A model generated the notes under the pieces. The model ran no database searches. It was not told where the DNA came from and saw only the letters and a program-made list of their open reading frames with translations. This document shows positions 1 to 64,000 of a stretch of DNA of 64,000 bases, piece after piece. The number at the start of each line of letters is the position of its first letter. Position 1 is the stretch's first letter. This stretch comes from Phaeobacter sp. B1627. GTDB lineage: Bacteria > Pseudomonadota > Alphaproteobacteria > Rhodobacterales > Rhodobacteraceae. The position numbers were made by a program, and so were the translations under genes. The stretch lies in NCBI RefSeq assembly GCF_006265095.1, contig NZ_VCNK01000001.1, positions 1-64,000 of the forward strand, in the 5' to 3' direction.

Positions 1-4
1 CACT

Positions 5-491
5 TTAAAGGGGGAGGCTCAACGCTTCCGTTGTTTCTCCGGGGTCGTGGGCCTTGCCGGACCTGGTCTGTTTGAAGGTTGGCACATGAAGAAAGCTGCC
101 AAGCGCATCGTAGTGCTTGCGCAGCGTTTCCATGTTTAGGACCTTCTCAGTACCGAGCATTGTCATTCTGGCCGATGGCTGGCCCGGGGTCTCTCCAACG
201 CCGTATGATTAAGGTACTGTCTTTATCGGCTGTAGCGTCGATCTCAAGAAGCACCGCCATGACCTTGAGCGGCTGCCAGGTCTCGTATTCCTCTGGAGGG
301 AATTCGTCCTTGTAGGCCCGCGCCCTGTCATAGGTCAGGGATTCCATCGCCATGCGCAGTTCTAGCGCGGCATATTTCAGCCGCGTGTCGTCGTCTTCCA
401 GAGCCTCGCGGGCACGATTGAGTGCCTGATGCGCTTCATGTCTGTAGTTCACTTTGCCTCTACCGCCGGTTTCCTGCCGCGAAAAAGTCAT
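5..491 (-). pseudogene. Frameshifted conserved hypothetical gene
   Basis: I do not recognise a named family. The first frame (from 491) is a helical protein with a plausible start at the ATG at 491 or the GTG near 449, before NYRHEAHQAL. It looks natural to about residue 95 (near 203), then turns into Arg/Pro-rich text and stops at 147. In the next frame, with no stop between about 200 and 5, the sequence continues sensibly: GVGETPGQP, then MLGTEKVLNMETLRKHYDAL, then GSFLHVPTFKQ. It stops at 7-5. A single-base indel near 200-210 therefore probably broke one gene. The two-frame junction is seen directly; that both parts belonged to one protein is inference from their quality and from vague memory of such a family. 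The true 3' end may also be altered. Confidence 0.6.
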
Positions 492-763
492 CCAACATCT
501 TGAGCAGAAGCCTAGATCTTCGCTTGGCCATGCGCAAACAGGCAGTTAGCCATCTCGGTGCCGGCTAAGAAACCAACTCGTGAGAACTCGCAGCAATTGT
601 TGCAGAGCTACCCGAATTGTCACATGCTGCGGTACTCGCCATTGTAACAAATTGGCCCTGGGCTGTCTTTCACCGCGCGGATTCGATGCGAGTTCTGGAG
701 CATTTGGCCAAATTTATTGGCGCCATCGCTCTAACTTCGTCTGGTCTTAAGAGGGGCTGACCC

Positions 764-1102
764 TCAGTCAAACACCTTTTCCGGCTGCTCTACCCACGGC
801 ATCTCCGCCACGCCGCAGAGGTCGAAGATCGACAGCACTGTGGGTTCGCGTCGCAGCACCAGCCGCTCCAGAACTGAGGGCGCGAGCCATGCCAGCCGGA
901 TCACGCGGCTGACATAGCGGTCGGAGATGCCTTCCTCTCTGGCGCGATCGGCAATGGTGGTGACGTCGCCGCGCTCCAGCCTGCGCCGCCAGTCCCACGC
1001 ACGGCCGATGGCGCGCAACAGCCGAGCGTCCTGGCCGCGATCCATGGCCACCTCGATCTCCTTGGGCGGCAGGATGCGCGGGCGCCCGCCGCGATTGCGC
1101 AT
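764..1102 (-). CDS. Recombinase-associated helix-turn-helix protein
   Basis: Small basic protein of about 112 aa if it starts at the ATG at 1102 (MRNRGGRPRI). The core RAWDWRRRLERG, then AREEGISDRYVSRVIRLAWL and APSVLERLV, reads as an HTH of the kind that follows large serine recombinase genes in alphaproteobacteria and prophage-like islands (family recognised from memory, not searched). Just upstream in the same frame, RVHIPLT also fits the family, so the original start was probably further up. An ATG at 1143 overlaps the recombinase stop as expected, but it is in a different frame, so a one-base loss near 1120 may have cut the gene off from its start. Function is unknown; the gene may be dead. 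Confidence 0.55.
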   Translation of the reverse strand: MRNRGGRPRILPPKEIEVAMDRGQDARLLRAIGRAWDWRRRLERGDVTTIADRAREEGISDRYVSRVIRLAWLAPSVLERLVLRREPTVLSIFDLCGVAEMPWVEQPEKVFD

Positions 1103-1142
1103 TGTGAGCGGTATGTGGACACGGAGGCTTCCGGCTCTGCCA

Positions 1143-1390
1143 TCACGCCACCTCCGACTTGCCCGGGGCCATGAGTGCGGCAATTGCACCCAGACCTTCA
1201 TGACGCAGGTCGACCGCCAGCCCGGCCTCGCTGGCCGTGACCCGCGCCACCAGCAGCCTGACCACGCGTGCCTGTTTCGCCGGGATCAGCGCGTTCCACA
1301 TGTCGTCGAACTACCTCCGTCGCCAGCGCATCCAGTGTCTGCCGCGTGTCGCGGCAAATGCCGCCAAGGGCCAGTTCCTGGATGCCCCGC
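1143..1390 (-). pseudogene. 3' remnant of a large serine recombinase gene
   Basis: On the minus strand one frame reads FDDMWNALIPAKQARVVRLL, then VARVTASEAGLAVDLRHEGL, and ends KSEVA with a stop at 1145-1143. This is the usual C-terminus of serine site-specific recombinases (zinc-ribbon recombinase family, from memory). The preceding part, ICRDTRQTLDALATEV, lies in the neighbouring frame, so there is a frameshift near 1310. The catalytic N-terminal domain is missing. The upstream side joins directly to an IS110 transposase fragment at about 1390. The fragment cannot be active. Confidence 0.65.
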
Positions 1391-1572
1391 AGCGTCCGAC
1401 TGACGAAATGGGCGCTGAGGCAGGCTTCCATCCCGACGATGCATCGCGGCAACTTCTCGAATGTCGCGATCAGCGCCAACCGCTTGATCTGTTTGCGCAA
1501 CACCAATCGTCCATCCCGGTCGGACCCGACGAGGTGGAACATATCCCTGCCGATGTCGATCCCGATGGACAT
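1390..1572 (-). pseudogene. IS110-family transposase, 5' fragment
   Basis: The first ~60 residues are a textbook IS110-family DEDD transposase start: IGIDIGRDMFHLVG carries the first catalytic Asp, followed by LRKQIKRLALIATFEKLP, CIVGMEACLSAHFVSRTL. An intact enzyme is about 340 aa. Here the similarity ends at about 1390 and the frame runs into the remnant of a serine recombinase, so catalytic residues 2-4 and the C-terminal transposase_20 domain are absent. It is either the scar of an insertion followed by deletion, or a recombination product. No IS ends were identified. Confidence 0.75.
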
Positions 1573-1676
1573 CAGCTGATCGAAGGTTTTCTTCTCTATG
1601 CTATTTCTCCAACTTGCAGACGTAGTTACAGCCTAACCTGCTAGTTGAAGCAGCCGGTACATCCCATTATTTGTGG

Positions 1677-2303
1677 TTAAAATGTCTGACAGCCAGTGGC
1701 GGCGATTTCACCGGGCTTGACCGGGTAGTGCGGTTGTGGGTTAAGGACCACGCGCTGAATTCCGGTGATGCGTCGCATGCAACCATCCACCCAGGCCTCA
1801 TCTATGCCACGCCCACCCACATATATGTCGATCCAGTCGTGACCCTGGTGTCCGCTGTGACAGGGTCCGTTCTGCGGGCTGGGGCCGTCGCCGCAGAGAT
1901 CCTCGACGATGGCGTATTTCTGCAGGTTCTCGATGTAGAAACGCGTTCCTGCGGGATAGTCCATAATACTCGTTCTGCCTTGGCGCCTGTGGCCCACCGC
2001 AAGCGTGACGGGGTCGGCATAGGTTCCTGTGCCGCCTGCAGAGCGATGGATGACCGGGCGCGCGATCTGAGCCGAGCCGCGCGGCGTATTGTCCCAGAAA
2101 CTGTATCCGGTCAAATACACGTTCATCCTTTGCTCCGAATTTTCGCGGGCGATGTCGCGGGAGGCGTAGGGTATCCTGTCGCCGAGGCGCAGGTTGGTGC
2201 CTGCCCGGGTCAGGGTATCGTAGCCGACCCGTGGCGCATCACTGCAGGCAGAGAGAGTTACGGCGGTCGCAAAACATGCGAGGGACTTAAACAGGGTACT
2301 CAT
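1677..2303 (-). CDS. Lipoprotein with a possible double-psi beta-barrel domain
   Basis: 208 aa. The start at 2303 (MSTLFK) opens a lipoprotein signal peptide with lipobox L-S-A-C (Cys20), so the mature protein should be anchored at the cell envelope. The open frame continues far upstream through the neighbouring gene, but that part is antisense shadow. The C-terminal half (IMDYPAGTRFYIENLQKYAI, VEDLCGDGP, Cys-rich GPCHSGHQGHDWIDIYVGG) has the feel of RlpA/barwin-like double-psi barrels: a 'xYVVED.C' strand followed by a W-I-D-x-Y-V-G-G strand. Four or more cysteines could form disulphides. The gene is divergent from the three-gene cluster at 2586-11049, so they may share a control region. Specific function unknown. 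Confidence 0.7.
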   Translation of the reverse strand: MSTLFKSLACFATAVTLSACSDAPRVGYDTLTRAGTNLRLGDRIPYASRDIARENSEQRMNVYLTGYSFWDNTPRGSAQIARPVIHRSAGGTGTYADPVTLAVGHRRQGRTSIMDYPAGTRFYIENLQKYAIVEDLCGDGPSPQNGPCHSGHQGHDWIDIYVGGRGIDEAWVDGCMRRITGIQRVVLNPQPHYPVKPGEIAATGCQTF

Positions 2304-2471
2304 TACTTCACCATCCTTACGAACTGAGTAGCGGGCTCCGGAATGGGATTGTTTCCAGTTCCGAAACGGACTCAGAGAATGAAGGGGGATGAATTGTGAT
2401 TGGATTAATCTCTCAAAGCGCCTCAGCAAAAATTGCAAAAATTCATCAACGCGCATGCGGTGCCGGTCTAG

Positions 2472-2485
2472 CTCCGACGTCGGAG
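2472..2485. promoter_or_regulatory. 14-bp perfect palindrome in divergent promoter region
   Basis: The 282-bp gap between the lipoprotein (minus) and the three-gene cluster (plus) contains the perfect palindrome CTCCGACGTCGGAG, about 100 bp before the ATG at 2586. Twenty bases downstream are TTGACG (2499-2504, -35-like) and the self-complementary TAACGTTA (2505-2512). No convincing -10 box was found. A role as operator is inference from position and symmetry. Confidence 0.35.
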
Positions 2486-2585
2486 GCTGCTTTAAACCTT
2501 GACGTAACGTTAACGCACCGGTCAGAATGCGCCTTGTATTGGCACCAGCGAAATTGTCAGCGCCATCAGGTGGCCGGGGGATGTT

Positions 2586-4076
2586 ATGGGAGAGTTTTCG
2601 GTCGAAGGCACCGAACTTAAGAAGCTTGTCAAAGTCGCCAAGAAACGCCCGCTCGCCTTTGCGGTTGCGCCCGGGACAGACGGGGACAGCTTTTTCTTTG
2701 CCCTGCACAAGAGGCTCGCGCCGGAGATTGTCGCGCGAGGTGTCAAAAAAGAAAGTGGAATCAACAAAATAGCCTATGGTCTGTGCTCTGTTGAGAGCAA
2801 GGAAATGGTGTTGACCTGCCAGCGTGAATTGCCCGCTTTGGCGAAGCGTTTGAAGAAATGGCTGAAAAAGCAGAAGGCCCCTTACAACGTTAAAATTCTG
2901 GACGAAAACGGCAATGTCATTGACACCGACATTGAGGATCTTCCGGACGATGCCCTCTATGATGAAGAGCCCGACGTCGAGGACGGGGAGGGCACGGGAG
3001 ATGACGGACCCGATCCGGCGGCCCAGGAGTTGCACAAGCGCATCCTTTCTCTTGTGCCGGACATCCGCGCATTGAACGGCCCCGCCCGGACCAAGCTTCA
3101 GGCTGCGGCAAAGGCTGCATTGGACAAGAACGAGACGGGCGAGACGGAGGCCGCCGCAAAGCTTGTGGCGGCAATCGAGGCCGACCTCAGGAAACGCCGG
3201 GCTGTTGCGTCGCCGGAAACGGGCAAACAGGACGGGCAGACAGCCAATGCGCTGGTGGAACGGCTGAAAGATCTGCGCCCGCGTTGCCAATCCACCCCGC
3301 CTCCTGCCAATGAAAGGCTCATGAAAGCCTGGGGGCTGGCTGCGGAAAAGCTCCGTGGAAAGGACTTCGCCGGGGTCGAGGCGGCGCTCAAGGCAATCGA
3401 GGCGGCGCTTGCCGAAAACCCGGTCACCGATCCGCTGCAGCAACAGTGGGAAACGCTGTGGGGGCGGCTGTCACCAGTCTTGCTGAAGGCGCTCAATGCC
3501 GACCTGCCCGATGCCCAGCGGATGCGTGCGGCCATGCATATGGCCGACGAAGCGGCGTCTGTCGGTGACTATAAAAAGGCTATCGCGATTGCCAACCGCC
3601 TCGAAGAGGCCCTGAAGACCTCTCTGCAGAAGCACAAGGAACAAGCCAGTGCCTCCGACAGTGCGCTGGTGGATTTCACAAAGACCAGATTGCTCTGGAG
3701 CCGGGCCAGGTCCCTGCTGAAGGCTGAAATTGATAGGCTCGGCAAGGAGATCGTATCGGCCTGCGACGGAGAAGACTTTGAGGGTATCGAAAACGCGGTC
3801 GGGGACCTGCAGGGGTACTTGGACCCCATCGACGAAAAACTCGAGGATGCGCTGGACGATCTGATACAGGAGGCGGACCCGGTGAAGCGCGGTCCCCTGC
3901 GTCGGAAATGTCATGCTGTCATCGGTGACTATGTGGCCGAACTGAATTCCGGCATCTTCACGATTATTGATGATGGGAACGGGTTTGTTTCCGGGCTCAA
4001 GGTGCGCAAAGTCGCGGTTGCGGCGCTGGATGCGGTTGCCAAAGAGCTCGATAGGGAAAAGGAGCCGGTAGCCTGA
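2586..4076 (+). CDS. Uncharacterised helical protein, first gene of three-gene cluster
   Basis: 496 aa; family not recognised. GGGGG at 2577-2581 precedes the ATG at 2586. Residues 1-105 look like a compact mixed alpha/beta domain (LAFAVAPGTDGDSFFFALHK, an Ile/Ala-rich middle, then LTCQRELPALAKRLKKWLKK). Residues 106-144 form a strongly acidic linker (IEDLPDDALYDEEPDVEDGE). The remaining ~350 residues are charged helices with repeated 30-40 residue hairpins and no glycine-rich loop, Walker motif, signal peptide or membrane segment, so it is presumably cytoplasmic. The next gene starts 127 bp downstream on the same strand, and a third follows, so the three are likely co-transcribed. It could be a scaffold or adaptor; no enzymatic role is visible. 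Confidence 0.75.
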   Translation: MGEFSVEGTELKKLVKVAKKRPLAFAVAPGTDGDSFFFALHKRLAPEIVARGVKKESGINKIAYGLCSVESKEMVLTCQRELPALAKRLKKWLKKQKAPYNVKILDENGNVIDTDIEDLPDDALYDEEPDVEDGEGTGDDGPDPAAQELHKRILSLVPDIRALNGPARTKLQAAAKAALDKNETGETEAAAKLVAAIEADLRKRRAVASPETGKQDGQTANALVERLKDLRPRCQSTPPPANERLMKAWGLAAEKLRGKDFAGVEAALKAIEAALAENPVTDPLQQQWETLWGRLSPVLLKALNADLPDAQRMRAAMHMADEAASVGDYKKAIAIANRLEEALKTSLQKHKEQASASDSALVDFTKTRLLWSRARSLLKAEIDRLGKEIVSACDGEDFEGIENAVGDLQGYLDPIDEKLEDALDDLIQEADPVKRGPLRRKCHAVIGDYVAELNSGIFTIIDDGNGFVSGLKVRKVAVAALDAVAKELDREKEPVA

Positions 4077-4203
4077 TCCGGGCTGACCGGCTCGCAAGAC
4101 GTCGTTGAAGACTTTTTATTGAGGCCGCCCAACCGGTCTGATTTTTCATCGCCACACAGCCTGAGGCAGCCCGCGACACCGGCTGCTGGGAATGGAGCGC
4201 AAA

Positions 4204-7200
4204 ATGCCTGATGACAACGCCCCGATTACGGTCAGCGATCTGGACACCAAAATGCTGGCCTTTCTGTCGAAATGGCTGGGAAAGAATGCGATTGTGTCCG
4301 GAGGCCTCGCAAAGCGGCTGCGTCGCAAAATGCTCAGCAAAACCAAGGTTCGCGATTTTCAGGACAACGTCAAAAGACAATACGTCGAATATGTGAACGC
4401 CAAGCAGAAAACCGATGGGCTATTTCGGGAACTTATGACCGAATATTCCGGATATTGGGACCAGATGGAGGATCTCAAGATCCGGATGCAGCAGACCGAT
4501 GCTGAGCTCCAAGACATAGCGAGAAAGGTGCATAATGCACCGGGGGACAGCCCGGCCTTCGAGGCCGGCACGGCACAGCTGCGGGCCATTCAGTATCGGA
4601 TCGCCACAATAGGCTTGCGCGCGGGCATCACCGCCGAGGCAATCGACAGACGCCGGGAGAATTTGAGTGAGGAAGAGCAGCGCAGGGCTTCTGCAGCCCT
4701 GTTGCTGGACCGGATCAAAGAGGCAGGTCAACAGCTTGCGGAGATGAAGGCGTTCACGGATGAGAGCGTTCTGACCCCTGCGCTGGTTAACCGTTCGATC
4801 GCGGGGGACGACGAGGCTGAAGACACCCGTGCGGGGGCGGTCGGAGCCTTGGATGGGGTGCATGCTGCTCTTGCGGAGGCGCTTGAGGCGCTGCGGGCCG
4901 AGGCAATCGCGGAGGACACGACCAGCGACCGGCTGACCGAACTCGGTGCGGAGCTGACCTCTGCGGTGAGGACGGCAAGCAGCGACCGGGCGGCGCCGAT
5001 CCGGGACCTGTTGTCCGTTGTCGAGGAAATGCGCGAAGCCGTGCTGGACCGGTTGACCGAATTGGCGGGCAGCGATCCGGTTGCCGGTCGCGAGGTGGCC
5101 CGGCAGGTCAAGATGGACGAGACCGTCGATAGGCTGCAGACCGGAATTGATGCGCTGTCGGCGAAAATCACCTCCCTGACCGGAAAGCTGGAGGCGGCAG
5201 AGGGGTTCAAGGAAAAGCAGCGCCTTGCCGAAGAGCTGCGCGGGATTGAGACGCAAAAGGCCGCATTGCAGGAGCGGCAGGACCAACTGGTTGCCTACAA
5301 AGAGAAAACGGCAGACCGGGTCGGCCGGATCGAGGACATTGCGGCAGAGGCGGCGGCCGTCAATCTCCTGATGGCCGCGATCCGCGACGGCACCCCGACG
5401 CCGGAAGAGGCGTTTCAGGCCTATCTGGAATCCAAGCCCCCCGACGCGCGCACCGTCAAGGAGGCCGCGTCGTCGAACAGCGACAGCAGCACCTTCAGGG
5501 AGCAGGTTCTGGCACGGCTGGACATGGACCTGGCAACATACACCAAATCGTCAGAAACAGTGGTCCCCGAGGCACGCATGTTCCTGAGTGAACCCGAAAT
5601 TACGCGCATCACTCAGGAACAGCTTGGCACGCTGACCATGATGATCAACAACGCGAAATCTTTGGCCTCTGCCGGGAAATACAACGAGGCGGAGATGATC
5701 CGGACGGATGCTCTGGCTCTGCATACGGACTTTGTCGCGTCACGCCATTTTGCGTTGCCCAAGCCTCAGGCAGAGGCACCTGACCCGTTTGAGGCCTTTG
5801 AGCGGACCCTGACCTCAGTCGCTGTGCTTCTTGATACGCTCTGGGGCAAAGGCGGGGATGCGGATGGGGCGCTCCGGGCCCGGCTGTCTGACATCAAGGA
5901 CATGCGCGATGCGCAAAAGCTTCGGGCGGACCCCGATCTGAGCGTGGCAACACAGGCCCTCAGCGCGCTTGAGGGCGATATTGTGAATGCCACGGTTCCC
6001 GACCGCGATCCGGTGGTGCTGGAAAAGGACAATGCCGCGAAAGAGGCCGCAGTGGCGAAGGTCTCTGAAATCAAACGCGAGATGCTGGACATTTTTCAGA
6101 CCAGAGAGATTACCGATCTGAGCCTTTTGGCGAACCTGCCTGAGGATCATGTGATTTCCATCACCGACTCGAACGGCGAGAAGAAATTCTATGAAATCAA
6201 GATGAAGGAATCCTCTGACAGCAACTTGATGATTGATCGTAGGGGCGAGGACTACAAGAACGTGCCGCGCGAGGATATGACGCGGTTGCGCCAGCAGATG
6301 CAGATGCTCGAACTGCTGTCTGACACCGACGCTCCGGGCTGTGCCAAGATGCTGGAGGACGCGACCGCCGCGGTACAAGAGCTGCTTGAACAGGTCCAGG
6401 ACGGTGACGCCTACAAAGCGGCCTATGACGAAATCAAGCGGGTCGCCGAATATCTGGCCGACGTGAAAATACGGGTCCTTTTTGAGGACTGGCGCCCCGA
6501 TGGCTATGGGGCTGACAAGGCCGCTTTTGACCGGTTGAAAGACGGTTGGGAGGGGTCGAAAAAGCCCGCAGACGTCGTGCGCGAAGCCCGCGCTCTCTAC
6601 GACAGGTTCGACCAGATTCACAAACCCGCAGCAGAATCCCTGCGTGAAGATCATGCGACAGCCAAGAAAAAGCTGGATGAGATCGAAAAGGATCTATCGG
6701 CGGACAAGAAGGGGACAGAGGCCAATGTCGGCGCCAAAATTGCGCAACTGACCAAGATGAAGCCCGAGGATCTGTTTGCAGGGACCGCGATCAATCTGGA
6801 AACGAAAACAGACGAAGAAAAGGCGCAACTGCTTGCGGCGCCTGACATTATTCGCGGGGCGCTTTCCTATATGAGGGAGGCCGACAAGACGTTCGCGGGC
6901 GCCCAGGGCAAGATCCGTGCCACGCTTTTGGACCTGAGGGAGGCCCTGGAAACCCGGTCGCGCCCCTCGGTGGATGACGTGCAGCGCCGGGCTGACGCGC
7001 TGTCGGATGAGCTGAGGCGCTCTTTGGTGGAGCTGGATGCGCTGCTGGCCAACAAGGCGAGCAATCCGGAGGCGTTCTTGCTCGGGATGGCGGCCTTTTT
7101 GGGGGAGGCGCAGAAAGGCACAATGGAGGCCCGCAACGACTTCGAGTTCGCCGAAGAGCAAAAACGTCTGTGCAAGGAAGAGCGGAAAAAGGTGCAGGAC

Positions 7201-7887
7201 TGGCTGGATCAGAACAGCCTGGAGACCCATGCCAATTATACCGAGTACACCTCCATCGCGGCTGCGCTGGGCGGGACCTATGACTCGATCGGACGGAACC
7301 TGGAGGCCTCCAAGGATTACAAACGCGCCGGGCAGGACTATATGGACGCGACCAAAAACTGGCGCGATCTCCATGATGACGTCACCAATGCGCAGGTGAT
7401 CGCAGAGGCCGAGTGGTTTTTCGATTTCGATGCCTGGCAAACGAAAATGCGGGCATCCGTCGCCAAGGTCGCCGTGGCCGCCGGCAAGGTTCAGGAAATG
7501 CTGAACGGCAAGTTCTCCGATGATGAGCGCAAAGACGATGACGAGGCAAAGGCCGCGGTGGCCGCCGTGAACACGGTGCTGAACATGTGTCAGGGCGACA
7601 AGAATAGCGTGCTGGTTTTCGATCCCGCCGTGACGCAGCGCCTGGCGAACCTTCGCAATTCCGATCACGCCGACGGCCAGCTGCCCCTGAAAGAGAAAAA
7701 GGCGATCATGGCGCAGCTCCGCGAGGACACGCTGAAGCAGGTCAGGCGCATCCGGACCCGGCTCGAAAGCGATCCGGCATTGGAGATCTACAGGAACAAC
7801 CCGCTCGATCGTGGGCAGACCTGGGTGCAGCTGACCGCCACCCTGCTGAATATGGAAACAGAAATTCTGAAGAACCTCGCGCCGTAA
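4204..7887 (+). CDS. Giant coiled-coil-type protein, second gene of cluster
   Basis: About 1227 aa; family not recognised. I prefer the ATG at 4204 (MPDDNAPI) over the in-frame ATG at 4192, because GGAG at 4195-4198 sits at a good distance from the former while the latter has GGGA immediately before it. The protein is almost entirely charged helix: a basic N-terminal patch (GLAKRLRRKMLSKTKV), long heptad-like stretches between about residues 100 and 430, and many further helices to the end. One short beta-like element (VISITDSNGEKKFYEIKM, about residues 650-667) interrupts the middle. There is no NTP-binding motif, signal peptide or membrane span. Thirty-six bases separate it from the third gene. 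It looks like a structural or filament-forming protein (inference). Confidence 0.75.
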   Translation: MPDDNAPITVSDLDTKMLAFLSKWLGKNAIVSGGLAKRLRRKMLSKTKVRDFQDNVKRQYVEYVNAKQKTDGLFRELMTEYSGYWDQMEDLKIRMQQTDAELQDIARKVHNAPGDSPAFEAGTAQLRAIQYRIATIGLRAGITAEAIDRRRENLSEEEQRRASAALLLDRIKEAGQQLAEMKAFTDESVLTPALVNRSIAGDDEAEDTRAGAVGALDGVHAALAEALEALRAEAIAEDTTSDRLTELGAELTSAVRTASSDRAAPIRDLLSVVEEMREAVLDRLTELAGSDPVAGREVARQVKMDETVDRLQTGIDALSAKITSLTGKLEAAEGFKEKQRLAEELRGIETQKAALQERQDQLVAYKEKTADRVGRIEDIAAEAAAVNLLMAAIRDGTPTPEEAFQAYLESKPPDARTVKEAASSNSDSSTFREQVLARLDMDLATYTKSSETVVPEARMFLSEPEITRITQEQLGTLTMMINNAKSLASAGKYNEAEMIRTDALALHTDFVASRHFALPKPQAEAPDPFEAFERTLTSVAVLLDTLWGKGGDADGALRARLSDIKDMRDAQKLRADPDLSVATQALSALEGDIVNATVPDRDPVVLEKDNAAKEAAVAKVSEIKREMLDIFQTREITDLSLLANLPEDHVISITDSNGEKKFYEIKMKESSDSNLMIDRRGEDYKNVPREDMTRLRQQMQMLELLSDTDAPGCAKMLEDATAAVQELLEQVQDGDAYKAAYDEIKRVAEYLADVKIRVLFEDWRPDGYGADKAAFDRLKDGWEGSKKPADVVREARALYDRFDQIHKPAAESLREDHATAKKKLDEIEKDLSADKKGTEANVGAKIAQLTKMKPEDLFAGTAINLETKTDEEKAQLLAAPDIIRGALSYMREADKTFAGAQGKIRATLLDLREALETRSRPSVDDVQRRADALSDELRRSLVELDALLANKASNPEAFLLGMAAFLGEAQKGTMEARNDFEFAEEQKRLCKEERKKVQDWLDQNSLETHANYTEYTSIAAALGGTYDSIGRNLEASKDYKRAGQDYMDATKNWRDLHDDVTNAQVIAEAEWFFDFDAWQTKMRASVAKVAVAAGKVQEMLNGKFSDDERKDDDEAKAAVAAVNTVLNMCQGDKNSVLVFDPAVTQRLANLRNSDHADGQLPLKEKKAIMAQLREDTLKQVRRIRTRLESDPALEIYRNNPLDRGQTWVQLTATLLNMETEILKNLAP

Positions 7888-7923
7888 CAGGCCGGGGCGT
7901 GCGATTTTGACCGGGGACCGAAT

Positions 7924-10900
7924 ATGCCACTGACAAGCGATGAATTTGACTGGGTTGGGTATGTATCCGGCAAGAAACTCGATGAGGCGGCCTATGCGCT
8001 GGCGCAGGAACGTGCAGCGGGTCGTGAGGAATTCCTCGGGGTGATGGATGACTATCTTGACGGGATCCGTGAAACGATTGCCGAAAGTCAGGATCTGGTG
8101 ATTTCGAACGACAATCATCCGCTGGCCATCACCCGGGCCTGGCGTCAACTGGTTGGTACTCAGGACAAAAACGTCACCCAAATCCCCTGGCGCGCCAACG
8201 AGGGGGATCTGGAGAACGCGAAACTGGGCAAATGGGCGATGCTGGTGGATGTCGAAATCGACACCAAGGAGGACATCGGCGAAGATACGCATGCGATTGA
8301 CCCGGTTGCGTTGGAAAAGATGCGGCAAGGCTATGAGCAGGCGATGGAGGCTCAACGCAAGATGGAGCTGCAGATCGGTCCGGACGGGATGCCGCTGTTT
8401 GATGATGATGATATCCGCCGGGAAGTCTGGACACCGCTGGTGCGTGCGGGCGTCATTCCGGACAATCTGGTCCCGGACAAATATTCCGAACATGCCATTG
8501 CCTTCAACGGGGCTGCGGAATTCTACGAAAAGAAGATCGAAGCCTTTTCCGCGACCACAACCACCGGGCGCGAGAATTTCAAGCTGGGGATGAAAATAGC
8601 CAAGGAAAGCGTGCAGCTTGCAGGGACGCTGACTGCGGAGGTGCTCTCGGCAAAAGATGCGATGGATGTCGCCGCCAAAAAGCAGGAGCTGATCGAACTC
8701 AAGGCAGAGAAATCGGCAGCGACCGACCCGGCTGAACAGGAACGTCTGGGGGACCTCATCGCCACGCGCAACAAGGAGATCGCTATCGCGGGCACGGATG
8801 AGATGATTGCAAAGGCCGCGACGACGGTGATCATCGGCGGGCTTTCTACAGTTGAGCTGATCGACGAACATCGCCATTCCAAAGCCGCGCCGCTGGACAA
8901 ATGGACCAACACGATTTCTCAGGCCTTGTCGATTGCCGAAAGCATGACCGTCGCCACAGTGCAGTCCGCGATGACCGCCAGCCAGTCCAATCCTTCAGAC
9001 GCGCAGTCCAAGGCAAAGGTCGCTTTCACGACGGGGGCCATCAGTACAGCCTTCAAAAGCGCAAAGGTTCTACCGCAGCTCGTTGTCATGGGGCAGAAAT
9101 TCCATGACCGCAATTACGAGGGTGGTTTCGATGAAATCATGAAGGTCATCGCCGGTCTGGGCGATGCGGTTGCGGCCGGAATCGTGGCCTCTGCGAACAA
9201 GTCCTATGCGGACCTGAAGGAGTCTGATTTCAGCACTCAGGATGACTACAACAATGCAGTCAACGACCGCAAAGACTACATCGCCGCACAACAGCAATTC
9301 GCCGCGGCGCTGAAACTTGGCATAACGGCCGGAGTGAATGTCAAAGCTCTGGGCAGGGCGATCTTCGTTGACAAAAACGCAGGTCAGGCTGCGTTTCTGC
9401 TGACAAATGGCCTGGCCGCAGGTCTCAGTATCGGTTTCAGCGAAGAGATGTACGATGGGCTCCGGGACGATATGTCTGCTGAGGAAATCGAGCAACTGGA
9501 CCATTTCAGACGCGCCTATGCGGAAATCCAGTCGGATCGAGTTCACGACAGTGGCTCCGCTTCGATGATGAGCAGTTTGAACAGCGCCCTGTCACAGTTG
9601 AACAATACGGCGGCCACCCTGAAGCCCGAGAGTGAAGCGGAAAGCCTGGGGCGCGACCTGGACGACGAAATCGCCCTCAGCCAGGAAGCCATCGCCCGCA
9701 AAGAGCTGGAGGCTGCCTTTTCGCCCGAAGGGATGGCGGCGATCCTTGCTGAGGCCGATGCGGAGCTGGTCGGGTTCGAGGAAATGTACTCCAATGCCTT
9801 TCCTGATCCGGACATCACCGGCAAGACCGAAGAAGAACTGGTGCGGGCGCAGGAATGTATCGACCGGGCGATGGCCAATACGTCCAAGCTTCGTCAGCAA
9901 GCGGAGTTCTGGAATACGCTGACGGCTGGTGCCTTGGGAGTTGCTGCCGCAATCGTGCCCGGCGCGGGCCTTGCGGTGATGCTGCAGAAGCTGGTGGTGG
10001 ATCTGGTCAAGATGCAAAAGGCCGCAGATGTGCACAACGCCTGGGTGGACAGTATGCGAACCGCATTTGCCGCCCGCGCGGGCACTGCGCCGGCCATCGA
10101 ACAGACCCTTGGGAACTGCTATGTGCACCTCAATCACGCGCGGATACAGGTGGCCTTTGATTCCGTCGCGCTGGGGGCCGAGGCTGCCAAGCTTTTGGAC
10201 CCCACCGGGGTGTCTTCTATCGTTGCCAGCACCAACAAGATGGCCAATGCCGTGGTCGAATTTGGCTTCAAGATGCATACTGAGATCGCCATCAAAAACG
10301 GCTGGGCTGCCTATCTCAAGGCGCGGGATAATCCCGGCAATCGCAAAGCTGCCCGGGCTGCGATGCGTTTGAATTCGACCCTGGCGAAATGTTGTATCGC
10401 ATATGGCGCGTCGATCATGGGCGATGCCTCGGCCCAGAACGCGCTGCGCATTTCGGGTCTGTCGGTTGAGGCTTTCAAGAATGACAAGGACATCTGCGTC
10501 AAACTGATCGCCTATCTCGAAAATGAACTGAAAGACGACCCCACCGTGCTTGGCGTTGAAAAGAAGATGGACAGCAACTGGCATCCCGGCAAGCCGTCTC
10601 TGACGCTCACCGGCTGGACCGCGTTCAAGGCGGCGGCGGCCAAATCCGCCGTCCCGAAGCTGGACGCAGAAAGCATGAGCACACCGGCGATTGACCGGTG
10701 CCTCGTCGAACTGGGCAAGCTTGAGGAATGGCAAAAACCGGAACTGTTTGAGAACGCGCGCCAAACCGACAGCACCATGGCTGCCGATCAAGAACCCGCG
10801 CCGAACGCGCTCAATCAGGAGCTGGCCGCGCTGGTGTCCAATCTGTCTGCCGCAGTCGATCTTCTCGAACGTCTTGCGGCTGCGGCGGGCGAGTATCGTC

Positions 10901-11049
10901 CAGTGGTCGCGGGCTCTGGGGCGACGGTACATGACGGGATGCAGGCCGTCAGCAAGACCGTTGCTGTGATGGCACGCGCCCAGGCCGCGGGCACCCGAAA
11001 GAATGCAGAGCTGATCAAGAAATTTCCGGACCAGATCGCCCTTTCCTGA
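7924..11049 (+). CDS. Large helical protein with hydrophobic hairpins, third gene of cluster
   Basis: 1041 aa; family not recognised. The ATG at 7924 follows GGGGA with six-base spacing. There is no signal peptide. Unlike its two partners it has hydrophobic stretches: about residues 300-313 (TTVIIGGLSTVELI), 490-506 (AAFLLTNGLAAGLSIGF) and 668-690 (GALGVAAAIVPGAGLAVML). The last, rich in Gly/Ala and followed by amphipathic helices, resembles membrane-inserting hairpins of pore-forming or vesicle-associated proteins, though this is only a look-alike. A 'WTPLVRAGVIPDNLVPDKY' segment and Asp-rich DDDD at ~160-163 stand out near residues 160-190. The C-terminus is a helical bundle. The gene probably ends the transcript: the 483-bp gap behind it holds tandem repeats and a hairpin. 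Confidence 0.75.
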   Translation: MPLTSDEFDWVGYVSGKKLDEAAYALAQERAAGREEFLGVMDDYLDGIRETIAESQDLVISNDNHPLAITRAWRQLVGTQDKNVTQIPWRANEGDLENAKLGKWAMLVDVEIDTKEDIGEDTHAIDPVALEKMRQGYEQAMEAQRKMELQIGPDGMPLFDDDDIRREVWTPLVRAGVIPDNLVPDKYSEHAIAFNGAAEFYEKKIEAFSATTTTGRENFKLGMKIAKESVQLAGTLTAEVLSAKDAMDVAAKKQELIELKAEKSAATDPAEQERLGDLIATRNKEIAIAGTDEMIAKAATTVIIGGLSTVELIDEHRHSKAAPLDKWTNTISQALSIAESMTVATVQSAMTASQSNPSDAQSKAKVAFTTGAISTAFKSAKVLPQLVVMGQKFHDRNYEGGFDEIMKVIAGLGDAVAAGIVASANKSYADLKESDFSTQDDYNNAVNDRKDYIAAQQQFAAALKLGITAGVNVKALGRAIFVDKNAGQAAFLLTNGLAAGLSIGFSEEMYDGLRDDMSAEEIEQLDHFRRAYAEIQSDRVHDSGSASMMSSLNSALSQLNNTAATLKPESEAESLGRDLDDEIALSQEAIARKELEAAFSPEGMAAILAEADAELVGFEEMYSNAFPDPDITGKTEEELVRAQECIDRAMANTSKLRQQAEFWNTLTAGALGVAAAIVPGAGLAVMLQKLVVDLVKMQKAADVHNAWVDSMRTAFAARAGTAPAIEQTLGNCYVHLNHARIQVAFDSVALGAEAAKLLDPTGVSSIVASTNKMANAVVEFGFKMHTEIAIKNGWAAYLKARDNPGNRKAARAAMRLNSTLAKCCIAYGASIMGDASAQNALRISGLSVEAFKNDKDICVKLIAYLENELKDDPTVLGVEKKMDSNWHPGKPSLTLTGWTAFKAAAAKSAVPKLDAESMSTPAIDRCLVELGKLEEWQKPELFENARQTDSTMAADQEPAPNALNQELAALVSNLSAAVDLLERLAAAAGEYRPVVAGSGATVHDGMQAVSKTVAVMARAQAAGTRKNAELIKKFPDQIALS

Positions 11050-11087
11050 GATCGCGGAGCCCGGCCCGCCCCGGGTCAGACCACGCG

Positions 11088-11166
11088 CCTGTCTGAGTCC
11101 GATCCTGTCTGACCCCGTCCTATCTAGACCCGGGCCTGTCTGAACCCGGGCCTGTCTGAACCAGGG
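11088..11166. repeat. Five tandem ~16-bp repeats
   Basis: Units at 11088-11103, 11104-11118, 11119-11134, 11135-11150 and 11151-11166. Consensus CCTGTCTGAACCCGGG; the last two copies differ at one base and the first three are more diverged. The array begins 39 bp after the stop codon of the third cluster gene. There are no spacers and units are short, so it is not CRISPR. Confidence 0.85.
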
Positions 11167-11212
11167 CTGACGAATCGAGCCTACCGGCAGCAGGCCAGTC
11201 GGGGCGATAAAT

Positions 11213-11233
11213 GAGGATTGGTGCACAATCCTC
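11213..11233. terminator. Perfect 8-bp hairpin, possible terminator or operator
   Basis: GAGGATTG (11213-11220) and CAATCCTC (11226-11233) are exact inverted copies around a five-base centre. It lies between the three-gene cluster and the polysaccharide synthase gene. No T-run follows directly, so it may instead be a protein-binding site. The rest of 11167-11532 has an AT-rich block (11255-11310) and a TTGACA at 11306-11311, but no gene that I can support. Confidence 0.4.
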
Positions 11234-11532
11234 TCGTGATTAGGTGCATTGATACCGAAATTTGAATAAAATTTGCAGAGTTTTGGATTAAAAATTAAGA
11301 AGATTTTGACAAAGGGTTCGACAGGCGGGATTCTGCCACCTGACCCATAGGGGCTTCAGATCTGGTGTGTCCGTGAGGGGTGGGGACCTCGATTTCGGAT
11401 CGCCGGAGAATTGACTGGAGCTTGCAGCGGGTTCGGGGGAACCGTGCCAGTTATAGTGCTGATTATATCTCCGACGAGGATCTACTCGTCTCATTTGATC
11501 GTGGTATCAATACTTTGCAGGGGAATTCCTCT

Positions 11533-14500
11533 GTGAGCAGATTTGCATTCCACTATGAAAACCTGACGTCTGGCCGGAATGCGCTAAAGGTCTTTGATGA
11601 CCCGCGGCAACTGCGGGCGCGCAGGCTGCGGCGTGTCATTCTTGCGCTGGGCTTCGGTCTTTGCCTTTGGGCGGGGCTATTCCTCAACGGAGCCGTATCC
11701 TGGCAGACGGCCTACAGTGACCTGAGCCGCTATTGGGGGGGCGAAAACGGGGCTCAAAGGCGTCTGACCGCCACATCACAGCCGCTTGAGCACCTGAGGC
11801 TCGCCTCGCTTCAGCCGCAACTGGATACCCGGCCAAGCTGCGAACAGCCCAGACAACCCTATCTTACGGCGATGGCGGATCCGACCAACGATGTTGTCTT
11901 CGCGCATCTGCCGACCACCTTTGACTGGGCTCACCTCTCGTTGAAGGACAGTTGCAATACGATCGGAGTTCTGGTGCCGGAATGGTTCCGGATCACGTGG
12001 GACGGAACCGCCGCCGAAACCACGATGGAAAACCGCTATACCCGCATGGCGGCGGAGGAATTCCGCAGGTCGTCGCGTTTGGTGCCGGACCTGATGCCAA
12101 CGGTAACCCTGGATCCCGGCCAGGACAAACCTGGCTTTTTCACCACTCTCAACTCCGAAGCGCCAAACATCGTAGCGGGTTTGGTTGACAAATTGCTGCC
12201 GCTCTATGCGCAGGGGGCCTGTTTCGACTTTATGGAGTTGAACTCCGGTGATCTGCGGATGCTGCGTCCGTTTCTGACCGCTCTGACGGCCGGGTTCGAG
12301 GCCCAAGGCCTGCAGAGCTGCATCGTTCTGAGCGCGACCGAAAGCCTGTGGCAAGACGCCGGCAGCATGGCGTTTTTTGACAAGGTCATCCTGAAGATGT
12401 TCAGCGAGCCTTGGGTCGGTACCGCTCCCGGTCCGTTGGCGCCCGATGCCTGGTTCGTTGAAACGGCCAGGCTCGCGGCTGAGGCCTTGGGACATGACAA
12501 GCTGGTGGCCGCACTCGGTAATTTTGCGGTGGAGTGGGTGTCGGGCCAGCCTCTTCCCACCGTCTTGCCCTATGCCGAGGCGATGGACAAGATCGCCAGA
12601 GCCGGCGCAACCGTTCGCTTCAGTCCCAAGACATCAGGCAGTTTCAGCGCGTTTCAGGATAGCGTCGGACTGTCTCACAAGATCTGGCTGCAGGATGCCG
12701 CGACGCTTCACAATCAAATTACGGCGCTGTCGGCCCTCGGCATTTCGCGCATCGGGTTGTGGTCCCTGGGACAAGAGGATCCCGGTGTCTGGACCGTGCT
12801 GCGTGGTCAGCAGATGACACAGGATGAAATGAGCGCGGATCTGGCCGTCGTCCAGCTCGACAATTTTGTTGGCTACCGGGGCGATGGCGCTTTTCTGCGT
12901 GTTGAAACACGCCAGTCCCCGGGCATCCGCCAGGTGCGGTTTGATCCTGAAACCGGTCGGGTTGCCTCGCAGGTTTATGATCTCATGCCGCGCCCCTATA
13001 CGATGGAGCGCTACGGCAAACCGGCTGGGCGCAAGGTGGTTTTGAGTTTCGACGACGGCCCGCACCCGACCAACACGGCGCAGGTTCTCGACAGTCTGAA
13101 GGCTACTCAAACGCCTGCGGCTTTTTTCGTCACCGGCAAAAGCATCATGGATGCGCCTGACCTTTTGAAACGGGTCATCGACGAAGGACATGAGGTTGGG
13201 GCCCATACTTTCTCACACCCCCGCATGGATCAGATTTCCAAGACGCGCCTGGACCTGGAATTCAGTTTGCTGGACAAGATCGTTGCGGGGGCCGCCGGGC
13301 GCAAGACGGTGATCTACCGCGAGCCGTTTCAGCGCAGCGGCGGACCAATCAGCGCGGAGCGTGTCAGACCCCTTGAGGCGGCAATGGCACGCGGGTTCCA
13401 GATCGCCGGTATGGATATCGTCCCCAGAGACTGGGAGGGGTGGAGCAGCCGCGAGATCACCGATTTTGTGGTTCAGGAGGTGGAGCGCGGTGCGGGCAAC
13501 GTGATCTTGCTGCACGACGGCGGCTTGAACCGGGAAGCCTCCGTGGCGGCGGTTCCATTGATCATCTCGGATCTGCGTGCGCGGGGCTATAGTTTCACCA
13601 CCATGGCGGACCTGCTGGGAACCACCCGGGCGGATCTGATGCCGGTTGCCGAAGGCGGCCATCAGACCTTTGACCGGGTGTCCTTCTCGGCGGTCGCTGG
13701 CGCGAAAACCTTTGCGGTTAGCGTGTTCTGGGTCATCCTGGCCATCGGCGTGATCCGTTCGGTCGTCATTCTGGTGCTTTCGGTTCTCAACTGGAAGGGA
13801 CGCCAGGCGGTCACTTTGGTCTCGCCACGGGTGGCGGTGATCATCCCGGCACATAACGAGGAAGAGGTGATCCGGACCTGTATCGAAAGCGTGCGCGCCA
13901 GCGACTACCGGAACTTCGAGATTATTGTCGTGGACGACGGATCTACCGATAATACCCTGAACGAAGTCTTCAAATTCAGTCACAAACAGGACGTGCGCCT
14001 GATCTCACAGCCCAATCAGGGAAAGTGGAGCGCATTGAACAGGGCCTTGCTGGGGGTGGAAGCCGATATCGTCGTTTGCATTGATGCCGACACGCAGATC
14101 AAAACCAACGCGATCACCCAGCTCGTGAAGCATTTCAATGACCCGAAAGTCGGCGGTGTGGCGGGCAAGATCATCGCCGGCAACAAGGTGAATTTGCTGA
14201 CCCGCATGCAGGCCTTTGAATACGCGACCTCGCAGAATGTGGAGCGCATGGCGTTTGATCTGGTCAACGGTATTCTGGTTGTCCCCGGTGCGCTGGGCGC
14301 CTGGCGGGTTTCGGCGTTGCGCAAGGCCGGGCTCTATAGCGATGCCACCTTGACCGAAGACGCCGATCTCACCATTCAGGTCAACCGGGCGGGCTACCGG
14401 ATCGTCTACGAACCGCGCGCGCGCGCCTACACAGAGGTGCCCGAGCAGGTCGGCCAGCTTCTGAAGCAGCGCCTGCGCTGGTCCTTCGGCATGTTCCAAA

Positions 14501-14946
14501 GCGCATGGAAGCACAAAAGCTCGATATTCGAGGGGCGCATGGTCGGGCTGTTCTCTATCCCCGACATGTTCATATTCGGGTATCTGTTCCCGCTTCTGGC
14601 GCCGATTGCGGATCTCTTCGTCGGCATCATGCTCTACAAACTCTTCATGGATGGCGGGGCGGGCGAAGCCGGCAGCAGTATCGGCAGCCAGCCGTCGCAT
14701 TACCTGTGGGCCTATTTCACACTGCCTGCGCTGGAGTTCCTGATCGCCGCCTTTGCGCTTGCGCGGGATGAGGACGAAAGCCTCTGGTCGCTGCTGCTAT
14801 ATCCTGTGCAACGTGTGTTCTACCGGCCGCTGCTCTACTATTCGGTCATTCGCGCCGTCTTGCGCGCCATCACCGGACGACTGGCGAGCTGGGGCGCGCT
14901 GAAGCGGCAGGGGCGGGACTACAGCCTTGTAACGGCCCGGTCATGA
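11533..14946 (+). CDS. Trifunctional GH18-like / polysaccharide deacetylase / GT2 protein
   Basis: About 1137 aa from GTG 11533, preceded by AGGGG; the open frame extends upstream to 11380 but the extra 51 residues look non-coding. Order: cytoplasmic N-terminus; membrane span (~residues 35-57); GH18-like barrel (~80-490, with FDFMELN resembling the GH18 acidic motif); NodB deacetylase (~500-690) with SFDDGP, HTFSHP, REPF and LLHD motifs; membrane span (~725-755); processive GT2 (~760-980) with VVDDGS, DADTQ, TEDAD and QRLRW; C-terminal membrane spans. The GT2 part resembles PgaC/NodC-type N-acetylglucosamine polymerases. Inference: one membrane protein that polymerises an amino-sugar polymer inside and de-N-acetylates or trims it outside. 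The next gene overlaps by 4 bp. Confidence 0.85.
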   Translation: MSRFAFHYENLTSGRNALKVFDDPRQLRARRLRRVILALGFGLCLWAGLFLNGAVSWQTAYSDLSRYWGGENGAQRRLTATSQPLEHLRLASLQPQLDTRPSCEQPRQPYLTAMADPTNDVVFAHLPTTFDWAHLSLKDSCNTIGVLVPEWFRITWDGTAAETTMENRYTRMAAEEFRRSSRLVPDLMPTVTLDPGQDKPGFFTTLNSEAPNIVAGLVDKLLPLYAQGACFDFMELNSGDLRMLRPFLTALTAGFEAQGLQSCIVLSATESLWQDAGSMAFFDKVILKMFSEPWVGTAPGPLAPDAWFVETARLAAEALGHDKLVAALGNFAVEWVSGQPLPTVLPYAEAMDKIARAGATVRFSPKTSGSFSAFQDSVGLSHKIWLQDAATLHNQITALSALGISRIGLWSLGQEDPGVWTVLRGQQMTQDEMSADLAVVQLDNFVGYRGDGAFLRVETRQSPGIRQVRFDPETGRVASQVYDLMPRPYTMERYGKPAGRKVVLSFDDGPHPTNTAQVLDSLKATQTPAAFFVTGKSIMDAPDLLKRVIDEGHEVGAHTFSHPRMDQISKTRLDLEFSLLDKIVAGAAGRKTVIYREPFQRSGGPISAERVRPLEAAMARGFQIAGMDIVPRDWEGWSSREITDFVVQEVERGAGNVILLHDGGLNREASVAAVPLIISDLRARGYSFTTMADLLGTTRADLMPVAEGGHQTFDRVSFSAVAGAKTFAVSVFWVILAIGVIRSVVILVLSVLNWKGRQAVTLVSPRVAVIIPAHNEEEVIRTCIESVRASDYRNFEIIVVDDGSTDNTLNEVFKFSHKQDVRLISQPNQGKWSALNRALLGVEADIVVCIDADTQIKTNAITQLVKHFNDPKVGGVAGKIIAGNKVNLLTRMQAFEYATSQNVERMAFDLVNGILVVPGALGAWRVSALRKAGLYSDATLTEDADLTIQVNRAGYRIVYEPRARAYTEVPEQVGQLLKQRLRWSFGMFQSAWKHKSSIFEGRMVGLFSIPDMFIFGYLFPLLAPIADLFVGIMLYKLFMDGGAGEAGSSIGSQPSHYLWAYFTLPALEFLIAAFALARDEDESLWSLLLYPVQRVFYRPLLYYSVIRAVLRAITGRLASWGALKRQGRDYSLVTARS

Positions 14947-17510
14947 AACGAAGGTGCTTTCTGAAGACCGTCGTGGCGGCGGGCGCGGCGAGTCTCACGC
15001 CGCTGGGTGCCGTCGCACGCGGGTTTCGCGGCGCGGTTTCGCCGCAAGGCTATCCTGTCATATCCCATGTGGACGGGCGGACCTCCTTTGCCCATCTGAT
15101 CGCGGTGCTGGACGCATTCGGATCGCGCAGTATTCCCGTCACCTGTCTTGTGTCGCCCTATGATGACGAGGGGCAGGCGCTCGGCGCTGATAGCGCTCTT
15201 GCCCGGTTGCTGTCCGGTCTCTTGCTCGGGGGCAGCAGCATTGAAATCGCACCTTTTCTGCCGGATATCGCCGGCCGGTCGCAGTATTTTCAGGCACGCT
15301 CCGCCCATGAGGCCGTGCAGACCCTGTACAGGATGCTGGCTCCGGTGGCGGGGGCTCTGCCGGCCCCGCTGCGCATTCAGACGCTCGCCTGCAGCAGCAT
15401 GCCACGGCCCGCATCACCCGAGGCGCTGCGCTCTGCCGGGATTTTCAACGTGCTGAGCTTGCCTGACAGCACCCGTGAGGTGCAGTCCGAAACATGGGAC
15501 AACGGCGTCGCCCGGCTTTTTGGCGGCACCCTGTGTGATCTCAGGGTGCCGCCGCAAACCGCCGAGACCGAGGCAGCCACACAAACGGTCTATTATCTTT
15601 CCGCAGCGTCGTTCGGCAAACTTCCCCTGGCCCAAGCCGAAGCGGCCGCGGACCAGTTTGCGGAGGCGCTATCGCAGCAGGAGCTGGCAGGCGAACGGTC
15701 GCTTCTTGCGGTCTATGATCTGCAGCTGCGGGACTCCTACCAGTTCCAGCGGATCATTTGCCTGCATCTGGCCGAACCCCTGGCGCTCTCCGGTCCGGAG
15801 CGATTGGCCTACACACGATTGGTATCCACGCTGGACGGGCTCGCCATCCCCTATACCCGAGGACCCGATTTGGGATCGGCAGGGCAGGCGGCGCAGGCTG
15901 GGGTCTGGGTTTCGACTGACACGGAACATTTTTCCCGGCCCGGAAAGCCGGCCTGGCCGACAGCTGTTCCTGTTCAGATCCGGCCGGGCGGCGACGGGCG
16001 AGCGGCCGAGGTGCGCACGACGCGGCCATTGGTTGCCGGGATCGGGGTGCGGACCGGGCCGGACACGGCGGCGCCCGGGCTCGGGGGGGACGGGATTTTG
16101 ACGGTGGCACAGCGCGATATCAACAGCGCTGTTTCGCCAGAAATGCTTGCCGCGGTTTTCGCCGGGCTGAAAGATCAGGTGATCGTTCTTGACGCCGGGG
16201 CCTTCTCGGATGAGCGGGCGCTACGGGATCTGGTTCAGGTTCTGAAGAGCCTGCCTGCGGATGGGGTAACGGCATTTCGAACCATCGGTGACTATGCCCG
16301 TCTGATTGCGCCGACCAGTCCGATTTGTCAGCGTCAAAGGCGTTTGGCGGCGGCCCGGCCAGCGATCGTGGCGCAGGACGCGGCTCTTTCCGAGATCATG
16401 CGGGACGAGCTGATGGAGGATGCGGCGGTCGCCTGGCGGTATTTTGAGGAATTCACCAATCCGAAAACGGGTCTGTGCCCGGCCACGGTGAATTTCGCGC
16501 CCGGCGGGCAGTTGCTTGAAGCGGTCACCATGTGGGATGTGGGAAGCCAGATCAATGCGCTGGTTGCCGCCTCTCAGATCGGGCTGATCGACGACAAGGG
16601 CCTGGAGACCGCGATTTCCAGGATATTGCCGAACATTGCCGGGCGCGTCTCCGATGGCAGGCGGTTGCCGCAAGGCTGGATCCGGACAGATCGGATCAGA
16701 TGGGGCAACCGGGATTTTGATGGCAGCGACGCCGGTCGGCTGCTGTCTGCGCTGGACAACCTGCGCCGCAACAGTGACTTTGGCGACCGCCTGCAAGAGC
16801 TTGTGGCGTCCTACGACTTTGAGCAAATCATCATCGGGGGAGAGGTTTTTTCCGTCCTCGAAGGTGAGCTGAAGAGCACCTATATCTCTCATAGTGCGCA
16901 TTACGCCGCCCGTGCGTTCCGGCGTTGGGGCTTTGAGGTGAACTCCCCCTATGAGGTTCTGGCCGGACGATCCGAGGCGGATGGACAGATGGCCCTGCTC
17001 GAATCCGCGTCGCGGATTGGGCCATTCGGGGCAGAGCCTTTGTTGCTGGAAGCGATGGAGCTTGGGATGTCACCGGAAAGCGCCTATCTCGCGGATGTGC
17101 TGTTCTCTGCGCAGCTGGAAGAATATGAGGAAACAGGGCGCCTTGTTTGTGTGTCTGAGGGGCCGATCAACAAAAGTCCCTGGTTCCTGTATCAGGGGCT
17201 GCAACTTGATGCGGCACCGCGGACCTGGGCCATAGACTCGGTCGATCTGGAACCGGAATATCGCACCCGCGCCTTTGTGGAGGAAAACCTGGTTGTCAGC
17301 AGCAAGGCTGCCTTCTTGTGGTCCGCCTATAAACCGCAGGAGTATTCGGAGCTGCTGCGCGACCATGTGCGCAGGATCGCCAAGACCCGCAACGGATATG
17401 CGTCCAGTATTTTCGTGAAATCCGGCATGCCCACCTCCTCCTATAGCGACCTCAATACAAACAGCGTTATCCTGCAGGCGATTGCCCACAGGTTGAATCC
17501 CACAGGTTGA
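14943..17510 (+). CDS. Tat-exported DUF3131-type protein
   Basis: 855 aa. The start overlaps the preceding stop as ATGA, so translation is coupled. The N-terminus MKRRCFLKTVVAAGAASL matches a twin-arginine signal (R-R-x-F-L-K). Residues ~30-470 look like a degenerate deacetylase-type barrel without the FDDG motif. Residues ~485-845 match what I remember of DUF3131 domains (YFEEFTNPKTGLCPATV, TMWDVGSQINALVAASQIGL, a WGNRDFDGSDAGR loop and repeated helical pairs), a six-hairpin-like fold common beside exopolysaccharide genes. Likely periplasmic partner of the synthase upstream, binding or cleaving the polymer. The last codons lie in a 14-bp tandem duplication. Confidence 0.8.
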   Translation: MKRRCFLKTVVAAGAASLTPLGAVARGFRGAVSPQGYPVISHVDGRTSFAHLIAVLDAFGSRSIPVTCLVSPYDDEGQALGADSALARLLSGLLLGGSSIEIAPFLPDIAGRSQYFQARSAHEAVQTLYRMLAPVAGALPAPLRIQTLACSSMPRPASPEALRSAGIFNVLSLPDSTREVQSETWDNGVARLFGGTLCDLRVPPQTAETEAATQTVYYLSAASFGKLPLAQAEAAADQFAEALSQQELAGERSLLAVYDLQLRDSYQFQRIICLHLAEPLALSGPERLAYTRLVSTLDGLAIPYTRGPDLGSAGQAAQAGVWVSTDTEHFSRPGKPAWPTAVPVQIRPGGDGRAAEVRTTRPLVAGIGVRTGPDTAAPGLGGDGILTVAQRDINSAVSPEMLAAVFAGLKDQVIVLDAGAFSDERALRDLVQVLKSLPADGVTAFRTIGDYARLIAPTSPICQRQRRLAAARPAIVAQDAALSEIMRDELMEDAAVAWRYFEEFTNPKTGLCPATVNFAPGGQLLEAVTMWDVGSQINALVAASQIGLIDDKGLETAISRILPNIAGRVSDGRRLPQGWIRTDRIRWGNRDFDGSDAGRLLSALDNLRRNSDFGDRLQELVASYDFEQIIIGGEVFSVLEGELKSTYISHSAHYAARAFRRWGFEVNSPYEVLAGRSEADGQMALLESASRIGPFGAEPLLLEAMELGMSPESAYLADVLFSAQLEEYEETGRLVCVSEGPINKSPWFLYQGLQLDAAPRTWAIDSVDLEPEYRTRAFVEENLVVSSKAAFLWSAYKPQEYSELLRDHVRRIAKTRNGYASSIFVKSGMPTSSYSDLNTNSVILQAIAHRLNPTG

Positions 17511-17514
17511 ATCC
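17487..17514. repeat. Exact 14-bp tandem duplication across a stop codon
   Basis: CACAGGTTGAATCC occurs at 17487-17500 and again at 17501-17514. The TGA at 17508-17510 that ends the DUF3131 gene is in the second copy. With only one copy, translation would end at the next in-frame TGA with the same protein length (last residues PSG instead of PTG). The rest of 17511-17804 has no gene. Confidence 0.9.
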
Positions 17515-17682
17515 CTCGGGCTGAACACCGCAGCATAGGCTCATCGGGCGGTCCTTCCCCTCTTGGTATCAGTGGGCTGCGAGGCCCGAAAAAAGGGGCC
17601 GGGAAAATATGGGCGCATATCCGATGATCCGCAGCTTTCATGGGCGGCTATCAAATGACATATCAAGGCCTTGGTCGCTTTT

Positions 17683-17708
17683 CGCGAAATGCCCATGGCC
17701 ATTTTGCG
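17683..17708. promoter_or_regulatory. 26-bp near-palindrome upstream of siderophore operon
   Basis: Left half CGCGAAATGCCCA, right half TGGCCATTTTGCG; 11 of 13 base pairs are symmetric, one of the other two being a wobble. It lies about 97 bp before the binding-protein start at 17805. Size, symmetry and place suit an operator for an iron-responsive or AraC-type regulator (inference). Confidence 0.5.
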
Positions 17709-17804
17709 AGGCCTGTGGCAGGGTCCCACCGCCAGCGTCTGCACTCGCACCAGCCAGCAAGACTGATCTTATCCTCACTTTGAAATGACCTGGAGTCCTT
17801 TCCG

Positions 17805-18701
17805 ATGTTTCGATCGCTTGCGTGCGGCGCTGCGCTGCTTGTTGCCCTGCCGGCTTTTGCCGCCGAGACCCTCTCTGTTGAGACCTATCGCGGAGCTGCG
17901 GACGTCTCCGCAGATCCCGAGAGAATTGCCGTTTTCGATATTGCGGCGGTGGATACGATTTCCGCACTGGGTGTTGAGGTCACCGGCGCGCCGGGAAACC
18001 TCTATGTGGACTACCTGGCGGATGTGGCCGACAAGGCCGAAGATCTCGGGACCTTGTTTGAACCCGATTTCGAGGCCGTTCATGCCCTGCAGCCGGATCT
18101 GATCATCGTCGGAGGCCGCAGCGCCAATCAGCTGGACCCGATGGCGGATCTTGCGCCGACAATCGACATGACGATCTGGGAAGATGTGGTTGGACAAGGG
18201 CTGCAGCGTCTGGAGGCCTATGGCAAGATCTTTGCGCGCGAAGACAAAGCGGCCGAGCTGCGCGCGTCATTTGATACCCAGCTGGCAAATACGCGGGAGG
18301 CCGTCGCCGAGAAAGGCACAGCTTTGATCGTATTGACCAATGGTCCGAAAATTTCGGCCTACGGCAAGGCGGGCCGTTTCGGCTGGGTGCACAGCGCTCT
18401 GGATCTGCCGGAGGCGGCGCTGAAGATCAGTGATTCCACGCATGGTGAAAGCATCTCGTTTGAATTCATCCAGACGGTGGACCCGGATTGGCTGATTGTG
18501 GTGGATCGTCTTGCGGCCGTGGGCCAGCCGGGCGAGGACGCCAGGACCACGCTGGACAATACGCTGGTGCATGAAACCCGCGCCTGGAAAAACGACCGGA
18601 TCATCTATCTCAATGCCTCGGATATCTACATTTCCGGCGGCGGTATCCAGTCCATGATGCGCACGCTGTCTGACATCGAGGCCGGGTTCAAGGGGCACTG
18701 A
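17805..18701 (+). CDS. Siderophore ABC transporter, substrate-binding protein
   Basis: 298 aa with a cleavable signal peptide (LLVALPAFA-A). The fold is a periplasmic binding protein of the FepB/BtuF type: PERIAVFDIAAVDTISALG opens the first lobe, FEAVHALQPDLIIVGGR the second strand set, and FEFIQTVDPDWLIVVDR the C-terminal lobe. The closest remembered relatives are the FatB/CeuE/YclQ branch that binds ferric catecholate siderophores such as petrobactin or anguibactin. It starts the operon of two permeases and an ATPase; the first permease begins 6 bp downstream. It should capture ferric siderophore in the periplasm and deliver it to the FecCD-type permeases. Confidence 0.88.
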   Translation: MFRSLACGAALLVALPAFAAETLSVETYRGAADVSADPERIAVFDIAAVDTISALGVEVTGAPGNLYVDYLADVADKAEDLGTLFEPDFEAVHALQPDLIIVGGRSANQLDPMADLAPTIDMTIWEDVVGQGLQRLEAYGKIFAREDKAAELRASFDTQLANTREAVAEKGTALIVLTNGPKISAYGKAGRFGWVHSALDLPEAALKISDSTHGESISFEFIQTVDPDWLIVVDRLAAVGQPGEDARTTLDNTLVHETRAWKNDRIIYLNASDIYISGGGIQSMMRTLSDIEAGFKGH

Positions 18702-18707
18702 CTGGCC

Positions 18708-19658
18708 ATGGCGCGTGCGGTTTCGGGGCTGATTGCCCTCGGTTTTTTGTTTCTGGGGTCGCTCTTTGTCGGAGCGACCCCGCTCGTTCCGGCGGATCTG
18801 TTGACGCAAGAGGCCTGGGAGCTGATCCGCGACAGCCGCTTGCCGCGCGCATTCGCGGTGGTCTTGACGGGCGCCTCGCTGGCAATAGCCGGTCAAATCA
18901 TGCAGCTGATCGCGCGCAACCGCTTCGTGGAACCCATGACCGCAGGCACAGGCCAGAGCGCGATGCTGGGGCTGCTCTTGGTTTCGGTTTTTCTGCCCTC
19001 GGCTGTCATTGGAATAAAAATGGCCCTGGCGGCCCTGGCTGCGCTGCTTGGCAGCATTGGCTTTTTCATGATCATTCGCCGCCTGCCACCCGAAGAGACG
19101 CTGCTGGTGCCTTTGGTCGGCATCGTCTACGGCGGCGTGATTGGCTCCGCGGCCGTGTATTTCGGTTTTCAACTGGACATGCTGCAATATATCAGCATCT
19201 GGCTCACGGGGGAGTTCTCGGGCACCATGCGGGGCCGGTATGAGCTGTTGTGGATCGCCGGGGGCGTTGCGGGGCTGAGCTATATCGTGGCGGATCAGTT
19301 CTCCATTCTGGGTCTTGGCGAAACGGTGAGCCTCAATCTCGGCCTCAACTATCGCCAGGTGGTGCTGAGCGGCCTGGTGGTGATTTCGGTTGTGACCGGT
19401 CTGACCGTGGTGACGGTTGGCGCGATCCCCTTCGTGGGGCTGGTGGTTCCAAACCTGATCAGCCGGATCGCCGGCGACAACCTGCGGCGCAGCCTGCCGC
19501 TGACGGCGATGGCCGGAGCGGGGCTGGTGCTGGCGTCGGATATCTTTGCCCGGCTTGTTGTGCATCCGTTCGAAGTGCCGGTTGCGACGGTGATCGGGAT
19601 TGTCGGAGCGGCGGTGTTCCTCTGGATGCTCTATGGCAGGGGGCCGCATGTATCATAA
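18708..19658 (+). CDS. Siderophore ABC transporter permease (FecCD family) 1
   Basis: 316 aa, about nine or ten membrane spans. Family marks: SRLPRAFAVVLTGASLAIAG near residue 42-62, MTAGTGQSAMLG, and IPFVGLVVPNLISRIAGDN near residue 240-260, the FecCD coupling-helix region. Like YclN/VctD-type permeases it has the shorter N-terminus. The next permease starts inside its last codons (overlap 19648-19658). Forms the inner-membrane pore with the second permease. Confidence 0.9.
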   Translation: MARAVSGLIALGFLFLGSLFVGATPLVPADLLTQEAWELIRDSRLPRAFAVVLTGASLAIAGQIMQLIARNRFVEPMTAGTGQSAMLGLLLVSVFLPSAVIGIKMALAALAALLGSIGFFMIIRRLPPEETLLVPLVGIVYGGVIGSAAVYFGFQLDMLQYISIWLTGEFSGTMRGRYELLWIAGGVAGLSYIVADQFSILGLGETVSLNLGLNYRQVVLSGLVVISVVTGLTVVTVGAIPFVGLVVPNLISRIAGDNLRRSLPLTAMAGAGLVLASDIFARLVVHPFEVPVATVIGIVGAAVFLWMLYGRGPHVS

Positions 19659-20592
19659 ACGACTGGGCCTTCTGGCTTTGCTGCTGCTCGCTTGCGCGCT
19701 GGGCTATCTGTTCACCGACGTGAAGGGCAGCCTCGAGTTCGCGGTAATGTTTCGGGGCAAGAAGCTGGCCGCCTTGCTTTTGATCAGCGCCGCTCAGGCG
19801 GTGGCGGCGGTGATGTTTCAGACCATTTCCGGCAATCGCATCCTGACGCCATCGATCATGGGCTTTGATGCGCTCTACGTCTTGATCCTGACCGCTGCCG
19901 TCGTCTTTTTGGGCGCGCCGACCTACCTGCGTCTGGATGCCGGTCTGTTGATGCTGGCCAATGCCAGCTTGATGTGCGCGGCGGCGATCCTGCTGTTCGG
20001 GCTGCTCCTGCGCAAGGGGCGGGATGACCTGATGCGGATGCTGCTGACGGGGGTGGTGCTCGCCGTGATGCTGCGCTCGATCACCGGTCTGCTGCAACGG
20101 GTCATCGATCCGAGTGAATATGCGGTTGTACAGGCTGCGTCCTACGCCCGTTTTGCGCGGGCAGAGACGGACCTTCTGGGGGTCTCTGCGGCGCTGTGTC
20201 TGGCTGCGCTGGCGCTTGCCTGGCGGATGCGGCACCGGCTCGATGTGCTGGCGTTGGGACCGGTGGTTTCGACCTCGCTTGGCGAGCCACCACTCAAGGG
20301 GCAAAGATGGGCGCTGTTGTTGATTTCGGTGCTGGTTTCCGTGTCGACGGCACTGGTCGGGCCGGTTGCCTTCTTTGGGCTGCTGGTGTCTGCCCTGACA
20401 TATCTGGTGCTGCCGACCTACAGGCACGCCGTCTTGCTGCCCGGCAGTGCCCTGATCGCCGGGGTGATCCTCGTGGGGGGGCAATGGGCCCTGGAACGTG
20501 TCTTTGCCTTCTCGACCCCGTTGAGCGTGGTGGTGGAGTTCCTGGGCGGCCTGGTGTTCCTGCTGTTGTTGCTGAAAGGACTGAAGCGTTGA
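19648..20592 (+). CDS. Siderophore ABC transporter permease (FecCD family) 2
   Basis: 314 aa from ATG 19648 (MYHKRLGLLALL); the open frame extends to 19600 but that part overlaps the previous permease. Hydrophobic throughout, with FRGKKLAALLLISAAQAVAA in the place of the usual RLPR motif, then MGFDALYVLILTAAVVFLGA, and VGPVAFFGLLVSALTYLVLP as coupling region. YclO/VctG-like. Its stop overlaps the ATPase start (TTGA), so the two are coupled. Confidence 0.88.
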   Translation: MYHKRLGLLALLLLACALGYLFTDVKGSLEFAVMFRGKKLAALLLISAAQAVAAVMFQTISGNRILTPSIMGFDALYVLILTAAVVFLGAPTYLRLDAGLLMLANASLMCAAAILLFGLLLRKGRDDLMRMLLTGVVLAVMLRSITGLLQRVIDPSEYAVVQAASYARFARAETDLLGVSAALCLAALALAWRMRHRLDVLALGPVVSTSLGEPPLKGQRWALLLISVLVSVSTALVGPVAFFGLLVSALTYLVLPTYRHAVLLPGSALIAGVILVGGQWALERVFAFSTPLSVVVEFLGGLVFLLLLLKGLKR

Positions 20593-21341
20593 TCGAAGTT
20601 CACAATCTGACGTATCGCATCGCGGGCGCCGCGATCCTGACCGATATTTCGATGCGTGTGCCCCTCGGTGGCATTGTCGCGCTGATCGGTCCCAACGGGG
20701 CAGGCAAATCCACGCTATTGTCGCTGATGGCGCGGCTCTTGCCGCTGCAACAGGGGCGCATCACGGTGGACGAGCTGGTCGTGGGGCAGAGCGATGACAG
20801 GGAGCTGGCGCGTCGTCTGGCGATCCTGCCGCAGACGATGCAGGCAACCAGCCGCCTGTCGGTGCGGGATCTGGTGAGCTTTGGCCGCTACCCCTATCAC
20901 CGGGGCCATCCCACCGCAGAGGATCGTGACCGCGTCGAAGACGGGCTGCGCCTCTTTGATCTGTCGGGCATGGCGGACCGGTCCCTTGATACGCTGTCGG
21001 GCGGACAACGGCAGCGCGCCTTTGTGGCCATGACATATGTCCAGGACACGGATTACCTGCTGTTGGATGAGCCTCTGAACAATCTGGACTTGGCCGCGTC
21101 TCGCGCGCTGATGGTCCGGCTCCGAGAGCTCGCCGATGAAAAGGGGCGAACGATCATCATCGTTCTGCATGACATCAATTTTGCGACCGCCTATGCGGAT
21201 CGGGTGCTGGTGATGAAGAATGGACGCCTTTGTGCGGATGGGCCGCCCCGGGACGTGGTGACGCCGGAGCTGATAAATGGCGTGTTTGAGACGGATGCCC
21301 CGCTGCGGATCGTGGACGGTCGCCCGGTCGTTATGGTCTGA
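20589..21341 (+). CDS. Siderophore ABC transporter ATP-binding protein
   Basis: 250 aa. The start is the TTG at 20589, overlapping the previous stop by 4 bp; the frame upstream of it is shadow. Motifs: Walker A GPNGAGKST (~33-41), Q-loop LPQTMQ, signature LSGGQRQR, Walker B DYLLLDEP and H-loop VLHDIN. FepC/YclP-type ATPase that drives uptake through the two permeases. Its stop codon sits at the beginning of a 21/22-bp tandem duplication. Confidence 0.9.
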   Translation: MIEVHNLTYRIAGAAILTDISMRVPLGGIVALIGPNGAGKSTLLSLMARLLPLQQGRITVDELVVGQSDDRELARRLAILPQTMQATSRLSVRDLVSFGRYPYHRGHPTAEDRDRVEDGLRLFDLSGMADRSLDTLSGGQRQRAFVAMTYVQDTDYLLLDEPLNNLDLAASRALMVRLRELADEKGRTIIIVLHDINFATAYADRVLVMKNGRLCADGPPRDVVTPELINGVFETDAPLRIVDGRPVVMV

Positions 21342-21382
21342 GGCACAGGGGTGCTAGGCCGAGGGCACAGGGATGCTAGGCC
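21340..21382. repeat. 21/22-bp tandem duplication between convergent genes
   Basis: Copy one 21340-21360, copy two 21361-21382; both contain GGCACAGGG(G/A)TGCTAGGCC. The first copy starts inside the ATPase stop codon; the second contains the stop of the convergent AraC gene (CTA at 21376-21378). The whole convergent junction is this duplication. Confidence 0.88.
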
Positions 21383-22191
21383 GAGGTTTCTTGCTGCGGG
21401 CGCAGCTGTGACGGTGCCACGCCGTAGGCTTTCTTGATCGCTGTGGCGAAATTCTCGGGCGTTGAATAGCCGGCGCGATAGGCCGCCTCGGCCACGCTGA
21501 GGCCCAGCCTCACGATGGCCTCGCGTCCGGCTTCGACCCGGCGCAGGCGCAGATAGGCCCCAAGACTGGTACCTTCGTGATCGGCAAACAACCGTTGCAG
21601 GGTTCTGAGACCGATCCCGCAGGCCTGGGCCACATCCTGCGAGGAAATACTGCGGTGCAGGTTCTGATTGATGAAGCTGCGGGCCCTTTGTATGCGGGCG
21701 GTGTCGTTCTGGGACAGTGCCCGCAGATCCTCCACCGCGTGGTTCAGCAGGTCGAGCCCCATCGTCATCCGGCACATGCGCGAGGTGCTCTCGACCAGAT
21801 CGGAGACAAGGGCGGTCATCCCCGGCGCCGGATGCCAAAGCCGATAGTCCAGATCCGCATCCGCAGAAACCATGTCCGGCAATTGCCCGCCGTCCAGCAT
21901 GTCGATCCATTCCGGTGACAGGGACACAACTGTCTTGATCAGCGGATGGCCAAGGTTGACCTCGTAGAAGACAGTCAACGCCACCTTGCTGTGAAACAGC
22001 ATCGCATGAGGCTGTTGGCGCGCATCCAGTTCGAATTTGTGGTCGCCAAGACGAAATTGCTGAAATCCCGAGAGAAGACACAGGAGCGAGACCTTGGGCT
22101 CCGCCTTGCGCGGATCATTCCCGAGGACGCCGTCCACTCTCTTGTTCAGCACTCCGACGCGCAGATTTCCGGGAAACCGGTCGATTGCCAT
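21376..22191 (-). CDS. AraC-family transcriptional regulator (PchR-like)
   Basis: 271 aa. The N-terminal ~165 residues are a sensing domain of the AraC 'siderophore regulator' kind (SLSPEWIDML is typical of PchR/YbtA relatives). The C-terminal ~100 residues hold two HTH motifs: SSQDVAQACGIGLRTLQRLF and LSVAEAAYRAGYSTPENFAT, ending with AYGVAPSQLR. It is divergent from the TonB receptor gene and convergent with the siderophore ABC operon, so it probably activates both when the ferric siderophore is present. The candidate sites at 17683-17708 and 22244-22262 lie where it would be expected to act. Confidence 0.85.
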   Translation of the reverse strand: MAIDRFPGNLRVGVLNKRVDGVLGNDPRKAEPKVSLLCLLSGFQQFRLGDHKFELDARQQPHAMLFHSKVALTVFYEVNLGHPLIKTVVSLSPEWIDMLDGGQLPDMVSADADLDYRLWHPAPGMTALVSDLVESTSRMCRMTMGLDLLNHAVEDLRALSQNDTARIQRARSFINQNLHRSISSQDVAQACGIGLRTLQRLFADHEGTSLGAYLRLRRVEAGREAIVRLGLSVAEAAYRAGYSTPENFATAIKKAYGVAPSQLRPQQETSA

Positions 22192-22243
22192 GTCGCCAAT
22201 CCAATTTGGTTGTCAAGTTAAGGGGTGGCGCGAAATCAAAGGT

Positions 22244-22262
22244 ATTTGTCCATCGGGCAAAT
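22244..22262. promoter_or_regulatory. 19-bp near-palindrome in araC/receptor divergent region
   Basis: ATTTGTCC (22244-22251) faces GGGCAAAT (22255-22262); seven of nine pairs are perfect and one is a wobble. It lies in the 199-bp divergent spacer, 53 bp upstream of the AraC start. The central CCATSGG is shared with the site at 17683-17708. A regulator-binding site is likely; which regulator is inference. Confidence 0.45.
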
Positions 22263-22310
22263 GCTCTGATTATCGACGAGCTAGGTGATACCCTATAATA
22301 CCTGCCTAAA

Positions 22311-22337
22311 TGGCTCAAGTATTCAACGATTGAGCCA
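22311..22337. promoter_or_regulatory. Inverted repeat near receptor start, with TATAAT upstream
   Basis: TGGCTCAA (22311-22318) and TTGAGCCA (22330-22337) are perfect inverted copies around 11 bases, 53 bp before the receptor ATG. A perfect TATAAT is at 22294-22299, so the repeat would lie in the 5' leader as a stem-loop, or be an operator just downstream of the start site. No good -35 box was found, which suits an activator-dependent promoter. Confidence 0.45.
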
Positions 22338-22390
22338 CGGCGGAAATTTTCGACATTTCCAGCCGGATTTCAGGACAGAAGGGGACATCA

Positions 22391-24523
22391 ATGACCAGAC
22401 TTGGGAGCCGCGCGGCTTTTGCTGCGCTGATGATGACGGTTGCGCTGCCGCTGACCGCCTATGGGCAGGACGTAATTGAACTTCAGCCGATCAATGTCGC
22501 AGGCGAGGATCCGGAAGGTCCTGTCGAAGGGATTATTGCCACGACGAGCACCAGTGGCACCAAGACCGGCGTGCCGCTGACAAAGATCGACCAGATGGTG
22601 AACGTCGTTCCGGCGGATCAGATTGCAGCCCAGGGTGCTGAGACAGTTGCCGAGGCTCTGCGCTTTACGCCCGGTGTTGTCACCGAATATCGCGGCACCT
22701 CCAACCTGCATGACGAGATGTATGTGCGCGGTTTCGGCTATGTGCCCCGTTTTGTTGATGGGCTGGCGTTCGGCACCAATTCCTTTGGTCAGATTGATCC
22801 CTGGCTGCTGGAGCGGGTCGAAGTGCTGAAGGGCCCGGCCTCCGTGCTTTATGGGCAGGCCAATCCGGGCGGGATCGTCAATCTTGCGACCAAGCGTCCG
22901 ACCGGAGAGTCCTTCCGCCGGGGCCGGGTTGCCGTGGGATCGGATGCCCGCGCTGAAATGTCCTTTGATATGGGGGGCACATTTGCCGACAATGATGCGT
23001 TGAGCTGGCGTATTGCCGGGACCGCATGGCAGGCGGATACCCCGGAAGACGGGCTGAAACAGCGCCGGTATGCCTTCATGCCGTCGTTGACCTGGGCACC
23101 GGATGACAGTCGCAGTCTGACCGTTTCCGTGCTGAGCCAGAGCGACCCTGACGCAGGGTTCCGCAACTTCCGCGAGAAACTCGGCACGGTCGATCCGACC
23201 GCTTTCGGCTATATCCCCAGAGACTTCCTGATTTCGGACCCAAGTTTCCAGAAATCTGAACGCTACACCAATGCACTGTCGGTTCAGTATCGACAGGATA
23301 TCGGCGCCAACAGCAGCCTGCGAGCGAATTTCCGGGCCACCGACATCACCACCGACTACCGCACCCTGACCTGGGGATCCCTGGCGGCGGATGAGGAGAC
23401 CATCTCCCGGACTGCCTCGGGCGGCACCGATGATCTGTTCCAGCTGGCGCTGGATGTCGGCGTGGAGACGACATTCACCACAGGGGCAGCGGATCACACA
23501 TTGCTGGTCGGGCTGGACCTGCAACAGCACAAGCGCGACTACAATTGGGGGTTCAACTTCTCTGTACCCTCGCTCAACTGGCGTGATCCGGCCTACGGCC
23601 TCAACCCGGCAGACTATCCGCTGAGCGACCGCCAGAGCGATACAGACACCGTTGCGCGCCAGTCCGGCATCTATGTTTCGGACCGCATTGAAATGGGGGC
23701 GCTGCAGCTCTCTGCCGGTCTGCGTCTGGACAAGTTTGACACCGAGATCACCGACAACATCGGCAACATCGGCAACAGCGTGTCGAGCTTTGACGACACC
23801 GCGCTGACCGGCCATATCGGGGCGCTCTATACTTTTGACAATGGCGTCGCGCCCTATATCAGCTACGCCACCAGCTTCGAGCCGGTGACAGAATCGCCCT
23901 TGGCGGGCAACCCCGCCTTTGACCCGACCGAAGGCGAACAGATCGAGGCCGGTGTGAAGTGGCTGTCGCAGGACGGACGTTTCTTCGCTCAGGCTGCCAT
24001 CTTTGACATCACCCAGACGGGCGTGCTGAACTACAATTCGACCCTTGGCGGATATGAGCAGACCGGTCAGATCGACAGCCAGGGCTTCGAGTTCGAAGGC
24101 CGGATGGAGCTTGCGCAGGGTCTCGATGTGATCGCATCCTATTCCTATCTGGATGCCACCGTGGCCGAGTCGATCCGTTCGGATGAGGTTGGCAAGACAC
24201 CCTCGCGGCTTCCGGGACATCAGGCGTCCATCTGGGCGAACTATCGTATGGAAAATGGCATCGGTCTCGGCGCGGGCCTGCGCTATATCGGCGAAAGCCA
24301 GGGCGATGGCGCGAACAGCTTTACCGTCCCGGACGTCACCTTGTTTGACCTGGCGCTCAGCTATGATTTCGGCGCGCGCAATCCGTCGCTGGAAGGCATG
24401 AAGGCGCAAGTCAATATCCGCAACCTGACGGATGAGTACTATGCGGCCTCCTGCGCGTCTGTCTACGCCTGTTTCGTAGGCACCGGGCGCACGGTCACGG
24501 CATCTCTGGACTTTGCCTTCTGA
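22391..24523 (+). CDS. TonB-dependent siderophore receptor
   Basis: 710 aa. Signal peptide cleaved after AYG (QDVIEL), then a TonB-box-like DVIELQPINV. The plug domain includes the FhuA-type signature: GAETVAEALRFTPGVVTEYRG, DEMYVRGFGY, VEVLKGPASVLYGQANPGG, IVNLATKRP. The rest is a 22-strand barrel of alternating aromatic strands ending in a terminal Phe (TASLDFAF). It belongs to the siderophore branch (FpvA/FhuA/FoxA-like), so it imports a ferric siderophore; the linked esterase points to a tri-ester catecholate (inference). A large mirrored open frame on the other strand is a shadow. The esterase gene begins inside its stop (TGATG). Confidence 0.92.
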   Translation: MTRLGSRAAFAALMMTVALPLTAYGQDVIELQPINVAGEDPEGPVEGIIATTSTSGTKTGVPLTKIDQMVNVVPADQIAAQGAETVAEALRFTPGVVTEYRGTSNLHDEMYVRGFGYVPRFVDGLAFGTNSFGQIDPWLLERVEVLKGPASVLYGQANPGGIVNLATKRPTGESFRRGRVAVGSDARAEMSFDMGGTFADNDALSWRIAGTAWQADTPEDGLKQRRYAFMPSLTWAPDDSRSLTVSVLSQSDPDAGFRNFREKLGTVDPTAFGYIPRDFLISDPSFQKSERYTNALSVQYRQDIGANSSLRANFRATDITTDYRTLTWGSLAADEETISRTASGGTDDLFQLALDVGVETTFTTGAADHTLLVGLDLQQHKRDYNWGFNFSVPSLNWRDPAYGLNPADYPLSDRQSDTDTVARQSGIYVSDRIEMGALQLSAGLRLDKFDTEITDNIGNIGNSVSSFDDTALTGHIGALYTFDNGVAPYISYATSFEPVTESPLAGNPAFDPTEGEQIEAGVKWLSQDGRFFAQAAIFDITQTGVLNYNSTLGGYEQTGQIDSQGFEFEGRMELAQGLDVIASYSYLDATVAESIRSDEVGKTPSRLPGHQASIWANYRMENGIGLGAGLRYIGESQGDGANSFTVPDVTLFDLALSYDFGARNPSLEGMKAQVNIRNLTDEYYAASCASVYACFVGTGRTVTASLDFAF

Positions 24524-26190
24524 TGCCTCGGGTGAGACAGTTGGCACTGGCTGCGGCGGTGGGATCCATGATCCTGCCGCTTCAGGCCTTTGGACAGGAT
24601 GTGTCGATCAGTGGAACGATTTCGGCCGACAGCATCCTCATTGATCTGAAGGCCCACGCCGGGGATTATTTCAGCGGCACCCTGACCGGGCAGGATCTGC
24701 ACCTGTATCAAAATGAGCCGGAGCAGCCCCGCATGCGGTTGCTGGCGCAGGGAAGCGGCGGGGCTGAACGGGTTCATTTCATCGCCCAGACCGAGGAAAG
24801 CAGGCTGGAGCTCGTCGGGCCGGACGGTGCGGCCTTTGATCTTCGATTGATGCGACGGCCATTGAGCGCGGATCAAAGCGCGCCGACCTCTGCTCCCGAG
24901 AGCCCGGCCCTGCGCGCGGCGTCAACGCAGCTGGCAGCCGGGAAAAGCGAGGATGACATCTGGTCCCAACTCGCGGCCACCGGCACACCGCTGGTCGAGG
25001 GGGAAGGGGACAAGGCGATACTCACCTTTCTCTACCGCGGCGCGCAGCACAACGTGCGTCTTTTGGGGGGACCGTCATCGGATCATGACTGGCTGAGCCG
25101 CCTCGGGACCTCCGACATCTGGTTCAAGAGCTACCACGTCCCCTGGGACACGCGGCTGTCCTATCGTCTTGCCCCTGACGTACCGCAATTCGACGCCAAT
25201 TGGCGCCAGAAGCGGATCGCGATTCTTGCAACCGCAGCCGCGGATCCCGCCAATCGCAGCCCCTGGCCGCCGGCGGCGCCGGATCGCTGGCATCAATGGT
25301 CAACCGTGAGCCTGCGGGACGCGCCGGATCAGCCCGGGTTCCCTGTGGGCCGGGGCGTGGTATCCAACCTCAGAACAGAAGATTTCACCTCGGACATCCT
25401 TGGCAACAGGCGGGCGGTGAGCCTCTATCGTTCGCCGGGGTATGATCCTGCCGATGAAGATGCGATCCTGCTTTTCATGTTCGACGGCCCACGCGCGATC
25501 TCGGAGCTGCAGATCCCGGGGATGCTCGATACGCTGACCGTGTCCGGCAAGCTGCCATCGGTGGCGGCCGTTTTCATTGACCCCATTGACGGGACGCATC
25601 GCGGCGCGGAGCTGCCGGGAAACCCGAAATTCAGCGCCTTCCTCGCCGATGAACTCCTGCCGTATGTCCTCGGGAAACTGGGCGCGGCGCATCAACGGGA
25701 GCGCACCGTGCTCGCCGGCGCAAGCTATGGTGGTATCGGGTCAACCAATGCAGCGCTCGATCGGCCAGAGAGCTTTGGAGCCGTGATCTCCCTGTCAGGG
25801 TCCTACTGGTGGTCGCCAGAGGGGCAGGAGGTCGCGGACAATGGTCTGTCCTATGTCGCCAATCGCCTGATCTCACGGGGAAATGCGACAGAAACTGCGG
25901 TAGAAAATACTGCGGGGCAGACGCCAGGACAGATGGCGGAACAGACGGTGGGACAAGCGGCGGGCTTGCGGAGCTTTATTGCCGCCGGGCACTTCGAGAC
26001 CAGTCCCGATGGCCAATATGAAATCCGCGAAACGTCGCGGCAGGTCCACGGTATTCTCCGCGCTCTGGGAGAAGAGAGCCACTGGCGGGAATACAGCGCG
26101 GGTCACGATGGCTTTGTCTGGCGCGGAGCCTATGCGGATGGGTTGCTCGCGCTCTTTGGCCAATCAACGAAGTCGCGGGCAACGGACTGA
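24523..26190 (+). CDS. Secreted enterochelin-esterase-like hydrolase (Fes/IroE type)
   Basis: 555 aa, start overlapping the receptor stop by 1 bp. Signal peptide (LPLQAFG-QD) predicts a periplasmic enzyme, unlike cytoplasmic E. coli Fes. Residues ~25-120 form a beta-rich pre-domain; ~140-290 look like the Fes N-terminal domain (LTFLYRG...NVRLLGG, DIWFKSYHVPWDTRLSYRL); ~300-545 are an esterase-D alpha/beta hydrolase with nucleophile GASYGG, acidic loop DPIDGTHR and late His in SAGHDGF. Between, a Gln/Thr/Gly-rich insertion (TAGQTPGQMAEQTVGQAAG) is unusual. It should cleave the backbone of a triscatecholate-like siderophore after entry through the coupled receptor, releasing a form suited to the ABC importer. 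Confidence 0.85.
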   Translation: MPRVRQLALAAAVGSMILPLQAFGQDVSISGTISADSILIDLKAHAGDYFSGTLTGQDLHLYQNEPEQPRMRLLAQGSGGAERVHFIAQTEESRLELVGPDGAAFDLRLMRRPLSADQSAPTSAPESPALRAASTQLAAGKSEDDIWSQLAATGTPLVEGEGDKAILTFLYRGAQHNVRLLGGPSSDHDWLSRLGTSDIWFKSYHVPWDTRLSYRLAPDVPQFDANWRQKRIAILATAAADPANRSPWPPAAPDRWHQWSTVSLRDAPDQPGFPVGRGVVSNLRTEDFTSDILGNRRAVSLYRSPGYDPADEDAILLFMFDGPRAISELQIPGMLDTLTVSGKLPSVAAVFIDPIDGTHRGAELPGNPKFSAFLADELLPYVLGKLGAAHQRERTVLAGASYGGIGSTNAALDRPESFGAVISLSGSYWWSPEGQEVADNGLSYVANRLISRGNATETAVENTAGQTPGQMAEQTVGQAAGLRSFIAAGHFETSPDGQYEIRETSRQVHGILRALGEESHWREYSAGHDGFVWRGAYADGLLALFGQSTKSRATD

Positions 26191-26212
26191 TCGGGATGTC
26201 GGCCGCTGCTGT

Positions 26213-26237
26213 CGGCCCTGCCAAGTCGGCAGGGCCG
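26213..26237. terminator. Hairpin between convergent esterase and coxG genes
   Basis: CGGCCCTGCC (26213-26222) and GGCAGGGCCG (26228-26237) are perfect 10-bp arms around a five-base loop, in the 90-bp convergent gap. No U-tract follows, so it is either a weak bidirectional terminator or an RNA 3'-end stabiliser. Confidence 0.6.
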
Positions 26238-26280
26238 CATCCGTGATCAGGTCGATGTCGGTGTGCGGCCGGTTCGATGC

Positions 26281-26733
26281 TCAGGAAACCGCATCCTCTT
26301 CCATGATGTCCTGAAAGGATTTGAAGAACTTGGCGGCCAGCTTCTTGGCTGTGCTCTGGATCAGGCGGCTGCCGAGCTGCGCCAGTTTGCCGCTGATTGC
26401 GGCCTTTGCCTCGTACCGCAGTATCGTGGTGTCGCCCGCCGCTGTGAGGGTGACATCGGCGCCGCCTTTGGCGTTGCCTGCGGTTCCTCCGTTGCCCTGA
26501 CCGGTCAGGGAAAACGCATCCGGTGCGCCGCTTTTGTCCAGTTGCACGTCACCGCTGAAGCGGGCTTTCACCGGGCCGACCTTCAATACGACCTTCGCCT
26601 CCAATTCGGTTTCGGAATGCTGCACCAGCTCTTCACAGCCGGGAATGCATTTTTGCAGGACATCAGGGTCGTTCAGCGCCGCATACACGCGGTCCTTTGG
26701 CGCATTGATGATGATTTCGTCAGCGAGTTCCAT
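26281..26733 (-). CDS. coxG: CO dehydrogenase subunit G-type protein
   Basis: 150 aa of the SRPBCC/START-like CoxG family: MELADEIIINAPKDRVYAAL, then DPDVLQKCIPGCEEL, and a C-terminal helix (GKLAQLGSRLIQSTAKKLA) with a positively charged face. Some homologues have an extra C-terminal membrane helix; this short one ends soon after FFKSFQDI. Known roles of CoxG proteins are lipid/quinone binding and membrane attachment of CO dehydrogenase. It is the last gene of the cox cluster and is separated from the preceding gene by 111 bp with a stem-loop, so it may be expressed at a different level. Confidence 0.88.
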   Translation of the reverse strand: MELADEIIINAPKDRVYAALNDPDVLQKCIPGCEELVQHSETELEAKVVLKVGPVKARFSGDVQLDKSGAPDAFSLTGQGNGGTAGNAKGGADVTLTAAGDTTILRYEAKAAISGKLAQLGSRLIQSTAKKLAAKFFKSFQDIMEEDAVS

Positions 26734-26786
26734 TGGGCGTCCTCTGTTAGCAACATGGAAATTTTATACGGGAAAGCTGATCAGCC

Positions 26787-26817
26787 TGCGCCGGAGTGAG
26801 GGCCATTTTCCGGCGCA
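26787..26817. terminator. 9-bp stem-loop between mocA-like gene and coxG
   Basis: TGCGCCGGA (26787-26795) and TCCGGCGCA (26809-26817) are perfect arms with a 13-base loop. It sits inside the minus-strand operon just upstream of coxG and could attenuate read-through or protect RNA. The palindrome CCTCGCGAGG follows at 26819-26828. Confidence 0.4.
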
Positions 26818-26844
26818 ACCTCGCGAGGGCTCTCCACAGCCGGG

Positions 26845-27459
26845 TCACGGCGCCCCCCCGTGCCCGGGGGCCGTTAGTGCCGCGTAGGCCGCTGGCGTAT
26901 CGACATCGGCGAAAAAGCCGGGGGCCGTCATTTGCAGGGGCTGCACGTGCTCCGCCTGTGTGCGGGTGAACCGTTTGCAGCCAGGCCCCTTCGGGTCCGC
27001 CAAAAGACGGGCGCGAAGCGTGGCGGGCACGACGATGGGATTGCCGCGCTGGTCCTCCTTCATCGGGATCGAAATCTTGTCACCTCCTGCCGCGCGATGC
27101 GCCGAGATCAGATCGCGCAGGTCTGTGGGCGTCAGCAAGGGTTGATCCCCGAGGCCAATCAATATCGCTTCCGCCTCTGCGGCATTGGTCAAACCACATA
27201 TGACAGAACTCTGTTGTCCCTGCGCATAGTCCGGGTTGAACAGGGGTCTGGCATGGGTGCCGGCAATCGCCTCTTCGATGGCACCGGCCTCGTGACCTGT
27301 CACGACAAGCACCTCGCCATCGGATGCGGCGCGGTAGCACAGGACCATATGCCGGATCATAGGGATGCCCGAGATGGGCAACAGCAGCTTGTTCCGCGCC
27401 CCCATGCGCAGCGATTGCCCCGCCGCCAGAAGGATCGTGGCGACACTAGCCCCCCTCAT
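26845..27459 (-). CDS. Molybdopterin cytidylyltransferase-like protein (MocA type)
   Basis: 204 aa from ATG 27459, inside the last codons of the xdhC gene (overlap of 14 bp); the frame further upstream is shadow. NTP-transferase signature LLAAGQSLRMGARNKLLLPI (residues ~10-29), then GLGDQPLLTPTDLRDLI and GNPIVVPATLRARLL, ending with the DVDTPAAY motif. In molybdenum-hydroxylase operons, relatives of this family (MocA) attach CMP to molybdopterin. CO dehydrogenase carries molybdopterin cytosine dinucleotide, so this job fits well (inference from context). Confidence 0.82.
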   Translation of the reverse strand: MRGASVATILLAAGQSLRMGARNKLLLPISGIPMIRHMVLCYRAASDGEVLVVTGHEAGAIEEAIAGTHARPLFNPDYAQGQQSSVICGLTNAAEAEAILIGLGDQPLLTPTDLRDLISAHRAAGGDKISIPMKEDQRGNPIVVPATLRARLLADPKGPGCKRFTRTQAEHVQPLQMTAPGFFADVDTPAAYAALTAPGHGGAP

Positions 27460-28237
27460 GTTGCTTCCCCTTGCCACGGCGCACGCAGACCAGCTCTGCC
27501 AGGATGGAGAGCGCGATTTCTTCGGGTGTGACCGCGCCGATATCCAGCCCCGCCGGCGCTTTGACCGCGTCGATTGCATCTTCTGGCAGGCCCTTGGACG
27601 CCAGTTTTTCGGCGAGAACGGCGAATTTGCGACGGCTGCCGACAAAGGCGATATGGACCGCCTGTGACGCCAGGGCCTGGGTCAGGGCATCCAGGTCGCC
27701 CTGGCCCTGTGTCGCGATCACGATGACCTGTTGTCGGGGCGCAGCCGCATCGGGGGGGGAGGCCAGAACCGAGCCGGTGGACCAATGAAACTGGGGTGCG
27801 AGACGGCTGAGGGCTTCGGCCACCGGCGAGGCGCCAAGCACGACAAGTTGCGGCGCCGGGATGCAGGGTTCGATAAATATGTCCACCGTACCGCGCGACG
27901 GGCAGCCATTGCGGGCAAAGCGTGTGCCGTCGATTTCCTCGCCTGGCGCGACACCTTTTTCCGCCAGCAAATCCTCTGGCGCAACGGATACCAGCTGCGG
28001 CGTGCCGGATTTCAGGGCCTCAAGGGCCGCGCGTTTTACGGCGCCGCGCGTGCAGCCGCCGCCGAGCCAGCCATGAAGAATGGTACCATCCGCGCTCAGC
28101 AGTGCTTTGCTGCCGGGTTTCGCTGCTGTGGGTCCGGCTGTGCGCACGATCGTTGCGAATGCAAAGGGTTCGGCCTTTGCCCGCAGTTCCTGTGCGGCTT
28201 GTGCAAGATCGCTGGACTGTAGCTCTGCCGGGGTCAT
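27446..28237 (-). CDS. coxF: XdhC/CoxF-family molybdenum enzyme maturation factor
   Basis: 263 aa. The N-terminal XdhC domain has AFATIVRTAGPTAAKPGSKA and GWLGGGCTRGAVKRAALEAL with the conserved Cys; the C-terminal Rossmann-like part includes LVVLGASPVAEAL and HIAFVGSRRKFAVLAEKLAS. XdhC-type proteins bind the molybdenum cofactor and protect or sulfurate it before insertion. It overlaps the coxE stop by 4 bp and the mocA-like start by 14 bp. The symbol follows the Oligotropha cox cluster; coxI is the alternative name for such a gene. Confidence 0.85.
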   Translation of the reverse strand: MTPAELQSSDLAQAAQELRAKAEPFAFATIVRTAGPTAAKPGSKALLSADGTILHGWLGGGCTRGAVKRAALEALKSGTPQLVSVAPEDLLAEKGVAPGEEIDGTRFARNGCPSRGTVDIFIEPCIPAPQLVVLGASPVAEALSRLAPQFHWSTGSVLASPPDAAAPRQQVIVIATQGQGDLDALTQALASQAVHIAFVGSRRKFAVLAEKLASKGLPEDAIDAVKAPAGLDIGAVTPEEIALSILAELVCVRRGKGKQHEGG

Positions 28238-29418
28238 AGGGAAGACAGCTCCTGCTCCAGATTGGCAAGGTCGGCAAGCGTATTTGCCGAGGCAAACAGG
28301 TCCAGATGCGGCAGCGCGGCCGCCATGCCCTCGGCCACCGGAGCGTAATCGCGCCAGCCCTTGAGAGGGTTGAGCCAGATGATCTTGCAGCCTCGTTTCT
28401 TCAGTCGAGCCAAGGCTTTATCGATCAACTCCGGTGGCGAGGTGTCATAGCCGTCCGACAGGATCAGGACGACGCTGCGCCCGTCGACAAAGCGCCGGGC
28501 ATAGGTTTCGGCAAATAATCCAAGCGAGGGCCCGATCTTGGAGCCGCCCCCGAACCCGTCCGCCATCAGCGACATCCGCCCGATCCCGCGCATTGCGTCC
28601 TTGTCGCGCAGGGCCTCTGTGATCCGCAGGAGCCGGGTGTGAAAGAGATAGGCATCGGCCGAGGTATCAGCCCGCATCAGGCCTGCCAAAAAGGCGAGAT
28701 AGACCTGTGAATAGACCGTCATCGATCCGGATACATCGCACAGGGCGACAATCTTGCGGCTGCGGTCCGGCCGACGTTTGCGCAGCATACGAACAGGCTC
28801 ACCGCCGGTCGCAAGACTATGGCGAATGGTTTTGCGGAAATGCAGCCGGTCGCCTTTGCGCGCGGCAATCCGGCGCCGGGAACGCCGGTCCCGCAGGGCT
28901 GCCCCGAGGCGACGCGCAACGGCTTCGGCCTCGGCGATCTCCTCGGGACGTATGATTTCGCGCAGATCTTTGCGGGACAGGTTACGGACCTCGGTCGCGA
29001 TCAGCTTGCCCGTGCCGTCGCTTTCGGCTTCCTCCTGACCGGCATCGGGCGCGGTGGCGGCGCCGGTGGAACGGGCGTCCTGACCCGATGCATCGCGCGA
29101 CGAACGGAGATCGTCGGTCATGGCGGAGGAGGAGGGGCTTTTGATGACCTTCTGTTTCACCCGCCCGGCGTCCATCCAATAGCTGTCGAACAGGGTGTCG
29201 AAACGCTCTGCGTCCTCCTTGCAGCCGGTACAGACGGCCCGGAGGGCGCGGCGGGCCTGCGATGGCCGGACCGGGTTCACTTCGCACAAGGCCGCAAGGC
29301 AGAGTTCCGCTTCGCCAACCCCCAAACGCAGGCCGTTTTCGCGCAGATGCGCGATAAAGCCGGCGATCCGCGCGGTGGGGCCGGGGTCGCGCCCGGCAAA
29401 GCGCGAGACCCGGCTCAT
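28234..29418 (-). CDS. coxE: CoxE, VWA-domain maturation protein
   Basis: 394 aa. N-terminal helical part (AGFIAHLRENGLRLGVGEAE), low-complexity middle, then a VWA domain with a MIDAS DVSGSM (IVALCDVSGSMTVYSQVYLA) and further T and D positions (LILSDGYDT). In Oligotropha, CoxE partners the CoxD ATPase to introduce copper into the Mo-Cu active site. Starts overlap by 4 bp with coxD upstream and coxF downstream. Confidence 0.88.
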   Translation of the reverse strand: MSRVSRFAGRDPGPTARIAGFIAHLRENGLRLGVGEAELCLAALCEVNPVRPSQARRALRAVCTGCKEDAERFDTLFDSYWMDAGRVKQKVIKSPSSSAMTDDLRSSRDASGQDARSTGAATAPDAGQEEAESDGTGKLIATEVRNLSRKDLREIIRPEEIAEAEAVARRLGAALRDRRSRRRIAARKGDRLHFRKTIRHSLATGGEPVRMLRKRRPDRSRKIVALCDVSGSMTVYSQVYLAFLAGLMRADTSADAYLFHTRLLRITEALRDKDAMRGIGRMSLMADGFGGGSKIGPSLGLFAETYARRFVDGRSVVLILSDGYDTSPPELIDKALARLKKRGCKIIWLNPLKGWRDYAPVAEGMAAALPHLDLFASANTLADLANLEQELSSL

Positions 29419-30290
29419 GCCGCGCGCCCCGCGATCCGGGCGGCCACTTCCGGTGTGATCCGGGCCTGATCGGTCTGGGTCTTCAGCAGGGTTGTCAGCG
29501 CCGACTGCAACATCGCCGGATCCGCTGTCAGATCCGCAATCCCGAGCCCCATCAGGGCGGCGGCGAAGTCGAGTGTTTCGGCAATGCCCGGCACCTTCTC
29601 CAGATCTTCTTCGCGCAGTTTTTGTACAAATCCGATGATCTGCGCGCCAAGCCGCGCCTCGATCCCGGGGCAGCGCGCCTTGAGGATCGCCAATTCGGTC
29701 TCGCGGTCAGGATAGTCCACGAAGGTATAAAGACACCGCCGACGCAGCGCATCGGACAGGTCGCGGGTGCCGTTCGAGGTGAGAATGACCACCGGACGGG
29801 TCGTCGCGGTGATCGTCCCCAGTTCGGGGATCGAGACCTGATAGTCCGACAGGATTTCCAGCAGGTAGGCCTCGAATTCCTCATCGGCCCGGTCGATCTC
29901 GTCAATGAGCAGAACAGGGGCTGTGTCCTGCGTGATGGCGGCCAGAAGCGGCCGTTCCAGCAGGAAATCCCGCGAGAAGATCCGCGCCTCGACCGCCTTG
30001 CCGGTTTCGCCGTCCTCCGCCGCGGCCCGGATGGTCAACAGCTGGCGTTGGTAGTTCCATTCGTAGATCGCCTGCGCGGCGTCCAGCCCTTCGTAGCATT
30101 GCAACCGGATCAGGCGCGTGTCACGGGCGGCCGCAAGGGTGCGGGCGACTTCGGTTTTCCCCACGCCAGCGGCCCCTTCAAGCAGCAGGGGGCGGCCAAG
30201 CGCCAAGGCAAGGTGAAGCGCAACGGCAAGGTCGTCCGAAGCAACATAGCCCTGACGCCCGAGCGCGGTTTGTAAATCTGTCCAGATCAT
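29415..30290 (-). CDS. coxD: CoxD, MoxR-type AAA+ ATPase
   Basis: 291 aa. Walker A LLEGAAGVGKTEVA (~38-51), Walker B VLLIDEIDRADEEFEAYLLE, sensor 1 ILTSNGTRDLSDALRRRC, typical of MoxR proteins. Family knowledge: CoxD remodels apo-CO dehydrogenase for sulfur and copper insertion together with CoxE. It lies 51 bp after coxL and overlaps coxE. Confidence 0.9.
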   Translation of the reverse strand: MIWTDLQTALGRQGYVASDDLAVALHLALALGRPLLLEGAAGVGKTEVARTLAAARDTRLIRLQCYEGLDAAQAIYEWNYQRQLLTIRAAAEDGETGKAVEARIFSRDFLLERPLLAAITQDTAPVLLIDEIDRADEEFEAYLLEILSDYQVSIPELGTITATTRPVVILTSNGTRDLSDALRRRCLYTFVDYPDRETELAILKARCPGIEARLGAQIIGFVQKLREEDLEKVPGIAETLDFAAALMGLGIADLTADPAMLQSALTTLLKTQTDQARITPEVAARIAGRAA

Positions 30291-30341
30291 CTGTGTGTTC
30301 GCAGCGGCGGGCAGCGGTCACCACCCGCCCTGCGTCCTTTT

Positions 30342-32771
30342 CTAGTCGTGCAGGCCAAGTTTGTTGGCTGTCTGCCAGATCCGCCAATGGTCATGCGGCA
30401 TATTCGTGTGCCGGTTGCCAAAGGGACGGAAGGCGTCCTGCACCGCATTGGAGAAACATGGCACGCCGCCCACATGGGGGCTTTCACCGACGCCCTTGGC
30501 TCCGATGGGGTGATGCGGACTGGGAGTGACGGTAAAGTCGGTCTCGTAGTTCGGCACCTCCCATGCGGTTGGCAGGAAGAAGTCCATCAGGGTCCCGGTC
30601 TTGACATTCCCCATGTCATCATAGGCGATCTCCTGGCCCAGTGCGACGGCGAGCGCCTCGGTCAGGCCACCGTGAACCTGCCCCTCGATGATCATCGGGT
30701 TGATCCGCGTGCCGCAGTCATCCAACGCATAGAAACGGCGGATTTCCGGGACACCGGTGTCGACGTCGATGTCCATCACGCAGACATAGGCGCCAAAGGG
30801 ATAGGTCATGTTCGGCGGATCATAGTAGCTGACCGCTTCAAGGCCCGGTTCGATCCCCGGAATGGCCTGATTATAGGCGGCAAAGGCGATGTCCTTCATC
30901 GTCTTGAACCGTTCAGGCGCTCCCTTCACCACAAATCGGTCCACATCGAATTCCACATCGTTGTCGTGAACCTCAAGCAGGTAGGCCGCGATCATCTGCG
31001 CCTTGGCGCGGATCTTGCGCCCGGCCATCGCGGTCGCAGCCCCGGCCACCGGGGTCGAGCGCGACCCGTAGGTGCCAAGCCCGTAGGGGGCGGTGTCGGT
31101 ATCGCCTTCCTCAATGGTGATGCTGTCGGCGGGCAGGCCGATCTCGGAGGCGAGGATCTGTGCAAAGGTGGTCGCGTGGCCCTGGCCTTGCGAAATGGTG
31201 CCAAGCCGGGCGATCGCCGATCCGGTCGGGTGGATGCGGATCTCGCAGCTGTCAAACATGCCCAGCCCGAGGATGTCGCAGTTCTTGACCGGTCCGGCGC
31301 CGACGATCTCGGTGAAGAAGCTCAGACCGATGCCCATCAGCTTGCGGGTTTTTCCGGCCTTGAAGTCCTCGACGCGCTGGGCTTGTTCCGCCCTGAGCCC
31401 ATCGTAGTCAACGGTTTTCAACGCCTTGTCCCAGGCGGTGTGATAGTCACCGCTGTCGTATTCCCAGCCTAAAGCGGCGGTGTAGGGGAATTGCTCCTTC
31501 TTGATGAAATTGATCCGGCGCAGCTCTGCCGCATCCATGTTCAGCTCGATCGCAAGGACTTCGATCATCCGTTCGATGAAATAGACCGCCTCGGTCACGC
31601 GGAAGGAACAGCGATAGCTGACACCGCCCGGCGCTTTGTTGGTGTAGACGCCATCGACCTCAAGATAGGCGGTGGGGATGTCATAGGACCCGGTGCAGAT
31701 ATTCATGAAACCGGCGGGGAATTTGGTCGGATCTGCACAGGCGTCAAAGCCGCCGTGATCCGCCGTCACATGGCAATGCAGGCCGGTGATCTTGCCCTCT
31801 TTGGTGGCCGAGATCCTTCCGGTCATGTGATAATCCCGCGCAAAGGCGGTGGTCATCAGATTATCCATCCGGTCTTCGATCCATTTGACCGGTTTGCCCG
31901 TCACGATAGAGGCCACGACAGAACAGACATAGCCCGGATAGGCGCCGACCTTGTTGCCGAACCCGCCGCCGATATCGGGTGAGATCACGCGGATGTTGTG
32001 CTCTTCTATGCCAGAGATCAGGGACACGACCGTGCGGATCGCGTGGGGGGCCTGAAAGGTGCCCCAAAGCGTCAGCTTGCCGTTGACCTTGTCCATCGAG
32101 GCGACACAGCCACAGGTTTCCAGCGGGCAGGGGTGGGTGCGATGATAGTACATCGTTTCCGTCGCAACGACGTCGGCCTCGGCGAGCACCTGTTCGGTGG
32201 GCTCCTTGTCCCCGGCCTCCCAGGTGAAGATATGGTTGTGATGCTTTCGCGGCCCATGGGCGCCATCGGGCAGACCGCCGTCCTCGGCCACCAGATCCTC
32301 ACGCAGGACGACGTCGGATTTCAGCGATTCAAACGGATCGACGATGACCGGAAGCTCGTCATATTCGACCTCGACCAGTTCGATCCCGTCGGCGGCAGCG
32401 TAGCGGTCTTCGGCGACGACGAATGCGACCTCCTGCCCCTGAAACAGCACCTTGCCATCGGCCAGGACCATCTGCTTGTCACCGGCCAGCGTCGGCATCC
32501 AATGCAGCCCCAGGGGTTCCAGATCGGCCGCCGTCAGCACCGCCAGAACGCCCGGAACCTTCAGCGCCTCTTCGGTGTTGATGCTGACCACACGTGCATG
32601 GGCATAGGGCGAGCGGACAAAGTCGCCAAACAGCATTCCGTCCAGTTTGAGGTCATCGACATAGTTGCCTTTGCCCTGTGTGAAACGGGCGTCCTCTACC
32701 CGTTTGCGCGAGCATCCCATTCCCTTGAGGTTGGCGACGCGATCATCGCGGCTTTCGATTTCGTCCTTCAT
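30342..32771 (-). CDS. coxL: Aerobic CO dehydrogenase large subunit, form I
   Basis: 809 aa from ATG 32771, the same length as I recall for the Oligotropha carboxidovorans subunit. The open frame extends 28 codons upstream into coxS, but the ATGA overlap marks the start. The active-site loop reads VSYRCSFR (usually AYRCSFR), its Cys at residue 388, and [10 protein letters not shown] places Glu at residue 763: the two catalytic positions (copper-bridging Cys388, Glu763) of the structurally known enzyme. CSFR marks form I, i.e. true CO oxidation, rather than form II (GAGR). Oxidises CO to CO2 with MCD-Mo-Cu and passes electrons through CoxS and CoxM to the membrane quinone pool. Ala-to-Ser in the loop is a small deviation. 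Confidence 0.96.
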
Positions 32772-33262
32772 TCTGCAGCCTCCTTCGCGGCATTCATCTC
32801 GGCGGCGGCGGCTTTGATGGACTTCACAATATTCTGGTATCCGGTGCAGCGGCACAGGTTGCCGGCCATGCCGAAACGGATTTCCTCTTCGGTCGGGTCA
32901 GGGTTCTCCTCGAGAAGCTTGGTCGCGCGGGTGATCATCCCGGGGGTGCAATATCCGCACTGAAGCCCGTGGTGTTCCTTGAACGCGGTTTGCAGCGGAT
33001 GAAGATCGTCCGGGCTCCCGATCCCCTCGATCGTGGTGATCTCGGCTCCATTGGCCTGTGCGACAAACATGGTGCAGGCCTTGACCGATTTGCCACCGAT
33101 GGTGACGGTGCAGGCGCCGCAATGGGAGGTCTCGCAACCGATATGCGGACCGGTGATGTTCAGCCGTTCGCGCAGGGTGTAGATCAGCAGTTCGCGTGGT
33201 TCGGCCAGAAACTCTTCGTTTTTGCCGTTCACGGTCAGCTTGATATGCATTTTCGTCGACAT
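32768..33262 (-). CDS. coxS: Aerobic CO dehydrogenase small iron-sulfur subunit
   Basis: 164 aa from ATG 33262 (MSTKMHIKL); the upstream frame to 33289 adds nine doubtful codons. Two [2Fe-2S] clusters are visible: plant-type [11 protein letters not shown] with a later Cys (SVKACTMF), and the CGYC...CRC pair ([21 protein letters not shown]). Electron carrier between CoxL and CoxM. Starts 11 bp after coxM and overlaps coxL by 4 bp. Confidence 0.95.
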
Positions 33263-33273
33263 GTTTTCCTCCC

Positions 33274-34128
33274 TCACGCGCGTGACCAAGCGCGCTCGAT
33301 TGCGCGGCGCAGAATGACGCCGGCTACGTGGTTTTTGAAAGCCACGGGGCCGCGGTTATCCTCGGTCGGATCGATATCGCCCAGCATTGCGCTGACGGCT
33401 GCGCTCAGGGCGGTCCCGTCGATGGATGTCCCGACCAGCGCCATGCTCGCCGCCTCGGAAAAAACCGGCGTGTCGCTCAGATTGGTCATCGCGATCGATG
33501 CGGCGGCGCAAATCTCGCCTGTTTTGGTGATCTGAACGGCCGCAGCGGCGGTGGCATAATCGCCAATCTTGCGCTTTTGCTTTTCATAGGCGTAGCCGCC
33601 CTCAGGCAAGGGGATCGACACGGTTGTCAGCACCTCGTCGTCTTCTCGGGCCGTCATATAGGCGGCCTCATAGAACGCGCGGGCGGCGACATCGCGTTCC
33701 CCATCGGGCCCAACCAGGGTAAAGCTGGCATTCAGGCATTGCATCAATCCTGGCATATCGTTGCCGGGATCGCCATTGGCGACATTGCCGCCGACCGTGC
33801 CCATGTTGCGGACCTGGGGATCCGCAATCTGCAGCGCCGTTTCGCGCAGGATCGGCGCCACCGCCGCCAGTCCCTCGTGACGGATGATATCGGTCTGCGT
33901 GACCAGCGCACCAATTCGAATGCTGTCCGTGTCCACCGTGATATCCGACAAACCGGAGAGGCCTTGCAGGTCAATCAAATGGGGGACGTCTGCCATCCGC
34001 AGCTTCATCATGGGGATCAGGCTGTGCCCGCCGGCCATGACGCGGGCGTCGTCTCCGTGTTCCTCAAGAAGCGCAATGACGCCTGCCATATCGCTTGGTC
34101 TGTAATATTCAAATGCCGCTGGAATCAT
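33274..34128 (-). CDS. coxM: Aerobic CO dehydrogenase medium FAD subunit
   Basis: 284 aa. FAD-binding signatures [13 protein letters not shown] (~31-43) and [15 protein letters not shown] (~109-123), as in CoxM/xanthine dehydrogenase FAD domains. A strong ribosome site (GGGAGGAG) precedes ATG 34128. First structural gene of the M-S-L order. The 111-bp gap to the regulator gene upstream should hold the CO-inducible promoter; I see no clear sigma-70 boxes. Confidence 0.93.
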
Positions 34129-34239
34129 TGGCTCTCCTCCCTGAAAGCTGACTGTCTCGCTATCCAGAAGGGTGCAGTCGAAGGTCTGCGATGGCTTTAG
34201 AAAACTGGTGAAACACCGATAAATTGCACGAAATGCGCT

Positions 34240-35367
34240 CTAGCCCGCACGAGTTGCGCCGACGGGGAGGGTCAACGCATCCTGAATCGCCTGCAGCTTG
34301 GAGCGGCTGACCGGCGCCGGGGGCAGACCCGTTGCCTCAAAAATGCAGCGCCCCTTGTCTTTGGTCCGTTCAAACTGCGCCACCTTTGCCGGGTTGATCA
34401 GATAGCTGCGATGGGTCTGGAGAAATCCGGCAGGCAACAGGCGCTTGGTCGCTTCGGTAATGGGCCAGGCGCAAAACAGCCGGTCCCGTTCGGTATAGAT
34501 CTGGGTGTAGTGGCCGTCCGCACGCACGATTGCGACGTCACTGAAGGGGACGAAGACCTTGGTGCCATCGCGTTCGCAGGGGATGTGGAACTCGCCTGTC
34601 GGCTGTGGGAGCGCGGCCTCACGTGGCGGGAGGGGCTCTGCGTCAGTTGTGGCCACGGGCACCAGATAGGTGATGCTGACCAAAAGGAACGCGCCAAAAA
34701 TGACAAAACTCGACAGGATCACACCGAGAGCCAGAACCTCGTTGCTCATGCTCGGGCCGAAATCCATCACCGGCGCTTCGGATACAAAACGGGTTCCGGC
34801 CATCGCCAGAAAATGAACGGCGCAGACGGCGACCGCAAAGCACAATGTGCCGAGAAATATGTTTCGGTTGGTGCGCTGGCCGTAGGCGACTCCGAAGGCG
34901 AGGATACAAAGGCCGATCGCCACGCCCGACGACACAATTATGCCAAAGGGGGTGTAAATCGCGCGGCAGAGTTCAAGCCCGGCCATCCCGATATAGTGCA
35001 TCACCAGGACGCCTGCACCGACGATGGTTCCGGCCAGTGCGATCCTCTGCGGGGTTCGTTTGGTGAAATGCAGAAGGATCAGGGCGGCGCCGACGATCAG
35101 GATCGCTGTCAGGGCTGAAATCAGCGTAATGGCTGCGTCGTAGAAAAACAGCACCGGCAGTTGAAGACCCAGCATTGCCACGAAATGCATGGACCAAATG
35201 CCGCCGCCCAATGCCACCGCTGCCAGGGCGACCGAGAACTTTCTTTGAGTCACGGTCTTTTGCGACAGGTTGCGGGTCAGGGACAGGCCTGTAAACCCTG
35301 CCGCCAGCGCAACAATGCACGACATCAGTACAAGCAAGGCGTTATGTGTGAACTGCAGGCTCTCCAT
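34240..35367 (-). CDS. MHYT-LytTR membrane-bound regulator (CoxC-like)
   Basis: About 375 aa from ATG 35367; a TTG 12 codons earlier is possible but lacks a ribosome site. The N-terminal ~240 residues form a seven-helix MHYT membrane sensor: repeated motifs SMHFVAML, VMHYIGMAG and AVHFLAMAG, thought to bind copper or a diatomic gas. The C-terminal ~100 residues are a LytTR DNA-binding domain (VPFSDVAIVRADGHYTQIY, LPAGFLQTHRSYLINPAKV). This MHYT+LytTR build is that of CoxC/CoxH in Oligotropha, and the place directly upstream of coxM supports CO- or copper-sensed control of the operon. How the membrane-tethered protein reaches DNA is not shown by the sequence. Confidence 0.85.
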   Translation of the reverse strand: MESLQFTHNALLVLMSCIVALAAGFTGLSLTRNLSQKTVTQRKFSVALAAVALGGGIWSMHFVAMLGLQLPVLFFYDAAITLISALTAILIVGAALILLHFTKRTPQRIALAGTIVGAGVLVMHYIGMAGLELCRAIYTPFGIIVSSGVAIGLCILAFGVAYGQRTNRNIFLGTLCFAVAVCAVHFLAMAGTRFVSEAPVMDFGPSMSNEVLALGVILSSFVIFGAFLLVSITYLVPVATTDAEPLPPREAALPQPTGEFHIPCERDGTKVFVPFSDVAIVRADGHYTQIYTERDRLFCAWPITEATKRLLPAGFLQTHRSYLINPAKVAQFERTKDKGRCIFEATGLPPAPVSRSKLQAIQDALTLPVGATRAG

Positions 35368-35456
35368 CCCGGTAAAACTGCCGAAAAAGTGGGCGTTTGG
35401 CAATTCAGGATTTCGGGGGCACTGACGCTGCCGGCCGCGGGCGCTGTGCGGAGGCC

Positions 35457-36398
35457 CTATCGTTCACCGCGTCTGTAGGGGGTCATGAGGGCGGCCGGAA
35501 CCTGAGCCCGGCGCGCGACCAGCACCAGGGCGACGATCGACAAAACGTATGGAGCCATCAGGAAAAGCTGATACGGCACGCCGTCGACCACAGTCTGCAA
35601 CCGCAGTTGATAGGCGTCAAAGAAGGCAAAAAGCAGCGCGCCAACCAGTGCTTTGCCGGGCTTCCACGAGGCAAAGACCACCAATGCAATACAGATCCAG
35701 CCGCGCCCCTGTACCATCTCGGGGAAGAAGCTGTTGAAGGCTGCCGTGGTCAGAAAAGCGCCGCCCAGGGCCATCAATGCGGATCCGACAACGACGGCAC
35801 CGATGCGGATGCGCATGGGGTTCAGGCCTTGTGCCTCCACCGCATGCGGGTTCTCACCGGTCATGCGGATGGCCGTGCCAAGGGGGGTGTGCGCCAGAAT
35901 ATAGGCCATCATCGCGACAGCCAGCAGCGCCAGATATGTCGGGAGGGTCTGCGAGAATAATATGGTCCCGATGACGGGCAGCTCCGACAGATACGGAATG
36001 TCAACGGGGCGAAAGGGTTCGATTGTGGGGGGCAGGCTGCCCACTTCGACCACCAGCCGGAAGATGTAGTAGGACGCAGCCGATGCAAAGAGGGTGATGC
36101 CCAGACCGGACACATGCTGTGACAGGCCGAGTGGCACAGTCAGGCCTGCGTGAAGCAGGCCGATCAACCCGCCTGCGAATGCGGCAACCAAGAGCCCCAT
36201 CCAGAGGTCGCCGCCCAGATAGACGGTCAGCCAGCCGGTCATGGCCCCCATGGTCATGATCCCCTCGATGCCAAGGTTCAGGACGCCCGCGCGTTCGCAC
36301 AGCAACGCCCCCAACACGCCGAAGATCAGCGGCGTTGCGATCCGCAGGACAGCGGCCCACAGATTTGTATTGAGCAAGAGATCTATCGCGTCGGTCAT
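35457..36398 (-). CDS. Bmp-type ABC transporter permease 2
   Basis: 313 aa from ATG 36398 (MTDAIDLLLNT); the frame upstream is shadow of the other permease. About eight hydrophobic segments and the BPD_transp_2 signature AGVLNLGIEGIMTMGAMTGW. Late in the protein, RMTGENPHAVEAQGLNPMRI is the conserved EAA-like coupling loop seen in YufQ/NupQ-type permeases of nucleoside transporters. Overlaps permease 1 by 4 bp. Confidence 0.87.
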   Translation of the reverse strand: MTDAIDLLLNTNLWAAVLRIATPLIFGVLGALLCERAGVLNLGIEGIMTMGAMTGWLTVYLGGDLWMGLLVAAFAGGLIGLLHAGLTVPLGLSQHVSGLGITLFASAASYYIFRLVVEVGSLPPTIEPFRPVDIPYLSELPVIGTILFSQTLPTYLALLAVAMMAYILAHTPLGTAIRMTGENPHAVEAQGLNPMRIRIGAVVVGSALMALGGAFLTTAAFNSFFPEMVQGRGWICIALVVFASWKPGKALVGALLFAFFDAYQLRLQTVVDGVPYQLFLMAPYVLSIVALVLVARRAQVPAALMTPYRRGER

Positions 36399-37438
36399 CT
36401 CCGCACCCGATGAGTTGTGAACAGAAGCGCAACCAGCATTGTCAGAAGGCAAAGCGCCACGATGACGTCCGCGATAAAGCTCGGCACACCGGTGGCGCGG
36501 CTCATGGCATCGGCGCCGACAAAGATGGTCGCAACGAATATCGCGGAGCCAACGACCCCGACAGGGTGCAGCGCGGCAAGCATCGCGACCACGATCCCGG
36601 CGTAGCCAAATCCGGGCGACATTGTGGTTGTGACACCTGCGGTGACGCCAAGAACTTCGACTGAGCCGGCCAGCCCCGCCAGCGCCCCGGAAAAGAGAGC
36701 AACCCGCATGAGCGTTCCGGGCAAGGAAATTCCCGCAAAACGAGCGGCAGAGCCGCTCAGTCCGGTGGCACGGGATTCCATCCCGAACACTGTGCGGGCA
36801 AAGACCAGCCAGACCGCGCCCGCAGCACCGAGCGCGACCAGAAAGCCACAGTGAAGACGGGTCCGGGGGATCAGATCGGGCAACCGATACGCGCCATCGA
36901 CGGGAACCGATGAGGGCCAGCCGAAGGCCAGAGGATCGCGCAGTGGACCCTCGATCATCAAACCGACAAACAACAGGACGATGAAATTCAGCAGCAGCGT
37001 GGTGACAACTTCGTCCACCCCGAACCGCAGGCGCATGAAAGCAGGGCCGGCAAGCAAGGCCGCACCGGCGGCCATTCCAATCAGCATCAGAACGATCATC
37101 CCGAGCGGCCCCGGCAGAGAGAGCGAATGCCCCACCCAGGCCGTCATCAGGGCCCCCATGAAGAATTGCCCCTCCGCCCCGATATTCCAAAGTCGCGCGC
37201 GAAATGCGACGGCTGCGGCAAGCCCTGTAAAGATCAGGGGCGTGGCTCTGGTCAACATTTCGGACAGCGCCAGACGCGATCCGAACGCGCCGCGCACCAA
37301 TTCCGTATAGGCGGTGAGGGGGCTCACGCCTGCTGCTGCGATCAGCCCCGCCGCGAGAAACAGCGCAACAAGGACCGCACTCACCGGCGCGAGGAAGGCG
37401 AGGTGCAGGGGAACGTGGGATCGCCGTTCAAGCCGCAT
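36395..37438 (-). CDS. Bmp-type ABC transporter permease 1
   Basis: 347 aa of the YufP/NupP type (BPD_transp_2), longer than its partner. Marks: RATPLIFTGLAAAVAFRARL, WNIGAEGQFFMGALM, and AGISLPGTLMRVALFSGALA. Many membrane spans. Starts inside the end of the ATPase gene (overlap 37428-37438) and ends overlapping permease 2. Inner-membrane pore of the nucleobase/nucleoside-like importer. Confidence 0.87.
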   Translation of the reverse strand: MRLERRSHVPLHLAFLAPVSAVLVALFLAAGLIAAAGVSPLTAYTELVRGAFGSRLALSEMLTRATPLIFTGLAAAVAFRARLWNIGAEGQFFMGALMTAWVGHSLSLPGPLGMIVLMLIGMAAGAALLAGPAFMRLRFGVDEVVTTLLLNFIVLLFVGLMIEGPLRDPLAFGWPSSVPVDGAYRLPDLIPRTRLHCGFLVALGAAGAVWLVFARTVFGMESRATGLSGSAARFAGISLPGTLMRVALFSGALAGLAGSVEVLGVTAGVTTTMSPGFGYAGIVVAMLAALHPVGVVGSAIFVATIFVGADAMSRATGVPSFIADVIVALCLLTMLVALLFTTHRVRR

Positions 37439-38951
37439 GGTCGCCCCCCTCCCAAATCCCGGCCATCATCAGACCCAGCCTCTGTGCATTCGCCTCTGCA
37501 GAGGCAACGGGGAGCGACAATCGGCCTTTGACGATTGCCTGAATGTGATCGGACAGGGCCACAGCTTCATCCAGCTCTTCCGAGATCAGCAGGATTGCGG
37601 CGCCCTGACTGCGGGCCTCCAGCAATGTCTCGTGCACGGCCGCGATCGCACCTTCATCCAGGCCGCGGGTGGGCTGGTTTGCGAGAATGAACTTCGGGCC
37701 AATCGACAGACACCGCCCGAGGATCAGCTTTTGCATGTTGCCGCCGGACAATTGGCCGGTGCGCGTCTCGGGGGTTGCGCCGCGAATGTCGAACCGGGTG
37801 ATCAGCTCGTCCGCATAGTCCCTGGCGGCCGCCCGCCGAACAAAGCCATGACGCGAGAACGCAGGGGTTCTGATCCGTTCGAGGATGGCGTTTTCCCAGA
37901 TCGCCAGATCAGCCACGACGCCCTCGGTCAGCCGATCCTCCGGCACCCGTCCGGCTCGGGCGGCAATCAGTCCACGCGGGCCGAGCATGCGGATATCTGT
38001 GCCGGACAACATGACAGTCCCGGACGTCGGGGCCGCCAGTCCCGACAACAGTCGGCTCAGCGTGGCCTGTCCATTGCCCGAAACGCCGACGATGCCGAGG
38101 ATTTCACCTTCGTTCACAGTGAAAGAGACATCCTGCAGCTGGGTTTCCCCATCATCCTCACGACTGAGGTTGCGTGCGATCAGAACCGGTGCTCCGATGG
38201 GATGATCCTGACGGACGGGCCGGGTCACTTTGCGCCCCACCATCAATTCCGCCAGCTCTCCGGGGCTGGTCTCTGCCGTTTTTCGTTCTGCAATCATTTG
38301 TCCGCTTCGCAAAACGGCGACCCGGTCAGAGGCCGCCATGACCTCCGGCAGTTTGTGGCTGATGAAGATCAGCGACAGCCCCTCTGTTGCCATCTCGCGA
38401 AGGGTCTCAAAAAGGCGCTGTGCCTCGGGGCGCGCGAGGACAGCCGTCGGCTCATCGAGGATCAGAACGCGGGCATCGCGATACAGCGCCTTGAGTATTT
38501 CGACCCGCTGGCGCTCCCCGACAGAGAGCCGGTTGACCTTTGCCTCCGGGTCCACCGGCAGGCCAAAACGATCTGCGATCTTGAGCAGTTTCTGGCGTGC
38601 GGCACCGCGCGCGGTGCGCGCGCGCCAGAGCGATTCCGATCCCAGCATGACGTTGTCCAGTACCGTCAGGTTCCCGGCCAGCGCGAAATGCTGGTGCACC
38701 ATGCCGACCCCCGCCTCGATTGCGGCGCGGGGCCGACCGGAGGGGAGATCTTGGCCAAAAACGCGGACACGGCCCGCCTCTGCCGCGTAATGCCCGAAGA
38801 GAATATTCATCAAGGTGGTCTTGCCGGCCCCGTTTTCGCCAAGCAGGGCCAGAATTTCCCCCTGACCCAGTGTCAGCGTCACATCGTCGATGGCCGTGAA
38901 AGAGCCAAAGCGTTTGGTGATTTGATGCATTTCCAGGACGGGATGTGTCAT
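37428..38951 (-). CDS. Bmp-type ABC transporter ATP-binding protein (double)
   Basis: 507 aa with two ABC domains, as in YufO/NupO and sugar ATPases. First domain: Walker A GENGAGKTT, signature LSVGERQR, Walker B VLILDEP. Second domain: degenerate Walker A VSGNGQATLS, signature LSGGNMQK, and FILANQPTRGLDEG in place of Walker B (Glu-to-Gln/Asn change typical of this class). Energises the permease pair. Overlaps the amidase stop by 4 bp. Confidence 0.9.
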   Translation of the reverse strand: MTHPVLEMHQITKRFGSFTAIDDVTLTLGQGEILALLGENGAGKTTLMNILFGHYAAEAGRVRVFGQDLPSGRPRAAIEAGVGMVHQHFALAGNLTVLDNVMLGSESLWRARTARGAARQKLLKIADRFGLPVDPEAKVNRLSVGERQRVEILKALYRDARVLILDEPTAVLARPEAQRLFETLREMATEGLSLIFISHKLPEVMAASDRVAVLRSGQMIAERKTAETSPGELAELMVGRKVTRPVRQDHPIGAPVLIARNLSREDDGETQLQDVSFTVNEGEILGIVGVSGNGQATLSRLLSGLAAPTSGTVMLSGTDIRMLGPRGLIAARAGRVPEDRLTEGVVADLAIWENAILERIRTPAFSRHGFVRRAAARDYADELITRFDIRGATPETRTGQLSGGNMQKLILGRCLSIGPKFILANQPTRGLDEGAIAAVHETLLEARSQGAAILLISEELDEAVALSDHIQAIVKGRLSLPVASAEANAQRLGLMMAGIWEGGDHAA

Positions 38952-40309
38952 GTCGGCAGGCCCGCGATCGGTCCGGGAAAGGCAAATGCGGGGGCGCGGG
39001 CCTCAATCTCGGCGGCGAGCCGGCACAGGTTGAAATCAGACCCAGCGGGACCCAGCAACTGCACGCCGAGCGGGAGGTGGTCCGCCAGCCCGAAGGGCAG
39101 GGCGATGGCACAAAAACCGGCCACATTGGCAAGGGCCGCATTGGGGGCAAAGCGCTCCATGCGTGCAAAATGCGCGTCGGGATCGCAGTCAGTCACCTCC
39201 TGCGCACCGACGGGTGGGGGAGAAGACGACAGGACCGGCATCAGCACCGCATCGGCACCTGCGAACAGGGCGCGATGTGCGCGTTCGGACAGGCTGGCCA
39301 TTTGGCGTGAACTCGCAAACAACTGGGGGGCCGTGGTCGCGCGCCCCTCCGCCGCAACGCTGGCGGCCAGAGCAGGCAGCGCGTCATCGCAGATCTCCAG
39401 CGCGGCCATCCACTCCGCCAGGGAAACCGAGAGGATGCGGCGGGCTATGTCATGCGCCTCCTGACCCAATGTATCGGGGGCGGAGATCTCAATGATGTGA
39501 CAGCCTGCATCCGACAGGGCGTCGGCGGCGGCCTCTACGGCGCTGAGTTGCGTTGCATCGCAGCGGTCAGGCAGCGCGAGGGCGATGCGTGCGGGGGCAG
39601 GCTGTGCTACGGGCGGCAGCGGCAGGTGGGCCCTCTCAAAAACGGACCGGACATCGCGAACGGATCGCGCAAGGACCAGTTCGGATGCCAGCCCCATCAG
39701 ATGGTTGCCATAGTCAGGACCGCCTGGAATTGCCCCACGGGACGGTTTGAGACCGACCAGACCGCAGCAGGCGGCGGGCACCCTGATCGAGCCCGCGGCG
39801 TCTGTTGCATGCGCAATGGACACAAGGCCGCTGGCAACCGCGGCGGCCGCTCCGCCGGATGATCCCCCCGGAGTGAGGTCCGGGTTCCAGGGGTTGCGGG
39901 CCTCCGGGCGGTCCTCGGGGGCGCTGCTGAGGGCAAGGCCGAAGGGCGGCGTCGCGGTCACGCCAAAGGTCAGCAGCCCGGCCTTGGCGAAGGCCTGAAA
40001 CAGGTGGCTGTCAATTGCGGGTCTCGCCGCTTTCGCCCGCAGCGCTGCCGACCCCGCCGCGACGGGGAGACGGGCTGCCACGGCTCCAAGATCTTTTGCC
40101 AGGAAGGGAACGCCGTGAAAGGGTCCTCTTTGTTCCGTTGGCGTTGCGTCCGCAGCCCGGGCGAGAGCGCGGGCCAGTCCTGTATCGCAGTAAACCACAG
40201 CCCCAAGGTCCGCCTGCGTTTCGCAAGCGGCCAGTGTTGCCTCCATTACTGCGCAGGCGCTGGTGCGCCCGTCAGCAATGGCCGCAGCGAGGGCTGTGGC
40301 ATCGGTCAT
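38948..40309 (-). CDS. Amidase-signature hydrolase
   Basis: 453 aa. Amidase-signature triad visible: Lys in VPFLAKDLGA, cis-Ser and nucleophile Ser in GGSSGGAAAAVAS and DAAGSIRVPAACCGLVGLKP. Same family as GatA, allophanate hydrolase and acylamidases; its substrate cannot be told from sequence. Its place between the binding protein (12 bp upstream) and the ATPase suggests it hydrolyses an amide produced from the imported compound, perhaps after the CodA-like deaminase acts. A free-standing GatA is unlikely, as no gatB/C is near. Confidence 0.82.
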   Translation of the reverse strand: MTDATALAAAIADGRTSACAVMEATLAACETQADLGAVVYCDTGLARALARAADATPTEQRGPFHGVPFLAKDLGAVAARLPVAAGSAALRAKAARPAIDSHLFQAFAKAGLLTFGVTATPPFGLALSSAPEDRPEARNPWNPDLTPGGSSGGAAAAVASGLVSIAHATDAAGSIRVPAACCGLVGLKPSRGAIPGGPDYGNHLMGLASELVLARSVRDVRSVFERAHLPLPPVAQPAPARIALALPDRCDATQLSAVEAAADALSDAGCHIIEISAPDTLGQEAHDIARRILSVSLAEWMAALEICDDALPALAASVAAEGRATTAPQLFASSRQMASLSERAHRALFAGADAVLMPVLSSSPPPVGAQEVTDCDPDAHFARMERFAPNAALANVAGFCAIALPFGLADHLPLGVQLLGPAGSDFNLCRLAAEIEARAPAFAFPGPIAGLPT

Positions 40310-40321
40310 ATCGGCCTGCGC

Positions 40322-41305
40322 CTATGCCGGTTCGTCGTTGTTGATCGGGACATTCCAGGCCCCGGAGCGGATTTCTGCCTGTTTGGCTTCCATGGCTGGA
40401 ATTGCATCGGCGGGCACATCCTCGGCCACATAGATCAACTCGTTGCCTCCATGCGCCATGAATGAATATTCGGTATAGTCACGCCCGACAGGTTTCCCCG
40501 CCTGAATGTCGGCAACGATGGCGTCGATTGTCGGTCCATAGTTCCAAATCGCATTTGCAAATACGGTGCCGGGATATCGTGGGGTGTAGTCGATCAGGGA
40601 TCCGATCGCCTTGATGCCGCGTTCCTGAGCCGCATCCGCGGTGCCGATCCGTTCCCCAAACAGGATGTCTGCCCCGGCATCAATCTGGGCCATTGCGGCC
40701 TCTTTCGCGCGGGCCGGGTCGAACCATGCGCCAATAAAGCCATTCACGAATGTGGCCTCCGCGTTCACGTCCTCCACGCCCGCGCGGAACGCATTGATCA
40801 GAAGGTTGACTTCGGGAATAGGGTAGCCGCCAACAGAGCCGAACACATTGGTTTTGGACATTTTTCCAGCGAGCATGCCGGACAGATAGGCTGCTTCGTG
40901 ATTGCGGGTGCCAAACACACCGAAGTTGTCGCCCTGTGGGCCACCGGACGAGCCCATCAGGAAGGCGGTGTCCGCGTAGTCGGCTGCGACCTCACGGGCC
41001 TCCCGCTCGGTCGCATAGGATTCGCCCCAGATCAGCTGCGCGCCGCTCTCGGCATATTCACGCATGGCGCGCGGGTAATCCGTCGGGGCGACCCCTTCAG
41101 AGAATTCATATTCGATCAGCCCAGCCGCCGCAGCGTTCTGAAACGCCAGATGAACCCGGCTGTTCCAGGCGTTTTCGACCGGAGACATATGGACGCCCGC
41201 GACCCGGGTGACAGCTTGTGCGCCAAGGCGGCGGACATAGGCGGGAAGGGCGAGGGTGGCGGTAGCACCAACAAGCAGTTGGCGACGGGTTACGGATGGT
41301 TTCAC
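40322..41305 (-). CDS. Bmp-family ABC transporter substrate-binding protein
   Basis: 327 aa with a twin-arginine-like signal (TRRQLLVGATATLALPAYV). PBP1-type Bmp/Med fold: VAGVHMSPVENAWNSRVHLA, YAESGAQLIWGESYATEREA, NVFGSVGGYPIPEVNLLINA and ADILFGERIGTADAAQERGI. Bmp proteins (PnrA, NupN and relatives) bind purine or pyrimidine nucleosides; TrpXYZ-like or urea-derivative substrates are possible. No lipobox was found, so it should be free in the periplasm. Lies 50 bp after the CodA-like gene. Confidence 0.87.
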   Translation of the reverse strand: MKPSVTRRQLLVGATATLALPAYVRRLGAQAVTRVAGVHMSPVENAWNSRVHLAFQNAAAAGLIEYEFSEGVAPTDYPRAMREYAESGAQLIWGESYATEREAREVAADYADTAFLMGSSGGPQGDNFGVFGTRNHEAAYLSGMLAGKMSKTNVFGSVGGYPIPEVNLLINAFRAGVEDVNAEATFVNGFIGAWFDPARAKEAAMAQIDAGADILFGERIGTADAAQERGIKAIGSLIDYTPRYPGTVFANAIWNYGPTIDAIVADIQAGKPVGRDYTEYSFMAHGGNELIYVAEDVPADAIPAMEAKQAEIRSGAWNVPINNDEPA

Positions 41306-41321
41306 GGGGCTTTCCTTTTTT

Positions 41322-41345
41322 GCGGGTCTACGGGTTTGCGGGTTT
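41322..41345. repeat. Three 8-bp tandem repeats behind a stop codon
   Basis: GCGGGTCT, ACGGGTTT and GCGGGTTT at 41322-41329, 41330-41337 and 41338-41345. CAGGTGA occurs at 41347-41353 and 41357-41363, the second spanning the stop of the CodA-like gene (41356-41358). All lie in the 50-bp gap before the binding-protein gene. Confidence 0.7.
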
Positions 41346-41355
41346 ACAGGTGAAG

Positions 41356-42657
41356 TCAGGTGAGCGGATCCGATGCCACGGGTGCATAGGCGGCGGGATC
41401 CAGCATCTGTGGCCGGCCGGGCAGCGTCAGGGTGGCAAGGCGTGGCGCCGTGCGGGAGAGAATTTTACCCCGTTTGATCACGGCAAGCCTGGTGGCTTTC
41501 AGGCGGACGGCTTCGATGGGGTCGCGGGCCTGCAGAACAACCAGATTTGCAGGTCCCCCCGGCCGGAGTGTGGGATCGGGAAGGCCCATGGCCGCCGCGC
41601 CATTTTGCGTCACAGATGTGAACGTCCATTCCATCGCCTCGCGGGAGGTCATGGGAACCGCGTGGACGGCCATATGCGCAACCTCAAGCATATCGGCAGA
41701 TCCCAGCGAGTACCACGGATCCATCGTGCAATCCTGGCCAAACGCCACATTGACCCCTGCCGCCCGCAGCTCGGGCACCCGGGTCAAACCACGCCGCCGG
41801 GGATAGGTGTCGGAGCGCCCCTGCAGGGTAATGTTGATGAGAGGGTTCGGGACAATGTGCATCCCGCTTTCTGCAATCAGAGGGATCAGCTTGGTCGCAT
41901 AGTAGTTGTCATAGGAATGCATCGCCGTGACGTGACTGGCCACAACACGGGATCCGATGCCAAGTCTGGTCGCTTCTGCCGCGAGCGTTTCGACATGGCG
42001 GGACAAGGGATCGTCGCTTTCATCGCAATGCAGATCCAGCATCAGATCGCGATCTGCCGCGATCTCGCACAGACGCGTGACGGACCGGGCACCGTCGGCC
42101 ATGGTCCGCTCGAAATGCGGGATGCCACCGACCACATCCACCCCCATGTCGAGCGCCCGCAAAAGGTTGTCCTCGGCATTGGGCGATCGGTACAGCCCGT
42201 CCTGGGGAAAGGCCACAAGCTGCAGGTCAATATAGGGCGCGACCTGTTTGCGGACCTCGATCAGCGCTTCGACGGCTGTCAGCCTGTCATCGCAGATATC
42301 GACATGGCTGCGAATTGCCAAAAGCCCCTGAGAGACCGCCAGATCACAGTAGCGCAGGGCCCGTTCCATCACGGCCTGCGGGGTCAGCAAGGGTTTGAGC
42401 TCACCCCAGAGCGCGATCCCTTCCAGAAGGGTTCCGGACTGGTTGAGGCGCGGGCTGCCGAGGCTCAGTGTGGCATCCATGTGAAAGTGCGGATCGACAA
42501 ACGGAGGGCAAACGAGCCGTCCGCTCGCGTCGATCTCTTCACGGGCTTCGGCCTCGATATGCGCCGCGATTGAAACGATTTTGTCACCTTGGATCGCGAT
42601 GTCCAAAGGCCCACGGCCATCCGGCAAATTTGCCTGTCTGACGAGAATGTCCAACAT
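41356..42657 (-). CDS. Cytosine-deaminase-like amidohydrolase (CodA type)
   Basis: 433 aa. Metal-dependent amidohydrolase of the CodA/AtzC type: first metal motif DPHFHMDATLSLG (H-x-H), IRSHVDICDDRLTAVEALIE, LDLHCDESDDP with catalytic Glu, VASHVTAMHSYDNYY, and FGQDCTMDPWYSLG with the metal Asp. E. coli CodA deaminates cytosine, and relatives act on creatinine, isoguanine or s-triazines. GGGAG precedes ATG 42657. First gene of the minus-strand operon with the Bmp transporter, and probably repressed by the divergent MarR protein through the palindrome 15 bp upstream. The true substrate is open. Confidence 0.87.
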   Translation of the reverse strand: MLDILVRQANLPDGRGPLDIAIQGDKIVSIAAHIEAEAREEIDASGRLVCPPFVDPHFHMDATLSLGSPRLNQSGTLLEGIALWGELKPLLTPQAVMERALRYCDLAVSQGLLAIRSHVDICDDRLTAVEALIEVRKQVAPYIDLQLVAFPQDGLYRSPNAEDNLLRALDMGVDVVGGIPHFERTMADGARSVTRLCEIAADRDLMLDLHCDESDDPLSRHVETLAAEATRLGIGSRVVASHVTAMHSYDNYYATKLIPLIAESGMHIVPNPLINITLQGRSDTYPRRRGLTRVPELRAAGVNVAFGQDCTMDPWYSLGSADMLEVAHMAVHAVPMTSREAMEWTFTSVTQNGAAAMGLPDPTLRPGGPANLVVLQARDPIEAVRLKATRLAVIKRGKILSRTAPRLATLTLPGRPQMLDPAAYAPVASDPLT

Positions 42658-42672
42658 TTCTGATCTCCCAAT

Positions 42673-42693
42673 AATTTTACCAAAGGGAAAATT
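42673..42693. promoter_or_regulatory. 21-bp near-palindromic operator upstream of the CodA-like gene
   Basis: AATTTT (42673-42678) and AAAATT (42688-42693) are perfect inverted arms; the interior CC/GG also pairs. AT-rich 15-21-bp palindromes are typical MarR-family sites. It lies 15 bp upstream of the deaminase start and overlaps a TAAAAT that could be its -10 box, facing a divergent marR gene. The rest of the gap up to 43025 has no other supported element. Confidence 0.6.
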
Positions 42694-43025
42694 TTTATCC
42701 GATGCTACACCAATGTGCGCGCGGCGGTGTTATTTTTCAAAATCGCGCCTCAGGGCGTTCGATTGGCTAATTTTTGGGCGTTGGGTCAGTCGCGTGCCCC
42801 TGCGGCAGGATGTGTTCAGGGGCATGGCCTGACGGCGGGCCGCGCGATGTCCCAGAAATGAGAAACCAGCAATGCGCTTTGGCGGAGGGGAACGCCGTCA
42901 GGCCCTATCCTGCGGTTTCTATCAAATATACGCCCGAGATTGATCTTTGGTCACAAAGCGTTAGGATCACAATGTATTGTCAGATGCCCACGGTCGATAA
43001 CGTCTCGCAGGAAGCAAAGCTCATT

Positions 43026-43505
43026 ATGGACAACACCACTTTTGCGCGTGAGGCGTCCGCTTTTTTCGGCGATGAGGATCCTTCTGTCGCCTACAACCGG
43101 GTCTGGTTCAATGTCATGCGGGCGCATCGAAAGTTCCTTCCCGATATATCCCGTGCCCTCAAGGCGGAGGGCGTCAGCGATCCGATCTGGTACGAAATTC
43201 TGCTGGAAGTGGCCCGCGCCGGTGCCGAAGGGCAGCCGATGGCTGAACTGGAAAAGAAGCTGTTTGTTGCGCAATACGCGCTCTCCCGCCATGTCGGCAG
43301 AATGCTGGACAAGGGGCTGATCAAGAGAACCTATATCAGTGACGGCCGCCGCAAGCAGGTTCTGTTCCTGACGGATCAGGGACTTGGTTTGCACAACAGG
43401 ATCTGGCCCGGATATATGGCCGCGATCCAAAAGGAACTCTCCGGGCTGATGACCACGGATGAGGCCTATGCGCTGTCAAAGCTGATGATCAAACTTTTGT
43501 CCTGA
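43026..43505 (+). CDS. MarR-family transcriptional regulator
   Basis: About 159 aa from ATG 43026, with AGGAAG 11 bases upstream; an in-frame ATG at 42972 would add 18 residues. Winged-helix core: DPIWYEILLEVARAG, MAELEKKLFVAQYALSRHVG, RMLDKGLIKRTYISDGRRKQ, VLFLTDQGLGLH, with the D-G-R-R-K wing of MarR proteins. Divergent from the deaminase/transporter operon, hence its likely repressor, relieved by the imported compound or a breakdown product. Its stop lies in a 14-bp tandem duplication. Confidence 0.85.
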   Translation: MDNTTFAREASAFFGDEDPSVAYNRVWFNVMRAHRKFLPDISRALKAEGVSDPIWYEILLEVARAGAEGQPMAELEKKLFVAQYALSRHVGRMLDKGLIKRTYISDGRRKQVLFLTDQGLGLHNRIWPGYMAAIQKELSGLMTTDEAYALSKLMIKLLS

Positions 43506-43525
43506 GGCATCTGTCCTGAGGCATT
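43498..43525. repeat. 14-bp tandem duplication across the marR stop
   Basis: TGTCCTGAGGCATC at 43498-43511 and TGTCCTGAGGCATT at 43512-43525. The stop TGA (43503-43505) is in copy one. Confidence 0.88.
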
Positions 43526-43549
43526 TTCCTGACGCGTCGCCGCAACGCC

Positions 43550-43573
43550 AAAAGGCCCCGCTCGGGGCCTTTT
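43550..43573. terminator. Bidirectional rho-independent terminator
   Basis: AAAAGGCCCCG (43550-43560) and CGGGGCCTTTT (43563-43573) form a strong stem with A-run on one side and T-run on the other, between convergent marR and the receptor gene. Confidence 0.9.
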
Positions 43574-43600
43574 GATTTTCGTTTTGATGTCGCCGGGCGT

Positions 43601-45544
43601 TCAGAAACGCGCGATCAGCTCCAGGCCGAACGACCGTCCCGGCTCCTTGAGGGCCACCACAGATGCGTAGTCGGCGCCGTAGGTTGCGCGATCGGAATAG
43701 TCCGCATCCAGCAGGTTCTGGACCGAGGCGCGAACCGTCACACCCGCGAGGGACGGAGGCGTGTATTCGGCAAACAGATTGACCACTTCATAGCCTTCCA
43801 ACCCCTTGTCAGACGTGCCTTCAGTGTCGTCATAGTCCAGCGCCATATCGAGGTTCCCGCCCACGACGAGGTTATATGCGGGCAGCTCGTGCTGGACTTC
43901 CAATGCGATGACCTGACCCAGCGGCGCGCCGAGATCCTGCGCGCCGTAGCTGCCGGAGGCGTCGCCGTTCACGCTGATTTCGCTGTCAATATAGGTGAAC
44001 CGCAGGAAACCAAGATCCCAACCATAGGTCGTGCCAAGGCTGTAGCCCTTGCTTTCAAAGTCGATATTGGCGCCGCCGCTGCGTGCGTCGCTGATCTCGG
44101 TCAGGAAAACTTCGCCGCCCAATGTCAGCCTGTCGTTGGTCCAGTCGATCCCGGCGACATAATTGTGCGCACGCGCGCTGCGCAGGCCATCGTAGGTCCA
44201 GCCCCGCCAGAATTCATAGTTGTCTTCCAGCTGGATGCCTCCGAACACGCTGGAATAGCCACCGCGCACGGACAAGCGATCCGAAATGCGGTAGGTGATG
44301 GATGCGTTGCCGCTGCCACCATCGACCGAGGACTCATAGTCGCCGAGCCCGTCGAAATCCTGCCAGTCGTAGCGCAGACCGCCCGACAGCAGCCATTTCT
44401 CGCTGGGTTCCATCCGAAGCTGGGCAAACACACCAAAGTTCTTCGCACCCTCTTCGCGATATACGTCGCCCGGCTCGGAATATTCGGAGGTTTTGTTGTA
44501 GTAGTCGATACCGGCGGTGATCGTCTTGCTGTCAGACAGGTGGAACGTGTTCTGGGCCTTGAAGGACAGCGTGCTGGAAATGCCCGTGCTCTGGTAGGGG
44601 TCGGGGACGCGAATGTCGCTTTCAGAGTATCCCAGAACCAGTTCAGGGTCCCACATGCCGAAGTCGTTCAGGTTCTCGTAGCGCAGGCTGAAATTGCTCC
44701 GGCTGGTCTCGTATATCCGGGTTTTCGGCGTGGTGCTGCCCACCAGATCCCCGATGTTGGCGCGGTAGGGGCGGGCACCGTCATCGACGATTTGCTGCCC
44801 GGACAACTCAACGCGATGACCTTCGAGCGATTCCCAGCCGAATTTCAGCAACTGGCTTTTCATATCCGCGCCGGTGCCAAGAACGGTGTTGCCTTCTCCG
44901 TCCTTGTAGTCGTCGCCGACTGCGCGTTTGAGATAGGCCAGAACTTCAAAGCCACTTTCGCTGCGTCCCGCAAGGGTGACAGAGCCGCTGGTGGTCTGGC
45001 CGTTGCTGCCATATCCCAAGCGGAAATTGCCGCCGAAGTTGTCGTCATCCTGCAGCACGTCTGCGGCATCGACCGTTTCCATGATCACGGCACCGGCAAC
45101 GGCATTGGGGCCGGTGTCAGCCGCGGCCACGCCGGGATCGACGCGGGCGAATTTCAGCACGCCGGGATCAAAGGCATTTGCGGTCACGTGGTGAAAGGCG
45201 CGGTTGTTCTGCAACGCACCGTCAACGGCGATCGTCAGGTTCAGCATGTCGATGCCGTTCACAAAGATCTTCTGTGCGACCGGGATCGCACCGCCAACGG
45301 ATACCGAAGCCAGACCGGCAAACAGATCTTTCAGATCGCCCAACCGGGCGCGTTCCAATTCCGCGTCCGCAACATAGACTGCAGTCGCGCGGTCGGCAGC
45401 ATCACCGACCGGGTCATTCATGCGCACATGAATGGGATCAAGGGTTATCACATCAGAGGAGATGGTCTGCGCCGCGACCGGGGCGACAGGGAGCAATGCC
45501 GCAACCGCACCGCCGAGCAGACGGGCACGCAAAGAAGTGTTCAT
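43601..45544 (-). CDS. TonB-dependent receptor, heme-type plug
   Basis: 647 aa from ATG 45544 (MNTSLRARL), giving a signal peptide ending VAPVAAQ; seven extra upstream codons lack support. TonB-box-like DVITLDPIHV. The plug resembles heme/hemoglobin receptors: QKIFVNGIDMLNLTIAVDGA, NNRAFHHVTANAFDPGVLKF and ADTGPNAVAGAVIMETVDA. No FRAP/NPDL heme-ligand motif was seen, so another ligand is possible. The barrel ends in Phe (FGLELIARF). Monocistronic: terminator behind it, and a palindrome over the promoter ahead. No heme-transport genes are near. Confidence 0.85.
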   Translation of the reverse strand: MNTSLRARLLGGAVAALLPVAPVAAQTISSDVITLDPIHVRMNDPVGDAADRATAVYVADAELERARLGDLKDLFAGLASVSVGGAIPVAQKIFVNGIDMLNLTIAVDGALQNNRAFHHVTANAFDPGVLKFARVDPGVAAADTGPNAVAGAVIMETVDAADVLQDDDNFGGNFRLGYGSNGQTTSGSVTLAGRSESGFEVLAYLKRAVGDDYKDGEGNTVLGTGADMKSQLLKFGWESLEGHRVELSGQQIVDDGARPYRANIGDLVGSTTPKTRIYETSRSNFSLRYENLNDFGMWDPELVLGYSESDIRVPDPYQSTGISSTLSFKAQNTFHLSDSKTITAGIDYYNKTSEYSEPGDVYREEGAKNFGVFAQLRMEPSEKWLLSGGLRYDWQDFDGLGDYESSVDGGSGNASITYRISDRLSVRGGYSSVFGGIQLEDNYEFWRGWTYDGLRSARAHNYVAGIDWTNDRLTLGGEVFLTEISDARSGGANIDFESKGYSLGTTYGWDLGFLRFTYIDSEISVNGDASGSYGAQDLGAPLGQVIALEVQHELPAYNLVVGGNLDMALDYDDTEGTSDKGLEGYEVVNLFAEYTPPSLAGVTVRASVQNLLDADYSDRATYGADYASVVALKEPGRSFGLELIARF

Positions 45545-45636
45545 GGCTATCATTCGAGGTCCCAAGTTTTGTGGTTACTTCAGGCTGGCTCGAGGGAAAG
45601 GCTGGCTGTTGGCCAAACTATACAGTTTAAATATCT

Positions 45637-45656
45637 TGACATGCAAGTGCATGTCA
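45637..45656. promoter_or_regulatory. Perfect 9+9 palindromic operator at receptor promoter
   Basis: TGACATGCA and TGCATGTCA are exact inverted copies separated by AG. On the minus strand a TATAGT (-10; 45622-45617) follows, so the palindrome covers the -35 region 93 bp before the receptor start. It does not look like the Irr (TTCTAAA-type) or Mur boxes I know. Regulator unknown. Confidence 0.65.
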
Positions 45657-46032
45657 TGGCGCGTGCAGCAATTGTGAAACTTCTTGTCTGGGCTGGTACA
45701 GAAGACACAGTCGGCCCGGCTCTGTGCGATATATCGAAGGTCGTCCCAAAGAAGGCCAAGTGGTTTCTGGGGTCTATATATCTGGGAGCGTCGGCGGGGC
45801 GACCCTGCGATACATGGCTTCTGTATGTCTCGGGCTACGAGCCCAATGCTTTCAGCCCGGTGGGCATTCGCCCCTCTTTGCGACCGCTGTCATGGCGCTG
45901 CTTGTACTGCAGGCGCATGCCCTGGCGTTCCGGCAGGACGCAGAGCCGGCGGCAACTGGACCGGCGGCGCGCGTCGGCACGCTCCGACATCGCCTTGCGG
46001 ATGTCGGCGCGGTCTTTCAAATCACGCCTCTT
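45657..46032. other. Spacer without supported gene
   Basis: Several open frames cross this stretch on both strands, but none has family-like sequence and the longest run into the antisense of the ATPase gene. A short inverted repeat GGGCT/AGCCC occurs near 45832-45843. I see nothing else. Confidence 0.6.
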
Positions 46033-46059
46033 TGTGGGCGTTGTGAGCGTTGCGGGCGT
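46033..46059. repeat. Three 9-bp tandem repeats behind a stop codon
   Basis: TGTGGGCGT, TGTGAGCGT and TGCGGGCGT at 46033-46041, 46042-46050 and 46051-46059, beginning six bases beyond the stop of the SbcC-like gene (46066). Confidence 0.8.
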
Positions 46060-46065
46060 ATTGAG

Positions 46066-49000
46066 TTACAACTGATGAATGACAGGCGGTACATCACAGA
46101 CTGTCTGGGCGATCTCGACCACGTGTCGATGATGGGTCAGGTAGATCGCTTGCCCACGTCCGCCGATGGCTTCCATGACACGGCATGCCGCGCTCGTGCG
46201 TGCCTCGTCAAAGGTTTCAAAGATGTCGTCGCAGAAAAACGGTAGCGTCGTGCCCTGGTCGACCAGCTGCGCGTGTGCCGCCGCGCGCAGAGCGAGGTAG
46301 AGCTGAAAGCGGGTGCCCTTTGACATCTCGTCGGCACGCTTGCTGACACCATTCCTGTCGAGGGCCAGCAGCACCTCGGCATCCTTGTCGATCTGGGTGC
46401 TGAGCGCCGGGTAGCTGCCTTGGGTGAGGCTGGCAAAACACTGTTCCGTTGCGGTCAACATCCCGCTGCGGTGGCTGTCGCGATAGCGGCGGATGGCGTC
46501 AGACGCGAGGTGATGACCCAGCGAAAGCTCAAGGTGCGCCATCGCGGCCTCTTCGATCTGCAGTTCCAGAGTTGCCTTCTGTTCCACAAGCGCGGCAACC
46601 GTGTCGTCTCCCTTCACCTCGGCGAGGGCATGTTCGGCAGTCGTCCGATCCCGAATGGCCTGGGTCAGTGCCTCCTCGGCATGAGCGAGGTCGGCGCCAT
46701 AGCTCTGCAGGATGGCGTCCAGCGTGGTGAGCGAAGTTTCGGCCAGCTGGGCCCTTGCCGTACCGATATCTGCGGCCCCCAGTTCGGAGAGGACCTGCTG
46801 CGTTCGTTTTTCAAGCGAGGCGCGGTTTCGGATCACCTGTTGCGCCCTTGAGGCGAGCTTGCGCAGGGCGTCGATGTCGCTTGCGGTGTCGATATCGCTT
46901 TTGGTGTCGAGGTCAGAGAAGACTGCGGCGATCGCGGCGACTTCTTGCTCGATGGCATCCCGTATGTCCTTGTTTCGCGTGCGTTCGCGCTTCGCCCTGT
47001 CGATCTCCCGGTTGACCCTCTCCAGTGCCTCCCTGTCGGACCGGCCCTGCTCCGCCAGCGTCTTGAGGTCGGCGTATGTCTGGGCCGCAGCCCCTTGGGC
47101 GTCTATTTGGTGACTGCGGGCCAGGGATCCGACCTCCTCGGCGAATTGCGTCTGATCGTTCTGCATCGTGCTGACCCTGCGGGCTGCTGCGGCGCGGGCT
47201 TTTTCGTGCTCGCGCAGGGCGCGCAGGGGCTCCAACGAGGCCATCAGGCGCTCGGGCAGAACGGTCTCTCCGAGAAGGGCGCGGATCGACGCCTGCCAGG
47301 TCTTGTTTGCATCGTCCCTTGTCGCCAGCGCCTCCGCGTGACGCTCCTTGCGCCGGGCAAGATCGCGTTGCGCCTGCCGCAGGGCCTCTGTGGCTTTCGT
47401 TCGGGCGTCGGCGTGTTTGCGTTCGTCCTCGGCCAGGCGCCGGGCCGTATTCAGGCCATCGCTCAGATCCGAGGGGGGCAAGGGCAGGGCGGCTGCAAGC
47501 TCCGCCAGCAAGGCTTCGGCCCGTTGAACGGTGCCATGATTGGCTTCTTGCGTTGATTGCAGGTCCTGCGCGGCGTCGCGGGCGGCTTCATGACGCAGAA
47601 CCCAGTCCTGCCATTCGGCAGGGGTGATGCAGGTTGGCAGGCCGAGCTGAGCCGCTGCCGCACTGACCGAGGCCTGGATCGCACTGCTTTCCTTGCGAAG
47701 GATGGCAAGGCGTTTTTCCGCGTGGTCGGCGCGGCTTCGGGCGCTGGCTTCGGCCTGTCCTATCTCTCGGAGCTGCGCCAGTTCGCGCGACTGCGCCAAC
47801 CGCGTGTCGGCGGCGATGTCATGGTTTTGCAAGGCTGCGTGAAACCCGGCAGCCGTCTGCCTGTCGAGAGCGGTCAGATGCTCTGACCAGAGCGCGTCGC
47901 GCTCTGCCCGCAGCGCTTTTGCATCAGCGTCGGACACGAGCTTCGCGTCCCTCGCCAATGCCACGGCCTGGGCGCGGCATGCTTCCTGGTCCTCCAAGTG
48001 CTCGTCGCGCTTGTCCATGGTCGTGCGAAGGTCGCGCGCAAGCTCCTGATGCCTTTCGGCCCAGGAGGTCGCCTGCAGGCGGGACGTCGGGCAGATGGGC
48101 AGAGGATCGAAGCTGACCTCTCCAAAGGAGAGCGCCGCCAGAGCGCGGTCAGCCTTGGTCTTGGCTGTCGCGATTGCCTGCAGGGCCGCCGCATGGGCAG
48201 GGGCCAGCCGGTCCGCATCGAAGCGCAGCAGAATGTCCGTGAAGGTCGAGGCGCCTGCCTCGGTCGGCGTGCAGTCCTGAAGCGCGTCTTGCGCCCGGGC
48301 CACCCGCGTCTTGAGGTCGGCGACCTCTCGGGCCTCCGCTTCCTCCTGGGACAGGGCTGTACGCAGGCGGTCCCTGGCGTCCTCCAGCATGGCAATATCC
48401 GCGCTCGACCGAACCAGGGCGGGCAGATCCGCGTCGGGCGCCGTGATACCAAGCTCCTTTGCCGCCTGCAGCATGGAGGCCTCGGCGGCTTTCCGTTCGT
48501 CCTGGCGCCTGTCCAGATCCAGCTGTGCGGTGCGGTCCCGTGCGGCAAGGTCTTCAAGCGCGGCCAGCGCGACCGACAGCTCAAGAAGCTCAGGCGCCAC
48601 CGCGAGGCCTGTGCGCTCCTGTTCGAGCGCCGCGATATCCGCGCTGAGGCGGGCCATGTTCTGCGTGGCCAGCCCGTGATTGCCACGCAACTCGATCAGG
48701 CGCTCGGGGTCGAAATCGAGGTGATCGGGGAGATGCGCATAGGGGGAGATCGCCGCTTCGAGTTCACGAATTTCGCCGAGCAGCGGCAGGGCGCGCCGCT
48801 GTGCCTCTGTGTCTGCCCTTTTCTCGTTCAGCCTGTCTCGTGCCGCGCGGGCATCGTGCTCGACCGACTGCGCTTTTTTCAGGTCGCGCTTCAGCGCCTT
48901 CCACGCGCTGGCCGTCACATCGCGCGCCTTGATCTCTTTTTCCACCTCGGCCAGCTGACGTTTCATCTCGGCTATGCGCGTCGTGCGCCCGCGTCTCTTC

Positions 49001-49521
49001 CAAAGCGCATCAGCGCGCGCGCGGACGCTGTCCAGCACGGTGCTGAGGTCTGCGACGCCGGCAGCGGCAGAGAAGAGCAGGCGGCCGATATCGCCTTCGG
49101 CGTTCGCGATTTCCTCACCGCCGCGTTCGATGGTTTCGTCATCGAGGCAGAGAAGGCGACGGTAATCCGTTTCTGAAAGACCGGCGAGATGTGCGGATAG
49201 GGCCGCCTCGGGCAGGGCGCTGCCGGTTTCGTCGATCAGCGAGCCACCGCGCGTCGGCAGCCGCGTGAAGGTGCGCAGGACACCGTCCATGTTCAGCGTA
49301 GCCGAGATCTGAAGGTTGTTGCGCGGATGCTTGAACGCGTAGCTCTCGCGCGTCGGAAAACCGTAGAACAACCGCAGGACAGCTTCCATCGTGGTGGTCT
49401 TGCCGGCTTCGTTGGGCCCATAGATGATGTGGAAGTCGTGGCCGTCGCCGGCTGTGCCAAAGTCGAACTCCCGGTTGGTGAAATGGCCGAAGCGATCAAG
49501 AGTGAGGCGTTGGATCCGCAT
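46066..49521 (-). CDS. SbcC/YhaN-like SMC-type ATPase
   Basis: 1151 aa. N-terminal Walker A YGPNEAGKTTTMEA (~34-47), characteristic of the YhaN branch of SMC/Rad50-like ATPases; long coiled coils from ~180 to ~1000; C-terminal signature MSKGTRFQLYLALRAA and Walker B LPFFCDDIFETFDE, then ITHH-like LTHHRHV switch. No Rad50 zinc hook CxxC was seen. Its start overlaps the stop of the phosphoesterase gene (TGATG), so the two proteins should form an SbcCD-type complex on DNA ends or other structures. The related B. subtilis yhaN/yhaO pair is poorly characterised. Confidence 0.9.
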   Translation of the reverse strand: MRIQRLTLDRFGHFTNREFDFGTAGDGHDFHIIYGPNEAGKTTTMEAVLRLFYGFPTRESYAFKHPRNNLQISATLNMDGVLRTFTRLPTRGGSLIDETGSALPEAALSAHLAGLSETDYRRLLCLDDETIERGGEEIANAEGDIGRLLFSAAAGVADLSTVLDSVRARADALWKRRGRTTRIAEMKRQLAEVEKEIKARDVTASAWKALKRDLKKAQSVEHDARAARDRLNEKRADTEAQRRALPLLGEIRELEAAISPYAHLPDHLDFDPERLIELRGNHGLATQNMARLSADIAALEQERTGLAVAPELLELSVALAALEDLAARDRTAQLDLDRRQDERKAAEASMLQAAKELGITAPDADLPALVRSSADIAMLEDARDRLRTALSQEEAEAREVADLKTRVARAQDALQDCTPTEAGASTFTDILLRFDADRLAPAHAAALQAIATAKTKADRALAALSFGEVSFDPLPICPTSRLQATSWAERHQELARDLRTTMDKRDEHLEDQEACRAQAVALARDAKLVSDADAKALRAERDALWSEHLTALDRQTAAGFHAALQNHDIAADTRLAQSRELAQLREIGQAEASARSRADHAEKRLAILRKESSAIQASVSAAAAQLGLPTCITPAEWQDWVLRHEAARDAAQDLQSTQEANHGTVQRAEALLAELAAALPLPPSDLSDGLNTARRLAEDERKHADARTKATEALRQAQRDLARRKERHAEALATRDDANKTWQASIRALLGETVLPERLMASLEPLRALREHEKARAAAARRVSTMQNDQTQFAEEVGSLARSHQIDAQGAAAQTYADLKTLAEQGRSDREALERVNREIDRAKRERTRNKDIRDAIEQEVAAIAAVFSDLDTKSDIDTASDIDALRKLASRAQQVIRNRASLEKRTQQVLSELGAADIGTARAQLAETSLTTLDAILQSYGADLAHAEEALTQAIRDRTTAEHALAEVKGDDTVAALVEQKATLELQIEEAAMAHLELSLGHHLASDAIRRYRDSHRSGMLTATEQCFASLTQGSYPALSTQIDKDAEVLLALDRNGVSKRADEMSKGTRFQLYLALRAAAHAQLVDQGTTLPFFCDDIFETFDEARTSAACRVMEAIGGRGQAIYLTHHRHVVEIAQTVCDVPPVIHQL

Positions 49522-50756
49522 CAGTTCCCGGCGCCTTTCATCTGTGCCAGGACAAGATCGGTACCAGCCTTCGTCAGCCGGTCGATCAGGGCATCTCGGT
49601 CGGCCTCGTCGGGAGATATTTTTTCGCGAAGTGCGGCAGGAAGATCCTGCAACAGGGCCTCGACCTCTTTGCGGGCGAAGGCCGCGAAACCTGGTTCCGT
49701 GGGGATCGCCGCCATTGTCTCGGCCAGCTCATCTGTGGCGCCACCTGCACTTTCGTCAGTTGCCGGAGGCAGAAGGTCAAACATCAGCTTGTCGATCCAC
49801 AGGTCGCCTGCGGCCTCGGCGAGGGCATTCACCTGTTCGATCCAGACGTCGCGATCCCTCAGGATCTGCCAATGGCGAGCGGGGCGACCGGTCAGGGCTA
49901 GGCGGATCACGCCGACCGGCGCAGCGATCCGCTTGCGCAAGGCGTTCAGTTGGCGTTTCAGAAGTCCGCGCAGGGCTTCGTCATCTGCCGCCTCCGTCAC
50001 ATCCACCTCGATTTGGGCGAATTCAACGACCGAGGTGGGCACTTCGGTCACATCGATGCGGCCTTGATCGATCACAATCATGGTCGCAGACTTGGGGCCA
50101 GCTTCGCCGATATCGCGGCCTTGGGGGATTCCGGGCATGATGATCCAGGGCGCGTCTGAATGGATCTGACGCCTGTGGATATGCCCGAGTGCCCAGTAAT
50201 CGAAGCCCATACCGACAAGATCCGGGACGCTGCAGGGGGCGTAGGTATCATGGCCGACGGAGCCCCCAAGCGAGCTGTGCAGCATGGCGATATTCACCGT
50301 GTCGGGCACCGGCGCCCTGAAGCGCGGTAGAAGACTGTCCGGCGCATGGCGGTCCGCAAAGCTGACACCATGAATCCAGACTTCATCGGTCAGTTGTTCT
50401 TTTCCGCCCCGTGCGTCGAAGACGTGAACGTTGGAGGGGAGGTCGAGCGTCCCGGTGATTGGGTTTTCCGCGTCATGATTGCCCTTGATGTAGAAGACCC
50501 TGATGCCCGCGTCTCCAAGGCGGTCCAACTCGGCCATCAGGAAAGCTGCCGTCCTGGCACTGCGCTCTTTGCCATCGAAGAGGTCGCCGGAGATCAGGAG
50601 GGCAGAGACCTTTTCGGAGATGGAGCGGTCGACAAGTTGACTGAACGCAGAGCGGGATGCCGCCGCGACCACATCGCGCAGACCGGAGTTACGGAGCGCG
50701 AGAGATCTGAGGGGGGAGTCCAAATGGATGTCAGCGGTATGGATAATTTTAATCAA
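49521..50756 (-). CDS. SbcD/YhaO-like metallophosphoesterase
   Basis: About 411 aa from TTG 50756 (LIKIIHTADIHLDSPL), which has GGGGG six bases upstream; a second TTG 17 codons earlier lacks one. Mre11-type motifs in order: HTADIHLD, ISGDLFDGK, KGNHDAEN, IAMLHSSLGG, WALGHIHRRQ with metal-binding Asp/His. C-terminal ~150 residues are the accessory part of YhaO proteins. Nuclease partner of the overlapping SMC-like ATPase. Confidence 0.88.
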   Translation of the reverse strand: MIKIIHTADIHLDSPLRSLALRNSGLRDVVAAASRSAFSQLVDRSISEKVSALLISGDLFDGKERSARTAAFLMAELDRLGDAGIRVFYIKGNHDAENPITGTLDLPSNVHVFDARGGKEQLTDEVWIHGVSFADRHAPDSLLPRFRAPVPDTVNIAMLHSSLGGSVGHDTYAPCSVPDLVGMGFDYWALGHIHRRQIHSDAPWIIMPGIPQGRDIGEAGPKSATMIVIDQGRIDVTEVPTSVVEFAQIEVDVTEAADDEALRGLLKRQLNALRKRIAAPVGVIRLALTGRPARHWQILRDRDVWIEQVNALAEAAGDLWIDKLMFDLLPPATDESAGGATDELAETMAAIPTEPGFAAFARKEVEALLQDLPAALREKISPDEADRDALIDRLTKAGTDLVLAQMKGAGN

Positions 50757-50840
50757 ATTTACCCCCAGGCTCCGGACGACTGAACCAATGTTTTGCGTTT
50801 GAAACAATAGACAAAGCTCTTTGCGGCATTCCGGCAGGTG

Positions 50841-51000
50841 TCAAGCATCCGAAGGCTCCCTGCCATCATAGCCTGACTTGTATTTGCAAACCACGCCCTG
50901 GTTGAACCCATAGCGCCTGCGCAGGTCCGCGGTCTTCTCGCCTGCGTCCTGGTCCTTGATCATCTGGATGATCTCTTCGTCATGATGTCTTCGCCGGTGA
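50841..51000 (-). pseudogene. IS3-family orfA remnant
   Basis: The minus strand reads HHDEEIIQMIKDQDAGEKTA, then DLRRRYGFNQGVVCKYKSGY and DGREPSDA, ending at 50841. This is the N-terminal HTH of IS3-group orfA proteins (compare EEQIIGILKEQEAG...). A start-like MTKRSS is in the wrong frame, so there is a frameshift near 50985. The remaining orfA and all of orfB (transposase) are missing. Confidence 0.6.
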
Positions 51001-51051
51001 CTTTCGTCTCCAATTGTCCGATCAGCAACCGTGCCAAACGGTGATTTGGCC

Positions 51052-51360
51052 TCAGCCGGGCTGGTCTGATTTTGTAGCAGGTCCCCAGTCGAGCGCCGAA
51101 AAATCCTCCCGAAATGCGAACCGTTCCAGATGAGAATCGATAACCTGCCGCGCCCGGCTCAGGGAGTCTTCGTCTTCTCCGATCACGTCGGCCTGCAGTG
51201 TCGTATCCGTTGCGGACAGATGGACCGGACCAAAAGGAAAGCAAATCCGGCCCTGGGTTTCGTCAAATGTGACGTCGACTTTATGCCCGAAATGTTTGCA
51301 AAGCTGTTGGAGATACTTGCTTGCGTTGGGCGTGGCGCGTTGGCCAAGTTGTTTGTACAT
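51052..51360 (-). CDS. DUF2218 domain protein
   Basis: 102 aa from ATG 51360 (MYKQLGQRATPNA). Matches the DUF2218 family as remembered: ATPNASKYLQQLCKHFGHKV, FDETQGRICFPFG, ARQVIDSHLERFAFRED. Family function unknown; such genes are often near iron or siderophore genes, though none is adjacent here. The long frame upstream to 51768 is Arg/Pro-rich shadow. Confidence 0.85.
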   Translation of the reverse strand: MYKQLGQRATPNASKYLQQLCKHFGHKVDVTFDETQGRICFPFGPVHLSATDTTLQADVIGEDEDSLSRARQVIDSHLERFAFREDFSALDWGPATKSDQPG

Positions 51361-51446
51361 ACTGCGTCTTACTTTCAGTTCAGTCAGTGATCGCGAATGT
51401 GGAGCATGGAACAGGACAGGCTGCGACCCTGTCCGCAGGTGCGATC

Positions 51447-51648
51447 GTTCGCGTGATTGTTCGCGTGGTTGGGAGCTGCAGGCAAGCCCTAAGATGGTCA
51501 GCCTGCTCTGGCCAAGGCTGAGCAGGTCGCTGAGCAGGGATCCTGCGCCGAGGACACTTGGGAGCCAGACAGCTCTCGGGCGACCGGCTAAATGCCACCC
51601 GGATGCCATTCCCGCCCGGTATCCGGCACCCGGGTATCCGGCACGCGG
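51447..51648. repeat. Two short tandem duplications in gene-free spacer
   Basis: The 428-bp stretch 51361-51788 has no gene I can support. It contains GTTCGCGTGATT/GTTCGCGTGGTT (51447-51458, 51459-51470) and GTATCCGGCACCCGG/GTATCCGGCACGCGG (51619-51633, 51634-51648), each a two-copy tandem repeat with one mismatch. Confidence 0.75.
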
Positions 51649-51788
51649 GATGTGCGTGTCGGATGTGTGCGCGGGATTGCGGAAGGCGGTCCCGGGGCGG
51701 AGAGGGGGGGGAGACGGTGGCCTGGAGTGGAGCCGATGCGGGCCCTGAGACACCGCAAGTGGACGCATGTCGCCCCTGCCGTTAACGG

Positions 51789-52238
51789 TTACCAGGCATT
51801 GTAGGAGAGGTATTTCCCCGACATCTCCACCTTGACCCGGTCGCCCTTCTCATTCGGCACGCGGGTCACAGACATATCGAAATCTATTGCTGACATGATG
51901 CCGTCTCCGAATTTTTCATGGATCAGCGCCTTGAGCGTCGGGCCATAGACACCGACGATTTCGTAGAACCGGTAGATACAGGGATCGGTCGGTACGGTTT
52001 GTTCCCAGATCTTTGTCGGGCTCTCCGTCAATGCTGAGACGGTCTCTTGCGGCAGGCCGAGGCAGGCCACAATCGCCTCGGCTTTATCCCGGGGAAAGGC
52101 GTTCATGCCCATAGCCGCCGAATGGGTCCAGACGGGGGACATGTCGATTTTCTCCGCAATCCCCTCCCATGTCAGACCGGCCTGACGTTTTGCCGACAAG
52201 ATCATTGCTGTTGCATCTTCTTTGGTCACGAAGTCCAT
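51789..52238 (-). CDS. cynS: Cyanate hydratase (cyanase)
   Basis: 149 aa from ATG 52238 (MDFVTKEDA); upstream frame is shadow. N-terminal HTH-like domain (LTWEGIAEKIDMSPVWTHSA) and C-terminal catalytic domain with DPCIYRFYEIVGVYGPTLKA and GIMSAIDFDM, providing the family's Arg, Glu and Ser. Converts cyanate and bicarbonate to ammonia and CO2 (cytoplasmic decamer). Third gene of the minus-strand set after the FNT channel and kinase/phosphatase, 20 bp behind the latter. The palindrome CCGTTAACGG (51779-51788) follows the stop directly. Confidence 0.94.
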   Translation of the reverse strand: MDFVTKEDATAMILSAKRQAGLTWEGIAEKIDMSPVWTHSAAMGMNAFPRDKAEAIVACLGLPQETVSALTESPTKIWEQTVPTDPCIYRFYEIVGVYGPTLKALIHEKFGDGIMSAIDFDMSVTRVPNEKGDRVKVEMSGKYLSYNAW

Positions 52239-52258
52239 TTTGTTTCCTTTGGTTGGGG

Positions 52259-53989
52259 TTACAGGGCCAAGACGATCATCAAGATCACAAAGAGCCCGGC
52301 CGAAAGCGCCTTCCAGAAGGCCACTGGATTGCGTTCCATCAGCGGGCCTGCCGTCTTTCGGGACCATTGCGCCGATGGTCTTTTGAGATCAGCAAGAAAT
52401 TCGGACATGGCCGGATAACGATTGGCGGCGATCGGATGAACCGCGCGTCTCAGGGCGTCGTCCACCCAATCAGGGATGCCGTTGGTGTCGTCTCGTGCGG
52501 GACTGTATCGCAAAGCGTGCAGATCGCGATGGGCCCGCACCCGGGCCACATGGGGTCCATAGGGCAGCCGTCCAGTCAGCATCTCATAGGCGATCACACC
52601 AATGGAGTAGAGGTCAGAAGCCGGTCCTGCGCGATCACCTGCAAAATATTCCGGCGCGGCATATTGCAGGGTGCCAAGAATATCCTGCTCCGGCGGCGTC
52701 CGGGCCGTTTCCGCCACCCCGGCCACAAAGGTGGAGCCGAAATCGATGATCCGGACCGTACCGGAGGGGTCGATCATCACGTTCTCGGGCCGGATATCCT
52801 GATGCAGCATCTCGCGTCGGTGCATTGCCCGGACACCGGCAATCAGTTGGGCAATAATGTCGCGGACCTCCTGCAGGGACGCCCGAGGCCTGTCGCGCAT
52901 CCATTGCCGCAGGGTTTGGCCTTCGACGAACTCGGACAATATGTAGAATTTCGTCCGCTCTGAGGGGGGAGGCACCGCGCGCAGAACATGGGTGTTGTCC
53001 AGCCGCCGCGCGATCCACTCCTCCATCAGGAAACGACGCCGATAGGCGGGGTCGGCCCGCAGGTCCAGCGAGGGGATCTTGAAGGCGACGCGGCTCCCGT
53101 CCGGGGCAAGGGCGAGGTAGATATGGCTGCGCGCATTGGCATGTATCGCGCGCTGGATCGTGTAGCCGTCAATTATATCTCCGGCTTTGGGGAAATCCGG
53201 ACAGGGCAGGTCTTCGATCTCGCCCATCAGTGTTGCCGTATCAGGCGGCGCAAGCGCATCTATCCGCAAGATTTGCACCGTCAGGTTATCGGGACTTCCG
53301 GCCTCGAAGGCGGCCCGGACAAGCGCCTCGGCCGCGGCATCCAGATCCGCTGCGCTGTGCAATGCCTCGGCAACATCCGGCCCCGATATGGTCTCGTGGA
53401 CGCCGTCGGTGGTCAGCACAAACACGTCCCCGACGGCCAGCGGCGCTCTGACGTAATCGATCTCGACACGCGCGCCTGCCCCCATGGCGCGGCTCAGGAT
53501 ATGGCCGCCCGAGCCGGTGCTGACGGTGTGATCCTGTGTCAGCTGCTCCAGGCTGCGGCCCGACAGGCGCCAGATGCGGCTGTCTCCGACGTGAAAGATA
53601 TGGGCGTTGCCTCCCTTGAGGATCAGTGCTGACAATGTGGTGACCCAACCGTGGTCGATATCCTCGATATGGGCGGCGCGGTTCTTGCTATGGAGCCACC
53701 CATTCGTGGCTGCGATGACGCAGGATGCGGCCGGTTTGACCGTGGCGGCGTCCGATGTGCTGTAATAATCGGTCAGCAGGCCCTTCACGGCGATCTCGGC
53801 CGCGTCGCGTCCTTTGCTGCTGCTGCTGATCCCGTCCGCAATCGCGACCGTGATCCCTTTGAGCGCCAAGGTTTCTCCGGTCGGCACAATTGCGCCGTGG
53901 AAATCCTTGTTGTCGGGCTTGCGACCGGCGCTGGACCATTGGCCTAGGCTGATCGCAAGGGTTGGGGGGGGATTCAGATCTTTTGACAT
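52259..53989 (-). CDS. Fused PP2C phosphatase / Ser-Thr protein kinase, tail-anchored
   Basis: 576 aa. Residues ~1-245 are a PP2C domain: GRKPDNKD, VAIADGISSSSKG, HVGDSRIWRLSGR, VLTTDGVHE and GSPDNLTV. Residues ~265-530 are a eukaryotic-type kinase: VAFKIPSLDL (ATP Lys), HQDIRPENVMI (HRD changed to HQD), IDFGSTF (DFG present), APEYFAGD, SDLYSIGVIAYEMLTGRLPY. The Gly-rich loop is weak. The last ~20 residues (FWKALSAGLFVILMIVLAL) form a membrane anchor, so both catalytic domains face the cytoplasm. Opposite activities in one chain suggest a phosphorylation switch. Flanking genes, an FNT channel (51 bp upstream) and cyanase (20 bp downstream), make the channel or nitrogen enzymes likely targets (inference). 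Confidence 0.9.
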   Translation of the reverse strand: MSKDLNPPPTLAISLGQWSSAGRKPDNKDFHGAIVPTGETLALKGITVAIADGISSSSKGRDAAEIAVKGLLTDYYSTSDAATVKPAASCVIAATNGWLHSKNRAAHIEDIDHGWVTTLSALILKGGNAHIFHVGDSRIWRLSGRSLEQLTQDHTVSTGSGGHILSRAMGAGARVEIDYVRAPLAVGDVFVLTTDGVHETISGPDVAEALHSAADLDAAAEALVRAAFEAGSPDNLTVQILRIDALAPPDTATLMGEIEDLPCPDFPKAGDIIDGYTIQRAIHANARSHIYLALAPDGSRVAFKIPSLDLRADPAYRRRFLMEEWIARRLDNTHVLRAVPPPSERTKFYILSEFVEGQTLRQWMRDRPRASLQEVRDIIAQLIAGVRAMHRREMLHQDIRPENVMIDPSGTVRIIDFGSTFVAGVAETARTPPEQDILGTLQYAAPEYFAGDRAGPASDLYSIGVIAYEMLTGRLPYGPHVARVRAHRDLHALRYSPARDDTNGIPDWVDDALRRAVHPIAANRYPAMSEFLADLKRPSAQWSRKTAGPLMERNPVAFWKALSAGLFVILMIVLAL

Positions 53990-54040
53990 GAGGTCCTGAA
54001 CCGCCCCGGTGCTCTGGGATGGGGCACCGGGGCCAGTTCG

Positions 54041-54889
54041 TTACTCTGCCGCGGTCGCTTCGGCGGTCGCGGCCGAAGCGGGCGTGTTGATCGCAGGTGA
54101 TGTCTTGTAATGCGTTGAATAGATCGTCGCCCCAACAAAGGTCAGCCCGCCCACGAGGTTGCCGATGACAGTCGGGATTTCGTTCCACAGCAGATAGTCG
54201 CCGACTGTGAAGTCGCCGCCCAGCAGCAGGCCCGATGGGAACAGGAACATGTTCACGATGGAGTGCTCAAACCCGAGATAGAAGAAGATCAGGATTGGCA
54301 TCCACATGGCGATGACCTTGCCCGAGACCGATGTTGACATCATCGCAGCCACGACGCCTGTCGACACCATCCAGTTGCACATCACTGCGCGGATAAACAA
54401 GGTCAGCATGCCGGAGGCGCCGGCCTCTTTGTAGCCTACGGTCCGGGCCTCGCCGATCAACCCGATCCTCTGGCCAACCGCATTGGGTTCATGCGAAAAT
54501 CCGGTGGTAAAGATGATTGCCATAAAGATCGCGACGGTAAAGGCACCTGCAAAATTACCGCAGAACACAAGGCCCCAGTTGCGCAAGACACTCTTGACCG
54601 TGACACCTGGACGCTTGTCCAGCAGGGCGAGCGGGCACAGCGTGAAAACACCGGTCAGCAGGTCAAATCCCAGAAGATAGAGCGTACAAAACCCGACCGG
54701 AAACAACAATGCACCGACGAGGAAGTTGCCGGTATTCACCGCAATCGTGACCGCAAAGGCCGCCGCAAGCGCCAATATGGCGCCGGCCATGAATGCTCGG
54801 ATGAGCGTATCCTTTGTGGACATGAAAACTTTGGCCTCACCTGCGTCAATCATTTTTGACGCAAATTCAGCGGGGGCTACGTATGACAT
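54041..54889 (-). CDS. Formate/nitrite transporter family channel
   Basis: 282 aa from ATG 54889 (MSYVAPAEF) with AAGG eight bases upstream; a GTG three codons earlier is less likely. Six membrane helices and FNT signatures: MAGAILALAAAFAVTIA, LLFPVGFCTLYLLGFDLLTG, GNFAGAF, IRAVMCNWMV and FFYLGFEHSIVNMFLFPSG with the central pore His. Family members conduct formate (FocA), nitrite (NirC) or hydrosulfide. The divergent nirA gene favours nitrite; cyanate and formate remain possible. Confidence 0.9.
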   Translation of the reverse strand: MSYVAPAEFASKMIDAGEAKVFMSTKDTLIRAFMAGAILALAAAFAVTIAVNTGNFLVGALLFPVGFCTLYLLGFDLLTGVFTLCPLALLDKRPGVTVKSVLRNWGLVFCGNFAGAFTVAIFMAIIFTTGFSHEPNAVGQRIGLIGEARTVGYKEAGASGMLTLFIRAVMCNWMVSTGVVAAMMSTSVSGKVIAMWMPILIFFYLGFEHSIVNMFLFPSGLLLGGDFTVGDYLLWNEIPTVIGNLVGGLTFVGATIYSTHYKTSPAINTPASAATAEATAAE

Positions 54890-55472
54890 TTCAAGCACCT
54901 TTCTGGGGGTTGGAATTCAAAACAACAGCTATAACTATGGCGCGACCTGTGGCGGTCGGGGCCATCGGTCACGGACCATTCAAGCGGTCGTGTTTTTTTA
55001 ATTTGGTGAGTTGAGACAGCCACGTTGCTGGCAGTTCGATCGGGGCTCGTTTGTCTACGCCGTTGTAGACCCCGCAGTCATCTTGAGTTGAGCATTGGCA
55101 TGACGCGCGGTCTTTCAAGAGATGTCTTCTGAAATTTTCAAATATCTGCCGCGTTTTCTTTGGCCGCGCAGAATGCAGGCAGTTCGCGGGGCAGCTTGTG
55201 CAAATTAGCCCAAAAAATAGCCCGTCGCCGAACGTGACGGAAACTGGTCGCGCCTTGAAAGCCGGAGCGCTTGACACTGGTGCGGGAATTTACATCCATG
55301 AACCTGCACAGTGAAACACCTGTGAGCATCAATCGTCGACAGGCAACGCGGCCGCGACGAACGTGTTTTGGCAACGATGTCGACACAATATCCCAGATTA
55401 ATTTGAAGCTGTTCGCAGAGGCAGGGGTCTTCCTCATTGCTCATGCGCGTGAGCTAAAAGGATCGTCAACGC
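54890..55472. promoter_or_regulatory. Divergent control region of nitrogen genes
   Basis: 583 bp between the FNT operon and nirA without a supported gene. Visible elements: inverted repeat GTCTAC/GTAGAC (55053-55058, 55065-55070), a TTGACA at 55274-55279, AT-rich TTTTTTTAATTTGG near 54995-55008, and the nirA ribosome site AAAGGA (55459-55464). No convincing -24/-12 (sigma-54) site was found. Confidence 0.4.
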
Positions 55473-57197
55473 ATGTCGCACCAAACATCAGGTTTTTCGC
55501 AAGAGCAACAAAACTACCTCGTCGAAGCGCTGGCCCAACTTGGGCTGGAGCGCCTGTTCGGGGGCAGCCCGCACACGGCAGAGCCCGAAGCTGCGCATGT
55601 CTACGGGACTCCGGTTGATGAGCTGTGCAAAGAAGAGCTGAAGAAACTCGAGCTGCATCCGCTGGACATGTGGTCCCGCCTTGAGGCGTGGACAGATGCA
55701 GGGGAGATGGCGACCGGGCTGGATCAATTCCTGCTGCGCCACCTCGGGTTTTTCAATGTGGAACCCAACAGCCCGGGCTATATGATCCGGATGCGTCTGC
55801 CGGGCTGTCTGCTGCGGGGAGATCAGATGATCGCGCTGGCAAATGTCGCAGACACCTATGCCGGTGGCTACGCGCATGTGACCACCCGTGGAAACCTGCA
55901 GCTGCGCGAAATCGCGCCGGGCGACGTTTTAAATGTCTTCTTTGCGCTCCGCGATGCCGGGCTGTCCTGCCATGGCACCGGCGCTGACAGTGCCCGCAAT
56001 CTGACCGCATCGCCGACCGCCGGTTTCGACCGTCAGGAGCTGATCGACTTGCTGCCCTGCGCCGTGCGCCTTGCGCAGCGCATCAAGGCCACGCGGGAAC
56101 TGCAGGCGATTCCTCGCAAGTTCAACATCTCTTTTGACAACGGTGGCATCTTGTCCTGCGTCAGCGATACGAATGACATTTCATTCCAGGCGGTGCAGGT
56201 GACAGGCGGCATCGAGCCGGGGGTATATTGCCGCATCCTGCTGGGGGGCATCACGGGCCACAAGGACTTTGCCCGCGACACCGGTGTGCTGTGCCAGCCG
56301 AAAGATGCAGTAAACGTTGGCCACGCCATGTTGCGTGTCTTTGTCGAACATGGGGACCGCACCAATCGCAAACGGGCGCGTTTGAAATATCTTCTGGACC
56401 GCGAGGGGTTTGACTGGTTCATCGCCCGCACCGAGGAGGCCCTGGCCGACATCGCGCCCGAGGTGCGGCTGATCCACCAATCCGCAGAGCATGACGCGCC
56501 ACGTGGGCCGATAGACCGGACGGGCCATATCGGCATCCATCCCCAGGCGGGCGAGGGGCTCAACTATATCGGCATTGCACAGGAGGTCGGCCATCTGTCC
56601 AGCGCACAGATGCGGCGCATCGGCGAGGTGGCACAGCGCTATGGCAAGAATGACGTCCGGCTGACCGTTTGGCAAAACACGCTCATCCCCCATATCAGCG
56701 ATGGGGATCTGCAACAGGCGACTGACAGTCTCGCAGAGGTGGGGCTCGGCCACAGCGCGACATCCTTTGCCGCAGGTGCCGTGGCCTGTACCGGCAAAGC
56801 GGGCTGTAAGCTGGCGCTTGCCTACACCAAGCAAGACGCGACCCGGATCGTGCGCCATCTGGAGGATAAATTCAGCCTCGACAGCCCGATCAACATCCAC
56901 CTGACGGGCTGTCCCAACTCCTGTGCGCAGCATTACATCGGTGACATCGGGCTGATGGGCACCACGGCAGAAGACAACACCGAAGGCTATCACATTGTCC
57001 TCGGCGGTGGGAATGACAGCGACCGTGGTCTGGCGCGCCCGCTCTGCGGGCCGGTCGCTGCCCGCGACGTCTGTTCCGTGCTTGAGACGCTCGTGGCCAA
57101 CTATCTGCACAAGCGCGATGGCAATGAAACCTTCCTCGCCTTTTCACGACGCCAACCGGATGAGGCCTTGCCCGCCCTCGTCCAGTGTTCTGCATAA
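55473..57197 (+). CDS. nirA: Assimilatory nitrite/sulfite reductase-like hemoprotein (NirA type)
   Basis: 574 aa, start with good ribosome site. Two-fold NiR/SiR architecture: ferredoxin-like half-domain PGYMIRMRLPGCLLRGDQMI, YAHVTTRGNLQLREI, SCHGTGADSARNLTASPTAG, and a second half IGIHPQAGEGLNYIGI. Siroheme-[4Fe-4S] ligands are ACTGKAGCKLA (C-x5-C) and TGCPNSCAQHY (C-x3-C). Six-electron reduction of nitrite to ammonium (sulfite is the alternative). The diflavin reductase gene 13 bp downstream is the likely electron donor in place of ferredoxin, which would resemble SiR-CysJ pairing. Divergent from an FNT channel. Confidence 0.87.
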   Translation: MSHQTSGFSQEQQNYLVEALAQLGLERLFGGSPHTAEPEAAHVYGTPVDELCKEELKKLELHPLDMWSRLEAWTDAGEMATGLDQFLLRHLGFFNVEPNSPGYMIRMRLPGCLLRGDQMIALANVADTYAGGYAHVTTRGNLQLREIAPGDVLNVFFALRDAGLSCHGTGADSARNLTASPTAGFDRQELIDLLPCAVRLAQRIKATRELQAIPRKFNISFDNGGILSCVSDTNDISFQAVQVTGGIEPGVYCRILLGGITGHKDFARDTGVLCQPKDAVNVGHAMLRVFVEHGDRTNRKRARLKYLLDREGFDWFIARTEEALADIAPEVRLIHQSAEHDAPRGPIDRTGHIGIHPQAGEGLNYIGIAQEVGHLSSAQMRRIGEVAQRYGKNDVRLTVWQNTLIPHISDGDLQQATDSLAEVGLGHSATSFAAGAVACTGKAGCKLALAYTKQDATRIVRHLEDKFSLDSPINIHLTGCPNSCAQHYIGDIGLMGTTAEDNTEGYHIVLGGGNDSDRGLARPLCGPVAARDVCSVLETLVANYLHKRDGNETFLAFSRRQPDEALPALVQCSA

Positions 57198-57210
57198 TTG
57201 GATCCCACTC

Positions 57211-58971
57211 ATGACGAAGCAAGACCGGACCATCACGACTGCCCTTGCCGATGCAATCGGCCGGACAGAGGCCACACGCTCGACCGGGCTGATTGCCGAG
57301 GATGCCCCGTTTGACCGGGATCAACGCAACTGGCTCAACGGATTGTTGTCGGGCCTGCAGGCGATCGCAATGGCGGCGGAGAACACAAAAGACCCCGGCA
57401 CCGATGCACCCGCCACGACCATGACAATCCTCTTCGGATCGCAATCCGGAACCTGTGAAAGCCTGTCCAAGGACCTGCGCAAATTCGCCAAAACCAAGGG
57501 CTTTGATGCCAAGGTTGCGGCGCTGGATGATTTCGATGTGGCCGAATTAGCGGGGCTCCAACATCTGACCATTATCGCCGCGACCTTTGGCGAGGGGGAA
57601 CCTGCCGACAACGCCGTGCAGTTCCACGCGGCCCTGATGGCCGAGGATGCACCGGCATTGCCGGCATCGCTCAACTTCGCGGTCTGTGGTCTTGGCGATA
57701 CCAGCTACGCCGGTTTCAACCAGGCCGCGCGGGAGCTGGACGCGCGGCTGGCCGCCCTCGGGGCGACCCGGGTGCATGATCTGGTGGCCTGTGATGTGGC
57801 CTATGAGGACGCCTATGCGGAGTGGAAGTCTGCCGTCTTCGCCAGCCCGGCGTTTGCGGAGGCTGCGGGCGCCAGCCAGGCCGCCGAACCCGAGGCGGCA
57901 GGGCCGCTGTTTGACAAAAACCGCCCCTTTGCCGGCACGTTGATGCATGTCGAGAAATTGAGCGGTGCGGGCTCTGCGAAAACCGTGAACCATATTGAAA
58001 TCAGCCTCGCCGGCGGTGGCGCTGATATGGACTATCAGGTGGGCGATGCGCTGGGGCTTTGGCCGACGAATTGTCCGGTCGAAGTCTCGCATATCCTGCA
58101 GGCCATCGGTGCCAGCGGCGCCGAAACGGTGATGCTGAAAGACGTACCCACCTCGTTGCGGGCGGCGCTGCTGAACCGTCTCGACCTGACGACAGTGACC
58201 CCGGCGGCGCTGACGCTTTGGAAGGTCGAAAAACCGACAGAGGATGCACAGATCATTGATGTGATTGAATGCACGCCGCTGGCGCTGGGCCCACAAGAGC
58301 TTGTTGACGGATTGCGGCCTCTGCAGCCCCGGCTCTATTCCATTGCTTCCAGTCCCAAGGCGCACCCCGGCGAGGTGCATCTGACGGTGGGGGAGGTCCA
58401 CTATGAGTTGCGGACCAGACGCAAGGGCGTGGCCTCGACCTATCTGGGACAGCGCTTGCAGCCCGGCGGGCAGGTCGGCGTCTATATCCAGAAATCCGCG
58501 CATTTCCATTTGCCTGCAGATCCCGCAACTCCGGTCATCATGATCGGTCCCGGCACCGGAATCGCTCCGTTCCGGGCCTTTCTCGAAGAGCGTGCAGCCT
58601 GCCGGGCCGAGGGGCCGAATTGGTTGTTTTTTGGCGATCAGCATCAGGAGAGCGACTTTTTATACCAGTCCGAGATCGTCGCATGGGAGGCCGCCGGCGT
58701 TTTGACCCGAACCTCGCTGGCATGGTCGCGGGACACGGCACAGAAGGTCTATGTGCAGGATCTGATCCGCCAGGACGGAGCCGAATTCTATGATTGGCTG
58801 ACCAAAGGGGCTGCCATTTTTGTCTGTGGGGATGCCACCCGCATGGCGGCCGATGTGGACCGCACCATCTGTGAGGTGATCGCACAGTTCGGAGGCCTGA
58901 GCGAGGACGAGGCCAAAGCCTATCTGGCGGAGCTGGGCAAGGCAGGTCGCTATCAGCGCGATGTCTATTGA
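57211..58971 (+). CDS. CysJ-like diflavin reductase
   Basis: 586 aa from ATG 57211. N-terminal ~65-residue extension; flavodoxin domain (~70-215) with TILFGSQSGTCESLSKDL, ATFGEGEPADNAVQF and CGLGDTSYAGFNQAARELD; FAD domain with RLYSIASSP and GVASTYLGQRL; NADPH domain with MIGPGTGIAPFRAFLEER, GDQHQESDFLYQ and FVCGDATRMAADVD; C-terminal Tyr as in CysJ/CPR proteins. Shuttles electrons from NADPH via FAD and FMN. Its pairing with nirA makes it the probable reductant of that enzyme. Confidence 0.9.
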   Translation: MTKQDRTITTALADAIGRTEATRSTGLIAEDAPFDRDQRNWLNGLLSGLQAIAMAAENTKDPGTDAPATTMTILFGSQSGTCESLSKDLRKFAKTKGFDAKVAALDDFDVAELAGLQHLTIIAATFGEGEPADNAVQFHAALMAEDAPALPASLNFAVCGLGDTSYAGFNQAARELDARLAALGATRVHDLVACDVAYEDAYAEWKSAVFASPAFAEAAGASQAAEPEAAGPLFDKNRPFAGTLMHVEKLSGAGSAKTVNHIEISLAGGGADMDYQVGDALGLWPTNCPVEVSHILQAIGASGAETVMLKDVPTSLRAALLNRLDLTTVTPAALTLWKVEKPTEDAQIIDVIECTPLALGPQELVDGLRPLQPRLYSIASSPKAHPGEVHLTVGEVHYELRTRRKGVASTYLGQRLQPGGQVGVYIQKSAHFHLPADPATPVIMIGPGTGIAPFRAFLEERAACRAEGPNWLFFGDQHQESDFLYQSEIVAWEAAGVLTRTSLAWSRDTAQKVYVQDLIRQDGAEFYDWLTKGAAIFVCGDATRMAADVDRTICEVIAQFGGLSEDEAKAYLAELGKAGRYQRDVY

Positions 58972-59040
58972 ACCAGCTGGATGGTGTAGCAGACGCGCGA
59001 AATCCCGCAGGCGTAGGCCGATCCGCCGGTGAGATTTTGG

Positions 59041-59068
59041 CCCGTCCGCAATCGTGACCGCGGACGGG
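59041..59068. terminator. Hairpin between convergent diflavin reductase and purU
   Basis: CCCGTCCGC (59041-59049) and GCGGACGGG (59060-59068) are perfect 9-bp arms with a ten-base loop in the 105-bp convergent gap. Only a short T-run (CCCTTTAG) follows on the plus strand. Confidence 0.65.
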
Positions 59069-59076
59069 TCGGCCCT

Positions 59077-59961
59077 TTAGCCCATCCGTTCAGATGCGTA
59101 GGAGCCGGGCGAGGCCGGGAAAACGACCGTCTTGTTGCCGTTCAAAAACACCCGGCGGTGAATATGGGCATGAATGGCGCGCGCCAGAACCTGGCTTTCC
59201 ACATCCCGCCCGAGCGAGACATAATCGTTGGGCGACTGGGCATGGGTGACCCGGACGATATCCTGTTCGATGATCGGCCCCTCGTCGAGATCGGCGGTGA
59301 CGTAATGGGACGTCGCACCGATCAGTTTCACCCCCCGTTGAAAGGCTTGTTTATACGGGTTCGCGCCCTTGAAACTTGGCAGGAACGAATGGTGGATGTT
59401 GATGATCCGGCCCGACATCTTCTGGCACATCTCATCCGACAGGATTTGCATATAGCGCGCGAGCACGATCAGCTCGGCACCGGTGTCTTCTATGACGGAC
59501 ATGATCCGCGCCTCGGCATCCGGTTTGTTTTCCGGCGTCACCTTGATGCAATGGAAGGGGATATCGTGGTTCACGACCACTTTCTGGTATTCCATATGGT
59601 TTGAAATCACCGCGACGATGTCAATCGGCAGTGCGCCAATACGCCAGCGATAGAGCAGGTCGTTCAAGCAATGTCCGAACCGCGACACCATGATGACAAC
59701 CTTCATTTTGACGGTCTCATCGTGGAATTCATAGTTCATGTCAAACGGATCAGCGGCCTGTGCGAAGCCTTCGCTCAGTCTGGCGAGGTCAACGCTGGCC
59801 GTGCTTTCGAAGCTGACCCGCATAAAGAAATTGCCGGTCTCCTTGTCGTCGAACTGGGCGCTGTCGGTGATGTTGCACTCGTTCTCGGCCAGGAATGTCG
59901 CGATGGCAGCAACGATTCCACGCGTGGATCGGCAAGTCACTGTGAGGGCGTAGGTGCTCAT
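59077..59961 (-). CDS. purU: Formyltetrahydrofolate deformylase
   Basis: 294 aa from ATG 59961. N-terminal ACT domain (STYALTVTCRSTRGIVAAIA, NITDSAQFDDKETGNFFMRV) and a C-terminal formyltransferase fold with SRFGHCLNDLLYRW, AVISNHMEYQKVV (catalytic Asn), INIHHSFLPSFKGANPY (His) and TADLDEGPIIEQD (Asp). Hydrolyses 10-formyl-THF to formate and THF. In methylated-amine-using Roseobacters purU is often beside methylamine genes, giving an exit for C1 units; here gmaS lies 841 bp upstream on the same strand. Confidence 0.93.
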   Translation of the reverse strand: MSTYALTVTCRSTRGIVAAIATFLAENECNITDSAQFDDKETGNFFMRVSFESTASVDLARLSEGFAQAADPFDMNYEFHDETVKMKVVIMVSRFGHCLNDLLYRWRIGALPIDIVAVISNHMEYQKVVVNHDIPFHCIKVTPENKPDAEARIMSVIEDTGAELIVLARYMQILSDEMCQKMSGRIINIHHSFLPSFKGANPYKQAFQRGVKLIGATSHYVTADLDEGPIIEQDIVRVTHAQSPNDYVSLGRDVESQVLARAIHAHIHRRVFLNGNKTVVFPASPGSYASERMG

Positions 59962-60802
59962 GGTTGGGGTCCTGTCGGAAAATATGCGGCAATATGTGCC
60001 CGTTTTGAAGGAGTTATGCAGACGGACCGTAGCCAATACTCAGCCTGCAGTCGCGCCCACCGGTTTACCTGACCCCACGGAGACTGCGCAGAGCCAGGTC
60101 TGGTTTCGGAGTGTTGAAGAGATCTGTTCAGTTTTGTGGGTGGGTCTCCCGACTGTCATCACCTGCATCTTTCCATGGCGAGAGCTCTTGGGCCACGGCG
60201 CCGCTTGTGGTCGATTTATACCCGTTGCCGTGCAATGTCATGCTCCCCTTCTTCTGGCGCGGGGGCATGCGCGATCCGCGCCCGTTCGGGCAGGAGCGGT
60301 GGACCGGGCAGGACCTGCGTCAGGACAGGCAATGCGTTCGGTCCTGAGAAACCTCTGAGACCCCCCTGTGACCCCCCCGTGAACCCCCTGTGAAAAACAA
60401 TGCCCGGGTGCATCTCAGCCATTACCACAAGCCAATGATGTTTCTGACGGGGGAATGAAATCTGAGCAGCCAAGCATGTGACACGGTAACGTTTCCTGAA
60501 TTTCTCCTTGCCTGACAGTGGCGTGTTTTGGGAGGGGCGGCGCAGGCCGATGCGTCTTGTTGTAGTCTGTTTGCGGCAAGATCTGGCCCTGGGATTTGGG
60601 GGCGTGCAGCCAAAGCAGGCGCGAGACGGATCGCCCGAAGCCGCCGCAGCGCGCGTGTGCGTGGTGCCGCTCGAAGCGCACCTGTCCGCGCTGCCGCTCG
60701 CAGCGCACCCTGCGCGGTGCCGCCCCAAGGGTGACACCGGCTCCGACAGGCGGCCAGCGCGTCGCGTCGTCCGCAGCCCTCGCCACGTCCGCTCGACTGG
60801 GA
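59962..60802. other. 841-bp spacer with tandem repeats, no supported gene
   Basis: Open frames here are Arg/Pro/Ala-rich shadow. Three 11-bp units (CCCCCCTGTGA, CCCCCCCGTGA, ACCCCCTGTGA) are at 60362-60394. An 18-bp core (TGCCGCTCGAAGCGCACC) recurs with one mismatch at 60665-60682 and 60692-60709, period 27; a more diverged third follows. The purU promoter should be in the left third. Confidence 0.65.
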
Positions 60803-62128
60803 TCAAATATCCAGTGTGGTTTCTTTTTCCCATTGGCTGAAATGGCTGACATAGCTGTTCCATTCCTCCATCTTCATCTTGATGAACGACCGCGAGAACT
60901 CTTCCCCGATGGCGGCCTTCAGGCCCTTGTCCTTGTCAAACTCACGCAAGGCATCCAGCATATTGAGCGGCAGTTTGGGTGCGCCGCGCACCTTGTGACC
61001 CTCCGCATACATATCGATGTCGTGACGTTTTCCGGGGTCGGCCTTTGACCTCAGCCCGGACAGGCCGGCTGCGATGATGACTGCCTGCAGCAGATAGGGG
61101 TTCGCCGCGCCGTCGGGCAGACGCAATTCGAACCTCCCGGGGCCGGGCACGCGGACCATATGGGTGCGGTTGTTGCCGGTCCAGGTGACCGTGTTCGGCG
61201 CCCAGGTCGCACCAGAGACGGTGCGTGGCGCATTGATGCGCTTGTAGCTGTTCACCGTCGGATTGGTGATCGCGGGCAGCGCGCTTGCGTGTTTCATGAT
61301 CCCGCCGAGGAAGTTGCGCCCCTCCTCGGACAGGCCAAGCTCGGCCGTCTGGCTGCTGTCGTTGGGCGCCATCGCAAAGACATTGGTGCGGCCCTCCAGA
61401 TCCCAGACCGATACATGGGCGTGACAGCCGTTGCCCGTCAGCCCCTCGACGGGCTTGGGCATGAATGTGGCGCGGTAGCCGTGCTTTTCAGCGACGGTCT
61501 TGACCATGAACTTGAAGAAACTGTGCTTGTCTGCAGTGGCCAGGGCATCATCAAAATCCCAGTTCATTTCCCACTGGCCGTTGGCATCCTCGTGGTCGTT
61601 CTGGTAGGGGTTCCAGCCCAGCTCAAGCATGTGGTCGCTGATCTCGCGGATCACATCCAGGCGACGCATGAACGCCTGCTGGTCGTAGCAGGGTTTGACG
61701 GCCGTATCGTAGGGGTCGCTGATCTGTTCGCCATCCGGGGTCAGCAAGAAGAACTCTGCCTCGATACCGGTTTTGACGCGCAGTCCTTCGCGGGCGGCAT
61801 CCTCGGTCATGCGGCGCAGGACATTGCGCGGCGCCTGTGCGACGGGGGTGCCCTCCATGATGCAATCGGCAGGCACCCAGGCGATCTCGCGGTTCCAGGG
61901 CAAAATGATCACGGCGTCGGGGTCCGGCACTGCAAGCATATCGGGATGGGCCGGCGTCAGGTCGAGCCAGGTGGCAAAACCGGCAAAGCCCGCGCCGTCT
62001 TGCTGCATCTCGGCGATGGCGCGCGCGGGGACAAGTTTGGCACGTTGGCCGCCGAACAGGTCGGTGAAGCTGATCATGAAGTATTTGACGCCGTTGTCTG
62101 CGGCGAATTGGGCAAGATCTTTGGTCAT
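60803..62128 (-). CDS. gmaS: Gamma-glutamylmethylamide synthetase / GlnT-type glutamine synthetase
   Basis: 441 aa of the glutamine synthetase superfamily, type III-like GlnT branch: catalytic-domain motifs GIEAEFFLL (metal Glu), YQNDHEDANGQWEMNW, GNGCHAHVSVWD, NPTVNSYKRINAPRTVSGAT and GRFELRLPDGAANPYLLQA. In this branch GmaS ligates methylamine to glutamate with ATP. Next to the glxC/glxD-like genes (mgsB, mgsC), that role is much more likely than glutamine synthesis; similarity alone cannot separate GmaS from GlnT. Starts 66 bp after mgsC. Confidence 0.85.
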   Translation of the reverse strand: MTKDLAQFAADNGVKYFMISFTDLFGGQRAKLVPARAIAEMQQDGAGFAGFATWLDLTPAHPDMLAVPDPDAVIILPWNREIAWVPADCIMEGTPVAQAPRNVLRRMTEDAAREGLRVKTGIEAEFFLLTPDGEQISDPYDTAVKPCYDQQAFMRRLDVIREISDHMLELGWNPYQNDHEDANGQWEMNWDFDDALATADKHSFFKFMVKTVAEKHGYRATFMPKPVEGLTGNGCHAHVSVWDLEGRTNVFAMAPNDSSQTAELGLSEEGRNFLGGIMKHASALPAITNPTVNSYKRINAPRTVSGATWAPNTVTWTGNNRTHMVRVPGPGRFELRLPDGAANPYLLQAVIIAAGLSGLRSKADPGKRHDIDMYAEGHKVRGAPKLPLNMLDALREFDKDKGLKAAIGEEFSRSFIKMKMEEWNSYVSHFSQWEKETTLDI

Positions 62129-62194
62129 TGGGTGGGTCCCTGTGGTGGAAAGAAAGGGGCGCGTGCCAGCTGGCCGCGCCCTCGTTTTTTGGGG

Positions 62195-63538
62195 TCAGTA
62201 GGAGGTGCCGGGTTTGCCCGGATACCAATCGGTCCCGGCGAGGGGGATTTTCGCCATTGCAGCAGCCTCCATCGTCAGCGCACAAAGGTCCTCCGGTTCG
62301 AGGTTGTGCAGATGGTTCTTGCCACAGGCCCGCGCGATCGTCTGCGCTTCCAGGGTCATGACGCGCAGATAGTTGTTCAATCGTCGCCCGCCTTCGACAG
62401 GGTCAAATCGTTTCATCAAATCAGGGTCTTGCGTAGTGATCCCGGCCGGATCCCTGCCTTCGTGCCAGTCGTCATAGGCGCCCGCGGTCGTGCCGAGGGC
62501 ATTGTAGTCAGCTTCCCATCTGGGATCGTTGTCCCCAAGCGCAATCAGCGCCGCGGTCCCGATCGACACTGCGTCGGCGCCAAGCGCCATGGCCTTAGCC
62601 ACATCGGCACCGCTGCGGATACCGCCCGACACCACCAGCTGAACCTCACGATGCAGGCCGAGGTCCTGCAGCGCCCGAACAGCTTCACCGATGCAGGCGA
62701 GGATCGGTTGGCCGACGTGTTCTATGAACACATCCTGCGTCGCCGCAGTGCCGCCCTGCATCCCGTCCAGAACAACCACGTCAGCGCCCGCCTTGACCGC
62801 AAGCGTGGTGTCAAAATAGGGACGGGCGCCGCCGACCTTGACATAGATCGGCACCTTCCAGCCGGTGATCTCACGCAATTCCAGGATCTTGATCTCAAGG
62901 TCATCCGGCCCGGTCCAATCCGGGTGGCGACAGGCGGAGCGCTGGTCGATGCCTTTGGGAAGGTTGCGCATTTCGGCAACCCTGTCGCTGATCTTCTGGC
63001 CCAGCAACATTCCGCCGCCGCCCGGCTTTGCACCTTGGCCAACGACGATTTCAATTGCATCGGCGCGGCGCAGATCGTCGGGGTTCATCCCGTAGCGCGA
63101 TGGCAGATATTGATAGACCAGCTTGTTTGAATGACCACGTTCCTCCTTTGTCATGCCACCGTCGCCGGTGGTGGTTGACGTCCCCGCCAGCGTGGCGCCG
63201 CGTCCCAGGGCTTCTTTTGCCGGAGCAGAGAGGGAGCCGAATGACATTCCCGCGATGGTCACCGGAATATCCAACTGGATCGGGGTCTTTGCGAAGCGGG
63301 TGCCGAGCGTCACCGAGGTTTCGCATTTCTCGCGATACCCCTCGAGCGGGTAGCGGGACATGGAGGCCCCGAGAAACAGCAAGTCGTCGAAATGCGGAAC
63401 CTTTCGTTTGGCGCCACCGCCGCGAATATCATAGATGCCGGTTGCCGCCGCCCGGCGGATTTCGGCGTTGACCGGGTTTGAAAAGGTTGCGGATTGGATC
63501 GGCGCCGTGCGAGGCGCGCCATTGCGGGTATCTGTCAT
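62195..63538 (-). CDS. mgsC: N-methylglutamate synthase subunit C (glutamate-synthase-like FMN protein)
   Basis: 447 aa. Glutamate-synthase FMN barrel: GMSFGSLSAPAKEALGRGAT, TTTGDGGMTKEER, EIVVGQGAKPGGGGMLLGQK, IYVKVGGARPYFDTTLAVKA, VVLDGMQGGTAATQDVF, VSGGIRSGADVAKAMALGAD. Also called GlxD. With MgsA (amidotransferase-like) and MgsB (GXGXG) it forms the enzyme that transfers methylamine nitrogen onto a glutamate skeleton, giving N-methylglutamate. Lies 9 bp after mgsB. Confidence 0.88.
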   Translation of the reverse strand: MTDTRNGAPRTAPIQSATFSNPVNAEIRRAAATGIYDIRGGGAKRKVPHFDDLLFLGASMSRYPLEGYREKCETSVTLGTRFAKTPIQLDIPVTIAGMSFGSLSAPAKEALGRGATLAGTSTTTGDGGMTKEERGHSNKLVYQYLPSRYGMNPDDLRRADAIEIVVGQGAKPGGGGMLLGQKISDRVAEMRNLPKGIDQRSACRHPDWTGPDDLEIKILELREITGWKVPIYVKVGGARPYFDTTLAVKAGADVVVLDGMQGGTAATQDVFIEHVGQPILACIGEAVRALQDLGLHREVQLVVSGGIRSGADVAKAMALGADAVSIGTAALIALGDNDPRWEADYNALGTTAGAYDDWHEGRDPAGITTQDPDLMKRFDPVEGGRRLNNYLRVMTLEAQTIARACGKNHLHNLEPEDLCALTMEAAAMAKIPLAGTDWYPGKPGTSY

Positions 63539-63547
63539 GGCTGGTCC

Positions 63548-64000
63548 TCAGTATGCGTTATCGATTTTGAAGGTGTAGAGTTCGCGCGCAGACCCGTAGC
63601 GTCTGAACTCCTCGGGTCTGGCCGTCGCGCCCGCCCGGTCCAGAAGATCGGCAAGAAGCTCCAGATGTTCGGGCCTCATTTCCTTTTCGATGCAATCCGC
63701 CCCAAGTGATTTGACGGAGCCGCGCACGAACAGCCGGGCCTCGTAGAGACTGTCGCCCAGCGCCTCGCCGGCATCACCGCAGACCACGAGATTGCCGGAT
63801 TGCGCCATGAAGGCCGACATATGTCCGATGTTGCCATGCACCACGATGTCGATCCCCTTCATGGAAATACCGCAACGCGACGAGGCATTGCCCTTGATGA
63901 CAAGCAATCCGCCATGTCCGGTGGCGCCGGCGTATTGGCTGGCGTCGCCTTCAATGACCACGGTGCCGCTCATCATGTTTTCGGCGACCCCGGGACCGGC
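63548..64000 (-). CDS. mgsB: N-methylglutamate synthase subunit B (GXGXG), partial
   Basis: The gene enters from the right edge; about 150 C-terminal codons are visible and the frame stays open to base 64000. GXGXG-type beta-helix repeats as in the glutamate synthase C-terminal domain (GlxC): SQYAGATGHGGLLVIKGNAS, GIDIVVHGNIGHMSAFMAQS, GNLVVCGDAGEALGDSLYEA. Stop at 63548, 9 bp before mgsC. The mgsA gene is expected just outside the window. Confidence 0.85.
   Translation of the reverse strand, partial: AGPGVAENMMSGTVVIEGDASQYAGATGHGGLLVIKGNASSRCGISMKGIDIVVHGNIGHMSAFMAQSGNLVVCGDAGEALGDSLYEARLFVRGSVKSLGADCIEKEMRPEHLELLADLLDRAGATARPEEFRRYGSARELYTFKIDNAY

What the first reader, a model, noticed from the sequence alone, without database searches (positions are those of the whole stretch)
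2586..11049. Three-gene cluster of large unrecognised helical proteins
Three consecutive plus-strand genes (496, ~1227, 1041 aa) encode charged, mostly helical proteins without NTPase motifs, signal peptides or known domains that I can name. Together they fill 8.5 kb. The first has a compact N-terminal domain plus an acidic linker, the second is coiled-coil-like throughout, and the third adds Gly/Ala-rich hydrophobic hairpins (e.g. ~residues 668-690) that could insert in or coat a membrane. It lies next to mobile-element debris and a divergent lipoprotein gene. The combination suggests a multi-protein structure (scaffold, filament, membrane-active assembly or defence module) rather than an enzyme pathway. 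The sequence facts are direct; the system idea is inference.
Basis: partly seen in the sequence, partly recalled or inferred. Interest (0 to 1): 0.75.

Follow-up and report, generated by a model that had tools for sequence, protein, structure and literature searches.

The report
T6SS cargo adaptor with two partners
Three neighbouring bacterial genes look like ammunition for a molecular harpoon (the type VI secretion system): one carries a delivery-type domain that related bacteria fuse to, or place near, different toxin-like proteins, and the other two look like delivered proteins.

Summary
The three genes are real, conserved in order and under purifying selection. Gene 1 (P1) starts with a ~115-residue domain, here called P1N, that no searched library names. 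P1N occurs in 33 of 394 sampled genomes of the window's family; in 32 of the 33 a type VI secretion system (T6SS) sheath gene is present (101 of 394 overall; p=5e-20). In 18 of the 33 a P1N gene lies 2.0-2.2 kb from tssC. P1N also heads long proteins with different C-termini, one a nuclease followed by an immunity-like gene. Three cargo types occur both fused to P1N and as separate genes in loci that have a stand-alone P1-type gene. This points to a T6SS delivery domain that works in cis or in trans, like the Vibrio RIX secreted adaptors but of different size and predicted fold. P2 and P3 are then paired cargo. P3 has a recurrent hydrophobic VPG segment and no downstream immunity-sized gene, suggesting a membrane-active effector, perhaps against eukaryotes; that is inference. 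Against: one P1N genome has no T6SS match; the N-terminal cargo motif is weak and not significant in the window's own P2 and P3; the P3 fold could not be predicted; secretion is untested.

The parts
2586..4076 (+). P1 (P0001, 496 aa): putative T6SS cargo adaptor: N-terminal P1N domain, acidic linker, helical-looking repeats, C-terminal tail
2586..2930 (+). P1N domain (residues ~1-115), predicted alpha/beta, also at the N-terminus of long toxin-like proteins
   Evidence: alignment; AF2 (pLDDT 69.7)
4122..4149 (+). hairpin plus T-run between P1 and P2, sequence largely kept in L055; possible attenuator or terminator
   Evidence: 14 terminator-like sites in the region against 9.9 expected, so weak; sequences printed
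4204..7887 (+). P2 (P0002, 1227 aa from this start, 1231 from 4192): long cargo or bridging protein
4225..4332 (+). region of P2 aligned with the N-terminal cargo motif
   Evidence: family-level lead only; window copy itself not significant (rank 82)
7714..7884 (+). C-terminal tail of P2 that may be related to the C-terminal tail of P1
   Evidence: hhalign: short P1 forms vs L039/L093 middle proteins E 2.5e-5 over 49 columns; vs the P2 set itself only E 0.019
7924..11049 (+). P3 (P0003, 1041 aa): putative terminal cargo/effector, predicted all-helical at low confidence
9904..10023 (+). hydrophobic segment of P3 around VPGAG (residues ~661-700), recurrent in the family
10276..10713 (+). well conserved C-terminal region of P3 (residues ~785-930)
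   Evidence: (dN 0.029 and 0.022 for the 100-codon blocks from 700 and 800)

Best explanation
The trio is an orphan T6SS cargo module. P1 is a secreted (or loading) adaptor: its P1N domain brings cargo to a T6SS, mostly of a subtype that has a second, divergent TssC-like protein, and its repeats and tail hold the cargo. P2 and P3 are cargo encoded for delivery together; P2 may bridge P1 and P3, and P3 is the likely active part, inserting hydrophobic segments into a target membrane. Shown by computation: the genes, their linkage, the T6SS association of P1N, and the occurrence of the same cargo types fused to P1N or encoded separately. Inferred: secretion itself, P1-cargo binding, P2 as a bridge, membrane activity of P3, and a eukaryotic or otherwise immunity-free target.
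For: (1) P1N in 33 of 394 family genomes, VipB in 101 of 394, both in 32; Fisher p 5e-20; first sample 14 and 35 of 149, both in 13, p 1e-8. (2) A P1N gene 1972-2211 bases from tssC in 18 of 33 P1N genomes, the window's own genome (C49) included, where Pfam finds TssA, TssB, Hcp, gp25/TssE, TssF, VgrG, TssK and TssM. (3) P1N heads proteins with different ends: an NS_2 endonuclease (L127, E 4e-12) with a 133-aa ORF after it, and a HEV[GA]HAVDD end that I read as a metallopeptidase by motif (Pfam did not name it). A separate gene after a P1-type gene ends in CdiA_C (L054, E 1e-7). (4) Same cargo fused or separate: L051-L053 vs L036 (E 2e-59 to 8e-50 or better); L123/L128/L130/L133/L135 vs L139, with homologous immunity-like genes; L126 vs L054 (35 % over 827 aa). 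(5) In G089 (L039) a P1-P2-P3 set stands directly before OmpA/YceI and caspase genes of the kind found in the T6SS accessory operon of the own genome, 15 kb from tssC. (6) P1-P2-P3 order in 13 genomes. (7) A motif model trained only on N-termini of two other separate cargo types placed 7 of 20 P2/P3-type N-termini above all 895 background ORFs.
Against: G027 has a P1N protein but no VipB match at 98 % completeness. In (7) the other 13 of 20 ranked 26 to 236 of 677 reported rows, mixed with background, the window's P2 at 77 and P3 at 157; only 3 of the 7 had E below 0.01. In a second test of 11 proteins not used in training, three ranked 9-11, seven 38-205, one was not reported; window P2 and P3 ranked 82 and 179 of 1264 sequences. 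The separate cargo of the third pair (L054) does not show the motif. In G077 P2-P3 stand without an adjacent P1. P3 could not be folded with confidence (pLDDT 49), so pore formation rests on hydropathy. Neighbourhoods were not scanned systematically for vgrG, hcp or PAAR. No secretion or toxicity data were found for any member.
Confidence: 0.62

Rival explanations
1. P1 is an accessory structural part of this T6SS subtype, not secreted, and P2/P3 are non-toxic machine or envelope components.
For: In 18 of 33 P1N genomes one P1N gene keeps a fixed place 2 kb from tssC, as a machine gene would; P2 and P3 lack a recognisable toxin domain.
Against: P1N is fused to a nuclease and to other toxin-like ends, several followed by immunity-like ORFs and away from tssC; G468 has ten P1N matches.
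Confidence: 0.15
2. Only P3 (or P2) is an effector; the other is a large chaperone or a protector of the producing cell.
For: P2 and P3 are adjacent in 7 of 7 genomes with P2-like genes in the 149-genome sample; no immunity-sized ORF in 11050-11380 beyond overlapping or tiny ORFs.
Against: At family level P2-type proteins resemble other cargo at the N-terminus and perhaps P1 at the C-terminus; both signals are weak.
Confidence: 0.25
3. One reading: an intracellular scaffold, filament or defence module unrelated to secretion.
For: Long, charged proteins without library matches.
Against: T6SS linkage of P1N and its toxin-like fusions; best PADLOC match E 0.011, partial.
Confidence: 0.06
4. Delivery by another route (for example an extracellular contractile particle), the T6SS link being indirect.
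For: G027 carries a P1N protein without a VipB match.
Against: 32 of 33 P1N genomes have VipB and 18 have a P1N gene about 2 kb from tssC.
Confidence: 0.06

Closest known systems
[quoted passage not shown] PMC10435454: search listing with start of abstract, and passages)
   Same: An N-terminal delivery domain found fused to diverse toxins and also on non-toxic proteins at the head of three-gene operons that carry a separate cargo effector
   Different: In that paper RIX is an arginine-rich N-terminal region of ~55 residues with two helices; P1N is ~115 residues, predicted alpha/beta; no RIX sequence was compared here. The RIX operons are adaptor-effector-immunity; this trio has two large cargo-like genes and no immunity-sized gene after them.
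WHIX-domain T6SS effectors (PMC12135965: listing and passages)
   Same: A secretion domain that defines a polymorphic effector class
   Different: By that paper WHIX is proposed to cap a VgrG tail and mostly carries peptidoglycan-targeting toxins; P1N carries at least a nuclease, and stand-alone P1-type genes exist. No WHIX sequence was compared.
T6SS adaptors DUF4123 (Tap), EagR/DUF1795, DUF2169 (names recalled)
   Same: Non-toxic protein encoded next to an effector and needed for its loading
   Different: P1 matches none of them in Pfam; P1N is also fused to toxin-like ends, which suggests it leaves with the cargo.
Tripartite alpha-helical pore-forming toxins (recalled)
   Same: Several helical proteins with hydrophobic segments encoded together
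   Different: Those are much smaller (recalled); here the partners are 1041 and ~1230 aa and linked to a T6SS; no usable fold was obtained.

Membership tests
Polymorphic T6SS effector class (delivery domain plus variable C-terminal toxins) | Same N-terminal domain on proteins with unrelated C-terminal toxin domains | tested here: met
   P1N on 13 fused proteins mapped, with several unrelated C-terminal groups; one named by Pfam, NS_2 endonuclease, one by motif
Polymorphic T6SS effector class (delivery domain plus variable C-terminal toxins) | Found in T6SS-bearing genomes | tested here: met
   32 of 33; exception G027
Polymorphic T6SS effector class (delivery domain plus variable C-terminal toxins) | Downstream immunity gene (antibacterial members) | tested here: inconclusive
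   130-150 aa ORF after 8 of the 13 fused proteins; none after the window's P3
Polymorphic T6SS effector class (delivery domain plus variable C-terminal toxins) | T6SS-dependent secretion | not testable with these tools
   needs a bench experiment
RIX | N-terminal ~55-residue arginine-rich two-helix domain | tested here: not met
   by predicted structure only: P1N is H-E-E-H-E-E-H-E-E over ~115 residues against the description in PMC10435454; no RIX sequence compared
WHIX | WHIX domain that binds a VgrG C-terminal tail | not tested
   no WHIX profile or sequence held
DUF4123 / DUF1795 / DUF2169 adaptors | The corresponding Pfam domain | tested here: not met
   no such match for P0001 at E<=1 nor among the 17 P1-like proteins at E<=0.01
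VgrG / Hcp / PAAR specialised effectors | Fusion to a tube or spike domain | tested here: not met
   no such Pfam match in P1, P2, P3 or in the cargo proteins and pieces scanned (not all fused proteins were scanned)
Alpha-helical pore-forming toxin | Confident fold match | tested here: inconclusive
   P3 model pLDDT 49, not searched; hydrophobic VPG segment only
Known anti-phage defence systems | PADLOC-DB model match | tested here: not met
   best E 0.011, one partial match of P2; none for P1 and P3

The most novel reading that the evidence does not exclude
The trio is a T6SS-injected three-protein assembly: an adaptor (P1) docks to the T6SS, a bridging protein (P2) that shares its tail with P1 carries a membrane-inserting protein (P3), and the complex acts on a target that needs no self-immunity, such as a eukaryotic grazer or alga. 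It belongs to an undescribed delivery code of Rhodobacteraceae in which cargo is loaded by P1N fused in cis or supplied in trans.
Probability: 0.3. Interest if true: 0.8.

Novelty: new variant of a known kind. Interest (0 to 1): 0.62.

Why it matters
I found no description of a marker domain for T6SS effectors in Rhodobacteraceae in the literature searches made here. P1N, with its in-cis and in-trans forms, would give such a marker (84 places in 33 genomes), open a set of unannotated toxin and immunity candidates, and tie them to a T6SS subtype with a second, divergent TssC-like protein. If P1-P2-P3 is delivered together without immunity, it would be a testable case of a multi-protein T6SS payload, possibly against eukaryotes.

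Tried and rejected
P1 homologues in viral contigs: none confirmed. Plasmid collection: one record, Qingshengfaniella alkalisoli NZ_CP042263.1, with P1- and P3-like matches. Class-wide sample: 4 of 289 genomes matched the P1 profile, one the own genome; G312 and G365 matched only in the repeat region and I do not count them as P1N carriers, which leaves G188. PDB sequence searches with P0003 and with the P3 and P1 profiles: none, one weak, and weak matches in the repeat region. Fold search of P1N: best E 0.067, not used. Structure of P3: too poor to search. Homology of P3 to the other cargo groups: none found by hhalign. Weak Pfam matches of the trio were below cut-off and taken as chance. Literature: six searches on T6SS effectors and accessory genes and one on TssB/TssC showed no description of this domain in their listings; that covers only the held open-access library, these terms and what the listings show. 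From papers I saw search listings, passages of PMC10435454, PMC12135965 and PMC13098142, and the outline with abstract of PMC13323088.

Full report
Observation. The three plus-strand genes are present as described: P1 2586-4076, P2 4192- or 4204-7887, P3 7924-11049. Family libraries say nothing useful about them. A relative, a contig of MAG MedPE-SWcel (L055), has the same three genes in the same order at 81, 81 and 89 % identity. dN/dS is 0.15, 0.18 and 0.09; in P3 the lowest dN blocks are residues 100-400 and 600-900. The finding is a real, selected gene set.

What P1 is. The window's own genome has two further P1-like genes. One, on C49, stands divergent to tssA of a T6SS cluster in which Pfam finds TssA, TssB, Hcp, gp25/TssE and TssF (L005) and VgrG, TssK and TssM (L077), with TssC at C49:148490. 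The other, on C92, is followed by a 1138-aa protein and a 163-aa ORF. In 149 genomes of the family (149 genera) P1 matched 14, VipB 35, both 13 (p 1e-8). In 394 genomes the N-terminal domain alone matched 33, VipB 101, both 32 (p 5e-20); the two samples overlap. The exception is G027. Of six genomes reached through loci, 6 of 6 have VipB; three of them (L056, L060, L064) show the same coordinates as G682, G131 and G128 of the sample, so three (L055, L062, L063) appear to be additional. In 18 of the 33 genomes a P1N gene lies 1972-2211 bases from tssC, in 21 within 20 kb.

A modular domain. P1N also lies in long open frames of up to 1953 aa. I fetched 18 loci to look at P1N proteins. In the ORF maps, 13 showed a fused P1N protein of 967 to 1913 aa, two (L136, L138) a stand-alone P1-type gene, and three (L131, L139, L140) no P1N hit among the ORFs shown; in L139 the P1N gene appears. 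After 8 of the 13 fused proteins (L123, L126-L130, L133, L135) comes a 130-150 aa ORF; five of these plus that of L139 are homologous to each other, L127 and L129 form a second pair, and L126 matches none. Ends identified: NS_2 endonuclease (L127, E 4e-12); HEV[GA]HAVDD, read as a metallopeptidase by motif only (Pfam silent). Separate genes after P1-type genes end in CdiA_C (L054, E 1e-7) or contain a protein kinase (L038, E 4e-21; its relative L047, 35 % identical, was not scanned).

In cis and in trans. Three cargo types occur fused to P1N and as separate genes in loci with a stand-alone P1-type gene. (a) The metallopeptidase-like type: fused in L051-L053, L132, L134, L137; separate in L036, about 6 kb from the P1 gene of a T6SS cluster. 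(b) An unnamed type with a homologous immunity-like gene: fused in L123, L128, L130, L133, L135; separate in L139, with a P1N gene next to its immunity-like gene on the other strand. (c) L126, fused, against L054, whose upstream gene is P1-type (35 % over 827 aa). In the separate forms of (a) and (b), but not (c), the cargo begins with a short motif, roughly [S/T]xxQxx[F/W][I/L]xxY, often followed by a basic cluster. This cis/trans pattern is the best evidence that P1N serves delivery of the cargo.

P2 and P3. Across the 149 genomes P3-like genes are in 8 and P2-like genes in 7 of those 8, adjacent to P3 in all 7; all 8 have P1-like genes and VipB. The P1-P2-P3 order was seen in 13 genomes: window, L055, L040/L061, L037, L044, L045, L039, L062 (P3 split), L093 (P1 cut by the contig end), L138/L139, L145, L147, L149. 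The middle proteins form groups linked by BLAST within groups and by profile comparison between groups (P2 vs middle group E 2e-9, and 9e-14 with more rows; L039-type vs P2 only E 4e-4). Against: L092 has P2-P3 with no P1 nearby, and in L150 a P2 piece is divergent from P1 and P3 was not looked for.

The N-terminal motif. A model trained only on the metallopeptidase-like and kinase cargo placed 7 of 20 P2/P3-type N-termini (P3 of L037, L062, L039; middle or P2 proteins of L039, L040, L092, L093) above all 895 background ORFs; the other 13, the window's own included (ranks 77 and 157), were mixed with background. Of 11 proteins not used in training, three ranked 9-11 and the rest lower; window P2 and P3 ranked 82 and 179. 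After adding the hits to the model, L044 P3, window P2 and L055 P2 came next but with E above 1. The motif is a family-level lead only. P1 and P2-type proteins may share a C-terminal tail (E 2.5e-5 over 49 columns for short P1 forms vs L039/L093; only E 0.019 against the P2 set).

How it may work. P1 would load on the T6SS through P1N and hold P2 and P3 by its repeats and tail; P2 could bridge to P3. P3 is predicted all-helical at low confidence and has a hydrophobic segment around VPGAG or a similar VPG turn in most relatives, weaker in L039, L093 and L149. No immunity-sized ORF follows P3 before the next gene. In the RIX paper, effectors predicted to act on eukaryotes lack immunity neighbours (passage), so a eukaryotic target is possible here. 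Secretion, binding and activity are untested.

Comparison. The nearest known kind is the RIX class with its secreted adaptors. P1N differs in size and predicted secondary structure, has no confident structural match, and the T6SS adaptor domains in Pfam do not match. On this evidence it works like a RIX adaptor but is not shown to be a member. The listings show no description of it.

Verdict. A T6SS-linked delivery-domain family with an orphan three-gene cargo module: a new variant of a known kind, of good interest, with the activity of P2 and P3 still open.

Noticed in passing
L077 2884-6774 (own genome C49): One protein of ~1290 aa holds a complete TssB (VipA E 1e-63) and a divergent TssC (VipB E 6e-40) joined by a long acidic linker, besides the normal tssB and tssC genes. 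A divergent second VipB match is in the capped listing for 38 of 394 family genomes, 31 of the 33 P1N genomes among them; whether TssB is fused in those was not tested.
   Followed up: partly
L005 3250-9571 (own genome C49): Genes for TolQ/ExbB, TolR/ExbD, caspase (Peptidase_C14) and OmpA/YceI proteins next to the P1-like gene of the T6SS cluster; ORF maps look alike beside P1N genes in other genomes, e.g. L148 and L151 (by eye).
   Followed up: partly
L038 2742-5837: A separate cargo-like protein after a P1 gene carries a protein kinase domain (E 4e-21).
   Followed up: no
L138 and L139 (G468): One island holds a P1-P2-P3 set, then another cargo with an immunity-like gene and a second P1N gene.
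   Followed up: partly
window 11087-11167: About five copies of a 16-base GC-rich repeat just after P3.
   Followed up: no
window 1677-2303 (minus) and L055 3718-4344 (plus): The lipoprotein-like gene upstream of P1 lies in opposite orientation in the relative, so the flank may have been inverted.
   Followed up: no
L062 7579-10693: The P3-like gene of Pseudophaeobacter leonis is split into two overlapping frames, by decay or sequencing error.
   Followed up: no
G027:C37 (L051 3352-9009): A 1885-aa P1N protein in a genome without a VipB match; a relic, a missing region or another route.
   Followed up: partly
window 11380-17510: A protein with polysaccharide deacetylase and glycosyltransferase 2 domains, then a DUF3131 protein, right after the trio; the first also begins after the trio in L055.
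   Followed up: no
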